The notes beneath the pieces were generated by a model. That model was not told the DNA's origin, did no database searches, and worked only from the letters and a program-made list of their open reading frames with translations. From Marchantia polymorpha subsp. ruderalis (taxonomy: Eukaryota > Streptophyta > Marchantiopsida > Marchantiales > Marchantiaceae), in contig AP031356.1 of NCBI GenBank assembly GCA_037833965.1, forward strand, positions 11,182,501 to 11,246,500: a DNA stretch of 64,000 nt, written 5' to 3'. The translations under genes and the position numbers were made by a program. Shown here piece after piece: positions 1 through 64,000 of this stretch. Every line of letters begins with the position of its first letter. The stretch's first letter is position 1.

Positions 1-2200
1 GTGACCCCTCAGGTTTAGTTTTACCCGATGAGACCCGTGTGTGTGACGACTGTGTGACAGCGGCCATAGTTCTTGTAACTAAGATTGATAGTTACAGTGC
101 GGGGATTACAATCAAAGATCAATCCTTGATTATAATTTCTGGTGGATTATCACGTGGACAATTATCGATTTTGCCCGAAATGTAATTTGTTGTGCTTCAA
201 TTCTCCCGATTCTCGGATTTCTCTGTTGCCTCCCGCCTGCACACTCTTTTCATAACCCTGCGTATGCGACGAGAAGCTCGTACCGGAAAGTGATCCAAGC
301 TCAAGTCTCGCGGTTAGCCATTTGTCGCGAACAAATAAACTCTGGATGAGCATTTCTTTGCTCTTGAACTGGGGGAGTGGCTGGATACAGAATGACAAAA
401 TAAAAACAAGTGAGTGCGATGGAAGACGAAGTCCACTCTGTCCACGGATTTGATTGCATTCTCTAAAATTCAAATCGATATTAGAACATGGGTGACGGTG
501 CATCGTTCACAGTATCGAGCGAATAAAACAAAACCTGAAACGTAACATCAAGCAAATTGTTTTACGAAGGGTACCATGAAACAAATCTCTCTTAAGAATT
601 CCCCTATTTTTTAGACATTTTGATACTTTGGATAAGGTAATGGATATCCAAACCACGTAACACCACAGAGAGATGGGACAGTAGTGGACTCCAACTCATA
701 CGCTCCTTTAAATTTTACCAACTATAATGTGTGAGAGATAAAGACTAGAATGACCAGCAAGACCTGACAAACAAAGGGTCTCACACATTCATTTCAAGAA
801 ACTCCTGTACGGAGCGGGAACAACTGCGGGAATTGGGAGGAGTACCATAAATACAATCATATGGTCTGTGTGGCTGCAGTAGGCAACAAGCGGGATCCAG
901 ACAAGAGCCACGTGTAAAGACAAGAGTGTTGGCCAACGACTGCAGCTGATCCTTACGCTGATTCTGCCCAAGTCTTCTTCGTATTGTAAATGTACCCTGA
1001 TGCCAACACAGCGCATTATAATTCAATGTGGGCAACTGCGAATCTGACTGCGATACTGGAGTTCGTTGACTGGCTGCAGACATTAAAGAGGAGCCAGGGT
1101 TTCATTTTCTGCATGCAGCTAGCTCACTTGCAAATGGCCCTCATCAAACCAATCAATCGAACTCTTGTCTACTTTGTCGAGAAAAAATCCAGTCACGTCA
1201 ACGCAGTAGATCTTACCAGTAGATAATAAAACTTTCGCCACGCTGGACCACGAAAGTGAAAATATTGACGATATATAAATAAATAATGAAGGGAACGAAT
1301 AATTATGGAATGAAAACATTTGATTAATATTCTAAAGAACCCTCCATAAAAAAGCATATTCCAGCTCTGCAGCAGATGGTGGAGACACGTAGGGAGCGGC
1401 TATCCGTTCGATCTATGTGGAAAGGTGATCGGCCCCGTGGACTTGGAAGAGGATTGCGACGGCCACTCGAAGCGGTGGCAACATGGACAGCATCCCCTTG
1501 GCCACTGCGACTGTACTTGGCACCAGTCCGAGCCGTCGATCTGATCCGATCGGCCCCCGAGAGCTATACGACCATGAAGCGGAGACAGACGCCCACAGAT
1601 CATAACAGATCTCCACGCAGTCCGTCAGATGTTGCGACCTCGGTAAATCAGTGACATCACGGCCACCGTTCGTAACGTGGTTTGGGTTTGACATTTTTGG
1701 CACACGGTTGATGACTCACTCGCTCCCCTCGCCCGTCGCCTTCTCCTCCTCCTCCTCGTTAGCAATACAGTAAAGAGAACTCAATGACTGAGTTGATCGA
1801 TGGACGGACGGACAGATGGATTAATGGAGGAGCGGATGGATGGATGGATTGGAGGAGGGCCAGAATGGGCCGGCAGGTGGAAGACTGAGGTTTGGTTTGG
1901 TCAGGGGAAGGACGTTTCCGTCGACTCTGATTGGTCGACGAATGTGGCCACTGGGGGGCTCCAACTGGTGCCACATTTCTTGCTCTTACGTTCTTGACGG
2001 TCGTTCACGGTGGGCGCTTTTTGGTCCGGGAAAAAACGAAATCTAAAATCTAAATCTGGATCTGGATCTGAAGTCGCCGTGCCACTGAATTTCCCGGTGC
2101 TGCTCAGGTCTGCGAAGGGCGAGGTGGCGGACTTTGCTGGACTGTGGGCTTTCCTGGCAATTGTTTCTGCTTTTGCTGAGGGCGTGAATTTCACTGAGTC
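1..2200. other. No recognisable gene; left-edge intergenic DNA
   Basis: Several open frames of 60-113 codons occur on both strands, but none has a family motif, consistent splice signals or a low-complexity-free run that I recognise. The 1376-1703 stretch is GC-richer and open in several frames at once, which is typical of base composition rather than coding. The segment from about 1750 onward probably includes the promoter of the phosphatase gene that starts at 2523. Confidence 0.5.
1799..1851. repeat. Simple GGAC/GGAT-type tetranucleotide repeat
   Basis: A run of imperfect ggac, ggat and ggagc units lies about 700 bp upstream of the phosphatase start codon. It is low-complexity DNA with no other feature. 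Confidence 0.6.
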
Positions 2201-2522
2201 TCAGTCTGCCGCCCGCTCGCTCGGCTCGGCTCGCCTCAGGGTCACGACCCCGACTCCGTTCTCTGCCTCTGCCCTCTGCCCTCTGCCCTCTCGCTCAGCT
2301 CTGTTTTTCTTCGTTTGATTTCTCGCGCACCGTCCCATTTGCTTCCCGTTCGAGCGTATCTCGTCGTTTGGACTGATTTGCTTCGTAGTTCAGCAAGCAA
2401 ACGGTGAGGGGAGCTGGAGCTGGAGTAGGTGCGGGTTTGTTTGCAGGTTTTGGTCAAAGTGAGGAGCGGGATAGTTTCTGACTTCTCCTGAATTCGAGAA
2501 AGTCGCAGCGGGTGGGCTAGAA
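2200..2522 (+). promoter_or_regulatory. Probable core promoter and 5' leader of the phosphatase gene
   Basis: Pyrimidine-rich DNA, including three tandem copies of a 7-nt unit tgccctc near 2265-2292, leads into the start codon at 2523. No TATA box was identified. CT-rich leaders are common in plant housekeeping genes. The transcription start is inferred only from position. Confidence 0.35.
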
Positions 2523-3194
2523 ATGGTGAAGACCACTCCATTGAAGGCAGTGACCTTGACGCACGTGAGATATGAGCGTGGAGATAAGCTTGGGCATTTG
2601 CTGGCATGGGCTTCGTTGCTGCCGGTGATTATCGGATTGGGAGGATTTTTGTCACATTTCATTTTTAGGCGAGAGATGCAGGCCATGGCTTTTGGTCTGG
2701 GTTTGATCCTGTCAGAATTCATCAACGAGATGATCAAGAAGGTTGTGAAGGAAGCCCGCCCTATCACCTGCGAATTGTTGGAAATGTGTGACTCCCACGG
2801 ATGGCCGTCCAGTCACTCCCAGTACATGTGTTTCTTCTCAATATATCTCACTCTTCTGGTGCTCAGAAGATTCCATTTTACCGATTCCTTCAGCAGAAAT
2901 TTCACTGCTATTTTACCCTGGCCATTCGCTCTGGCCACCATTTACTCCAGGGTTTACTTGGGATACCACTCTGTGGCACAGGTGATTGCGGGCTCGGCCG
3001 TCGGTTTGACTTTGGGATCTGCCTGGTTTGTAATTGTCAACAAATACCTGGTCAAATTCTTTCCAACCTTAGAGGGAACATACTTCTGCCGCTACTTGTG
3101 CATCAAGGACAGCACTCACATTCCTAATGTACTCCGGTTTGAGTACGACAATTGTAGAGAAGCGCGCAAGACGGCGAAAGTCAGGTCCGAATGA
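2523..3194 (+). CDS. LPPG: Dolichyl-diphosphatase / lipid phosphate phosphatase gamma (PAP2 family)
   Basis: Intronless 223-residue PAP2-family phosphatase, close in length and sequence to plant LPP-gamma and related to animal DOLPP1 and yeast CWH8. The family removes a phosphate from dolichyl diphosphate (ER dolichol recycling for N-glycosylation) or from phosphatidate; the plant enzyme has also been placed in plastids. All three PAP2 motifs are visible: K72-x6-R79-P80, P95-S-S-H98 and S142-R-x5-H149. Hydrophobic stretches at about 26-48, 54-70, 103-114, 128-140 and 154-170 fit a multi-pass membrane protein. A conserved tail after the last helix contains HIPNVLRFEYDN (about 199-210), which supports the LPP-gamma/DOLPP1 subgroup over other PAP2 enzymes. 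The start at 2523 matches the family N-terminus (LKAVTLTHVRY shortly after Met). Family is secure; ER versus plastid location is not decided by the sequence. Confidence 0.93.
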   Translation: MVKTTPLKAVTLTHVRYERGDKLGHLLAWASLLPVIIGLGGFLSHFIFRREMQAMAFGLGLILSEFINEMIKKVVKEARPITCELLEMCDSHGWPSSHSQYMCFFSIYLTLLVLRRFHFTDSFSRNFTAILPWPFALATIYSRVYLGYHSVAQVIAGSAVGLTLGSAWFVIVNKYLVKFFPTLEGTYFCRYLCIKDSTHIPNVLRFEYDNCREARKTAKVRSE

Positions 3195-4495
3195 GTTGCA
3201 ACGCTGAGGAGTTTGAGATGCCGAGACCACTTGTTCACGGTTCAAGCAATCCGACCCTGTCCCTGCACTCAGCTGACGAGAAATGATCTCCTCATTTAGC
3301 CGAGACTGCTGCTGTGCTTCAGATTTAGTTCTATTCTTTGGTGGCTCTGCAGGTATGCTTCGACGATTGTACACGTATTATAGACCAGAGGTTGGCCAGT
3401 TGAGCACTGTGATGTGTTGGTATGGAATGGGTTCAGAATTGCTCTCGAAGTGCGATTCCATGCTCGTAGAGGGAGAATTCAGCCCTGCGTTGAGCAACTT
3501 CAAAATTTGTAAATGGAAGGGATCAGTTGTACATTTGTACGTCTCATTGAATGGCTGCAAGTTCCTGTCCAGACGCTGTGGCTCCACATTGTTTCACATC
3601 ATCTCTGCTTGACCATCCTGTGTGTGAACTTATCAGTTCCGAGCGGAAGAAGTTTAGGTTAGACTGTCATGGCTCGTTGTTTTTGTACAGGTTTTATGTT
3701 CGTCCCATCCAATACCTGCATTTCGCGTTAGAAAAAAATCTCTCCTTACAATCAATGAGTCTTCCTGTCAAGGGCTTTGTGTGCCAACCTCTCTCTTGTT
3801 TCTCCTTCCAACCCCGAGTTCTAGGCCCTCGTACTTTCGCCTTTCACTTCTTCCTCGACGGTTGCAGAAGAACTCTGTGAGCAGCGTTGCCAGCAGAACT
3901 TGCACGTCCTTTTTCATTGTTACCAGTAAGCTATACATTATGTACATGCATGCGGAGAAATCGCTGTGAACTCAACGAATTTACATGAAGATGCGAGCAC
4001 CGTATAAAACTACTGTACTCCCAGATGGAACAGATTCTAAGCGGGATACATTATATTTTGATGTGTGAAGGAATACATTTGCGGCAACAGCTTTATAGCA
4101 GGTGAGCTCCTCTCTTCAATTGATGGTTTGCGATATCTTTCTGTTTCGCAGTATCCAAATGAAAACAATCATTCTCAACTTTCAGAATAAACACGGCGAA
4201 GCAAATGGAATGCATGTAATATAGTACATCCACACATGCACAAGGTGATGAAAGAGTTCCAAATATATACGGAGGGGCGCACTCGACAACAAATCTGCTG
4301 AACAGCATGCATCCGCGACTTTTTTCATTCGAGAATTGCACGTGGAAACAACTTCATAGAAGTCAGTATATACAGTAACAACTTGTGTGTGAGCGTATCA
4401 CGCAGAACGGGTGATCAGTCACAAAGATCAGATATTACTATGTACACGTCATATCTCTTGGTGGCAAAAAAGGGATTATAAGACGTGCGTTACAC
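3195..4495. other. Convergent intergenic region: 3' UTRs, no gene seen
   Basis: This lies between the stop of the phosphatase gene (+) and the stop of the ASC-1/AlkB gene (-), so it should hold both 3' UTRs. Short open frames at 3283-3612, 3551-3880 and 4093-4341 show no recognisable motif and are treated as chance. Confidence 0.5.
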
Positions 4496-7400
4496 TCAGT
4501 TCTCGCGAAACGTAAGATTCAACCGGCCAGGTCTCAAGTTCGACTTTTGAAGAAGAGATTCAGGTGCTGAGCCCCTGATAATTTTGGATACTCCATGATA
4601 AATCATCCTAGATGGGCCGCCAAAAATTAGAACATCGCCAGAATCTAGCACCAATTTCTCTGCGGTCTCCACATTATTATCTGAACCATATAAAAACTCC
4701 GCAGAGTCTCCCACAGAAAATGAGACGACAGGGCTACCTCTCTTCAAGCTCTCTGGGCTTTCGTCCTTGTCCTGCAGATTGACATACCAATTAACCAACC
4801 AAAGAAATTTTTCGACGAACATTGACTACTTTGACCAAAATCTCAACAGAAATTGGACGGAGATATCAGAAGACAACTCTAGTCATTGCGGAACCCATCA
4901 CCAAACATCCAAAATGTGTTACCTGATGCATTCCGAGATTCCCGCTGTGTTCATAGAAGTTTACGATGCAAACATTCGGCACCATATCCGGCACAGGAGA
5001 ATTTCCGTTGATTACTACTCTCTTTGCCTTCCCTCCAGATTCCTGAGCTATGTGTAGTTTGGCTACAGATATAGCTTTTTCAACCAATCTCAAAAATGAT
5101 TCCGGTAGTGGTGGAGCCATCGCGTTGTCATAGTTGGTACGCCGGCTTTCATAAGCACGAGAGGTTGGTTGCCACTGCATTCCTAAGCACATCATCCTTA
5201 AATGCATCTTACTATTCTCGTCATACTGAGGCTGATAAAATCCTCCAGGTCCTGTACCCAGCAGCTTACACTGTTTGACAATGTCGACCTGCATATCGAC
5301 AAAGGGAAAATGTCAAGTCCAGCTTTAGGTACACAACTAACGAATTCCTCAACAGCCTCAGCTGCTATCGAGTTGTCATAAAAGGTTCCAAGGCCGACAT
5401 GACAGTCCTTTTCAACATCGCCGTGGTGATTCCAAGTTGAATAAATTTACATTTCCATACAACTATTTTACAGAAGGCAGTACAGCTGATACACATGTCT
5501 ATAGTTGTCAGTGTGACAATTGTTGGGACACATGAAAACCTTGATGACAACTAAATGTACGGGAATTCTGTCGCGGCGACTTCTAACATAAGCTCTACTG
5601 AGAAAATACAAGAACCGATATACAAAAGAACGATTCCCACCTGCTGGTCAACACTTAACCACTTCTTGAGCAAAATCATACCCGGACGTAATGTTCGATT
5701 GTAAGACTCGCTTAATGCTTCCTTCCTGTCTGTCTGTTTCTGTTTGATAAGAGACGGTGCCAACACCACCGGGTTATGTTTCCCATGTTTTCGTGGCAGG
5801 CAGATATCGAAAATCGGAGGCGCACTTTTATCTTCAGCATGTGAAGGTCCAATACTACTTGTAGTAGAAACTGCACCACCTATACCGAGTCCCCTCATTT
5901 CGCTTCTACATTCTGCGAACTTTTCATCCTCTTCAACCGGAGCAGAAGCGTTCGCCCTGGGAGCCTGCCAAGCATTGTTTAGCTCATCTATATTTGAAAT
6001 GCCGATATCTTGAAGATTGTGGCCAACCAGAGCCTCTACAATCGGATCGTCGTGCTGAATTCTTGCACTCTTCTTAGCTGCTAGTCTTCCCGCAGCAGAC
6101 GAATTCTGCGCCCATTTTCCTGATCTACTCGGTACAGCAGGTTTTCCGCCGTCGACGAACATAGGTGACTCTTCTAGAAAAGGGTTGGGCTTTATGCGGG
6201 GCACGTTCGCAACGTCCTTCCCAACAAACATGTCACCTCCGAGAATAGAAACACTTCCAACCCCGTCCTCGCCATTTTCTTGACCTGCCATAACAACCTG
6301 CTGACAAATTTAAAAACGAAGCTCTTTGTTTCGGAATTTGTCGAGCACAGGGACTAACTCTAGCTGAAGATCTCAAGAAGCACAGCAATAGTATAACTCC
6401 CTAGGTTTTTTCCTTTGAGAACAGCTTGGTGAAAGCCCATTGTTTTGATTCATTCATTCGTTAGCTGGCACTCGAAGACAGACAGCTCAAAAGGAAGGCT
6501 ATCACAACCGAGGCAGTTACACAGATAAAGTGGCGGAACTCCAAGATTACATATGTTCAAACTGAAAGATCGGGACACGCCCGCGTTAGCTGTGTTGTGG
6601 AATCCTTGCAAACAGGTGAATCACCAAACCAAACTACTCTGAAATCTTCGTAAGAAAGTAGAAGGTTACAAGACAACCCCCTGCAGCTTGTAAGCAGTGT
6701 AGAAGAAACCACTTCAATTTTCAGCTTTTCGGACAACTATATACCTTACGACCAAGCAGGTCGATTGTGACAACGACCCGCTTTCTGCGCTCTTCGGCAA
6801 TGCGCTCCTCATCTTCTTGTCTCTTCTTCAGAAGCTGCTTTTCCTGAAACGTTCGCATGATAACAAATGATAAGCTCCTGTAATCGTGTTATGTGTAGAT
6901 CATTCGTCCAAAGCTACATCAGAAAGTACCAAAATTCTCGCGAACACATAATATTGCAAGTGCGTGTTGAATGTACCTTGTCAGTGAGCCATGTGTTACC
7001 ATCAATCTGGAAGTAGTCACTCTGGTCATCAATGACGGTTGTACGGGCTGCTGAAGACCGATCATACTCTACCAGCCTGTTCTTAAACTCCTCTGCTTTG
7101 ATTTCTGCTTCACTTGCTGGTGGGACAGCCACACCTTCAAGGCCTGCATAATCACTCCCCTCTCTCAACACTAGAGCACCACAATACTCACATGGCCCTT
7201 CCCCTTCCTGCTCACAGACTATTTTTCCACAGGAAAGACAGTTATTAATGAGCTTATGTCTTGTACACTGGCAATTACATGGGCCACTGCGGCTAAATAC
7301 TACCAGTCCTTTCGAAGCTTCTGCCAAGCTGACTCCTTTTCCACCTCTTTTCCCCTTACCACCAGCGGTTTTCCCTTTCTGAGTACTTGAATTCTGTGAC

Positions 7401-8343
7401 GCCGTTGCTCCAGTGGCTGTTGATGAAGACAAGGTTCGGTCGGCATTTTTCTGGGCCGAGGCATTTCCCTCAGCTTTCTGTTTCTGTGGTTTCTTACTTC
7501 CTGCAGACCAGGACTCGTCTTCTCGAGGTTTGACGTAAGCCTGCAAAGTTTCTCCAGGTACACTGGTGGGGCCTCCACCTCTTCGGCGCACGTACTCAGC
7601 AACAATGTCATTGCATCTGTCATCTACGACAATGTTCTGCAATTCAATTCCTCGCATATAAGGGTCGGGGAACTGACAAAGATCATCTGCAAAAAAATAT
7701 GCTCCAGATCCTTTTCACAACATTATATGCAAGACTCCCCTTCCTCCTCGAAGCCACAACTTAATCACACGGATCCTGCCATAAATTTCTGAAAATGCTA
7801 CAAACATGACATGTGCTCGCTGAATACCATTCATCGTGCAAAGGCGCCCCGTTAGCGATGTGCACATCATTGACCCACACATACGGTATGCTTTTCATAA
7901 ACCCTACTCAGAGTCGCAGACCCTGATTTCAAGCGACTCCACTAGTACTAAGAAACAATCCGATGACGCAACTCGTCATTACTATCCATATGAGAATCTA
8001 TACCAATGCACAGAGAGGTAATAGAAAAGACGTGCGCAGTAACAACCATAATTTGAAACATCACCTCCTTCGACTGCTAAAGTCCTTATACCCACTTATA
8101 GCGCAACAGAGATCATCCGATCAACGTACAATGTGAAGACGCACCTCTCGTTTCCATCACACAGAAAGGGCGAGAAAAGGAGTATACCATTAAGTACTCG
8201 CTGGCGTCAGGGGGTGAAGCCAATTCGCAGTAGGAAACCAAATTATACACCAGATCAGCATCCAGCTGAAGCCCAGATCGAACATCTGACGACAAATTGA
8301 GCAAAGATTCCTCCAACCACTTGCCCGCCTCCGTCAACGCCAT
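4496..8343 (-). CDS. ASC-1/TRIP4-type zinc-finger protein fused to an ALKBH1-type 2OG-Fe(II) dioxygenase
   Basis: Six exons in reading order: 8343-8188, 7636-6977, 6843-6745, 6297-5641, 5288-4923, 4771-4496. All introns are phase 0 with GT-AG ends; the product is 737 residues. Residues 1-305 match plant ASC-1 (TRIP4): an N-terminal helical region (WLEESL...YCELASPPDASEYL), a zf-C2HC5 zinc finger with Cys/His at about 172-204, and an ARTTVIDDQSDYF block. Residues 306-390 hold the ASC-1 tail (RIKPNP, then RIQHDDPIVEAL). The same exon then runs into an AlkB module (RPGMILLKKWLS onward) with iron ligands H645, D647 and H705 and the 2OG-binding pair R729-x5-R735. AlkB enzymes oxidatively demethylate nucleic acids; ASC-1 belongs to the ASCC coactivator/repair complex. 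The ASCH domain of animal TRIP4 is not seen. I chose the Met at 8343 because it opens the family N-terminus. The join is direct from sequence; the function of the fusion is inference. Confidence 0.88.
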
Positions 8344-8403
8344 GGTTGGGCTAAATGAGTGTCTCCAAGCAGAGTGTCTCCAATACAATTCTTCAATCCC
8401 CAA

Positions 8404-9076
8404 ATCAACCGATAACTACTAGCCCGATCGCTCCACGAGACTCGAAGCTCTCAAATCTCTTTCCAGGGTCCTTCAGAACTTAAGCCTTAAAATTGATGAT
8501 GTCCCCGATCTCTTTACACCCACACTCATCAGATGTGAAAAGGCCTAAAACCTCACCCTCAGGCAGATTGCAAAACTGCTCACACAATTCTTGGTAATGT
8601 GTGAGCATCAAATGTGTTGGCCTGCAAATGATATAATTCTGTATCCAGACAGACAAGAAACCAACAACCAAACAAAAAAAAAAAAACTGCGTAATTCTTG
8701 AGTAGTCTCCAATCTTTGAAGGAAGAACTCTGACTTCTTCACCACTGGGCCCACAGAAATCGTATTGTAACTGACGAGCTTCTCGTTAGCTTTGTCACTT
8801 CAATTGCTGTCTGAACGACTGAATGAGGCCCACGGAGACGAGCATCGGATGGGAATCGTCTACTTTCACTGGAATCACTCATTGTCGTTCATCGAGGAAA
8901 CTGCAGTACGTGGTACAGTTGCGTTACACAGACATCACTCTGGACTTCACTTACTGCAGTAGGTTGCTGCTCAATTCACAGCCTCGCCCATGAGCCATGC
9001 TTTGCTTCATGAACAAAATAAGTGATGTGTATATATTCAATAATCAATACTAAAAAACTTGTTTGCCTCACAACAA
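8404..9076. other. Upstream region of the ASC-1/AlkB gene; no gene seen
   Basis: This should contain the minus-strand gene's promoter and leader. It includes a run of 13 A around 8673-8686. The 63-codon minus frame at 8480-8671 has no recognisable motif. Confidence 0.45.
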
Positions 9077-9157
9077 GTCAATATGGCCGAGTTGGTCTAA
9101 GGCGCCAGTTTCAGGTACTGGTCCGAAAGGGCGTGGGTTCGAATCCCACTGTTGACA
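9077..9157 (+). tRNA. tRNA-Leu (anticodon CAG)
   Basis: An 81-nt cloverleaf can be folded by eye. The acceptor stem GTCAATA pairs with TGTTGAC followed by discriminator A. The anticodon stem is CCAGT/ACTGG around loop TTCAGGT, giving anticodon CAG, and a long variable arm of class II type is present. The B box GGTTCGAATCC is intact. It is a nuclear Pol III gene. It lies 11 nt upstream of a tRNA-Arg gene on the same strand. Confidence 0.95.
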
Positions 9158-9168
9158 TGGTTCCTGAT

Positions 9169-9242
9169 GGTCGCGTAGCGCAGTGGATTAGCGCGTCAGA
9201 CTTCGGATCTGAAGGTCGGGGGTTCGAATCCCCTCGTGATCG
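9169..9242 (+). tRNA. tRNA-Arg (anticodon TCG)
   Basis: A 74-nt cloverleaf: acceptor GGTCGCG pairs with CGTGATC (two G-T wobbles) followed by discriminator G. The anticodon stem is TCAGA/TCTGA around loop CTTCGGA, giving anticodon TCG. The A box (TAGCGCAGTGG) and B box (GGTTCGAATCC) are intact. A short T-run just downstream (9247-9257) is a plausible Pol III terminator. Confidence 0.95.
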
Positions 9243-9675
9243 GAACACTTTTGGTTTTTCGTTCGAGTGCTTTTCAGGTTTTCACCTGAATGATTCAGGC
9301 ACGTGGCTTAATTGCCGGCATGAAGAAGGATCTCCGATCTGAGGCTTTGCGACGGAAGTTATCAGCAAGAGAGGCGCTCGTAAGCTCCAGTGGACGGATA
9401 AAGGTAACTCTTAAACATGGTGAACAGAAACTACGTACTACATATCTGACGTCAGAGTTCTGGCGTGGTTGGTCCTTTTTCTATTTTCTTCGTAGTTTGT
9501 ACTCTTTAATCGGTAGCACTTGCTATTCGTTCTGTGCCAGAAACATCCAAACGATGATTCTAAAAGAAGAAAATGTAATTATAAACAATGCAATTATGGG
9601 ACCAGAGACGTTTTTCACCGTATGGGACATGACTTTTTCTCCGGAAGAATTAGAGTTGCTCAAGCATGAGAGTTA
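9243..9675. other. Spacer between the tRNA pair and the pogo element
   Basis: A 128-codon plus-strand frame (9290-9676) crosses this spacer and ends at the transposon edge. I recognise no domain in it, and it does not continue past the transposon, so I do not call it a gene. Confidence 0.4.
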
Positions 9676-9679
9676 AACC

Positions 9680-9739
9680 TCCCGATAGTGACACATAACC
9701 CTTCTAGGGTTTTATGTCACTATTCGGAGGTGTCACTCA
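9680..9739. repeat. Foldback at the left end of the pogo element
   Basis: CCTCCCGATAGTGACA near 9679-9694 is followed by its near-complement ending at about 9730 (TGTCACTATTCGGAGG). The left terminus can therefore fold on itself. The repeated motif may be transposase binding sites. Confidence 0.7.
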
Positions 9740-9963
9740 CAAGAGGATGTCATATTTTTTCCCGCGTTATTCGTGTTTTGGGCCCCTCTTCCTCTCTCGC
9801 TGCGATCTGTCACAATGCGTTCGGTGAAGGCTTCTTTCTCTCTCGCTGCGGTCTGTCATTGTTGTTATGCATTAGGTGGTCATTTTTTTCTCTCGCGACG
9901 CAATCTGTTCATGTTCGGTGGGAGTTTTTTTTTCTCTTAATCTGCATCCGTTATTACTCACTC

Positions 9964-11711
9964 ATGTCTAAAAGCAAGCGTTTGGCCATGAAGACAAAGC
10001 TCGAAGTTTTGGATTTTCTGAATCAGCCCATAGCCACCCATGAGAAAGCGGCATCGGTATTTTCGGTGGCACATACAACTATTTCGAAATCTGAAAAGAG
10101 AGAGAAATTATCAAACAAGTGTCGTTAGAATCAAATCGAGATCGGTTTAAAAAGATATCTACATCGACACGAGTCACACAGAGCCATTGCTGCACCATTT
10201 CTAACAGAAATGGTGCAACAATGGCTTGTTCGTGTTGAGATCGATGCGCCCACGCTGAATGTGACGGGTGAGATGCTGAAGAAGAAGGCTCTGTTTTTTC
10301 GAGACAAAATTTTGCTCGACTTTGCAGAATGTTTGACATCTTCAAATACAATTTCTCTACAATCATTTGTTGCGTCTAATGGATGGCTGGAGAAGTATTT
10401 GAAGCGCATTTCAACGTCGAGTAAGAGGAGGTGCGGAGAACACAACAGCATTAGTGTCATGGAAGTGAAGAAACGTCTGCAACAAATTTGTGAAATGTTA
10501 TGCGACGTACCACTCGAATGCATCATTAACATTGACGAGTCAGCTTTACAGTATCGCACGACGTCATCAAGATCGTACTGCACAGTCAATTCAGATGGTC
10601 GTGGAGTGAAGCGAAGTAAAGAACGAATTACATTGACGCTTGGAGTTAGTGCTTCAGGTGAAAAGTTCATCACGCAGGTGATCACGAAGAGTGCTCGTCC
10701 ACGTGCTTTGAAAGGTATTCCTGACATAAGTAAGGCGTTTGGAATTATTTATGATCATCAAGCTAAAGCTTGGCAGGATACATCTTCCTACATGCGTCTG
10801 CTTCACAAGTACAACAAAATTGACAAGGACAGACACTGCATCTTCTACGTACTTCAAGACAACTATTCGTCTCACGTTTGTGCGTCTAAGATTTTAGACC
10901 CATCGGGATCAACAAAATCTTTTTTCAAGTTTGAAAATCTGTGTATCATTTTTTTCCTCCAAATGCTACTAGCGAATGTCAACCTTTGGATCAAGGTGTC
11001 ATACGATCTTTTAAAGCTCATTTTTGTCGTGCTCAGCTTAATCATTTAATGTCTGAGTATGAGATGTGGCAGGCGAGTGAACGTGCTTCTTATTCTCAGT
11101 TTTTGATCAACGATCATACCCATCTACGGAATGTACTTGGTTGGGTAAAATCTGCATCGGATAGTATAGAGGAAAATACTATTCGAAGGTGTTTTGTTAA
11201 AGCCAACTATCTACCTCTTGTATCTAACGTAATTTTGAATCATGATATAGATAGATATAACAGCAGCTCAAATCAGGCTCTGGATGATTTGATGAAAACT
11301 CTTCAAGAAATTCAACTCAACGATTCTTTTTCAGCGTCTTTGGATCTTGATGACTCAAGTATAGAAGTAGTTGCTGAAGAGCTTATTGACCTTGATGCTG
11401 TTGATAGTACTGTTGATGATTATATTGACGATATTAGCATCGTCAAATCGGTTTTAGAGCAACATAATCTCTTGCACAGTGATAGTGCTTCGAATGAGTA
11501 TGATTTTGGTGAGATTTCGCCTTTGGTGACAGTAGAGCAAGCAAATCAAGCAATCACTTACTTGATTAATTTTTTTTCCATCAAATCGTTTTTATCTACA
11601 GAATTACAAAGTACGCTGCTGTGCAATCTCCAAAGAGTTCGTCGTCTTTTGATACATCAACAGAACATTGAAAAATTTAAAAGGTTGAGACAGTCGACAA
11701 TCACATTGTAA
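9964..11711 (+). pseudogene. Pogo/Tigger DDE transposase, frameshifted
   Basis: Three open segments in different frames together resemble a CENP-B N-terminal domain plus DDE_1 transposase. Segment 1 (9964-10128) holds the helix-turn-helix start (KSKRLAMKTKLEVLDFL). Segment 2 (10210-11049) carries NIDESALQYRT, with the likely first catalytic Asp, and LQDNYSSH with the second. Segment 3 (10941-11711) carries FFPPNATSECQPLDQGVIRSF, the usual block after the second Asp. The shift between segments 2 and 3 falls near 10930-10970 and another lies around 10095-10210. No introns are evident, so the gene looks disabled. An acidic, Asp/Ser-rich C-terminal region follows, as in other Tigger proteins. Family assignment is strong. 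Confidence 0.85.
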
Positions 11712-11920
11712 ATTGTATTTCTATGATTCAATATACTTAATTTTCAGCAGTGTCCATATATGTAACTTGCTTGCTAACTAATTAGTCGTCTGAAACTCCA
11801 TGAAAATTTCTATATTGCATATTCGTGAATATCGAGATGTTAACACCACAGTGATGGTGAGTATGGATGTCTAGTACATAGATTAGTACAGTTTCTGTAC
11901 CTGAGATTTTTTGGATGAAT

Positions 11921-11950
11921 GTTCACTTTCTGTGTTTACAGAAAGTGAAC
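11921..11950. repeat. Perfect 13-bp hairpin, 4-nt loop
   Basis: GTTCACTTTCTGT and its exact complement flank a GTTT loop, inside the non-coding part of the pogo element downstream of the transposase stop. Confidence 0.85.
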
Positions 11951-12973
11951 AGTGAAGTGTTTTTGTGTTGACACTGGCCTTTCAGCTTGTTATTGCTGAG
12001 ATTTGTCTCCGTTCCTGATACTGAAGTAGTTCAGATGATGCTTACAATCGGCTTTAGATGGGCAGTCGTTTTTGGGGCATATAGAAAGTTCACTTTGTAA
12101 ATACTCAATCTCATTTGTCCATATCATCTAGAAGATGGAACAACGCTGATCAGTACATTTTTCAAAAATGTTTGCCCATAGTCTGTAGTGGACGGAGAAA
12201 CAGAATTGGATACACATTCGATTTTCTGAACTTCAGAAACTTGAGTTATATCTGTTATTATGCCTCAAAGGTTTGCAAGAAAGAATAGTCCGATATAGAA
12301 TGGCCTCGAAAGATGCATCATGCAGAATAACAAACTTATTACAAGATGCACTTTGTACATATGTTCAACTAGAATTATACAAGACACAGCTTCGTTTGCT
12401 CAGGACCCAGTCAGTAAATATATCTGTATGTTCACTTTTTGATAGGAATGTTAAATTGCTCGTGTTTCAGCAGAAGCAGATCTATCTATGTTTGAAATTT
12501 GGGTAGTTCTACGATACAGTCAATATAAAGCAAAGATCTAAACTAGAGTCAATACATACAGAAAGTCTGTACTATGAAGGTGCTCGTGAACATATCATAC
12601 AGATCGTGAACATATCTGAACTTGATTGTCAGTTCAAAACCTTGCTACAGATCTGTATCAGGCACTGAACCGTCGAGCATGATGGAGCATTGAGAGAAGT
12701 TTTCATTTCAGTCGAGAGTTGGAATCTTAAATGTTAGGATAGATCAATCAATCTTTTATAGAAGACTTTTAATTCTAAACAAAGACTCTTGACAATTATG
12801 ATAGCAATTAAAGCTCAACACAGTCACTATTGAAAATTCTAATGACACTATTAACAATAGTGACGTACTGCCATTATTGCATAAAATTTTCCATTATAAA
12901 CTAATGGTTCTTCATTTTCATGTCACTAATGGGAGTATGTCACTCACACGAGGTGACACTATTGGAAGGTTTA

Positions 12974-14220
12974 TCTCTGTACTGAATACAGGTAGAACTC
13001 CTTGCCATTGTCCATTGACGCTCCGAGTCTTCGTGGTCTTAGATCTCAATGATTCAGAAATTTAATTCCACGAGGGTAAACTGTAGGTCTCCAAATCTGC
13101 TCCGAAAACTAGAAATCTATGCTCAGTTCTTTCAAGGGTATCTCTAATCTTCATCTCGAAGAATCTAAAAGTGACGAGTGAAGTTTCTGCATGGAAAATA
13201 TGCGCATGTTGAATCAATTTCAGGATGAGAGCTAGATTTTAAGTATTGCAACCTACTTTTTAGTCATCAAGTTTGTATGGTTGGACGGCATTGTGCAACT
13301 TGGATCAAGAGTCTCGTACAAGGATTTATCTCTTTCCTCTCAACCCTAGAACCCCGAAAACAAATACCGTCAACGGAAAGATCACAGTTCAGCATACTTC
13401 ACTAATTTGGTGTCTGAATCATTAATTTAGCGAATGGCATGGGCCCGAATGATTGATCTCATTCATCCCGCATTGTCTGTCCTGAATTCCATAAAGGCTT
13501 TCCCCTCGAGCGTGAGGCTGAAGCTTCTGAGGAAGGGACCTTTCAAAGGAAAACAGCGATTTCCGGTCACAGAAACAGATCTAGATGTTGTGGAAGTGCG
13601 CTCTTCCAAAGAAGACAAAGGTGTACAGCAGAGAGACGACGTAGGTTCCTCTGTCCCCGACATGGAGGTTAGTGAGGTAAGTAGAAGCCTAAAGCTTTTC
13701 CATTATCAATAACGTAAAACTGTGTGTATTCTGCTACTTGAACCCCAACTTAAAGATTCACTTCATGCCTGAATACCATGTTCCTTGTCTATGTGGGAAG
13801 CAGAAATTTGGCTCAGTTCTTGTGTCTCATACGCATGAAGGAGAACCTTTGTATAGAAAATCTATGTCTATGGAATCCAGGGAAATTTCTGCAAAGGCAG
13901 GCTTACAAGACAAGACCGCCGAGTCTGTCATAACAGATGTAAGTATGAGAACTCTACTCTCCTTGAGTGCATGTTGGACGATGGATTCATGCTCGGAACT
14001 CCTTTGCTTTTTGGTCTTTCTATTTTAATTCTATTTCTTACATAATTTGTTGATGAAATTATATCTCATGGTTATCATATTAGCCTACCATTTGAGAAAT
14101 GGAGGAAAAAGATTCATACATAGAGGAAAAAGTGAGAAAAAAGAAAAAATTACTTAATGAGAACAGCCAGGATTTTTCAGGGGGGTGGCAGCCTGGTAGA
14201 TAGCGCCGCATGCGTAAATT
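12974..14220. other. Possible unrecognised exons; otherwise empty
   Basis: Two plus-strand open stretches end in textbook donor sites: 13434-13676 (ending ...SVPDMEVSE before GTAAGT) and about 13800-13938 (ending ...TAESVITD before GTAAGT). The encoded peptides are rich in Lys, Glu and Ser and match no family I recognise. They may be exons of a lineage-specific gene, or chance. I could not join them to each other or to a convincing start and stop. Confidence 0.25.
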
Positions 14221-14229
14221 TTTTTTGGC

Positions 14230-15008
14230 TAATTCTGTTAGAGAATTATGTTAAAACCAAAACTCCACTATAGAGAATTCCAAAAAGTAAATCTACACTG
14301 TAGAATACCAAATTCTCTTTATAAATCCAATTGCACTTTGTTAAATCTAAAACTCCTGTAACCGATAACAAAAAAAATAGATCTAAATTGCATAAAAATA
14401 CCGAATTCTGTTTATTAATAAAACTTCACTCTGTTACAAGCAAAACTACTGTCATTCATGATAGGGATTTCAAAACTGAAAATCCAAACTGAAAAATATC
14501 CTAACTCAATGTATTAATCTAGTTGCACTGTGACTATACTAAAACTCTTGTCACTCATGTCAGAAAATCCGAAGTGTAAAAAAATCTGAATCCAATGTAT
14601 TAATCCAACTGCACTGTGATAAAACTAAAACTCCTGTCACTCATAACAGAGAGTTCAAAACAGAAAATCCAAACTGTAAACAATTCAAATTCAATGTATT
14701 AATCCAACTGCAATGTGTTAAATCTAAACTCCTATCATTCATGACAAAGAATTCAAAACAGAAAATCCAAACTGTTAAAAAAATCCGAATTCAATGTATT
14801 AATCCAACTACATTGTGTTAAAACTAAAACTCCTATCACTATGCTAGAGAATTCAAACTAGAAAATCCAAACTATAAAAAATCCGAATTCAATGTATTTA
14901 TCCAACTGCACAGTATTAAAACTAAATATGTTGTCACTCATGACAGAGAATTCAAAACAAAAAATCCAAACTGTAAAAAATCTGAATTCAATGTATTAAT
15001 CCAACTGC
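14230..15008. repeat. Tandem array, period about 98 bp
   Basis: A unit containing CAATGTATTAATCCAACTGC, a run of AAACTCCTGTCACTCATGAC and TTCAAAACAGAAAATCC recurs about seven to eight times. The anchor CAATG falls at 14507, 14593, 14692, 14792, 14890 and 14989, with spacing of 86-100 bp. Copies are diverged from each other. The last copy runs into the 3' coding end of the hAT transposase remnant on the minus strand. Confidence 0.88.
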
Positions 15009-17358
15009 AAATGTCTAGTGCTCAACGCTTGAAATTTCTCAATAAAAACGTCGGTAGTGATTCCTTGTGCCAACTTTCTTTCAACAAACAAACTAATAGC
15101 GTGAGCAAGGTACTCATCTTCCATCTTGTTCCTCAACCGCATTTTCACAATCTTCAATGTTGATAACGAACGTCTTGTTGACACATCGCTAACAGGTAAA
15201 ATTAAAACCAAACTGATTATTCAAAAAACAAGATGATAAGTAACAGACTTCTTGAGTTCAAACATCTTTATAGCTAAAGCAGAAGGAGATTGAATTCCAA
15301 AAAAAGCTTCGTTTAACCTCAAATCTATGCTGAATTGCAGAATCTGTTGTTCTAACATCGGCAAATCATATTGTTCAAAGTCATGGGGATACATCCGCCC
15401 CAACTCAACTAACTCCGAGACATTTTTATGAATGCGAAGGTGATCTGGGCATAAATAGGCAATCCGTGTGAGCAATGTAGACGAACATCAAGGAAAACAA
15501 TCATCAAACTCATTTAATTGTGAATCTACGATGTTGAAGAATATCTCCACACGATAATAATGATCACAGGTTATGCTATCAGCATTGCGATGAGTACGTC
15601 CCGTAAGCACATAACTTGATTTCATATCAAGGGCAGCGATGTTTTTTGCAAAACAAAAAGATTGAACTGCTTCATATATTGTCTTAAATTCTTGTTATGA
15701 TCTCAGTTTCAGCAATTCATATTTTAAAACAGCAACAAGATACATAGTGTTGAGTATGTCTTGGTTCTTACGTTATAAAGCTTCCGAAAGAACTACATAC
15801 TTGCCTAAAACCGCCTTCATAATGTATAACATTAGAGAAAAGTCAAAGTACGGTTTTGTAAAGTGACGATTTATGCAACATATCGCTTACAATAATCTTG
15901 ACGTTTCTGCTTTTGAATGTGTAACAGTTGCATCTTCCACAATAATTTCAAGAACTTTGACAACTAAATCATACAGATCAAGCACTCGACAAACAGAAAC
16001 AAAATGAGTTTTCCATTTTGTCTCTCCTTGTCATTGGAGTGATTGGTCCTGATTTAATCCGCGATCTATTTTCATTTCTTTGCGAACAATTGCATCACGG
16101 ATGTTAGCTGCTTACAATTCTTGTATTGATCTGCACGTTTACAAGAAGCACCTATTGTGATACATAATGATGACAATTCAACAAAGAACCGTCAAACTTT
16201 GATATGATTTTTGGTTGTTGATATCAAAGCAAGTTGAAGTCGATGTGCGAAATAATGAACATAGTATTCTGAGGGTTTTTCTCTTTGGATCATAGTCTTC
16301 AACCCTTTAATGTCTCCACGCATATTATATGCTCTATCATATCCTTGTACTCGTACACGGAATAACGAAAGATCGTGCGGCTCAAAGTGGAAACAATAGC
16401 AACCATTAGCGATTTTGAACGTGATCAGCAACATGGATTATATACAAAAGCCTCTCCTAAATTACTCCAGAGCTGTCGACAAATCTTAGAACTAGATACA
16501 TCTGCTCTTTTTTTGATTCATCTCGAGCCTTATCAATCAGCAAACGAAAAAAGCTATCACCGATTTGCTTCACAATATGCTCTCTTACACATGAAGCCAT
16601 GGCCCTTAGTATGTCATTCTGGATGTCTGAAGATGTCATCGTCAAATTGTTCCGTGCACGATCAAGACAAACACATTGATAATCTACAGAATGTTGATTG
16701 AGAAGAGTTAGTAGCTGAAGAAAATTTCCATGATTGTATGACTCTTTAGACTCGTCATGATCACGAAAAGCAAGACCTTGATGAACCAAAAATTGCACTG
16801 TTTTGATGGATGTTGTTCATCAAAGTCTGTGATTAGCTTTTTGTTGTTCAGATTAACAATCTAGGATGGCTTCAATTGAAGAACGTGGTTTGGTATTGAC
16901 TTTCAAAGCAATAAAGTGCAAAGAGTGAGCTGAAGTGTTTTATCAATTTACAATCTTTTCCAGTGATTTTGTTCCTAGCTTGCAACACCTTCGCTGACAA
17001 ATTGTCTTGAAGCTTGTGTATCCTGCGCATATAAATAACAAGGAAAGCAATACATTGCATCCTTTGCAAGACTATATTCAAGCCAAGGATGCAAAGCAAA
17101 CCATTGAAAACAGAAACAACAAAATCTACCACCCTGTTTTAGAGAAGTATATTTCGACAAATGTGGTTGAAATGACCCTTTAGATATATAAGCATTCCGA
17201 ATTATGCCCCTTTGAGAGGCTATGTAGGATGAAATGTTTGGTCTTAGACCTGGATCGCGCTCCAACGTGGCCACAAACAGATACTCTGTACAATGACGTT
17301 TTGATGCAGGAGATATTAACATCATTGAAAGTGACAAACTTGACTTCTCCAACCACAA
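14996..17358 (-). pseudogene. hAT-superfamily transposase (TTF zinc finger, DUF4371, dimerisation domain), broken
   Basis: Minus-strand fragments in family order: TTF-type zinc finger region at 17358-16975 (LERDPGLRPNISSYIASQRG; CFQWFALHPWLEYSLAKDA; YCFPCYLY); DUF4371 region at 16798-16457 (GLAFRDHDESKESYNHGNFL; ARDESKKEQMYLVLRFVD); core at 16434-16192 (VQGYDRAYNMRGDIKGLKT; YYVHYFAHRLQLAL); and C-terminal hAT dimerisation at 15475-15221 and 15211-14996 (SDVSTRRSLSTLKIVKMRLR). The pieces lie in different frames with stops between them, so the gene is a pseudogene unless heavily spliced, which the missing splice sites do not support. Order and motifs match plant zinc-finger MYM-type-1-like hAT proteins. 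Element ends and 8-bp duplications were not found. Confidence 0.85.
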
Positions 17359-17359
17359 A

Positions 17360-20300
17360 ACATTTCAAACACAGAAAACACAAGCGTCATACTTTTTGCA
17401 TGAGATAGAGAAAGTGTCAAGATTCAGAAAAAGAAGACACTGTTCACTTGATGAATGATAATAGACAACGTTTGAAGACATCACAATGAAAGAATGAAAT
17501 ACTACTCCAATTATGAAGATGATTTTCTAATAAACAATATCTTGATTTGACAGTTTCAATGAATCTCACCAATCAAAATAAACCGATCATTTTCTCTTTC
17601 AAAAAAACCAACTCTATCATATCTCAGATGCAAACCTGTACTCTTTGAGAAACTGTACAAGAATGAACATAACAAATGGTTCCTTAAGTTCTTTTAACAG
17701 TACATGGAACTTTTGAATTAGACGTAGGGTCAATGCATATATTGTTTACTATGTTTGAAGTATGTTTATGAGGTCAACACACTCCTTTGAGATCAAAAAG
17801 TTAGTAACATGTTCTGCTCATAAGTAGTCCACATTACGATCTTGTGTATGGAGTTGAATGAAAACAATGATAAAGTTTCAGACGCCGGCTAAAATAGTAA
17901 AATTTGTTACCTTTCGATCTTTCACTGAATAATGAGATCAGAGAAAATTTAGCCCTCACCGAGGAGTGCTGGAGAAACAATCAACAGAGCATGCCATGAT
18001 TAGAATCTAATCGAAATGTTGCCAAGAATTTCAAAATTTGTGAAAGCTTCCGAGCCATACATTAACAAGTGGGCTCCCGGGTCGGAATCATGGTTGAAAC
18101 TCATGAGTCATGACATAACTGACTATCATCAACTCAAAATGAATTGCCTTCATTTTATATGCATGAACAATCTTCATAGTGTATGAAGACAGGGGGGTAT
18201 ATATATCAACAAATCCAACTAAGACTATTTATATGGTCTATAAAGCATAGTTAAAATGCAAATGGTCTGTAAAACATGTACTGTTTGACATGTCAAGCAA
18301 TCAAGTTGATATGTCTAGGTCCATGGCTTTGTGAAGCTATTAAAAATTCAGTTAGAGGTGCGTTGAAACCGAATGCTTTGACATACTCAGACCTTGCACA
18401 TGCTGATGTTTAAAGGAAGCACTCCAAATCAATAAAATCTCCAATTTTAGCATTTTCTTGTATTCAGTTCATCTACCTGCATCGATTGAACATGTCTAGG
18501 CTTCCTTTCAGTAAAACCATCATTTTCAATTTATTCTAATGAGATGTGAGAAACCGATTAGTATCAAATTTGTGAGAAAATTACGTGATGGACACACTAA
18601 TGTGATGGCATTAGGGTTGGCTACAAATTTGTTACCTTTCAATTTGTCACATACTGAGACCTTGCACATGCTGATGTGCAAGGGACGCACTCCAAGTCAA
18701 TAAAATCTCTGATTGTAGCATTTATTTGCATTCGGTTCATCTACCTTAATCAATCAAACATGTCTAAGCTTATATTCAGTAAAACCATCATTGTCATTTC
18801 ATCTAATGAGATGTGAAAAACCGATTACAAATCGATCTAACTTACAAACAGTTCAATGTTAAAATCTAACTTACAAACAGATAGTTGGTGCATGCTGATT
18901 GCCGTTGTGACTAACTGGCCGGCGAAAGAAAATCCCAACTCTTCACGAACTCTCCAAATATTCTTCGTGTTCCTACGAAGCTTGCCCAAATGAGTATCTT
19001 GAATGAAACAAACATATGGAAGAGACGCAAAGAGATTCGAAGTGCTCATACAAAGCCTGCCTGTATGAGTATCTTCAATCGAACAAACAATTTGACTGCC
19101 ATGGACCTGGTTTTTTCTTTGGAGAGAAAGAACGGTAAGGTGATTTGGCTTTGCATGTGTGGTTTTTTGGTCTCGCATTTTCAGGGGTATGATTAGCTTG
19201 GGGGGATGCACGCTCCCCGCCCCTCTCTTGTGGCTCTGCCACCGAGACCAGCAAAACACCAAACACTTGATTGGACCCAACACAATTCATTTCATCAGAT
19301 GAAACTCCAACTGCAATAAAACACACCGTGTGGATTGGGTACAATCAACCGTCAGAACAAGATCCCATTGAATGGACTTTACCTACCTAGCAAATAAAAA
19401 CACCCTCAAACTATACCAAGTGAGATTTTGAAACTTCAAAATACATCAACGAGACACCTCAGATTGTGTTTGTGGTGTGGTTGATTGAGCTATCTTACAG
19501 GCAAGACTCTCGAAATACATCAAATAAGGAACTTGAGGGCCAAAGTGTCGTGTTTTGTTCTCAAAAAGTTACTTATTTCCAACAAAAAAATCTTTGTTGT
19601 CTAGGTATCTTTAGGGTTTAGGGTGACCAATTTTGACAATATCTTTGTTGATCTAGGTGATTTTTCTAAATAAACTAACATAAATATTCATCTAAATCTT
19701 TGTCGTGATAGTTTGTGATAATTTCTTTGTTCATATCGATGACTATACTAGACAAACTAACTAAGTACTTGACTAAAACTTGCGGCGACAACAGATGAGT
19801 TCAACCAAGCAAGTTCTAGTATTTTGTTTCCTTGTTTACCTTAGTAACTTGTAGCTTTGAAAAGACAAGAAATTATTCAACTAGTTCTAAATTATCAAGA
19901 TAGTCTCAAATTTTCTGGGAAACAAAAGAACATTGATAAAATAGTGAATCCAGAACATTACGAAGTAGATGTTTACGGTTCACAAAAATCTGTTGACTGA
20001 AAAGTCTGATTCCAAGTTTTAAGAATAGATTTCTTCAACTCATGGACTTTTTTGTAAGATTAGTTTGACCATTTTTGAACACTTCAACGGTGTGGAGAGT
20101 GATTTCTCCATACTAAAATGAGAAAAGGATATTCAGAGATCAAAGATAACACCCATTTCTCTCGAAGGTGTATTACATTGCCGACAAATTCGGCCAAAAA
20201 CATGAGAATTTAGGTCAAGATTCGACCGAAAACTGTCAAGTTACATATATTCCATATTTTCATTTGAGAATTATCCTTATTTTGTTCAGATACAGAACAT

Positions 20301-20527
20301 AAGGAATCCGCCCTATATAGAAAAGCCTGCTTATAGGTGATTCGATTTCCGCGGAACGCAGAGTCTTTTAATTGTTTGCCATATTAAACCATCCTTCTTG
20401 TAGACTTTTTCTTTGTTTTGCTTCTACGTATGTTTTCTCAAGTGAGCCAGTAGTGTGTTCTCTCCCGTGGATTCCATACTACAAAATGAATCATGTTTGC
20501 ATCTCGCAGGTTTTCCATCGAGTAATT
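17360..20527. other. Gene-poor AT-rich DNA with scattered repeats
   Basis: No frame here shows a family motif. The two longest minus frames (18837-19344) overlap each other in different frames and are not supported. The block contains the paired direct repeat at 18381/18649 and a short repeated ATCTAACTTACAAACAG around 18834-18882. Confidence 0.5.
18381..18827. repeat. Direct repeat, two copies of about 180 bp
   Basis: Copy 1 is 18381-18561 and copy 2 is 18649-18827, offset about 268 bp. Shared stretches include ACCTTGCACATGCTGATGT, ATTCAGTAAAACCATCATT-like DNA and AATGAGATGTGA.AAACCGATTA. Copies differ at many sites, so the duplication is not recent. It might be a remnant of a tandem or solo-LTR structure. 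Confidence 0.8.
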
Positions 20528-21575
20528 TTCTTGAAAAAAAACTCCTACAAAGATAGCCAAAGTGGTGAAATTCTGCTAGAAAGATGTCAGAGTGGTGAAA
20601 AAAAAAAGTACTACTAAGATGTCAAAGTGGTGAAAAAGACTACTAAAAGATGGTCAAAGTGGTGAAAAAATACTGCTACAAAGATGGCAAAGCGATGGAA
20701 AACTCTCCTGCAAAGATGTCAAAGTTGTGGAAAAAACTATTAGAAAGATTATCAAAGAGATGGAAAATTGTTGGTACAAATATGGTCAAAGTGGTGGCAA
20801 ACTGTGGGTATGAAAATGGTCAAAGGGATGAAAAAAGATTGCTACAAAGATGTTCATAATAGTGGATAAAACTACTACAAAGATGGTCATTTTAGTGGAA
20901 GAAAATTACTTCAAGAATGCTCATAAGAGTGTATAAGATAATTATCAAAATAATCAATTTATTGGGAAGAATATTACCACAAATATGGTCATAGGAGTGC
21001 ATAAGACGGTTATCAAGATGGTCATTTTATTGGAAAAAGATTGCTTAGAGTAGTGGATAAGACCCTTATAAAGATGATCATTTAAGTAAAAAAAGTATTG
21101 ATACGAAGATGCTCATAGTAGTGGTTTAAACGTTTATAAAAACGTTCATAGAAGTAAATAAGGATCTTACAAAGATGGTCATTTTAGCAAAAAATAGCTT
21201 GCTACAAAGATGCTCAAAGTAGTGGATAATGCCATTAAGAAATTTTTCATTTTAATGGATAAAGGTTACTGCAAAGATGTTCATGATAGTGTAAAAGACT
21301 TCTACAAAGATAGTCAAACTAATGGAAAAAGATTGCTACAAAGATTGTCATTTTAGTGAAAAAGTAATATTGCAAAGATTCTCAAAGTAATGAACAAGAT
21401 TTCTACGAAGATGATCAAACTAGTGGGAAATTTTGTTACAAAGATTTTCATGATAAAGGTTAAGTTTTCTATAAATATGGTATTTTTAATGGATAAAAAA
21501 AATTACAAAGATGCTCATATTAATAAATAATTTTTTCTCAAAGATGATCATAGTAGTGAATAAGATGGTGAAACT
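20528..21575. repeat. Diverged minisatellite, unit about 32-36 bp
   Basis: A unit approximating TGGAAAAAACTGCTACAAAGATGGTCAAAG recurs about 30 times head to tail. Unit starts at 20649, 20683, 20715, 20747 and 20781 show spacing of 32-34 bp. Divergence increases rightward (GTGGATAAGA and CATTTTAGTGG variants). Open frames here (for example 20650-20859) are products of the repeat and not genes. Confidence 0.85.
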
Positions 21576-21693
21576 AGTGGAAAAATACTATTTCATCCCT
21601 TAAGTATTGAGTCTAACTATTTATTTGAATCAGCCGTCACCTCTTAAAAGTAGCCACCCCAATGTAATTAAAACTTTAGAATAGCTCAAGTCA

Positions 21694-21694
<1 letters not shown>

Positions 21695-21731
<37 letters not shown>
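21695..21731. repeat. (AT)n microsatellite
   Basis: An uninterrupted AT dinucleotide run of about 18 units. Confidence 0.95.
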
Positions 21732-21732
<1 letters not shown>

Positions 21733-23479
21733 CCTGCACATTCAAGTATTATTAAAGAAAAAACTCATCTATTTATATAAATTTTTTGTTGTGGAGATGA
21801 TCACACTCAAATACTCAAGTATAGAGTAAGAGATAATGTGCCATTTGATCAAATATGTTGCATGATATATGAATATCAAAAGGTTATGATGAAAAGGTTA
21901 TGAATTTGGTATTTGATGATGAAGCTTAATACTTTGAAGCAACATGATTGCATCCATGGCAAAATTGAATACATGTGTATTTATGATTTGTGCATCAGGC
22001 ACAACCATTCATCCTTATTTAAGGACTTTGCATATTCTAAGTAGTGTTTTTGAGAAGTTTGAAATTTTTTTCGTTTCATGCTTTTACTTGAAAGCAAGTA
22101 ACTCATGATTATACATACAATAAGGTAATTTACATTTGCTACAAGATTTGAGAAAAAAAAGTGTAAAGAAAGTGGATCACCAAATCTCAAAGAAATTTGA
22201 AATTACTACAAATGTGGTATAATGTTAACTAAGTTTTTAGTGCTCAAAGTTGAGGTGCAAATAAGAGGTGGCTTTAATTTCTTCAAACTTCATGAGAAAA
22301 AAAATCCTTAAGATCAAACTAGATATGGATAGAAAAATACTAAAACAATATTGTATGTATAAGTTTAAATGACGATATCAATTACAATTGCACGGGTGTA
22401 GAGAAAGGAGTAAAAGTTATATGTTTTGTATGGTAATTAGATTCAGCATGCATTTTTCATGTGAATTATGAGATATACCAAGTTAACAACATGAAAAAAT
22501 TGTTTGTGAAGATGAAAATAAAGTGAAATTACAAATACTTGTAGATGAAAATTTTATTTGCATTGTGTTGAGGATAAACTTGGACAAACATCATTCTATG
22601 AAATTGCAGAAAGTTACATGTAACTAATTATGCTAGTAATTTTATATAACTGAGCAATCTTACATAAGTTAGGTTTGATGTGCTTTTTTAGTAGATATAA
22701 ACCAAAGAAAAGATTAAAGACTTGTATGCTACAGGATTTTTGATGAAAAAAAATATTGAACTGTTAGAAATAAAGTATGAGACATTGGAGCATGCCCACT
22801 TTGCATGTGAGCATTGAATGAACTTGTTTCATTAACAACCAAAGATATAGCATCATTACATTACATCACATTAGTAATGTAATGTAACAAGTTGAACATT
22901 ATTAAAATTTTCATCAAGTAGATAAAATAGAATGGTTAAATGATTTAGAAAATCTAAGTGAACAACCTGATCATGAATTAGTATAACCTTCAATGGAATT
23001 TTATATGAGGATTACAACTAAGCACAGTTATCTTCAAAAGTGTATAAGGGCTAAGAAAATCATTTTTACGAGGTCCAACAGTTGAAAATCTCAAAGACAA
23101 AGATTGGAGATTGTGACATAGGTTGGAGAAGTTGTTTCTAACATAAAAGAGGTTAATATTTAGAGATTAAAATGAAAAAATTTGATAGAGATTGCCCATG
23201 TTTCAATTTAGATAAATGTCACCATAGATGAACTTGTAATCAATTGGAGGATGATAAAGGTTCTTCTTATGTGAAGTTAGCTTATAGATTATATTGAAAG
23301 AAGTCTAAGCATGAAGAAAAAAATCACACATTAAAATTGTTGAAACTTTCACATGACAAAGAGAATAGTGGGTGGAAGTAGATTTTCATTTGGGAGCTTT
23401 CAGAGAACGAGATCAGATGATCAAAGCTATCCTCAAAAAACTGGTAATGATTTTTTATGAAAATTTTGTTCAAGTATGG
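21732..23479. other. AT-rich DNA, no gene recognised
   Basis: No coding motif seen. A short inverted repeat (TTACATTAC / GTAATGTAA) lies near 22857-22885. The right half may be older Copia gag/integrase sequence belonging to the reverse-transcriptase remnant that follows, but I cannot show this. Confidence 0.4.
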
Positions 23480-24030
23480 TGTGGTTCAATTAGAATTTTA
23501 TTAGCTTTACAAATGGAAATGATTGAAAAGTAAAGCAATTATGTGTGCATCCAATTTAAAATGAAAATTTAAAAGCAAGAATCTACATAAATGCACCTAA
23601 TGATAACAATGTTTTTGATGCAAAGTATGCTTGTTGAATATAGCTTTCTATAAACTGAAAAAGGCTTTTAGAGCAAGTATGAAAAGTTAGATTGGTTTAT
23701 GAGTATACAAAACTTCATGATAACAAAATTAAATTTCTGCTTATCAAATGTAGATAGAGCACTTTACACTATAGTATATGTAGATAATTTGTAGTTTTCT
23801 TGTAAAATTACCAAGGCGGTAAAAAAATAATTTCAAAGTAAAAATTCGTCCATAAAACTCACACAATAATGTGTAAAAGGTTGAAAACTTCAATTTCATT
23901 TAAATTGAAAAAATTAAGGATAAATTGTGTTTGAAACTACCAAAAAGCTCACAATTGCATAAGCCAAAGAGTATAAGCGGTGCCTAAAATTCTCCAAAGT
24001 GTTGCTAGTTAATCTTGATTCTACATTGTT
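23480..24030 (+). pseudogene. Very decayed Copia reverse-transcriptase fragment (tentative)
   Basis: Translated fragments, with stops throughout, resemble Copia RT in order: RIYINAPNDNN (the usual VYM-x-P-G block), then KYEKLDWFMSIQNF (equivalent to WY-x-R-x-D-x-F), then DRALYTIVYVDNL around 23754-23790, where YVDD has become YVDN. Similarity is weak and spread over frames, so this is a suggestion. Confidence 0.4.
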
Positions 24031-27000
24031 AATAAGCTATATTTTGATGAAAAACTGATGTATGAATTCAATTTACGACGCAAAAGCGCTAATATAAAAC
24101 ACAAGAAAGTCAACATCAGGCAAATCATAGCTAAACAAGCAAAAGCAATCAAGAAAAATATAACAGACCAAATAGCTCCAAACGGCCATGCCCAAATCAA
24201 CCCCAATTTAGAAGAAGAATTACAAAAACATGTAAATACCAACTGCACTGGCCAAAAGTATATCAAGCTCAAACCGCAAAACAAATTGGAAGTCCAAACA
24301 AAAAATATCCATAAAGCAAGAGCTCATGTAGCCAAGCCTAGAAGAAGCACTCACAACACTAAGCGGAAAGAAGAAAGTAAAAAGAGTGGATTAAGAAGAG
24401 ATGTGAGAGAAGGCATGAACAAACCTCTAAATGAAAAGAATTCAAACAAAGAAAAGTTTGAAGCCGACAGTCTCACAACTTAGCCCACACGCACAAGCCG
24501 ATCCATAGCTGAATATTATATGTTAGAAAGATGCACCTTCAAGACAAACTATAGGACAACCAAATGTAACTTGAAACCTTGAAAATAAAGCTAGAATCTA
24601 CAAATCTCCTAGCAGAGGACAAAAACAAGAACAGTTTTTAACGCTGCGCTGTCGGATGGAAAGCTTCCGTTCTACCATCTACACTATCTAGATCATTCTA
24701 AACATTTGTTGAGCCATCTCTCAATTCTAGTAGTGAACTTACTAACTTATGAGTTTTGGAGCATTTAAGCAATGACCAATGAAAAAACTACATATGTTTG
24801 ACTCTTTGCAAAGAGCTATAACTTGCCTTATCAATAGTGTTGAGACCTCTTGCATTAAATTGACTTTAACATCAAGACTAGAATAAACAACCCAATACCT
24901 ACCAAGCCAAAGATGTCTACATATTTCCGTCATCATCATCCAATCAGCCCTGCCTTGAATATCACTTAATTTCCGCAATAAACTATATATTTGGATAGCT
25001 TCTACTCAAATAGAAATTTCCTAGTAAAGTTGCTAGTATGGGGTAAACTCATACTAACTAACATAAATAGTAAAAACATGAGAAAATGCTTTAAAGAATG
25101 AATCTATACCTTTTTTTAGAGTATATTGTGATTTTAGATGAAGCAATGATAATGAGAAGAGTAGCTTTACAAATTATTATATGTTTACTTCAAGTACTTG
25201 AGCTACTTGCTACTTGCTACTTTTCTACCAGTTTGGAAAAATAAAATAAAACAGAAGTCAGTTGTTTTATCTACATGAGATGCTGATATAATGCTTTTTC
25301 ATTAGTCATTGAAGAATGGTCAAGAAGAATGCTAAATGAGCTTGAATACCATCAACAAGCTGCAACTTTATTTATGTGTGATAATATTTAAACTATAGTT
25401 TGTTCAAAAAATTAGAACAAAAAATGATATTTTTTATTAAAAAAATTTCATAAAAACAAGAAAAAATTAAATTGTTAGACTTGTTTACTTTTCAACTCAT
25501 GACATGATTTCTTAATGTGTTTACTAATAAACTTCTTAAATTAAGAATATGACGTGCATATTAAAGAAAGTATTGAAATCTTCTTCTCGTTGAGCCATTC
25601 AGAGTGATAAGAATAGTAAGTCAAATAGGTTCTTTTTTATCTCTTCCATGTCAAGTTTAATTATCAATAAAAAATAACCGCCATGATGTTAATTTGAGGG
25701 TTTGTAAGAATAGCTCAAGTATGAGACGTTGATGTATATCTCATGCACATTTTAGTAAGAGTAGAAAAAATATCCTTTTTTACATAGATTTTGTTGTGAA
25801 ATCACAACCGAGGATGCTTGAGAGCTTGTGTAAGAGCTCCTCTTCCATCTAATCAAGTATTGCTTCAAGATGCTACTATTATCAAAACGATGATAGTCAT
25901 TGAGACGTTATTTTTTTTATTGTTGTAGCGAAATTCAAGCTATTTTGGAGTGGCCTATATAAATTACGCACAAACTTTGCACTTTAAAGCAAAAGGTGTA
26001 CTTTTTGTGTCATTTAGTACTAATTTATCGATCGAAATTGTTAGAGGATAATTAGTTATTAGTGGAGTTAAATTAGTTCGACTACTTAGTCTATGTGTTA
26101 TAACAGAGGTACATGTAACCTTCTAAGACATGCATTAGGGTTCAAGTTAAGAGATCTTGTTATAAGTGAATGTAGCATTAAATAGAATAATAATAAAAAT
26201 ATTTTTATCTATATTGATTTTATGAAATAAGTTTTTATGAGATAAAATTAAGTGAATATGAATGATTTCAATATTTTGTTTTGATTCTAAGGGTAAAGAT
26301 TAGATTCAACAAAAATGTAAAGCAATGAATTTTGAGTATTGAATTGAATGTCTCACATAGAGCTTACACAAATTTTTCTAAATATATTTATATATGATGG
26401 ATGTACGTAATAATTAGCACACACAATAATTATAACTTCAGTCAACAAAATGCAAGTGTAAACCGAAATTTGACACTACATTAATTAAAAAAAAGAATTC
26501 AAATTCAGTTTCCTTGGTGAGTTTTTACATATGAAGACTTCACCTTGAAGAATTCTTGAATCAAACATTGAATAAAACTGTTTTATAAGTCATAAAATGT
26601 TATGTTAAATTAAATTCATAAACAATCTTACACTCATTTTTTGACAAGAATATAATTGATGTGATAGTATTTGAGATTAAATGAGAATTTATTAACAGCT
26701 TTGTCAAATCACATGTTAGTTACTTATATCTTGATGTAAATTATATAAAAATTTAGATTCTAGATCTAAAATGAAGTTGTATCACACGGAAATGTCTAAA
26801 GTAGCACATTACTTCATTTTCACAATGTACAATGATAAATCAACTCCCGTGCAAAATTATCATATATGAAGAAAAATATTACTAACCATAAGATAACGAA
26901 GATAAATCATGTATCCTATGCTTTTGTCAATATAACACTAAAATGCTTATTATAATAAAATATAGTCTATGTGTCTGCAAGTTTCTAACACATATTTTAA

Positions 27001-28383
27001 TGAGATCATTACGACCAATACTACTATGTGACGAAGTGAACAACAGATTTGAGACTTTCATTAAACATGATGATTTTGTTTATCATCTAAATAAGAAATA
27101 CTTTGAGCTTATTCAAAAATATATTACATAATCCTACAGTGTTTTTATTTGATTTCAAAGCAAACAGAGATGTGTGCTCATCTTCACTTCACATTTGTGA
27201 TAGTGTGAGCAATAGAATATACTTTTTGTGGATATTTCAATCTACTATTAATGACATCCAAATTGACTAGATCTCGTTGGACTACATAGTCTACATAGAG
27301 AGAACATGTAATATTCTAACCATGAACTTTGGAAAATCTGATTATCGGTAGAAAATAGTTTAGTATGTAATCTCTCCAAGTTTCTATACTTTTTTTTACT
27401 TGGGAATCACATTCAACCCAATGGAATCACTAGCATTAAAATGAATTATACAAGATACGACTTATTTTAAAATTGTATATACACACTCTTAAGAAAAAAT
27501 ACAAAAAAATATTTCTTTTAGAAAGTGTCTAATTAGCCCTCCCTTATCGCTAATTAGCTCTTCTTTGCTTGGTAGATGCATGGTGATAGGTTACTTGGAT
27601 GAGTAGCAATCAGGGTAAGTTGTTCGACCAATCAGAGAATCGCATATACTAGGGTGAGTGCTAATTTGCCCTAAGTGAGAGATAACTAGCCCTCCCATTC
27701 TTTTAAATTGCACAAAGAACATACATAAAAGAAGTGAAGTAAACAAATCAAATATATATCGGAATTGATATTCAAACACCCATCCACACAAAGAAACATG
27801 AGTTTGTTGTTTTTAATTTTTGAGATTGTGAGTATAGAGCCAATCACATGAAAACTAAGCAGCGCCCTCAAACTCAGTTTCATGACTTAGAGCATCGTAA
27901 TTGCTAAAGAGTATTATACGGCAATCGTTTGGTTGAAAAACACTCAAAGTTATCGGGCACTCTAGCTGTTGTACAGTTGTTGGATCTATTAAAATGCACA
28001 AACAAGGTCTTCGGGCTCTTATTTGATTTCGAGTTTAAGGTCCTGTAACAAATGTATGCTTATACATAGCATAATCACAGTGTCTACCCAAACCGGGAAT
28101 AATGTGTTGGTAATACTACAATCAAGTCAAATTTCCTGTTTATTGACCGTACTAAGAAGTATCTCAATTCTGCAGACTAGATGACCCTCTGAGTCAGATT
28201 TTGCACAGTTATTCACTTCACTATTACTTTCTCCATTTCAAGGGGACGGCCAGGTGCATTGTCTAGGCTTCTTTTGGTGAGCTCAGAACGGATGAAAAGC
28301 TTGGAAACAATGACCACTCCTTGTGGTGCAAAACAAAAAATCAAAATAATTTGAATACTACAGACTCCAAACTAACTAACCCA
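24031..28383. other. AT-rich gene-poor block
   Basis: The 141-codon plus frame at 24058-24483 is Lys/Asn-rich with no recognised domain and sits in A-rich DNA, so it is probably chance. Nothing else of note is seen except AT-rich low-complexity stretches. Confidence 0.5.
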
Positions 28384-28765
28384 AACTACGAGAGAACACT
28401 CTAGGTAGTTAATTTTTATGTAGTGAAGCTATAGTGAATACATCAACGCGGTGGGACCCAAAGGGTCAAAAATCTAAAAAACACAATACAAATTACGAGA
28501 GAACACTCTAGCTAGTTAATTTTTAAGTAGGGAAGCTATAGTGAATACATCAACGCGGTGGGACCCAAAGGGTCAAAAATCTAAAAAACAGAATACAAAC
28601 TATGAGAGAACACTCTAGCTAGCTAAACACCTGGGGAAACTATAGTGAATAGAAAACCCAGAGGGTCAAAAATCTTAAAAAACACAATACAAACAATTAA
28701 ATTCCAAATTACTATGAAACACTTTAGTTAGTGTCAAAAACTAATAACATCCCTCATAAAACAAT
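28384..28765 (-). repeat. Dispersed element copy C, with an internal 107-bp triplication
   Basis: Three tandem units start at 28384, 28491 and 28598 (period 107 bp), each with GAGAGAACACTCTAG and, in the first two, GGGACCCAAAGGGTCAAAAA. Beyond them, AACTAATAACATCCCTCATAAAA (about 28740-28762) matches, in reverse complement, the 5' side of the copy at 34131. The whole block is therefore one member of the same dispersed family, inserted on the minus strand and later expanded. Confidence 0.75.
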
Positions 28766-29690
28766 CTAAATCACAAAGCTCGACCTCTACCGTCTTTTAT
28801 AGAGATTCTTCCTAGGATTCCTTATGCAACCATTAGAGCGGTCAGACCATCGTACGTGAGTAACCATGTACGGCAGTGGAACAGTGTAGCTATTGGATTC
28901 AAGAGAACATAAGGCCACGCTTGGTTAATTACACGCACGTTCATCTGTCTTTCTCAAAGTTTGAAATTTTTTTTATTAGTTTCAATATATGACGAGTGGT
29001 TCAGGCTGCTAACCCTAACGAAGTGTGTACTCCACAGAGCATCAACCATTATAACAGGGGACGATTCCTCCTCCCACTAAATAATATTCACAGAGTCCGG
29101 CATCTTCACTCCGCCATAATACGATCCCTCCACTACTCAACTCAAATTGGATTGATTTCAGGTACTGATACTATCAGTGTGTATGGAAACGGCTAGTTAT
29201 CACTCACCCTAGGTTAATCTTTCCATTTTTAGCACACTTCTCCCCCTTTACCTCTGTACTTGCATGGTATGGACCAATCAAAGATATCTCTTGTGAGTGA
29301 TAATTAACTTTAAGCGAGGGATAACTAAGCACTCTCCAAGTTATATTCCTAGTAATACTGTGAACACTACAGTATCTGGAACTAGAGAATAAACCAGAAC
29401 CATACGAATAATTCGATGCTGCATCTCTTGCCGTTTCTTGGTTTTTATTGTACACTGTTTCACTGCATGCACGCATGGCTCATAGTCTGCATGGAGACCA
29501 GCCACGACGTAGCTTTGACTCCCTTTGTATTGAGGTTTGCACATGATTTGTTCAGTCATTAATACCGAACCAACATCGGAATGCATGAATCATTACCGTA
29601 GAAAGGTGTCTTCCTAATAATGTGAAGAAGGGTCGTATCAAGAAACCTCTAACCACCTCACAGCGTCGAGTTCAAACCATAATAGGCTCG
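28766..29690. other. Intergenic DNA upstream of the CMT promoter region
   Basis: No gene recognised. Short open frames on both strands lack motifs. Confidence 0.4.
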
Positions 29691-30624
29691 ATCTGAATGG
29701 CCGAGGCCAAGTCAGCTAAAGGTCCGGTTAGTGGGCGAATTAGAGTACAGAGTAGTGGGTCCACGTATCGGACTCGAGCCCAAAGCCCACAGACGCATGG
29801 GAAAAGCAAAGCCAGCAGTGACGAGAATTTACAAAAGCGCCGAGGTAAAAAGTCGGAATTCCACGTCCGGTCGGGTACAGTAATTGGAAATTCGACAGCG
29901 GGCGCAATGCGGTTGAAACATGGAAGCGCCTACTTGGAAGTTGGACCTCGAGGAATCCGACGGCGATCGTCGTCGTCGTCGTCTTGTCATGTACATCGTA
30001 TTTACCGTTGCGCCGGCGGGGGTTGGGTCGGGGGTCAGAGTGGGAGGGAGGCTCGGTCGGGGGACGGGAGATGCGATGCGTCTTTCCCGCCATGGCGCCT
30101 CTGACTGGTCGCAGAGAATGAAGCTGGACTCTGTGGATTCCTGTTTGAACCGATTGGGGCTCGGGTCGTTTCACTTTTCCTCCGCCTGCCATCTCGACCC
30201 TTCGAGCTCCGGTCGAGAGCGGTGGAGCAGAGGATTTCATGCTGCCTGCACGGTTTGGCGCCTCTGTTCCTGAGGCAGCTGCTGCTGACGCAACGAGGGA
30301 CTCTGTTTCGGTAGACGCACTTCTGATCTAGTCAGAGCTTGCGCTTCAGGTGAGACAGGACGTCCTCTTTCTTGCCGAGCTCGATCTGTGCAATGTGGAT
30401 CAATTGCTCCCTCCCTCCCTCGGTCGATCTCCTCTGGTTTTGGCGTCAGATGATGTGAAGCACTAGCTTCTGTTGTGTTCCTCTGTCCGAATGGGCGTCT
30501 CCGCTCGTCCTCTTGCAGTCAGACAGAGCCGTTGTCGTCACATGCGGACGTGAAGTGTGCAGTCGCCGTCCATTTCTCGTTTCTTCATGAGGATTTCGCA
30601 GTGGCGAACGTACCAGCTGCACGT

Positions 30625-30667
<43 letters not shown>

Positions 30668-30875
30668 ATCTGAACGCAGCTGCACTGAAATTACCAGCCG
30701 CAGTTCACTTAGCCGCACTGCGGCTGCACTTGACTTAAGGTTCTGAGACTTCTGTCGTCTCGCTGATGTACTTCTTGGGAAAGTCGAACGTGGAAATAGC
30801 CACAGATCACCGAGTTGGTGCTTCTGTGAACACCTTCCCGCTCTAGCACTCGAGTTTGTATCTGTTCCAGAGCCA
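29691..30875 (+). promoter_or_regulatory. Probable promoter and 5' leader of the chromomethylase gene
   Basis: GC content rises here compared with the AT-rich block to the left, and CT-rich DNA (30397-30435) precedes the CMT start at 30876. Overlapping open frames on both strands (29697-30273) reflect the GC-rich composition and have no recognised domain. The transcription start cannot be placed by eye. Confidence 0.4.
30626..30667. repeat. 42-nt poly(C) tract
   Basis: An uninterrupted run of 42 C residues lies about 210 bp upstream of the CMT start codon, in the presumed leader or proximal promoter. The plus strand is C-rich, so a transcript crossing it would carry poly(C). Length may be affected by sequencing error. 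Confidence 0.95.
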
Positions 30876-33800
30876 ATGTCCCGAAAATTGGAGAGTGCAA
30901 TCCCGCTAGTGACTGTGGACGCCGATTTCGAGCCGGAGCGTGTTTCGAAGAAGACTGGTATAGTTTTTCTCTTTTAAAGCTGTAGATTTATTTTTTGTGC
31001 GTAATGTGCATGGAAGATCATTGGGACTGATCGAATTGTTGAGAAAGGGAAATTCTTTAAATTCTTTTTTAATCGCTACAGCGTCCTTCCAGACTCCGAA
31101 AGATGACTGCAGAAATCAGATTAGTCCTAGACACCTCTTTTTTAAACAGCCGCCTTTCTCAGCTCAACGCGTCAAGGCTGAACGGCTCAAGTGCCACAAG
31201 CTGTCAGTTGACGTGGCTTCGACTGCCTTTCATCTCAGTGTGCTCATCGTTTTGGAGCCTTACACCAAAATCACCCATTCTGGTGGTGTAGAATCTAAAT
31301 CAAGAGTCCGGTCTAGATTCGATTCCTGATCAGGCTGCCAAGCGAATTTGTATGATCCTCTTGTTTTAAGGATCTGAAGCTAATTTAGGTGCCTGAAGAG
31401 GGATTTAACATCCTGCGTGAGAAGGACTCTCTGCACGAAAAATAGGTCTCTCCCAACCCATCGTTATTAATTTACCGATGGCCATATCTTTCTTTCGAAG
31501 GTAGACAGCAATACAATTTTCTGTCCCTTATTATCCTCCATATGAGCTTCTGTTCGTAAACCGCTAGACCGGATGAAGCTGTCTGGTGTTTTCAACCTCG
31601 ACATGTAGTTTATGTCTTGCGGTTTGTACTCTCCTGCTGGCAACTAATCGCAACCGTGTTTCTGAGTTGATCATCCCCGAAATGTCTTCCCTACAGTTTG
31701 AGCTTTCCTGGTTCGAGCCAGGCAACCGTGTTACCACGCGATGTGGTATCGCTTTGCCTCTGAGGCTGTATATTATCATGGGGGAGGAATATTGTGCATT
31801 GGATCTACTAGTCTACGGAGGTCCAAGGACCTGGCCCTCCTACTCAAGAAAGAAGTTGCTTACCCCAAGATACCATCCCCGTTTTGTCTCAGATCTGCCT
31901 CTACAACAGATTTGCAGCCGGCTACTAGAGCTCCATACTGAAGGCGAACATTGGGATTACCTTCAGATTTTTTCAAACTTGATGTCTGAATCCATCCGCT
32001 CTGAACAAAGTGATACTCCTCTGCCGCACACACGGTATTCAGTAATGCAGTACCGATTGTCGAGTTTGAAGCGTAAAACTCACTCAGGATTGCCGTCCTC
32101 CTATCTGATGAGCTCATGGGAGAAGGGAGAAGGGAGAAGGGAGAAGGGAGAACGACGGGTGAAATGGAAATGTCTTTCTTATTGAAGAAAGTTGCTCGAT
32201 GTTCAAACTAAACTAACAACCAAACGCTTACTGGATCGTTCATGGTTGGCCAGATGATCAGCCAGCAGGATGGACTTTAGTTTACTGGTGGAGCAAGCAT
32301 ATTGAGCCTTATAAGCATTTAAACTGCATCAATGCTGTAATCTGATCCTCGAAGTACTAGGATTCCTAGAATGTTTGAACTCATTGGGAGCTGTCAATTC
32401 ATTGAGATCTTATCGATTGCTCTAAGTACATGCTCGAGTGAGGTACGTCTGGTTATTCACTCGATATGGACGATCGATCTATGTTCATTTCTCTGCATTG
32501 AGAGCCATTTGAGTTTTTCGATTTGAAGCCTCCAGTTGTCCTAAAGTTGGCAAGGTATGCCTGATTACAGTAACAGATTATATGAGTTAAGTTTGCCTTA
32601 GTTCACCTTGATTATGTCATCCTTTCAAGCGCCTGAGTCTAATCCCCGAGCTCCAGACATCAACTTCTGAAGTATTCGAAACAGCGACTGGATCTTATAT
32701 CGAAGTGTTTTGTATGGATATCGTAGTATGAACTGTTCTATCCTATTCCCTTCTCAAGATTTGTAATATAAAGCTCACATGCTGATAACCGTCTACACAA
32801 TTATCTCCCCAGTGCGGGTGATCTTACACAAAAAAACTACCTGCACTTCAATTGCAAGCTACATTAGTTTACACTGGGAAAACTAGGCAACCAGCGCGGA
32901 GGAGATTATAATCAATGCTACACAACCGTCATGTGTGACTAGTTGATAGATATCACCTTGTTACGATCAACTCATTCTGGGTACTAAATTGATGCCCACG
33001 ATTCAGATAATTACTGCTGCAAAATTTGGACGAAAGACGAAATGGATCAGTTTAGAGCTCTTTGTGATGCTAACTTCTCATGCCGTGCATTTTGAGATTT
33101 TGCAGTATCGAATCGCCCCTACTCCAAGGTCCTCGAAGATTGTTCCGAAGCCACAATGGTCATAAAGACAAAGAGGCGCTCATCAGATGGAGAATCAATA
33201 GAACCACGTCAAACAAGGTCGTCAACCCTCAGTCAATCCCTTGATAGCAGACCGACAAACAGAAAAAGGAAATCTGCTCCTAAAGTCAAAGCGGCTGCTA
33301 AAAGAGCAAGAAAGAAATCTCCAATTAAAGTAACTGTTCCCGACTTTGAGGAATTGTCCGATACCTCAGAACAAGAAGATGACCTAGGACCCAGCGAGAA
33401 GGAAGCGGGAAGTGACCAGGAAGGACTTGACATAGATGAGGAAGAGATCGGAGATGTTTCCGAACCTGATGATCTCCAAGAATCGGCACCGAAAGCTGTC
33501 AACAAAGAGCGTGTCACTATATCGTGTCGGTTTTTAGGAAAGCCCCTGCCGAGAGCAGAGGCCATCTCGAGATGGCCTCATCGTTATTCAGTTTTTGGCG
33601 ACGAAGAGGTGAGCATATAATCACGCCACTGCCTATGTCCAGTCTACTGGAAACATCGTTGAGTACAAAATGGAAATAGCTGTCCATCCGTTCATAGAAC
33701 AACGAGATGATGAATCTACATATGTTTATCAGCATCTCGATATTTTTGTCGCTCGTCACTGAAGTCTTACTGCACTGCCAATTCACATTGTAAGAACAAT

Positions 33801-36800
33801 GTGGAGTAGCAGAGTTATATGACTGAACGAACTCTATCTGTTCTGTTCCCCATGTTCCGCTTCCAGCACGAGTTTTTCAACGTATTTACGCAAATGTTTG
33901 CATGAGATCTCAGGACGGAGCATCCGATTCTGATGCCACGCGTGGAGGAAAGAAACCTTCTCCCGTTGGGTGAGTTTAGTGTACACACTCATCTGTCCGG
34001 AAAGAAATTGCATTGAGTAGGGTTAGAGCATCCGTCAAGCTCCAGAAGCAAAGTTTATGTCTAAACAAAGTTTATGATAAACTTTACCGTCCATATTTTT
34101 ATTCTTTACTGCAGCTTGAGCCTTATGATTTAGGTATTTTTATGAGGAATGTTATTAGTTTTCGTTCTAGTGCTCTTGGCACTAGCTAGGGGGTTCTTTT
34201 GGTTCTCTCCTGGTTTGGAGTTTGATTGTTTGTATTGTGTTTTTTAGCCTTTTGACCCTTTGGGTCCCACGGGCTTGATCTATTTACCATTTACCATTTA
34301 TTGTTTTGTACTTTGTGGTCCCCTGAGATGTATTTGTGCTAGATATCTGCCCACAATCCGAGAAGGGCTTACGAGTTGAACAAAAAGCTCAACCTTTGTA
34401 TCACATGTTCAAACGTTAGAATGAAGCTAATTTGATGATTTCTTGCGCACAATCAGGGAGGACGAGAGATGTCTGCACCACTACACAACAGCAGAAGTGG
34501 ATAAAAAGGCATATAAGATTGGCGACTGCGTTCATGTGAATGTGAGTCACTGAAACTTGAGAACAAAGAGCCCACTATTTTGAACTTACTTCTTGACGCA
34601 AATATTGTCATCTTGTAATTGTACTTTAGTCAAGCCGCCCCATGTGTATTTTCTCGTCCAAATACAAGCATGCCTGCCAATGAGCTTGAAATGGAAACAT
34701 CTTTCCTCATGTCCGTTGTACGTACACTGTGCACAGGCAGAAGCTGGATGCGATTATCTGGGAAGAATTCTCGAATTTTTTGAGTCAAGAGATAGAAGTA
34801 AATGGTTCCGTTGTCAATGGTTTTTTCGAGTTGAAGATACGGTACTACTCCGAACGCTTTTCCAAAGTCGAGATTTATTGAGTCTGCCTTTTACGCTTTT
34901 CTTAGCTTGAACAAAACTGTAGCTTGTGGTCATCCATGACAAGTGTTTTCTGATAGTTCTCTCGTATGTATGCAGGGAATTGGAAAGGATCTAAGCAATG
35001 GAATTGATCACAATTCCAAACGCGTGTTTTACTCGGAACAGGTGGACGATAATCCACTGGAGTGCATTGTCGAGAAGAAGAAAGTTATTAGAATAGCACC
35101 ACCGGTAAGAGTGCCTTAATTTTTCTTCCGGAACTCTCATTGTGTTCGTCAACTCTCAATCTTGTTATACAAGTATAATATAGATCACTGCTGGAGCCTG
35201 AACTCAGTTCAAGTCCAAGGTAGGGAATGAATGCAGAGATACTATAGGTAAGAACGCAGCTACCTTTCTAACAGGAATATCGGTATGCTCCTGGTTCTAT
35301 TGGAGCCGCATAGTTTCTGCGAAGAAAGACTACTCGGCTTACATAATGTCCCTTCAAAGACCACCTTATCAGACAAGCTTTGAGTACACTTTCAATATCA
35401 GCTCAAATGTGTTCGAGCTTTGCGAATCAATACTGTGAACGTGGTACGGTTGACAAAGGTTGTACATACAACCTATGAGAACCTACCAAGTTCACGTACA
35501 TTAGGTGTGTGAGGTTGTAGGAAGTAATAGTTTCCCTCCTCTAGATGTCCTTTACATCCCGTCCTTTTTGAAGATTATCGATATATGTAGCCGTATATAT
35601 GAACATATGGCACGGCGAAACCTTAATATTCACTACGTGAAGAGTCAAAATTCCACTGTTCTTGTTTGCTGACTTTCTTCGAGGTAGAGAACAAAGGCAA
35701 TGAGGTCAGTTTTACATATTGAAGAGGCATCACTCTTCAACTACGAACCAAGGGATGAACAAACACAAAAAGCCATAGAAGAGTGTATTCGAAGATTGGC
35801 AGCTTCATATTCCTTCTCTAAGACCAACTAAATGGTAGTGATCTGCGCTGGTTGGAAAACGTACGTGGTTCAAAATATGGAGTTAATTTTTAAAATCACA
35901 ACTTATATGGCTTATTGTGTTTGTTATCCACCTGTAAGCTTGGACCTGTAAGTTCTAGAGAAGTTGGTCTTAGAGAAGGAATATAAAGCTGCCAATCTTC
36001 GATATTGAATACAGCTTTGCCATTATTTTTGGACGAAACCTGGTTTTTCGAAGGGCTGGAAATCCAAAGCTCTCGACCAACGGCCCAAAGAAATTCAAGC
36101 CATTGTTTTGTAAAGAATTGAATGCCCATCCAGCTAGTACCGTCTGCACATCTTCCTGTATGGTATCCTTGTTAAAGGGACGAGCTAGATTGCTACGTAC
36201 GCTGGACAGGGACCATATTAAGTTGTTATAGGGATGCACGCATTAACCGTGGATATCAGTTGTTCAAGGAAGTAGTCAGGAAATTAGAAGAATCCTTGTC
36301 AGGTTCGCTTGGAAGGAAATTGAGACATCTTATCGATATCTAGAACGCCTGGAGATTTCTGCATTGGACTCTTCCAGCACGCAAGGTGTCTCTCCTACTT
36401 TGTTAATGTAGCTGTTACAAATCTCCCACGAGTACCCAACAATTCTAAGAAGTTGAAGAATACTTCTTACCTTTACTCATGATCATTCCGAAACCTAAGC
36501 GTGTTGTGAGAGTCAGCTGTTTCTGACCTTGTATACTGGTTGCATCACCTTTCCTGAAGGGGGTCGTTTTTTGATGTGTCTTTATTAGCTCTCCATCAGA
36601 GTGCTTTCCTTTCGTGTTTCTTGTAGCAAAGTTTCAGTTCTCCTGTAGGGGTTGGTTCGTAAGAGTATTCTTCGTTCTTACGCAAACGATGGGAAGTATA
36701 TTAGCCCTTGAGCTTCACCTATTTTGAAACCTTTTGGCTCTCCTTTATGCCATTACAAGCATATGCTTGTGAGTACATCGAATGCACTACTTTCATACGG

Positions 36801-39800
36801 GATAGTGAGCAGGAGATCATAATGGACTCTCACTCTGAAGTGTCATCTGTTTGTTTGTTCACCAGCCAAGAATGAGGCTCACCAAGCACATACTTCCTCG
36901 ATGCGACTACTTCTTCGACATGGGCTATAACACAGCGTATTCTACTTTCTATGTGCTACCTGAAGGTGAGGATAGATGGACGTCCTCTTCGAAAGTTATT
37001 TGTAGTATGTACCACAAGATAGCAGCAGACGCATGTCCATATATATAATGCAATACTTACAGCGAACACACGCTATTCGAGTTTCTTGCTCTTTAAGTAT
37101 TGGCTTGGTCTATACTGCCGCAGTTAGACACACAACACTTCGTCTCTTCAATCCTTATTTAAGCGTCCCATTGTCCTTCATGACTTGTTCTTTAAAACTC
37201 AAGCTAAAGTTGCTCTCTTGAGCTTGAGAAGTGCAATAAAGGCTTGTCAAAGTCCTAGTGTTATACTGCCTCGGCTATTCGAGCAGGTTTTGGAACTGCA
37301 AAGTTCTGTTGATCTCAGATGTCAGAAATGAACGTAGATAACAAAGGTTCAATGTGAGCATACGCAGAGCTGCTTTGCGATACCAGTGAGGAGCTTTCAA
37401 CAGTTGAAACCAGCGAAGAGACAAGCTCCAAAAGAGGAGGATTAAAGCCAAAGCCATCTAGAAAGATGGGGAAGGTTTCGAGTGAAGCGAAGCATACTGA
37501 GAACTCTCCAGAGTTTTCGTTGCTGGACCTGTATAGTGGATGCGGAGCAATGAGCACAGGTCTCTGCAATGGAAGTGCGTTGGCTGGTGCCAATCTTGTA
37601 ACTGTAAGTCAGCACTTCACTCGACGTGCGGGATGATATTTGTGGAGGATGAAATCAAACTACTATGGATATAAGTTGTCTACTATGTATTTGTATGTAA
37701 TTTCTGATTTTTCTTCCACTGATGGTAGCATCCATACCTGAAGATACCAACATGTTTTGTGTGCATTACGCCGTTGGCCTGCGCTTTTCACATTTCTGCC
37801 AATATTTAGAAGGATACTCTCAATGAAAACAATTTTTGTCTCCTTTTTTACCGTATACGCAACTTGGTGTTTTTTTACCTCAAAGAACTAGACCCCTTCT
37901 ACACGACCATCTCCCCTGATCGTCTGTTGTCCGGTTTCGTTGCTGCAGAGGTGGGCAGTAGATCTAAACGAGCATGCGTGTCGAAGCCTAAAATTCAATC
38001 ACCCGGAAACTGAGGTAAAGTGACACACTTGACTTCATATTTGAATTGAATGGTCAATTACTTCAGGTGAACGCTTCACGGTAGGAACTTTTTATAACAA
38101 TCATATCTCGTATGATTTTCGGTCTCTGGTGTGTAGGTGCGAAATGAGTCTGCAGAAGATTTCTTGGCCCTTATCAAAGCTTGGTACGATTTATGTGAGA
38201 GGTACTCCATGGATAACGAAGAAAGTGAAGTAGAGGAGAAGGTGGAGGAAAGTGATGACAGTAGCTCGGACGATGAGGAGTCTGTCTATGAAGTTGAATC
38301 CATCGTTGGCATTCGGTGGGCAGGAACATCTAGATTAGAGATTAAATTGGATAATGCAAAGTCTCCCACGTACATTCAACGCAGTAACACCGCGAGGAAA
38401 CCAGGAATCGAGTTTAAGGTTAGTAACTGTTTTATAGCTCACGAGAGTTGAGCGCTGAATGGGTGTCCTTTTTGATATAGACTCTTTTGTGGTTACGGGT
38501 GGAAGTGAGGGTCTCTTTGTTATACGAGGATGCGACAAGCCCTGTGTAGACATGTGACCATGAAGGAAGTAATTAAATTGCTGAGATTATCTGCTCACTT
38601 CAGTTTAATAATATGAACAAGTTTATGATGGACTTTGTTCTGTGAGCATGTGACAAGCACTGAAGAAGCATGGCCCCAGAAAGAAGTAGAATAGGAACTA
38701 TATTTCTGAAAGTATCTGCTCATCTCTGTTCATAAACCAAGTAGTATACGATTAATGCCCTGTCGTCTGGAAAAGTTGGAAAACGCTTTCTTAGTTCAGA
38801 TGGAACCGGATATGCGTCTATGATCAACTTAAAGATAACCATAGGCTACAACCTTCTCACGTATATGGGTTCATGAAGAAGTCCTGACTCAGCGTTGTCA
38901 TGGTATCCATCAGTAGGTAGCATAATGCTGTCTATTAAGTTTTGTACAAATGGTTAATGGTAATGGTTATAGACCAAGCCCGGGGTGCCCAAAGGGTCAA
39001 AAAGCTGAAAAACACAATACAAGCGAAAACCAAAAACAACGGAAAAGACCCCAAAGGTCAATCCCTAGCTAGTGCCAAGAGCACTAGAACGGTAACTAAT
39101 AATGTCCCTAAAGACGAAGATGTAGAACCACTTCCTTGCAATTGAACTGCTCTTCCGTGATGAGGATATATTGAGCAATTTTTGGTAGGTTCTTATTTAC
39201 TCCTCCGTATTTTTTCTAAGTTTCCCTTTCACCTTAATCATCTTTTTGATTACGTGCCAAAGTTAAACCGTGAGCATTAGATCTTTGGTTCCGGGTACCT
39301 CCAGACTTAATAAGTCATTCTTATCTTAATGCAAATGTGGAAGTACGATGCGTACTTACTCAGTGATGTACATATCTAAGCTGACATCATGTGCAATTTC
39401 CACGAGTTGTGGAAAATTTTTGGACTGGATCCCTTTCGCGAGGAAGCGGGTTAAAGAACGAAACGAGACTCTGCACGTTGAGAAATTAGACGTTCTAGCA
39501 AAGCCCTTCCTTTCAAAGAAGCACGCTTTGTGTTGTCGGATTTGACTTTTAATGAGTTTTCGAACTCGCCAAGTCGAGTTTTCTCTTACGAGCTCATCTT
39601 CCATATCATTCTTCAATTGATTCAAAAATCTGTCAACTACAATTTTAGGCCTGAGGGAACTGCATTGTACATACTCGCTTACTGTAAGAACAAGATCGAT
39701 GGTTTTGACGAAAATCTGTCCAACCTTTCTCAAATGTGACGTGATAACGCAGTTCTTTAGACTGTCAAGCAACTAATTCTTTGGACAGCCAGGAGAGTTG

Positions 39801-42800
39801 GAGCGTTTTGTAATGAAAAACCGATATCACTGTAGCACTAGTGTGATCTGTACTGAATTTGAAAACTTCTTTTGCAGGTAAAGTGGAAATTCTATGATGA
39901 CCCTGAAGATGACACTTGGGAGCCGGAAGAACACTTAAAGTGCGTACGTAGTGTTAAATATTTGTATGCCGATAGTTAGACACGGAGTTTCTCATTTTCT
40001 GTGCAGTTACAATAGTCGAACTTACACTCTTAGCTTGTAACGCTCACTAGTCAGTTTTATATTTCATGGTTACCTTCGGTGGCTCCACGTTAGAGACAAA
40101 TGTTTTTAGATCTGCAATGATCAACCGTATGTGCTAGTTGTGATTGATGTATTTATTTTATTTGAGGAGATTTAACGTAGACTTTTGTCACCTTTTTACG
40201 AAAAGAATTGACGACGAGAACATTGTTGTTTCAGCTGTCCCCAAAAGATTAAGGAGTTCGTTGTTGCTGGGCAGAAAAAACGGATTCTGCCGCTACCGGT
40301 AAGAGCCCAGACTGGCCATACTCGAATATGCTGATGTGTAGAGTAAGTCTCAGTCGATGGAATATAGGAACTGTTCAACTACTTGGTCTTTAATTTATCT
40401 TTAATTTAATTTTTTTAATTTAATATTGGATTGGATGTATTGTGCTTTTTAGCCTTTTGACCCTTTGGGTCCCACGGGCTTGATCTATTTACCATTTACC
40501 ATTTACCATATCTTGAATGACATAGGTTTGCTAGGGAATGGGCGCAGGTCTGATGTAAGTTCACTACCAAGTTAGAGAGTCGTTCCTTAAAACTAGTGAA
40601 GCCTCGCATCTTGTTCATTCGGGTACTCTTTTGTATTCAATCGTAAAGTCGATATTGTTGACTGTAGGGAGATTGCGACGTTATCTGTGGGGGCCCACCT
40701 TGTCAAGGTGCCAGTGGATTCAATCGCTTTCGCAACAAAACAGAACCTCTGAAGTGTGTGAGGAACAAGCAGATTATTGTGTACATGGACATTGTTGAGT
40801 TTTTGAAACCAAGGTTTGTTTTGATGGAGAACGTTGTGGACATCCTCAAGTTCGCCAATGGCGTACTTGGCAGATATGCCTTAAGTCGTCTTGTGCGAAT
40901 GCACTATCAGGTGTGAGGGAGACGTCGACTTAACAAATATCCATGGTTGTGTTCTTTCAATGTATCCTGAGTCAGAGCAAGACAATCACAGGAATTAATT
41001 TAGCCACCCGCATCCTGGCAGGCTAAGCTTGGTCTTCTTGTAGCGGGATGCTACGGCCTTCCGCAGTTCAGAATGAGGGTCTTTTTGTGGGGAGCTGCTC
41101 CATCCGAGGTAAGCTGTGGACTTTACAGTTTCCTAGCAACTTCGGAGCTTTTGGTTTTCTTCACGTTATCAAACTGACTAAAGTTCTACTTGCAGAATCT
41201 CCCCGCCTACCCTTTACCGACACACTCAGTGGTGATGCGTGGTCATGCTCCTCAATCTTGGGAGGTAGGATTTGTGTAACGATATTTGAATTGTACAAGA
41301 TTGTTGCTAGCCAGGAAATAAGATTTCAGTTGCCGTGTGGAGTTTGATAGCAACTTTTGCTTAGAATACTTCAGTTAAACATTTCATTTTCACAATATTG
41401 TTCCGCAATTGTGACAAAGCTTTTGATCTCGCAGAAAAATGTTGTCGCCTATGATGAGACTGAATCTCCTCATTTGGAGAGTGCTTTGCTTCTTAAAGAC
41501 GCTATTTCTGACATGCCCAAGGTTTGTCTTATTCACTAAGTGCATGGTACTTCCACAAGTAAGCTTCGTCTTGTGTATATCACTTGGATTAGATATATAC
41601 TAGCCCAGCTATCATTTTTAAGAGGACGAAGAGTTTTGGTTCTGTAAGTAAATTTGTTCGTTGATGGAAGTTGATCCAGAGTGGAAGTGAAGGTACTGCC
41701 CAAAGTTTCTCGATCACCAAGCTGCAGGATGTACATTTTTCCTACAAATGGGTCTACTGTTTTTATAAAACAGTAGAGATAGGATGATAGAGAGTGTGTT
41801 CCTATAGTCGACAAACCTTGATAGGGGCTGAGTACTCATCTGTACAGACTTCTTTTTCGAGTTTAACAGTTTTGCTATGAACGGAAATCCAGATAGGGAA
41901 TTCGGATTCGAACGATGAGATGTTTTATGACCAAAGTCCTCGGACTCCGTTCCAGAAACTCATAAGAGCTCCGCAATATGGTAAGTATTCTGTTTCCGAA
42001 TTAAGCGTGGTCCTCCTTGTCTCAACCTCGTCAAAGTTAGTGGTGTATATGCTGGTTTGATGGTCTGACACTAGATTAGTGAAGACAGATTTTCCTCCTC
42101 CTCCTCAAAACCGCCTGCTCCTTACATCTTGAAGAAATGACACTGACCATGGTTGGTTCTAGTACATCGTTTACTTTTCAATCGATGGAGTAAGTTCAGT
42201 TTATGGCTGGTGAATGCTACTGAGTACATAAAACATGGATTAGTGATGTTTACATCTTCTTCTATCTACAATGTTATGAGTATGGCGTCCTTATCATGGG
42301 TTGATCGGTGCAGTGCTTCATAGGAAACCAAAACCTACAAAAGCAACAAAGCCAATTCTCTACGATCATCGGTCTCTTGAGCTGAATCCAGATGATTATC
42401 ACCGAGTTTGCCAGATCCCTCACAAGAAGGTAGAAATTCACAACCCTTTTGTTCGACGGGTCCGGTTTGAGATTCTCGTTTCCATACTAGCAGCCATACT
42501 AACATTTTCTACATTGACAATGATACAGGGGGCTAACTTCCGTGACTTAAAGGGAATCATAGTTTTATCTGATGGCACAGTGGACGTCGAGAGAAAGAAG
42601 AGGGTCCTCCTGCCCTCAGGAAAACCTTTGGTACGAACTTCGTCTACATTCACGATCAGAACCCCAGTAGGTCGATCAGTACGTAGTTTTGTTCATAGAT
42701 TCTGTTTCTTGCTAGACCTAGTATTCGGGAGGCGCTTTTTAAGCTTAATTTGCATTTATTAGCTTCATCATATACTGGACACACGACTTCCGTTTGGGTT

Positions 42801-43859
42801 CATCCATTTTGCTTCGGACTAGATTGTCTTGCTCTAAGGTAGTCAAGTAGGTTATACTGTAAGCTAGTCAAGTAGATTATAGTCTTGCGCTGTACATGCA
42901 ATATTTTTGATCGTATTTGCAATATGCCAATAACCATAGGACTTCAGTGATGTAAAACATCTTTATATTCAGTCACAATTTACCTCTCCTGTTGAGTACA
43001 TGCTCTCGATCTTGATACTATAAGTTAATACTTATCTATTTAGAAATTTGTCGTGATGACATGTATCTAATCAAGTGTTTTTGTGCACAATTTTACCACT
43101 CCGACAGGTTCCAGATTACGCCATATCATTTGTTCGAGGGAAGTCGTTGAAGTAAGTTCGAAAATTGAGCTCTCCTGTTATAGTCGCGTAATTGATAATT
43201 GGAATAATTACACTTGTATCTAACCTGTCTTGTTCTGCCTCTATCAGGCCTTTCGGACGGCTGTGGTGGGATGAAACTGTATCGACCGTGGTTACCCGAG
43301 CTGAACCCCACAATATAGTACGGTATCCCTCATGCCATCGTCTAGATTTGTTTGACCTTACGCCAAATGTTTGCCAGACTCGGTTAGAAGAATAATCGGA
43401 TTCCAATATATGGAAATAATCTTGAGGAACGGCATAGGTTCTTACTTGCAGCTTGCTGCATTGGTTCCTCAGGCGATTTTACATCCAGAACAAGATCGTG
43501 TACTTTCTATTCGAGAAAACGCCCGACTCCAAGGTTTTCCCGATTGGTACAAACTATTTGGGTCGGTGAAGGAGAGGTAAGCATAATATCCTTATGCATG
43601 TGTAGTATACGTTAACTTTGTACCCCCTCCGATTTTCGAGCCCATGATGTGTACTGACGGAAGCTGAACCATTTTCTATGAAAACAGGTACATTCAGGTC
43701 GGGAATGCTGTGGCTGTGCCTGTCGCCAGAGCGTTGGGTTACACCCTGGGACATTGCATCAGACCTGAACAAAAGTCTCGAATTATACCAACAGGCAAAA
43801 CAGCTTTGATGCAGCTTCCCAAAAAATTTCCTTATTGTCTACTAGATCTAGACAGATAA
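30876..43859 (+). CDS. CMT: Chromomethylase (plant DNA cytosine-5 methyltransferase with BAH and chromo domains)
   Basis: 23 coding exons join in frame to 983 residues: 30876-30957, 33106-33608, 33914-33969, 34457-34541, 34737-34841, 34976-35104, 36866-36965, 37368-37603, 37949-38014, 38137-38418, 39878-39939, 40235-40298, 40668-40910, 41022-41108, 41196-41264, 41435-41521, 41893-41980, 42314-42429, 42529-42630, 43108-43151, 43248-43317, 43473-43576, 43688-43859. Residues 30-170 are Lys/Arg- then Asp/Glu-rich; the CMT block [13 protein letters not shown] follows. A BAH domain spans about 215-355. Motif I ([14 protein letters not shown]) is at about 405-418, a chromodomain at 505-575 splits the catalytic part as in all CMTs, then PPCQG with catalytic C602, E644-N-V, QFRMR (686-690) and [15 protein letters not shown] (931-945). 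CMTs methylate non-CG sites, guided by H3K9 methylation. The first exon is supported only by frame agreement across a 2.1-kb intron; a start at 33156 is possible. Confidence 0.93.
32118..32152. repeat. (GGGAGAA)n microsatellite in CMT intron 1
   Basis: About five copies of a purine-rich 7-nt unit, inside the first intron. Confidence 0.9.
33558..33579. repeat. 22-bp perfect palindrome in CMT exon 2
   Basis: GAGGCCATCTC is followed directly by its complement, inside codons of the conserved EAISRWPH block. It is a coding sequence and probably coincidental. Confidence 0.9.
34131..34305 (+). repeat. Dispersed element copy A in CMT intron 3
   Basis: This is the longest plus-strand copy of a short family: TTCTAGTGCTCTTGGCACTAGCTAGG on the 5' side, then GTATTGTGTTTTTTAGCC, then TTTTGACCCTTTGGGTCCCA and a 3' tail of TTTACCA units. 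Related copies are at 28384-28765 (-), 38945-39118 (-) and 40427-40509 (+). The repeat-unit tail suggests a LINE- or SINE-like element. Confidence 0.8.
35791..36000. repeat. 39-bp inverted repeat with 132-bp spacer in CMT intron 6
   Basis: The left arm 35791-35829 and right arm 35962-36000 are complementary with a single mismatch (GAAGATTGGCAGCTT start on the left). A minus frame at 35970-36239 next to the right arm has no recognised domain. The structure may be a small foldback transposon or part of one. Confidence 0.85.
38945..39118 (-). repeat. Dispersed element copy B in CMT intron 10
   Basis: The reverse complement matches copy A: GTGCTCTTGGCACTAGCTAG, GTATTGTGTTTTTCAGC, TTTTTGACCCTTTGGG, CGGGCTTGGTCTAT and a 3' tail of TTACCA-type units (the left edge of this copy on the plus strand). 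Inserted antisense to the gene. Confidence 0.8.
40427..40509 (+). repeat. Dispersed element copy D in CMT intron 12, 5'-truncated
   Basis: Only the 3' part is present: TGTATTGTGCTTTTTAGCC, TTTTGACCCTTTGGGTCCCA, CGGGCTTGATCT and three TTTACCA-type units. The shared 3' end with a shorter 5' side is what truncated reverse transcription produces. Confidence 0.8.
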
Positions 43860-44933
43860 GCTCACAGAAAAGAAGCGAACTGCAAGGAGGGAGAAATTAT
43901 CTGACCTTCTCACCCATAGATGGATGTTGGATAATGATCATCCCTTAAACTGAGGCACATGTGCTCTGGATTATGTGTTCAATAGTAGCAATTAAGAAAA
44001 GCCTTCATCGCACTGCCATCATTTAACAGTCTATTCTCTAATTTCGGGCGAGGGTGAATTGGTAAAGAAATCATTATGAGACGTAGCCGGATCTCAAGTT
44101 TGCCCCGCCTACATTCTAGGTCAGTATGTGTAGTTTCATGTTCCCCTTCGCGAAAACCTATCGATTTACGCCATAGGTTGTGGAGTTGAAGTACTAGGTA
44201 GAAAGTTGATAGTGGAATAGGATCCCCAGATGTGCAGAGATGTATAGTTTGCAACCAAGTGACTCTAGATCACTCGGCCTCAAGAACAGTTACTGCATAA
44301 ATTTTCGATGCTAGTGATGCTCAAGGGACGTTGTCTCTGTGGTAAGCAGTACAGTGGCGACGTTTCTGAAAGTACTGATTACATTACTTCCCAACAAAAT
44401 ACCAACCAGATTTGTCGAAGACAAGATAGGGAGTTAGATGGTAAGGTTATGGGAAGGGTGGTTCCTGCGTTCGTGTAAAACCCTCATGCTTTTCAGAAGA
44501 ACAGAAGAACCACAGGAATGGATATGGATTGATAAAGTTTGTCGGACACAAAAGCCAATAACTGTTCTTTTTCTATAGGAAGTGCAGAGTTTTGCCACCT
44601 ATGGTATTTATGTCTTCATGTTATAAATTTTGTCGACATCGAGGAAGGTCTCGACGTACACAGTAATTGGTTCAATACTCAAGAGTATTGAACCAATTGA
44701 ATGTCTTCAAGAGACACAAGCACATTCTAACTGGATTATCCCACGGTGTGTGAAAGTCAGTTCAAGTTGCATGCATGTGAAGACAGATGTTTACACTTAT
44801 TGTCCTCAGAGGAGACATTTTCTAGTTCAAAACACTTCGTTTGCCTCGTGACTAAACTAGCTAGAATACAAATAACAGAAAGAAGAGCAATTCAAATAGT
44901 ATTGACACCAGTAATTTTCTGAAGAACTCTTTT
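43860..44933. other. Downstream of CMT; no gene seen
   Basis: This should hold the CMT 3' UTR. Minus frame 43979-44254 and plus frame 44630-44851 lack motifs. It contains the hairpin at 44665-44698. Confidence 0.5.
44665..44698. repeat. Perfect 16-bp hairpin, 2-nt spacer
   Basis: AATTGGTTCAATACTC, then AA, then its exact complement. Confidence 0.9.
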
Positions 44934-44935
44934 TT

Positions 44936-45010
44936 CTAGATTTCATTCAACACAGGTTCCGGGTCAGGGATCACACCCCCAATTTGGGACCTGTGTTAAA
45001 TGAACTCTAG
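44936..45010. repeat. Quasi-palindrome at the left LTR remnant
   Basis: TTTTTTCTAGATTTCATTC...CACAGGT on the left and ACCTGTG...GAACTCTAGAAAAAAA on the right are complementary over about 31 nt with a few mismatches, around a GC-rich centre. The right arm corresponds to LTR sequence, so the left arm is an inverted copy of it. Confidence 0.7.
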
Positions 45011-46174
45011 AAAAAAAATCTTTCTTAGAATTAAATTCCTGTCTATCCATCTTGCATTGCTCTTCTTGTTAACATGGTTCTTCTTCTTCATGTTCTTGAA
45101 TTAGTAAAAGCAGGAAGTATGCCTTTTGCATTGAAACATCCCTGTGTTAATTGTCAGAATAGTTTCAAGGGTTATTTCTCATTTCTTTCCCGAAGTTGAT
45201 GGAAGGTTTAAAATTTCAACGAAATTTTAAAGTTTTTTTTGGAAAAGTTTGCAATTTCACCCATTACTTGAAATTCGGTCGATTTTTTAAACATCATGCA
45301 ATTTCAAGCAAAATTTCATGAATTGCATGCAGTTTCAATGAAATTTCAAAATTTGTATAAATTCAATAATTAGGGTTAGTGTTCAATGCACGAAAACGTG
45401 AAATTTTAGCCAAACCAAAATTGTATGAGCTTGGTGAAAATTTCAATTGATTCTATGAGAAGTAAAGAATATAAATCATGAAAGAAACTTTGTTGAGAAT
45501 ACCAACAATCAAATTCTGGAAGATGTTTTCCAGAGTTTCTAATAGGAGCTGCATGGAAGAAAGGAAATATATCTCCAAATTTAATGGTTAATATTTTCAA
45601 TTGCGGAAGAATAAAACGAATTAGATACTTTGAGTGGAAAGATTGATGGATGTAATGTGATGTTAATGGCTTTGGTCAACCATTCCAACTGGTTCTATGA
45701 TTACTATGCTTGCCTTAATAGCAGAAAGAATAGGATGACGAAAACTTCATTTCATTGGCTATGTTATATAATTCGTTGGAAGATTATAACATCTTTTGAT
45801 AAGTGATTATGTTACAGCAGTAGAGGCCTGAGTTGAACTAAGTAAAGTTTTTGAATTCTATAATATACCGATGCAAATGCATTGCATATTTTCAAACTGA
45901 AAACATGAGAGATTATGGCAAAACATATCGTCACTGTTAGTTGGCTTCTATAGGGCAAAGTATTCTAGAGGCAGAAGCTTACACTTGTCTCCTAAGAAAT
46001 CTTCTTATAGAATATAGATACTTTGTGCTTTGGATGCGGTCACAACACACATGGACCACACAATCTGTTATTGTTAGTGTTTTTCTTAAGTAATCTCACC
46101 TCAAAGAGAAGAGTTGACTGACAGTATGGCAGCACTCTACACAGCAGAGAAACGAAGGTGGACACCCACCAAAT

Positions 46175-46459
46175 ATGTCACATCCACAAACATCCACTCA
46201 GACATGTTCTTCTTCTAGACAAGAACTTCTTTCTAAACCATCTTTTATTAAACAAAAGATGAAGTGTTTCTATTGTAAAAAGCGAGGTCATCTTGTTCAA
46301 GAGTTTCGGGAAAAGAAACAAGATATTTTTTCCTCACATTCTACAACAAATGTTCAGCAGCAATTATATGTCACCACGTTATCATTGGGGCGGATCTTGT
46401 ATGGTATGTGGATTCCGGTCGTAACCAGCACATGGCATATAGTAAAAATGCTTTTGTGA
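46175..46459 (+). pseudogene. Copia gag zinc-knuckle fragment
   Basis: The CFYCKKRGHLVQEF stretch is the CCHC nucleic-acid-binding knuckle of gag, but the last Cys is replaced by Phe (46262-46310). The segment just after, reading VWIPVVTSTWH-like, is where the protease region would begin. The frame is open for only 94 codons. Confidence 0.65.
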
Positions 46460-46899
46460 CATATATTGAACTACCATAAGAGTAGTTTATATATTTGGGC
46501 GATGATAGTCGCAAACCCATTCAAAGAAAATGGAATGTTCTCATTTCTTAAAATAATGAACAAGAAAGCATCATGCCTAACATCCCATATGTTCCTGATC
46601 TTAGAAAGAATTTATCTTCTATAAATCAGTTTATTATCCAAAGAGTGAGTTTACACCGGTTCAACCTAATCAATGCATCTTGAAAGACAAGATGAACCAT
46701 ATTATTTACTACTTTATCAATTCTTACAAACTTTTCAAACTGGGCACAACTTCTTCAAATACATGCTCCAATTCTGTCAATGTTAGTTGTTCGGCTCTAT
46801 CACTGAGGAGTTGAACACCTATCAATGGCATGTAAAGCTCGACCATATGAGTCTTCTTCCAAGGATTCAACAATTGAAACATCATATGATGCAAAAGCT

Positions 46900-47553
46900 A
46901 GATAGGTGTTCTTTTTGAATTCTCCCTTTTTGCACTTCATATGCTCTAGGGAAGTCTACCAGAGCTAATTCCCAAGCCAAGGAAGCACTCGCGCTATAGA
47001 CCTTCTTGGTCTAGTGCACACAGATATATGTGGCCCTCAGAGAACTCAAACATTCTCTGGATGTAAATATTTCATAACATTTATTGATGACGTTTCACGA
47101 TATGCGCATGTGTATTTGCTACAAAAGAAGTTTGAAGCCTTTGCCAAGTTTCAGTAATTTAGATTGATGACTGAAAATTACCTGAACAAGCGCATACAAA
47201 TCTCAAGCTTTTACTGAATTTTGTATGCTTCATGGTATTCAACGTCAGTTTTCTATTCCTGATACTCCCGAACAAAACGAGTAGCTGAACGGAAGAATCG
47301 CTCTTTGATCGATTCAGGTGTAGCTATGTTGACACATTTTGGTCTTTCTCATGGTTATTGCGGCGAAGCAATTCATACCGCTGTTTACTTCCAGAACAGA
47401 TCTCCATCTAACGCTCTACCCAATGACAAAACGCCTTACGAACTTTGGCATGGACAGAAGAAGCCTGATCTAAGTCACTTACAAGTTTTTGGATGTACTG
47501 TCTTTGCTCATATTGAAAAAGACCGTCTGGGTGAGATTGACCCAAGAGTGTAG
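46900..47553 (+). pseudogene. Copia integrase remnant
   Basis: Fragments in several frames: LVHTDICGP and FIDDVSRYAHVYLL (about 47005-47120, first catalytic Asp region), then [10 protein letters not shown] (second region, followed by a stop near 47281), then 47305-47553 with RSPSNALPNDKTPYELWHG and LSHLQVFGCTVFAH, the usual integrase C-terminal signature. At least two stops interrupt it. Confidence 0.8.
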
Positions 47554-47818
47554 AATGTGTTTTCCTTGGTTATTCTCCTAGAGCCAAAGGATATCGGTCA
47601 CAGCGAAAAGACTCCCTTAAGATTCTTTAGAACAGATCTGTCAGATTTATGCCTCTTGCTGTTCGGGAATCTACCCTTCCCCATCAGCAGGCATCAGTTG
47701 TTCCGCCCGTTGAGCAAGAAGGTTTTACTCTCTTTCGCCCTTTACCATTAGCTTCATCTACTGATCCAGTTCGCAGGTTTCCCCTCCCGCCAATATTACT
47801 ACCAGGACGCTACCAGCA

Positions 47819-49763
47819 GTGGTAGCCTTCAGTCCGGTTACACCATCCCCTGTAGTGGGAGTTACACCCGCACCTTCCACTCACTTCGTGAGTCATCCTC
47901 CCACAGCTGAAGTCCCTGCCACTTATCCGGCCCGTTTTGGTCAGACTTACCAGAGGCGCACATGGAAGCTACGGGAGAATCCTCTCTTTTCTACTCCTCT
48001 TGATGATACGGTTCGCAACCTCGAGCAACTACTGGGTGAACTCAGACTTCAAGACTCTACATCTGAGGCCCCGGCTGTCCAACCTCCTGAACATACAGCT
48101 TCGGGGGCAGCATCACCTCATCATCGATCCTATCTTTCGAAGGGGGGAAAGAGTAAGGAAACGTGTCGAAAACATGATCAACTGTTGGAAAAGAGGAAGA
48201 AGCATAGAACTTTATTTTCATATGGTGAGACTCACAAAGAACCTACTACTTATCAAGATGCCTTACATAATGGTGATTCTATCAGATGGAAAGAATTTAT
48301 GAAAGATGAATTTTCTTCTTTAGAGAAAAATCATACCTGGACATTGACAGAGTTACCTTTGGGCAAGAACGTCCTTGGCGGTAAATGGATTTTTAAAATC
48401 AAATACAATCCTGACGGTTCTGTTGAACGATACAAGGCCAAATTAGTAGCTAAAGGATATTCTCAAGTTTATGGCGTTGATTTTTCAAAAACATTTTCTC
48501 CTGTGGTGAAGTTGACATCCACTAGGGTGTTAATGGCTCTAGCAGCTCAAAATAATTTAAGGCTACACCAAATGGACGTGAAAACTCCATTTATGAACGG
48601 ACTATTAGATGAAGAAGTGAACATGTCTCTTCCTGAAGGCTTGAATATCTCTTCTGAGAAAAACATGGTATGCAAACTGAATAAGTCCATTTATGGACTG
48701 AAGCAATCCTCGCGACAGTGGTATCAAAGAATTGACTCGTTCTTACTGCAGATTGCTTTTACCAGAGCTAATGCAGAACAGAATGTTTACGTACACTCTC
48801 AGGAGAATGCTTTTGTGTATTTAGCATTACATGTGGACGACTGTATATTGGCGAGTGATTTCTTGCAACTTCTTACAAATTTCAAGGAGAAACTTAAAAC
48901 TGAATTCGATATGGTGGACTTAGAAGAAATCCATCACTGTCTTGGTATGCAAGTGGACAGAAATCGTGAAGAAGGGTGGATTTGAATCTCCCAACCACGA
49001 TATTTGGTCGAAAAATTTGTGAGGTTCAACATGGCTGACTGTAAGCCTATTGATACACCTATGGAACCCGGTTTGAAGTTAAGTGTGCTTGACTCTCCCA
49101 ATTCAGTGGGAGAAAGTGAAGAGATAAAAGATATACCATATCAAGCTGCTGTTGGGAGCTTGATGTGGACGATGATCTGTACTAGACCCGATATATTTTA
49201 TGCTGTTAGTTCAGTGGCTCAGTTCATGTCAAATCCTGGATTGATACACTGGAAGAGGATTTTTAGATATCTAAAAGCAACTCTCGATTTTGGCCTTGAG
49301 TTTACAAGGGTTGATAAATCATCCGGTTTGACTGGATATTCTGATGCGGACTGGGGAGGTTGCCTTGACACGAGACGATCTACTTCTGGATATTGCTTCC
49401 AACTCGATGGTGGAACCATTAGTTGGACATCAAAGAAACAAAAGTCAGTAGCACTTTCTTTTACAGAAGCAAGAGTATATGGCATTGTCCAAGGCTGGAG
49501 CTGAAGCTATGTGGTTAAGAGGATAATTGAATGATTTGGGCTTGGAGCTGGAGTCGACAAAAATATTCTTCGATAATCAAAGTGCTACTGCCCAAGTAGA
49601 AAACCAGAAGAATCATGAAATATCAGAACACATTGATATTAAATATCATTTTCTCGGGGACCTAGTCGCAAATAACTTAGTGAAGTTAGTTTATCTTCCA
49701 ACCGAAGATATGGTTGCAGATATTATGACGAAACCATTAGCTAGAGAGAGGCATTGGTGTTAA
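47819..49763 (+). pseudogene. Copia reverse transcriptase and RNase H remnant
   Basis: The first segment (47819-48985) has WKEFMKDEFSSLEKNHTW, KWIFKIKYNPDGSVERYKA and YGVDFSKTFSPVVK. The polymerase active-site block reads LHVDDCIL where YVDD is usual (about 48829-48852). A TGA at 48983-48985 interrupts it and the same frame continues at 49004-49504. RNase H begins at GYSDADWGGCLDTRRSTSGY (about 49336), with a stop and frame change near 49502, then DNQSATAQVENQ and a typical Copia end (HIDIKYHFL; ADIMTKPL) at 49527-49763. Confidence 0.9.
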
Positions 49764-49828
49764 AGTCAGAATTTGGGTTTGTTAGTTGGAAATGAGGACG
49801 AGAGAAGTAAGTAGATAGTAAGTGGGAG

Positions 49829-50151
49829 TGTTAGACTACAGTTATACTCCCTACTTCCTGTCTGTGCGGACTTGTGAAGTTAAATTCCTTTTAGTTAGGA
49901 ATGAGATGTTCTAGGGGTTCTGTCTCTGTGGAAAGAAACATTCCTTTTAGTTAGGAATGAGATGTTCTAGGGGTTCTGTCTCTGTGGAAAGAAACATCCC
50001 TTGTCAACTCGGATTGGGGTTTAACTCTTGATCCAGTACCTGTGTTGAAACAACTCTACAAAAGAAACCTTCCTAAGAACTCAATTCGTGTGTCTAGCCT
50101 TCTTGCATTGCTCTTCTTTCCAGTAGAACTTAAGCAAACAAGAGGTTGACA
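49829..50151 (+). repeat. Right LTR of the Copia element, with a 56-bp tandem duplication
   Basis: A segment starting TTCCTTTTAGTTAGGAATGA occurs at 49885 and again at 49941 (period 56, essentially identical), inside the LTR. The left LTR remnant is too short to show whether it carried the same duplication. Confidence 0.8.
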
Positions 50152-50453
50152 TAGAAGAGCACACTAGCAGGATGAGGGTGAAAGAATCAGTAATAAATGA
50201 ATCTTAGACTTTGCTGTTACAATCGTGAAGAAGGTTGGGCCTTCGACGAGTTAGGATGCAACAGATGGCTGGACACACCATATTTTGCTAATAGGTCTAC
50301 CGGAATCTAATTTACGCAACCAAATGCACGTATTAGGCCTACATCAATGGAATGGGATCCTGTAATCTCGCCGGCGATGCTTCAGGGGATCATGACGCCT
50401 CCTCATGAGACCATACCTTGATCGAAATAATGGCAGAAATATACTCAATTTTC
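50152..50453. other. Spacer between Copia LTR and alpha-mannosidase 3' end
   Basis: Probably includes the mannosidase 3' UTR. No other feature seen. Confidence 0.5.
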
Positions 50454-53400
50454 TTAAAACGCCAGCTGGAACGTGCGTATCTCCATGGGTCCGAGCTCAA
50501 CTATCATTGTGTTGGCATCAAATGTACTCCCCCTTGCAACCATCGAGGAAGTTGATATGCCGTCTTGAACTCTCCAGGAGTTCTTCTTCAAAACAGATTT
50601 GAGTTGATTGCCTGACAGGTTCAGCTCCGTTGCTGTTACGATCTGCAAGAGAAGAGATGAGAGATTTAGTCGACACGCACAGCCTTTTCGAGTGCGAAGT
50701 TTTTGGTCCGTGGACAATGTGCAACAAGAGTCAATGAGGAAGGGATGGGATGGGGGGCGAGGGATCGGATTTTCGGATCGGTTTATCGGTTTTCACCTTG
50801 CGGTCTTTAAACATGTTTTTCAAGTCGACTGATGCAGCTTTGGAGTGCTTGGCATGCTCACCTGCCTGTTAAACAAAAACAGCACCGTTTGGAAGCAAAA
50901 ATGTGAAAATCTGTAAAATGTGACTATCAATTCAGAACTTCTCTTCTGTAGCTTCAAGACAACGTTAGTTGTTCTCAAGCCTGTATTCACATGCACTTGC
51001 CTTACCTGATATAGATGCCCCAACCGCAAAAGTACGTCTCCTCCTTCAAGTTCCTGCAGTATAGCGTCAAAATGATTACATGAGACAGGACGATTTGGAC
51101 TAACAATCGGACGAGGCAGTGAAGAACAACAACGCAAATTTGATATTCACCGTTGTGGTGTTCGAGGAGGACTATTGATGATTCACACCTGAAGAGTTAG
51201 TAGCGCAACGTTCGCAGGCAACGAGAAATTCCCAGTCAGAGCTGAGAATGTTGACCGGTTTCCTAGCTGCAACGAACTTTCATATTCAGATATTGCTTCT
51301 TCACTACGTACACAAGAGGATTACACAGAAGTGCATTCGTTCTATCACACAGCTGGACAAAATTCCACTCGCATTGAAGTTAATGTAGGGTCGGATTTAC
51401 AGCACCTGTGAACATCAGGGTTGACAGCGTGGACTCGGATGTACATTTTGATTACACTTAACCTTAAAATGAACGAAAATCATCTCTGAAGAAGGTTGAA
51501 ATCACTTGTATTCCTAAGAATCGGTAACATGAAAGAAGGTCTCTCACTTCTTTCCACATGCGGGACTTGTCCAAAGGAAAATGTATGCTCGATGCACGCG
51601 GATGAAACTTTTTCAGGACCAGACCTGTTCGGTGAAAGCAAGCTGAAGTGGAGAATAAACTCGTTGGCCAAAGCTGCGGCGCCATTCTGATGCGTTCTCC
51701 TTGAGCATGACTGAAATGTAGTACTTTCCTTTAACCTGCAGAAGAGGCCAGTCAGAAATTCAACGATATTTTGCACGGTTGGAGAGCAGACATATGCCTG
51801 TGGTCATGTTTTCATGTGTCAACAAATTGGCTGTCAAGCGATCACTCAATCGACGGATTTATGTAACTTACAGTCAAACCTTCACAAGTTTGCCCCACGC
51901 AGACCCGTTCATTCAAAGCCTCACCTACTCCTCTGCCATCATCATTCACCAGGCTCCTGCGGCAATTAACCAAGGGACATTCCACAAAATTCCACCATAA
52001 GAAGCTGTATAAGCTGAAATTGATAGTAATCCTGTAGAAGTCAATTCATTCAGTCATGATACATGATGCAGAGATTTATGGAAGCAGAGAAAGTGTTGAA
52101 CCTGTGAAGCATGATCTCCAAGGACCCATCTTTAATACTGGCACCTCCCACAGCACGATCCACCAGCAATGAGAAGTCTTTTGCACCGTCCGTTATATAA
52201 AGTCCCAGGTTAATCTGAGCATATGCAACACATGAAGTCAGATATCCTGTGTGCGTAAAGGATGTATGACGGCTGGCTAGAGATGTCCTCTGGACTCTTT
52301 TCAGCCCACATAAGAATCCATGTTTCTCACAACTTAGATTCAAATGATAAGACGCATGCTGATACTAGTCGACAGCAGAAATAAAGAGTGGATCGCTGTC
52401 AGACACATTGCTGTCTAGGGAAATGATCCGTTGATACTTTGATATCCAGTAGGTCCACTTGAAAAGTTAGCAATCTTATACGTACTGCAGGTAAAGCAAT
52501 TTGTAGAACATTCGAAACAAAAATTTTGTATAAGTACAAACGTCTGACGTAACCTACAAGACGTTAGAAAAGTCATAATTATGCATACACTGAGAGGATA
52601 CCACGCGTTCTCTGAGTGGACATGGAGTACATGTGGCTCTAGTTAAGAAGAAGTTTAGAAGATATTGTAAACCAATACGGCTTGTTGTGTGAGTTCTACC
52701 GGGTAGTAGTTGCCAGCAACAGGCTGGGTCACCTCCAAGTTCCAATCATCTCGGTGATTTCGGACCTGCAAAACCAAGACGTTTGTGAACCTGTCCCTCA
52801 ACAAAAATTGTTGTACACTTCTAACACAGAAAGAAGATTCTTGAAAGTAAGACTTTACTAGCTTGTAGAAACGCATACTCTCCTTCGAGAAACTAATTCT
52901 TGTGAGATTGAGAGAGTCAATCTCACAAGAAACTTAGCATCTTCAGTCAAGGCGTAAAACTGCAAAACAATTATTGGTGGTAAGACTGTTGGATTTCAAT
53001 GCGAACTCTAACCCGTTTGATGAAATCTCGACCGTTGGAATCAGTGAACACATTCCTCTCGCTCTTTATCGATGTGTCAAATCTTGCAATAACTTCCTTT
53101 CCCCCTTCACCATCGACGGGAACGGGCCCAACCTGATATAGAGAGCTCGTAGAAATATAGCTCAGTAAGTAGGCTGAACTAAGTATAATCTCTGCGCTGC
53201 GTTTCTATAGATTACCACTTTAAGCGAGATCCCACCTTGTACTTGACTGATAGATAGTGAAAACCATGCACACCATGGGCTTGACTCTTTGTTACAGGAA
53301 GGAAGAGAGGTTTTAAATGTAGGATCCATTCACTGTATTCAAGTAGAATCAAAGTGTGTAGTAATAAACCGAAGGAGCAATGAACTCAATAACGAATTCG

Positions 53401-56400
53401 AGAGGAGAATATTTTGATGAGCGATACCGTGAACTCGACTTCTGCATGTTCCTGCCCCTTGTATTGTCTAAAAACCTGTGTAGTTATCGCCAACCCGATT
53501 CCCAAGAGCGGCTTTGAATGAGTTGGAGAATAAAGTGTTGTGAATTAGACCAAAGGATAACGAAGTAAAAGCATGAGTGGGAGTTCTGAATACGATTGTT
53601 CAGTACTAGATTCTCAAATTGACTGGTCAACCATGTTCACAGAGTGGTAGCATATCTATGCAAACTAGAAGAACCTTAAAGCGAGCTCTTTCACAAAGCA
53701 ATATCTGCAAGCTCGAAGATGTTCTTCAGAAGATAGTATATACCTGGGAAAACCAAGGAGATATAATCTGGTGGACCTCGTCTACCACGGCACCTCGGAA
53801 GAATGTTGTTCTAGGAACCTGCCCATAAAATCCATGATGTATGTATGAATAATATAGACTCCCACAGATAAGTCAAATTATTAGGTGGCATTTTCTTAGC
53901 CCGGGCTCTCTTTTCCATATAGTATAATCAGTCTCATCTGGAGGAAGACACTGAGCTTCTAAATTTTCAAAACTCGTAGGTTATCAGCTGGGGACATGGT
54001 TGCTTCCACATCAGGGCAATGCAGTGGTATGAAGTGCCTGTAAGGGCAACTTTACTCAGGCCAAGAAATGCTCTCAAGAGGAGAAAGAAAATATAGGATT
54101 TATGGTTTATAATTACCCAAACTCAGTCTCTGAGCTATTTGATCTCATTTTCCTCATTAGTCTCTAAAAGTTTCACTAAATTTCAGCTTTGAATATAATG
54201 GGCGGCCTTAGTCACAGAAGTTTTAAGACTCGTCTGTATTTGGATGCTAAAATAGGCACCCTTTAGCGTTTTTATTTTTTTATTTTTTAAAGAGTTTTTT
54301 TTTCAGAATGAAAAAGTTCAGATTGTGCGAGATTGGAGATGCCATCATCATATTTGGGAGGCGCACATCGCCTTACCTCAGCTGATTTAGTCATCGGTCT
54401 AGGAGTATCATCTGCTGGTCTGAAGATATAAGCTCCAGATGCCTATCAAACCAACAGCCACATGAGCTTCTGCTGGTCTGCCACCTTCATGCAGCACAGG
54501 TCTGGATAAAGGCACAGAGTTGATAAAAAAGTTCAATTTAAGTTGTGGTCTTCTACCTGGCCATCCTCTCCAGCATCGGCAACATAGTACATATTCGATT
54601 GCCTCACGAATGTGCTGGTCTGAAAATCCCAACAGAATACACGTAGGAGACCACCCCGGTTTCTTGTTAGAAAAACTACAATTTTGCTTGTTGGCTGCGA
54701 ACGAATGTTCAGTTAACGATGTTAGAGACTACACTGGACTCGATACCTCAACATTACCCATGATCTGAGACTTTGAAACCTCCCAGAGTTCTTCAAATTT
54801 ATAGAAGCAACTATCCTCACGAGTTTTGGAGCAAGTCCTATCAAGGAAAAAGACTCAGTGGAAAGATATGGATGTTTACTTTGGTCTTCAGATGCACCAT
54901 TTCCAAGAGCCTGCCGCTTTCTGAAGAGAAGAGTAGGTTCATATTCTCGCCTCCAGCCTTTACTGCCTTGGGTTTCAACCCTGATTTCTCCAGTTCCAAG
55001 ATCTCAGGTTTGGAGATTTCCGCCGCTCCTGGGGAAGTCATCACACCAATCTTATTGTCCATATCCCATGAGTCTCAGAATATTCGAGTGAGTCGAAAAA
55101 GACTGGCACAGTTCGATGTTCAATAAAATCCTACAAAAGTTGCTATTTCTCTAACTTACCCTCTTCTGAAGGCTGGACAACATACGAGGTATAGCCAAGA
55201 GGAGGTACTGATGCTTCAAACACAAGCCAATAAAGATCTCTATCGCTGGTCTTGATTCCCAACTCCGCCTCAACATAGAAACTTCTGACTTTTCTCTCGA
55301 CAACAGTAACTGGTATGATTTGAGAAACAATTTCCTTGCCAGAAGAATCTAGCACTGCCAATCTAGTATGGGTAACCTGGACATATAACAAAGAGATTTT
55401 TAGATAATGAAGCCTACGAGAACATGGAGCAGATGGAGCGACTTTCGTCTGCTCTTTATACAAAGATGGAACAATGAAAAGATGAAAACTCGTATACTCT
55501 GGTTAAGTGTCTGCAGATTCATGAAAAAAACCCCACTGGCACTTATCCTCCGCGAAGATAGGACTTACCACGAGGCGAACATACTCAGTTCGTGCCCATG
55601 CAAGGGGGTTATAAGCAACCACCACCTGCATGAAATCAATAACAGTATTAGAGTAACTGTCATCTTCTGCTGAGTGAAAATGATCTCATACGGTGAATGT
55701 CAGCACTTGTAGACAGTAGTAACTCACCAGTTTTTGGGCATGTAGCGGTGCTTCAGAAGCCGCACAGTACGTGATGTTCAGGAATGGGCACTGCGGATAT
55801 AGGTTAGGCGCAAACGAAATTCAGTATATCTGAGCATATCGTTTCAACATGAGTCATATCTGAATAAGTTCCTAATTGTAAGTGTTCAGCACATGAGGTA
55901 ACAGAAAGAGTTGATTGTGATAATCGGATAGGGACTCAGCTTCCTGGTCAACTTACCTGCTTAATCGTAGCATCCCTGCTGTTGCTTTTGCAATCAGCGC
56001 CACTACTCAAACAGCCTAATGCTGAGTTGACTACAGCTTCTGCCTGTTCATGGAGGTGACAAGTTTGTGCTGAAAAATATTGCAAGTTCGAGAGCATTCA
56101 TTCCCTTTGCAAATAAGAGAATTGGTGCTGAAGCTTGGAGAGGAATCAACAGGGCCATGGTGCCAAGGATTGTAAATCACCACGAAATACCGTGCTTACG
56201 AGAAGTGTTATACTATTTATGGGTAGACTACGTCTACAACTCCAGATCTCCAGTGGATGTAGGAAACGGTTTGTTTGGGCAAGTTAATCACCGCTACTGC
56301 TCCTTGAAAAAGTCTTCTTATGTAATCATCTGTTACGTGCTGCTTCGCCGTGCCGCTTACTCCATCATGATGTTGCACAGTTGCCATGGCGTCTTGCAAC

Positions 56401-59400
56401 AAATCGGTTGAATGTGTTGCGGATCTGCCCACACAGAATTCAAGCTGTTTCGCAGCCTACGCAAGACAACATATATACTAAGTTCTTGGTAAACCCGAGC
56501 TCATATTGCTCGTGCTGTCATTGAAACCAAAGGAGAAAGAAACAGTCTTGAGAAGAAACTCTTTACTTGAAGGAATCCGCTCAGTTTCCTGACGTAGCCT
56601 TTCAGTGCAGCTCTACTGGTGAAGTACCCAGTCCAAAAAGTAAGAGCAGAATCTGCGTAGCTGAGAACGAGACATAGCTATGTTACTAAAAATGTTTCAT
56701 CGACAGAAAAGTATTGAAATGACGGGAGAGAAAATGTGTTGAAGCAGAGAACTCCTTGCTTGTGAGCATATTAAGAGTAAGTAGAAGGCAACCAGTATCA
56801 TGATTTTCCTAAGCTGCAAGGACTTACGGGAAAAAGTCACCGGTCTTCATAGGCCATGATTGGTTTGCCGCCATCTTAGCTTCGAGATATTTTGATGGAT
56901 TCGAGTAAAAGACATTGACACGGCCATCCTGGTTCGACAGGAATTGCCATTTTTTCCGTCAGACTCGTTGACAACTAGAACAATGGATGTGGGAACATGG
57001 ACACTTTCATTCATTTTGGGTTACATCAGATGAGCAGATGACCGTCTTAATTTCAACTTTGGTGGAAATTAAAAATGAACAAAGTGAAAACTTTGACTCT
57101 TGCTTACCAGGTTGGCATAGTGAATGAGTTTGTCCATATTTTCAAACCAAGTGACTGCATTTTGATACGTGAAATCATTCCCCATGGTCCACATGATGTG
57201 CTCTGTACGAGTTAATGCAGCCTGCAGCAGAGAATCTCCAAAATCCGTTCATCAGAAACAATAGAAGAAAATATCTGCTCTTGCTGTTCAGATCGAGCAA
57301 TGTCCTAATGTCCTAGTGTCACTAAGAGTTCACATCTCACAGGAGGCTCCAGTCCTATTCGTCGAGATGAACAAGCAGTCTTACCTGCGTTGTGGCGGCT
57401 TGAACCAGTTCATCAACACGTTCATCGACGTTGTATCCTTCAATGCTTTCGTCATCCTAGGAATGGTGCCACAACTATCTCAAAGTCTGTGGGCGCAATT
57501 TCTGAAAGCAAGAAACTGATTATGGGTAACAAGACGGCAAACTTTGTGAGAGTGTGCTGAACTTCAAACTGTACCTGAACAGGAAAATAGTCCTGATCTC
57601 TTGGCTCAAGATCAAAAGTGTCGGGCGGGCTGTAATGCACGGGGAATACTCCATAAAATATCTGTGAACACGAATAAAATGCATAGAGCTATTAGATTAC
57701 AATCTGAAAAGAAGAAAAAGTCCCAAAGAGCTGAAGATTTCATACTGATCTGTTACTAAGATTTAGACTGCAATCAAGATGACCCAGAGGGTTTGAAACA
57801 TAAGATCTGCTTCATACGTCTGCAGTTGACCCCAATGTGTCTGAAGCTCGCCATATCATCTCCAGGGTCTTGTCCGCATGTCTCACTTTCTTCTCCTGGT
57901 AGTCTATTCGTGCAGCATACATGCTCTCGAACCCAAGCTACACATCATTCCACATTCACTTTAGCTATCAGTGACGTTGAGATAAGACATCTAAACTCCA
58001 GCGAAGGAGGTTGAAGAAGTTCTTACGCTAGAATTGACAGCGTCTATGCTATTTACAGCAGCTATCTCTGGTGAAATTACTCTTTCGCCAAGTTGATGAG
58101 TGTGCAAACTTCGTTCGTGCTCTGACCTAGCAGTTTCAAAATAATTTTGAGAATAGCAGGCTGTAGGTGGGCCAAACACGAAGTTTGCAGATTCTTGAGC
58201 CCATAATGTTAAGCTGGAAAATCTGAACAATTAACAATCAGGAAGAGAACTGGAAACCAAATGGAGTGCAGATTTCCACCTCGGCTCCGAGAAGGTATGC
58301 TTGAACGGCGGAATGTCCAAACGGATCTATCTGCCAGCCATGCTTGGGGATGACCCCGAGCTCTCGCTTCAAGTACAGGTGCCCAAATGTCGTCTGATCA
58401 ATCATATCGAGGTAGTGCGTGGCTGCTTCATCATGCATACACCACCCGCCATTGCTGAAAATGCCCCACAACTAGCACGGGTCAGAACCTTGGTTCAGAG
58501 TTGAAGCACAACAGTACCAAGCAACAGCAAGGGCTACTCGAAGTATTTCAGTACAGGTAGAAAGTCATATTCACATTAGACAGTGGACGAGTCTTCAGTT
58601 GAGCTTATGTTACTTACATGAAGTCAAGCTGGCCATCTGCAATGAGTTTCTTCACTCTGGCTTTTTTATCTTCCGATTGTTCCCTCCACCAGCGTGCAAA
58701 GAATGCCTGCAAAATGAATGACTTGGTTTTGTTTGAAAAGCAGTTAACAAAATTAAGTCGTTCATTTGGCTCATAATCATCTCAACAAAAATGCACTAGA
58801 TAGCAAAATGAAATCGAGAAGGCTGAGACTCCAGGTAGTTAGCATTCCATGCAAATACATTTGATGTTCTTTTCTAGCTGCAGCGTCTGTTGAGTCAAGT
58901 CTGGTGATCATCTGGAAAATCAAAATCATCAAATGATGTGAACTGAGCAAGTGAATATGTTGGGACTAGAAGGTACTGAACGGAAACAGACAAAACCAGA
59001 GAACTGTTTGTCAAGTTGTTGTAAAGTTGGCTGGTAAATGGTGAAGGAAGAGCCAACAGAAAGCCATGTTAGGAGGTCATTTACAATCTATTGGGTCCAG
59101 AACATAGTTCGTAATAAGTTCTGAACCACGTGGATGCTAGACGAGCGAGCCTGCTGCATTGCTCTCCAACAGTGCCTCGACTTCATGGAAGCCTATGCAT
59201 CTGATGAAGCAACATAATCGGATTCAGCAAGTTTGCTAAACCGGTAAACCCCTGCCATATCCAGGGATCTCGCGGTTAGGATCAAGCAAACTATTCCTCG
59301 CCATTGCAATATTTTGGTGTACTTCTCATGATAACCCGGGAGACAGGTACCGCTTATTTCGCGATTTGCAACTGGCTGCCGACCACATATGACAATCCGG

Positions 59401-60211
59401 CAAAGATGATCTCCAGGCACTCGGTTCGGAATACATCATTGCATAATACTGCAACAAGATCATCACCTTCACGTCTAGGTGAAGTTATTTTTGTTCGTTC
59501 GGACCCAACTGTGGGCAGGTAAACAAAAATGATGGAATTATTCGTAGAAGTGGATGGAAACTTCCATCTTCTCTGATCACTGTTGTAACGACAGGGTTCC
59601 GATTTAAAATTTCCGATTCCTAAATGTTGGTGATGTCGAGGGAAGTCTGAACATCCGGAAAAAATGGCTCACTATTCCACTGAAGCCTTTCGATCACAGA
59701 CAACGCACCGTCTCAACTTGATTATAAATTCGATCGGAATTAGCTTCCAGCTCTGTCGTTACTGTCGTGAGGATGTCCCTCACAGATGCTTCCTGCATCA
59801 TGAAAACTCAACGAGTAAACTTCTAGAATGCCAGATGGTTGAATTGAACATGCGGATGAGGCGAACACCTAATAACTGACATTGGACTATGCAGATAATG
59901 AGATGAAAGGCGTGGGAGATCGAACGTTTATTTCATCGAGGACATCCTGGATTTGCGTGAATTTCGTTACGAAAGCCTACATAGTATTGATCAACTGTCT
60001 TGAGCCATCCAACGTCGTCGTGGCTGTGTGCCACGAAGTGCACGTTCAGCTTTCCTGTCACGGGCTCCGCTCCGGTGTTGTACTTGCCCGCTACCACACT
60101 TCTTATCACCACGAGTACGAGTAGCCCTGCTGTTCTTGTGGCAGCGGTTGCCGCACCATGACTGACCATTCTCGCCAGCGCAGAGTCCCACTTCTGACTC
60201 TGGGAGCTCAA
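50454..60211 (-). CDS. Lysosomal/vacuolar-type alpha-mannosidase (glycoside hydrolase family 38)
   Basis: 29 coding exons join in frame to 1017 residues: 60211-59957, 59792-59709, 58706-58618, 58454-58280, 57937-57818, 57661-57575, 57456-57385, 57221-57108, 56928-56828, 56660-56567, 56456-56298, 56043-55957, 55790-55728, 55625-55569, 55376-55160, 55028-54880, 54619-54557, 54442-54377, 53818-53744, 53475-53428, 53132-53013, 52765-52700, 52214-52102, 51956-51872, 51735-51625, 51266-51189, 51053-51006, 50865-50797, 50642-50454. A hydrophobic segment (about 29-41) could be a signal peptide; a start at M15 is also possible. Catalytic landmarks: HSHDDVGW (H62, D66 side), [11 protein letters not shown] with nucleophile D186, and QHHDGVSGT (about 425-433) of the middle domain. 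The C-terminal beta domain ends in [13 protein letters not shown]. The family trims alpha-mannose from N-glycans during turnover in vacuole or wall. Length matches the family. Intron 1 needs a GC donor (59956-59955); other introns are GT-AG. Confidence 0.93.
52897..52931. repeat. Perfect 15-bp hairpin, 5-nt loop, in a mannosidase intron
   Basis: TTCTTGTGAGATTGA, GAGAG, then the exact complement, within the intron between exons 53132-53013 and 52765-52700. Confidence 0.9.
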
Positions 60212-61269
60212 ATGCTAGTGACTGACACAGGCGAAATTCCCTTCAACTGTGTAAAATCTGCAGACCGAATAATCCAGCCATGGAAATCCCCCTCCGGCCT
60301 CGAACACGGACGGAACAATGCGTACTCTGCCACCAGGATCACTCGTCCATCCCCGTGTCCAGACCTCTGAACTAATATCGAACCCGATCACATTTGGCTC
60401 TCAGTGTGAGCATCTCCTAGTCTCAATGACTGTGGGGAAGAGACGAGCCTCGCAGTTTTCGAGCTTGCCTACAATCCAAACGGTTGCTCCCTTCAAGCTC
60501 TGCACGAAACAGAAACAAGCCGTCGAAGTTTGTGCGAAGCTCAGGCCAACTGAACCTTTCCGTCTTCTTGTGTCTGCAAATCTTGGCTACGTCAGCTCCA
60601 CGAAGCCTGATTCCGAATCCCAATTTTGGCCACTTGCTGCCTGGATCCAACGTGGCGGTTTCTCCCCGAAGCATTCGGGCTGCTTTGGACATTGCTTTCG
60701 AAGCCTGATCGGAGTTCGCAACGAGCCCGTCTTTTTACTGTCCTGTTGCCGGCCCTCCAGATCAACTACGGGTTGAGACCTCGTACCCGGCAGGTAAACC
60801 GACGAGTGACATGCCACGCATGCATGCATGCATTCGAGCCCCCGTTACACAAGCCACTGAATCCGTAACGGAGGAACGTTCGACTGCACGGACAGCCATG
60901 TCCATGTCAAAAGTTTAAATCGTCAAAATTGAGCGGGGAAGTCGCCGTTATCGCGCTCCAGAACTTTCTGGAAGCTTGCACAATCTGCCTCGTTGGCCCG
61001 GGGTCAGTTTAGAGTCCAGATCATTTCATTTCTGTCCAAGTCGAGGAGCCTTTACGATCGTACACGCTTCGTTCCGGCCAGCATTCCAAATCCCCGTGTC
61101 TTGTCATTGAATTTGAAGGCTCGGCGATCCGGCTATGGAAGATTGTCATCTAGCGATTGTAACGTTGTGGAATTGCAAACATTCCTTCCCCTGTGTATCA
61201 TTACAATCGTCAAGGAACTTGCAAGAGGCGCTCTTTACTAAATTCCCACAATATCTCAGATCGAGTATC
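60212..61269. promoter_or_regulatory. Upstream region of the mannosidase gene
   Basis: GC-richer DNA than its surroundings with several overlapping open frames on both strands (60318-60868), none with a motif. It presumably holds the leader and promoter of the minus-strand gene. A short (GCAT)n run lies at about 60819-60834. Confidence 0.35.
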
Positions 61270-61315
61270 AAGACAGGCATGAGGCAAGGTCCATACCTTG
61301 CCTCATGCCTGTCTT
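61270..61315. repeat. Perfect 21-bp hairpin, 4-nt loop
   Basis: AAGACAGGCATGAGGCAAGG-T, loop CCAT, then the exact complement (61295-61315). No T-run follows, so this is not an obvious Pol III or intrinsic terminator, and the loop is too short for a typical plant microRNA precursor. Confidence 0.92.
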
Positions 61316-64000
61316 AGAGACAGATAAGAGAGACAGGTAGGCTGAGCGGTATGGTGAATGTTTGTTTAAATTCTTGGTTTGTATACATTTTCCGGTATGC
61401 TGTTGAAGATGAATGCAACAGACGAGAATAAGAGTTAAGCGTCAACTTCGATCTGTGAGAAGAGACAATACAGTTTCCTAAACCCATTGATGAAATAAAA
61501 GATAACATGAGGTTTATTACAACCTGCCCGATTGAAATCGGTCTTCTCTACGGAGGGAACGAGTGAGCTGAGTCGACGCAGAGGATTTAGAAGGATAATT
61601 TCACACTACTTGAACTGGTCTAGCAATAAGATCTCGGGGTTCACATTAGGTACAGTACTTGGAGTCGATGGTTCCACAGTTTCTTGGTGTCGTTAGCCAG
61701 AGGACAGTTCGGTTGGAAGTTTCTTGACTCAGGACAACGAAGGCCTCGTACTTGAAAATCTTGTAATCTTTTACCGTTCACTTTCGATTAATAACGAGAA
61801 CGTTAGAGACTAGAACGAAGGTTGAAGCGAGAATGATGTCAGTCGGGATTAGGCCATATGCTTCTGATGGAGATATCTTTATGCTGTTGAGCAATGTTTG
61901 CGTGGGTTCCATGAGAGGTCATATCCATTGGCACCTCGTTGTTAGGACATAATTTGTATATGTGGAACTCATATGAGCTTGCTAGTATTCAGGTGATGGA
62001 GGAGTGGCACAAGGTTGATCAATTTTCTCGCTACCAGAAGATACATTGTATTTCAAAAAGCATCTCGCGGTTTTGATAAAGAATGAAAAAATCGACGAGA
62101 CTCCTCGGAAGTATTTCTTTTTCAGATGATGGTACGGAGTACTAGAAACTCCGTTCTTTGATTGATCAAAAAATACCCACTCAGGCCATTTAAAGTTGAG
62201 GCTTCCAGACGATGAGGCTGTATATTCAAAGCATTATGGCACATTCGAACAATGTCAATAAGCATTCTTCAGAAGAATGAATACTGTCCGGAAGACTGAC
62301 AACGAACTTGCTCCATGAGATGCCATGATTCGTTCTTCATTCGCACTGATCCTCACGAATCTCTGAACGTGAACTTGCAGATTGGTGTAATTGCCTTGAT
62401 CTACATATTTAGTTCCAGAGTCATTCTCTTCTTTCTTCAGCACAGTGCCACAGAGTATGGATGACGTGTAAAGGCGGAAGAGTACAGTTACGCTAAATCG
62501 ATACTTTTATATTCAAGCTAGATCGTGCAGTCAATGAGAAAGAAGGCCCGCACCATCTATCTTCACAATTCTGCAGGCCATCCCTTGCACATCTGCAACA
62601 CGCAAGCTCCATCAGAGTGTACCTGCACCGCACTGGCCTCAGATGTCACTGCACCTCTTCACAATCCATTACATGCTAAACTACGCCAATCAGCTACATT
62701 TCCAGGTCAGAATTATCTGCTTCCTTCAGACTTCTCCTTTTTGTGCACTATTCCACTTTTCTAGTTGGCTGGCTTCGATATTATCCGAAACTTTTTGCAT
62801 TTCCTTAACATATTTTAGGAGATATATTGAATTATGAAATTTTTTGACACAACGTTCAATTAGGAGCATATATTGTATCGAATAATATTTTTCAATCGAA
62901 TCTATAATTTGTTTATAAATTAATTTGTTCATCAATTCAATGTTGTAGTATTTTCAATGACTTTGCTGCTAAATTGTACACTACTTTTCAAACCTTTGGG
63001 AGGTTGAAACCCTGAACGAACACTACACCTAATTTTGTTCTACATCATGGATTGCATTGAGTGCATTTCATTTCACATTGTACATTGCAGCTTGAGATTA
63101 GTTGTATGAAGAAAGTTTAAATATTTTTAATATAAAATTTATGATATCAATATAAAAGCTTATAATCTCAATATTCAATTGAATTCAGCCAATTGTCAGC
63201 TAATTTTTGGAATAAACGTATAGAAAAAATCATCACATTATTTTCTTGCTACCTTCCATTTCTATTTTTTATTAGTCTTCATTTTATACTTACAAATTTT
63301 ATGATCCTATTTTTAGATTCATAAGATTTTTTCAATGTATTTTTTTCAACGATTATGATAATAAATTGAAAGATTTTTCTTACACAAACTTACAATTTTT
63401 TTTATTCTAATAAATACGAGAATATGAAAAAAATTTGATTTGATTGATTTTTCTTCGGTGCTTTAGACGGTTAAAAAATAAGTAGATTTAAGATCAAATC
63501 AATAGACATTTTTCAACAAGTTTATAACTTCAAATCATATAATTATTGATAAACATGTAAGTGAAAATTTTGTTGAAACAAAAGATAATTATGTTGAATC
63601 AATCAAATTTATCATATGTGCATTGAGTTAAAATAATTAATAAATTATTAATTATTTTTATTTCAAATAAATAATAATAACTCATATTTATTATCTAATC
63701 TTGAACGTAAAAAATTTACAAAATTGTTTATCAATTTTTGTTCCTTTTAAGATTCTAATTTCAACAATATAATAATCTCTTTCAATTTGTTTAGATTATA
63801 ATATTCAATCACATGTAAATTGATTTTTAGAATTAAATTTATTGGTACATATTTTTTTAATAAATCAGATTTATTTGAGTAAGTTAGAATTGTTAATTCT
63901 GAGAAATAAATTAATATAAAAAATTATACTAGAAGTTGAATATTTATTTTATGTTGGATTAACTCAGCTTTCGGATTAACTTGGGTTATTATTGAGATAA
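61316..64000. other. AT-rich right edge, no gene recognised
   Basis: From about 62,780 onward the DNA is extremely AT-rich with many stops in all frames. Short frames at 62255-62443 and 62525-62935 lack motifs. Nothing else is supported. Confidence 0.5.

Follow-up and report, generated by a model that had tools for sequence, protein, structure and literature searches.

A predicted ASC-1/AlkB fusion protein encoded by one gene in Marchantia polymorpha

Here we describe a gene of Marchantia polymorpha subsp. ruderalis whose predicted product joins an N-terminal ASC-1 half to a C-terminal AlkB half. It lies in a 64,000-nucleotide window, that is, the whole stretch of DNA that was analyzed and to which all coordinates below refer. 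That the locus is one gene for such a fused protein we regard, from the sequence of this one genome, as nearly certain. Our preferred reading, at a probability of roughly 0.5, is that the fused protein would dock on the helicase ASCC3 and dealkylate the strands that the helicase delivers. In humans, the two activities reside on separate proteins that compete for ASCC3; in Marchantia, both are predicted on one chain. If the reading is true, the covalent fusion is independent evolutionary evidence that both activities belong together, and the removal of stalled machinery may be inherently linked to the repair of methylated RNA or DNA. No ASC-1/AlkB fusion appeared in titles or abstract openings in open PMC among the matches listed.

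The spliced frame was computed on the minus strand from 8343 to 4496, where six exons join into 2214 nt that encode 737 amino acids and a stop codon. Exon 1 (8188..8343; aa 1-52) begins with the ATG at 8343, in the context CCAACCATGGCG. The C2HC5 double zinc finger lies in exon 2 (6977..7636; aa 53-272), where the TRIP4_3rd domain also starts; most of this domain occupies exon 3 (6745..6843; aa 273-305). The end of TRIP4_3rd, a linker, and the start of the AlkB domain follow in a single open frame in exon 4 (5641..6297; aa 306-524). AlkB continues through exon 5 (4923..5288; aa 525-646), which contributes iron ligand H645 (codon 4928-4926), and ends in exon 6 (4496..4771; aa 647-737 plus the stop), which contributes iron ligands D647 (4771-4769) and H705 (4597-4595) as well as R729 (4525-4523) and R735 (4507-4505). 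Each of the five introns is GT-AG and phase 0 and contains stops in all three frames; intron 5 splits the HxD motif between codons 646 and 647. A preliminary description of the locus had proposed six exons without a frame break and phase-0 introns throughout, and the rebuilt GT-AG model confirms this. The start, the stop, and the inner limits that it named (6843, 6745, 6297, 5641, and 5288) proved exact, and H645, D647, H705, R729, and R735 were found where it had placed them.

Exon 4 holds the last TRIP4_3rd residues and the AlkB start in one frame; the same description had claimed for 6297-5641 that it carries both the ASC-1 tail and the start of AlkB. This exon is open across 219 codons, and none of 20,000 mononucleotide shuffles stayed open in that frame. 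Over aa 306-505, the codon-usage log-odds of frame 0 were positive in nine of nine overlapping 40-codon windows; those of the other two frames were negative in nine of nine, partly because stops are penalized. An in-frame fusion with two functional-looking halves, as had been proposed, agrees with the predicted sequence, in which all eight zinc ligands and the five AlkB residues are present.

The ASC-1 half contains two Pfam domains on the minus strand, zf-C2HC5 (PF06221; 7163..7282; aa 171-210; 40.9 bits against a cutoff of 25.8) and TRIP4_3rd (PF23134; aa 256-308; 65.9 bits against a cutoff of 27.7). All eight zinc ligands (C172, C174, H179, C185, C188, C193, C201, and C204) match human TRIP4, whose structure (8alz) was matched at 109 bits in a search of the PDB. 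Three human residues that contact ASCC3 (L174, L180, and I190; from PMC10076317) were tested, and two are kept, as L181 and I191. The third, human L174, is Q175 here, a difference that stands against the proposed mechanism.

For the AlkB half, the match to 2OG-FeII_Oxy_2 (PF13532; 4505..5682, minus strand; aa 511-735, exons 4 to 6) scored 166.7 bits against a cutoff of 31.2 and is complete, covering profile positions 1-194 of 194. The AlkB signature, HxD...H and R-x5-R, is present, and the five catalytic residues checked are invariant with the rice enzyme and one viral AlkB. In the PDB search, the rice 2OG-Fe oxygenase chain 5xeg scored 248.2 bits (54% identity over the AlkB domain), E. coli AlkB at most 58.8 bits, and ALKBH1 at most 36.3 bits. 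The 23 PDB matches with E up to 1 included no ALKBH3 chain, of which the PDB contains one. A phmmer comparison of the AlkB domain gave the same order, with 250 for rice, 92 to 151 for 11 bacterial loci, and 41.7 for a 179-aa piece of Marchantia's own ALKBH1; the bacterial loci were hand-picked from the best 80 of 294 AlkB relatives. These 294 relatives were found among 335 bacterial candidate stretches, the best identity being 38% among the best 80 of the 294. Viral contigs yielded one AlkB relative (L035; 34% identical), which was one of three matches in one search and, again, one of 28 in another; none of 64 pattern matches and then none of 38 in these contigs was a relative of the ASC-1 half. 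Judged by its sequence, the AlkB half is nearer to the plant and bacterial AlkB subfamily, as set out in Table 3 of PMC3265494, than to ALKBH1. The earlier label "ALKBH1-type" is thus not retained in its human sense: ALKBH1 belongs to the same AlkB superfamily, but the scores (248.2 versus 36.3 bits) and a separate ALKBH1 gene at another locus of this genome (contig C2; 151.1 bits to ALKBH1 chain 6ksf) led us to reject a human-type ALKBH1 identity.

The mechanism that we favor draws on the ASCC and RQT complexes. In humans, the TRIP4 zinc finger docks and the ASCH domain is placed at the helicase exit (PMC10076317). Removal of m1A and m3C from mRNA is slower in cells deficient in ASCC3, and for humans ASCC3 has been proposed to take apart ribosomes that collide on alkylated mRNA, so that the mRNA can be demethylated by ALKBH3 (PMC8254245). 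Ribosomes that have stalled on methylated mRNA are split by ASCC (PMC9098122), and yeast RQT is located near the mRNA entry channel (PMC9938168). In the fused protein, the ASC-1 half (double zinc finger and TRIP4_3rd) is followed by AlkB in replacement of the animal ASCH domain. The zinc finger, the only feature on which we base this step, would likely dock on ASCC3 and so place AlkB at the site of single-strand release by the helicase, a placement that is a guess since the human lasso is undetectable in the linker. AlkB, whose catalytic residues are intact and which is quite probably an active oxygenase, would then use Fe(II) and 2-oxoglutarate to strip methyl groups (m1A, m3C, or similar) off single-stranded RNA or DNA, and ribosome rescue or unwinding would thereby be coupled to dealkylation; to this coupling with ASCC3 activity, we give slightly less than even odds. 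A bolder version, which we hold as doubtful, is that the fusion abolished the human either-or choice of ASCC3 partner in the Marchantia lineage: with the sole ASC-1 being a dealkylase, AlkB occupying the place of ASCH, and ASCH freed as its own gene, every ASCC/RQT complex would carry a demethylase at the strand exit, clearing methylated bases while splitting collided ribosomes or unwinding DNA. The preliminary description had tied the fusion to the ASCC complex, and this remains plausible; it overlooked the lack of ASCH in the fusion, the ASCH gene elsewhere in the genome, and the fact that ALKBH3 and TRIP4 do not act jointly but bind human ASCC3 mutually exclusively (PMC10076317). Two published observations also stand against the mechanism: TRIP4 loss in human cells left the sensitivity to an alkylating agent unchanged (PMC10076317), and 0 of 11 Arabidopsis AlkB homologs that were tested could complement an E. 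coli alkB mutant (PMC3265494).

Candidate partners are encoded in the same genome, including an ASCC2-like gene (CUE domain, 56.1 bits to human ASCC2), an ASCC1-like frame with AKAP7_NLS, and, on another contig (C3), an ASCH gene with 82.3 bits to the ASCH domain of human ASC-1. The ASCC3 candidate is a second double-Sec63 helicase besides BRR2, on contig C8. Its fragments scored 121.6 bits to SNRNP200 versus 111.1 bits to ASCC3, and a near copy on C2 scored 132.3 and 131.5 bits, respectively. Such scores make the C8 helicase no more than a candidate for ASCC3, a further point against the mechanism.

Among other explanations, the one that survives best, although we think it unlikely, is a chromatin role, in which the ASC-1 half would be a transcription co-integrator that recruits a 6mA-type DNA demethylase to genes, without any ribosome or alkylation-repair role. 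It gains from the nearest solved relative being the rice oxygenase; against it, 5xeg/5xoi is only presumably OsALKBH1. The zinc finger, which in humans binds ASCC3, moreover lies within the ASC-1 part retained here. Rice ALKBH1 is a nuclear protein with in vitro activity on 6mA in single-stranded DNA, as this role would have it, but genome-wide 6mA changed only to a limited extent when the gene was mutated (PMC10469495). The same nuclear DNA substrate differs from the one in our mechanism and counts against the latter.

A neutral fusion, in which neighboring or shuffled genes merged into one transcript and the halves stayed independent and uncoupled, we consider less likely again. The fusion has been examined in one genome only, and the linker (about aa 310-505) has no detectable solved relative and does not significantly resemble human TRIP4, all of which fits this account. 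In alignment to the human lasso, the score of the linker was equaled or exceeded by 816 of 2000 shuffles, or 967 of 2000 with softer gaps. Neither PDB search with it matched ASC-1, one returning three unrelated matches (best E, 0.78) and the other none. Conservation of the human lasso, suggested by eye from NP...SP..VD and RIQ.D, was dropped, as shuffles and PDB searches gave it no support. Against a neutral fusion, the ligands of both halves are intact, the frame of exon 4 is open throughout, and the genome searches detected neither half as a further full copy. Nor did the genome searches find another full copy of the fusion protein, an unfused copy, a second zf-C2HC5, a second TRIP4_3rd above the cutoff, or a processed copy of the transcript, which would have proved splicing; these counts are lower bounds because best candidates alone were scored (nine of nine in the full-protein search). 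With the gene apparently single copy, the coupling in our preferred reading is testable genetically.

Production of two proteins is more improbable still. Here, AlkB would be made from Met308 or later by a downstream promoter, located in intron 3 or else in exon 4, the ASC-1 half would end by intronic polyadenylation, and the joined frame would rarely or never be translated whole. Met308 is indeed codon 3 of exon 4 and has GTTGTTATGGCA as its context, and introns 3 and 4 measure 447 and 352 nt. Yet every exon is joined by canonical phase-0 splice sites, and exon 4 is common to the last TRIP4_3rd codons and the AlkB start; the absence of AATAAA, ATTAAA, and TATAAA from 8700 to 4200 on the minus strand is weak evidence in the same direction, as plant signals are loose. 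Nothing was found in favor of an assembly or annotation artifact joining two loci, which, like chance, is very strongly disfavored by the steady coding bias across a junction inside a single exon of a 28.25-Mb contig (C7) and by the failure to detect an unfused copy elsewhere in the assembly.

Set against known systems, the Marchantia protein shares its AlkB domain and five catalytic residues with rice 5xeg/5xoi, the solved 5xeg chain, however, being 231 aa long and matched over residues 8-230 by the AlkB part alone. In Arabidopsis, the ASC-1 relative is presumably a gene apart from the AlkB homologs. These homologs include At3g14140, At3g14160, and At5g01780 (PMC3265494, Table 2). Human ALKBH3 is an AlkB dealkylase that works with the ASCC3 helicase, but as a separate protein competing with TRIP4 (PMC10076317). 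Human ASC-1/TRIP4 (8alz) has the zf-C2HC5 with eight zinc ligands and then TRIP4_3rd in identical order; it continues, however, into a lasso peptide and an ASCH domain, whereas the fusion protein, in which a Pfam search at E up to 1 found no ASCH, continues into AlkB. Yeast Rqt4, a member of the RQT complex (7zpq), was matched at 41.2 bits, the best stretch being aa 82-212 including the zinc finger, but carries a winged-helix-like part behind that finger (PMC9938168). This comparison points to an exchangeable C-terminal module in ASC-1, which is ASCH in the human protein, a winged-helix-like part in the yeast one, and AlkB in Marchantia.

The fusion gene, which joins an ASC-1/TRIP4 front half to an AlkB dioxygenase, occupies window positions 8343-4496 on the minus strand, and conceptual splicing gives six exons (8343-8188, 7636-6977, 6843-6745, 6297-5641, 5288-4923, and 4771-4496). 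All of its introns are GT-AG and phase 0, and the spliced product has 737 residues. Pfam matches above curated cut-offs comprise zf-C2HC5 (aa 171-210), TRIP4_3rd (aa 256-308), and a complete 2OG-FeII_Oxy_2 domain (aa 511-735); a fourth match, Septum_form, fell under its cut-off (E 0.01) and was disregarded. Among solved structures, the protein scores 109 bits to human ASC-1 (8alz) and 248.2 bits to a rice 2OG-Fe oxygenase (5xeg), which we take to be OsALKBH1 (LOC_Os03g60190). Elsewhere in the window, adjoining tRNA-Leu(CAG) and tRNA-Arg(TCG) genes lie upstream of the fusion gene at 9077-9243 (+), and a convergent open frame of 239 aa at 2475-3194 (+) presumably encodes a PAP2/dolichyldiphosphatase-type membrane phosphatase.

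The join itself falls within exon 4 (6297-5641), which by itself spans the end of TRIP4_3rd, the linker (about aa 310-505), and the beginning of AlkB. This exon is open across 219 codons, and the same frame was open in 0 of 20,000 mononucleotide shuffles. Two claims of the preliminary description thus held: the splicing to 737 aa confirmed six exons joined in phase 0 without a frame break, and the domain limits and open codons confirmed one exon bearing both the ASC-1 tail and the AlkB start. Codon usage was trained on four untrimmed open frames of the same genome (2,830 codons), using scores that penalize stops, so that wrong frames are pulled down. Across aa 306-505, frame 0 scored positive and both other frames negative in 9/9 overlapping windows. 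Per exon, frame 0 was positive in 6/6 and the other two were ≤0 (frame 1 reaching up to -0.00 in exons 2 and 3), while all five introns were negative in every frame.

Own-genome searches for copies were run exon by exon over the 241-Mb assembly, with scoring limited to the best candidates. Within this scope, neither a second copy of the linker nor a further full copy of the fusion protein was found, and the one zf-C2HC5 match is that in the window. Beyond its own six exons, the fusion protein retrieved only two loci, the ALKBH1 gene of contig C2 at 34.8 bits and, at 20.6 bits, a fragment from contig C9. A TRIP4_3rd-like match on C2 was below cut-off (E 0.85), contained stops, and was regarded as chance.

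The AlkB half had been labeled ALKBH1-type, a label that the comparisons do not support in the sense of human ALKBH1. With the rice chain the domain shares 54% identity, and a direct comparison gives 250 bits, against 42 bits for a 179-residue piece of the ALKBH1 encoded separately on C2; the C2 frame itself matches 6ksf, a solved ALKBH1 chain, at 151.1 bits and 5xeg at 36.9. Direct scores were 92-151 bits to eleven bacterial loci (hand-picked among 80 kept of 294 relatives) and 100 bits to a viral AlkB. Judged by sequence, the AlkB half is not a human-type ALKBH1. These scores, which are pairwise, are consistent with the clustering described in PMC3265494, where an AlkB subfamily with bacterial and plant members stands separate from ALKBH1.

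Catalytic residues H645, D647, H705, R729, and R735 are invariant across the fusion, the rice chain, and one viral AlkB, an alignment that upholds the earlier description of these positions as intact. Intron 5 cuts the HxD iron-binding motif precisely between codons 646 and 647 (window 4928-4769). On a viral contig from IMG/VR, a gene resembling AlkB (L035:4956-5633) is 34% identical to the plant domain and retains the HQDKDE motif and both arginines. With E allowed up to 1, the own-genome PF13532 search gave 8 matches. The fusion accounts for two of them, the C2 ALKBH1 gene for one, and the C9 fragment for another; the others lie at C8:13759402 (locus L007), C2:22169208 (L008), C6:8556010 (37 bits), and C4:7832340 (E 0.13). 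The C8 match resembles ALKBH8, and that at C2:22169208 resembles ALKBH9/10. The C9 fragment (C9:6407247-6407387; L016:2703-2939) resembles the last exon of a same-class AlkB, with 45% identity to fusion aa 686-736 and Gln in place of an iron-ligand His; in the rest of locus L016, no frame matched the fusion.

Human ASC-1 has a C-terminal ASCH domain, seated at the helicase exit according to PMC10076317. With E allowed up to 1, the own-genome ASCH search returned a single match, which lies on contig C3 (22.7 bits against a cut-off of 21.2, covering 32/103 profile positions). Two exons with a GT-AG phase-1 junction encode this domain, which is directly preceded by an ATG and scores 82.3 bits to human ASC-1. 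Because ASCH lies on C3 and the sole zf-C2HC5 match of the genome lies in the window, ASC-1 appears to be divided in this genome, with the front half joined to AlkB and the back half encoded elsewhere.

Candidate partners include a CUE protein that resembles ASCC2 and matches the human protein at 56.1 bits, as well as a frame with AKAP7_NLS (152.7 bits) that resembles ASCC1. BRR2 is evident (one fragment gives 201 bits to SNRNP200 versus 109 to ASCC3), and a second double-Sec63 helicase is present on C8. Against SNRNP200, ASCC3, yeast BRR2, and yeast Slh1, fragments of this second helicase reach 121.6, 111.1, 88, and 74 bits, respectively, and its near copy on C2 reaches 132.3, 131.5, 70, and 107 bits. 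Given these mixed scores, we term the C8 helicase only an ASCC3 candidate. Four Sec63-region matches are scattered over C6:25233246, C8:8623706, C4:2547655, and C2:14901578 (L026-L029, L127). The C2 match may be a retrocopy, as it is near-identical to an exon of the C8 candidate and continues past that exon's end.

For docking, the fusion retains 8/8 zinc ligands of human TRIP4 and 2/3 ASCC3-contact residues, human L174 being Q175; no recognizable counterpart of the human lasso peptide was found within the linker. According to PMC10076317, joint exchange of these three TRIP4 residues weakens ASCC3 binding, TRIP4 is held on the C-terminal cassette by its zinc finger alone, and ASCH is then positioned at the strand exit. 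The same paper reports that TRIP4 and ALKBH3 bind ASCC3 in a mutually exclusive manner and that TRIP4 loss leaves sensitivity to one alkylating agent unchanged. PMC8254245 describes slower removal of m1A and m3C from mRNA in ASCC3-deficient cells, its authors proposing that disassembly of collided ribosomes allows ALKBH3 to demethylate, and PMC9098122 describes splitting by ASCC of ribosomes stalled on methylated mRNA. PMC9938168 locates yeast RQT near the mRNA entry channel and describes a winged-helix-like element that follows the zinc finger of Rqt4. Combining this literature, we infer that the fusion would be anchored via its zinc finger, with AlkB held where single strands emerge; anchoring, placement, and chemistry alike are conjectural.

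Among the open PMC matches listed, no title or opening of an abstract describes an ASC-1/AlkB fusion, but plant databases may carry an annotation for the gene. AlkB and ASC-1 each represent a known family; as far as tested, their joint architecture with a displaced ASCH is new. Where human ASC-1 ends in ASCH, the front half of the fusion continues into AlkB instead.
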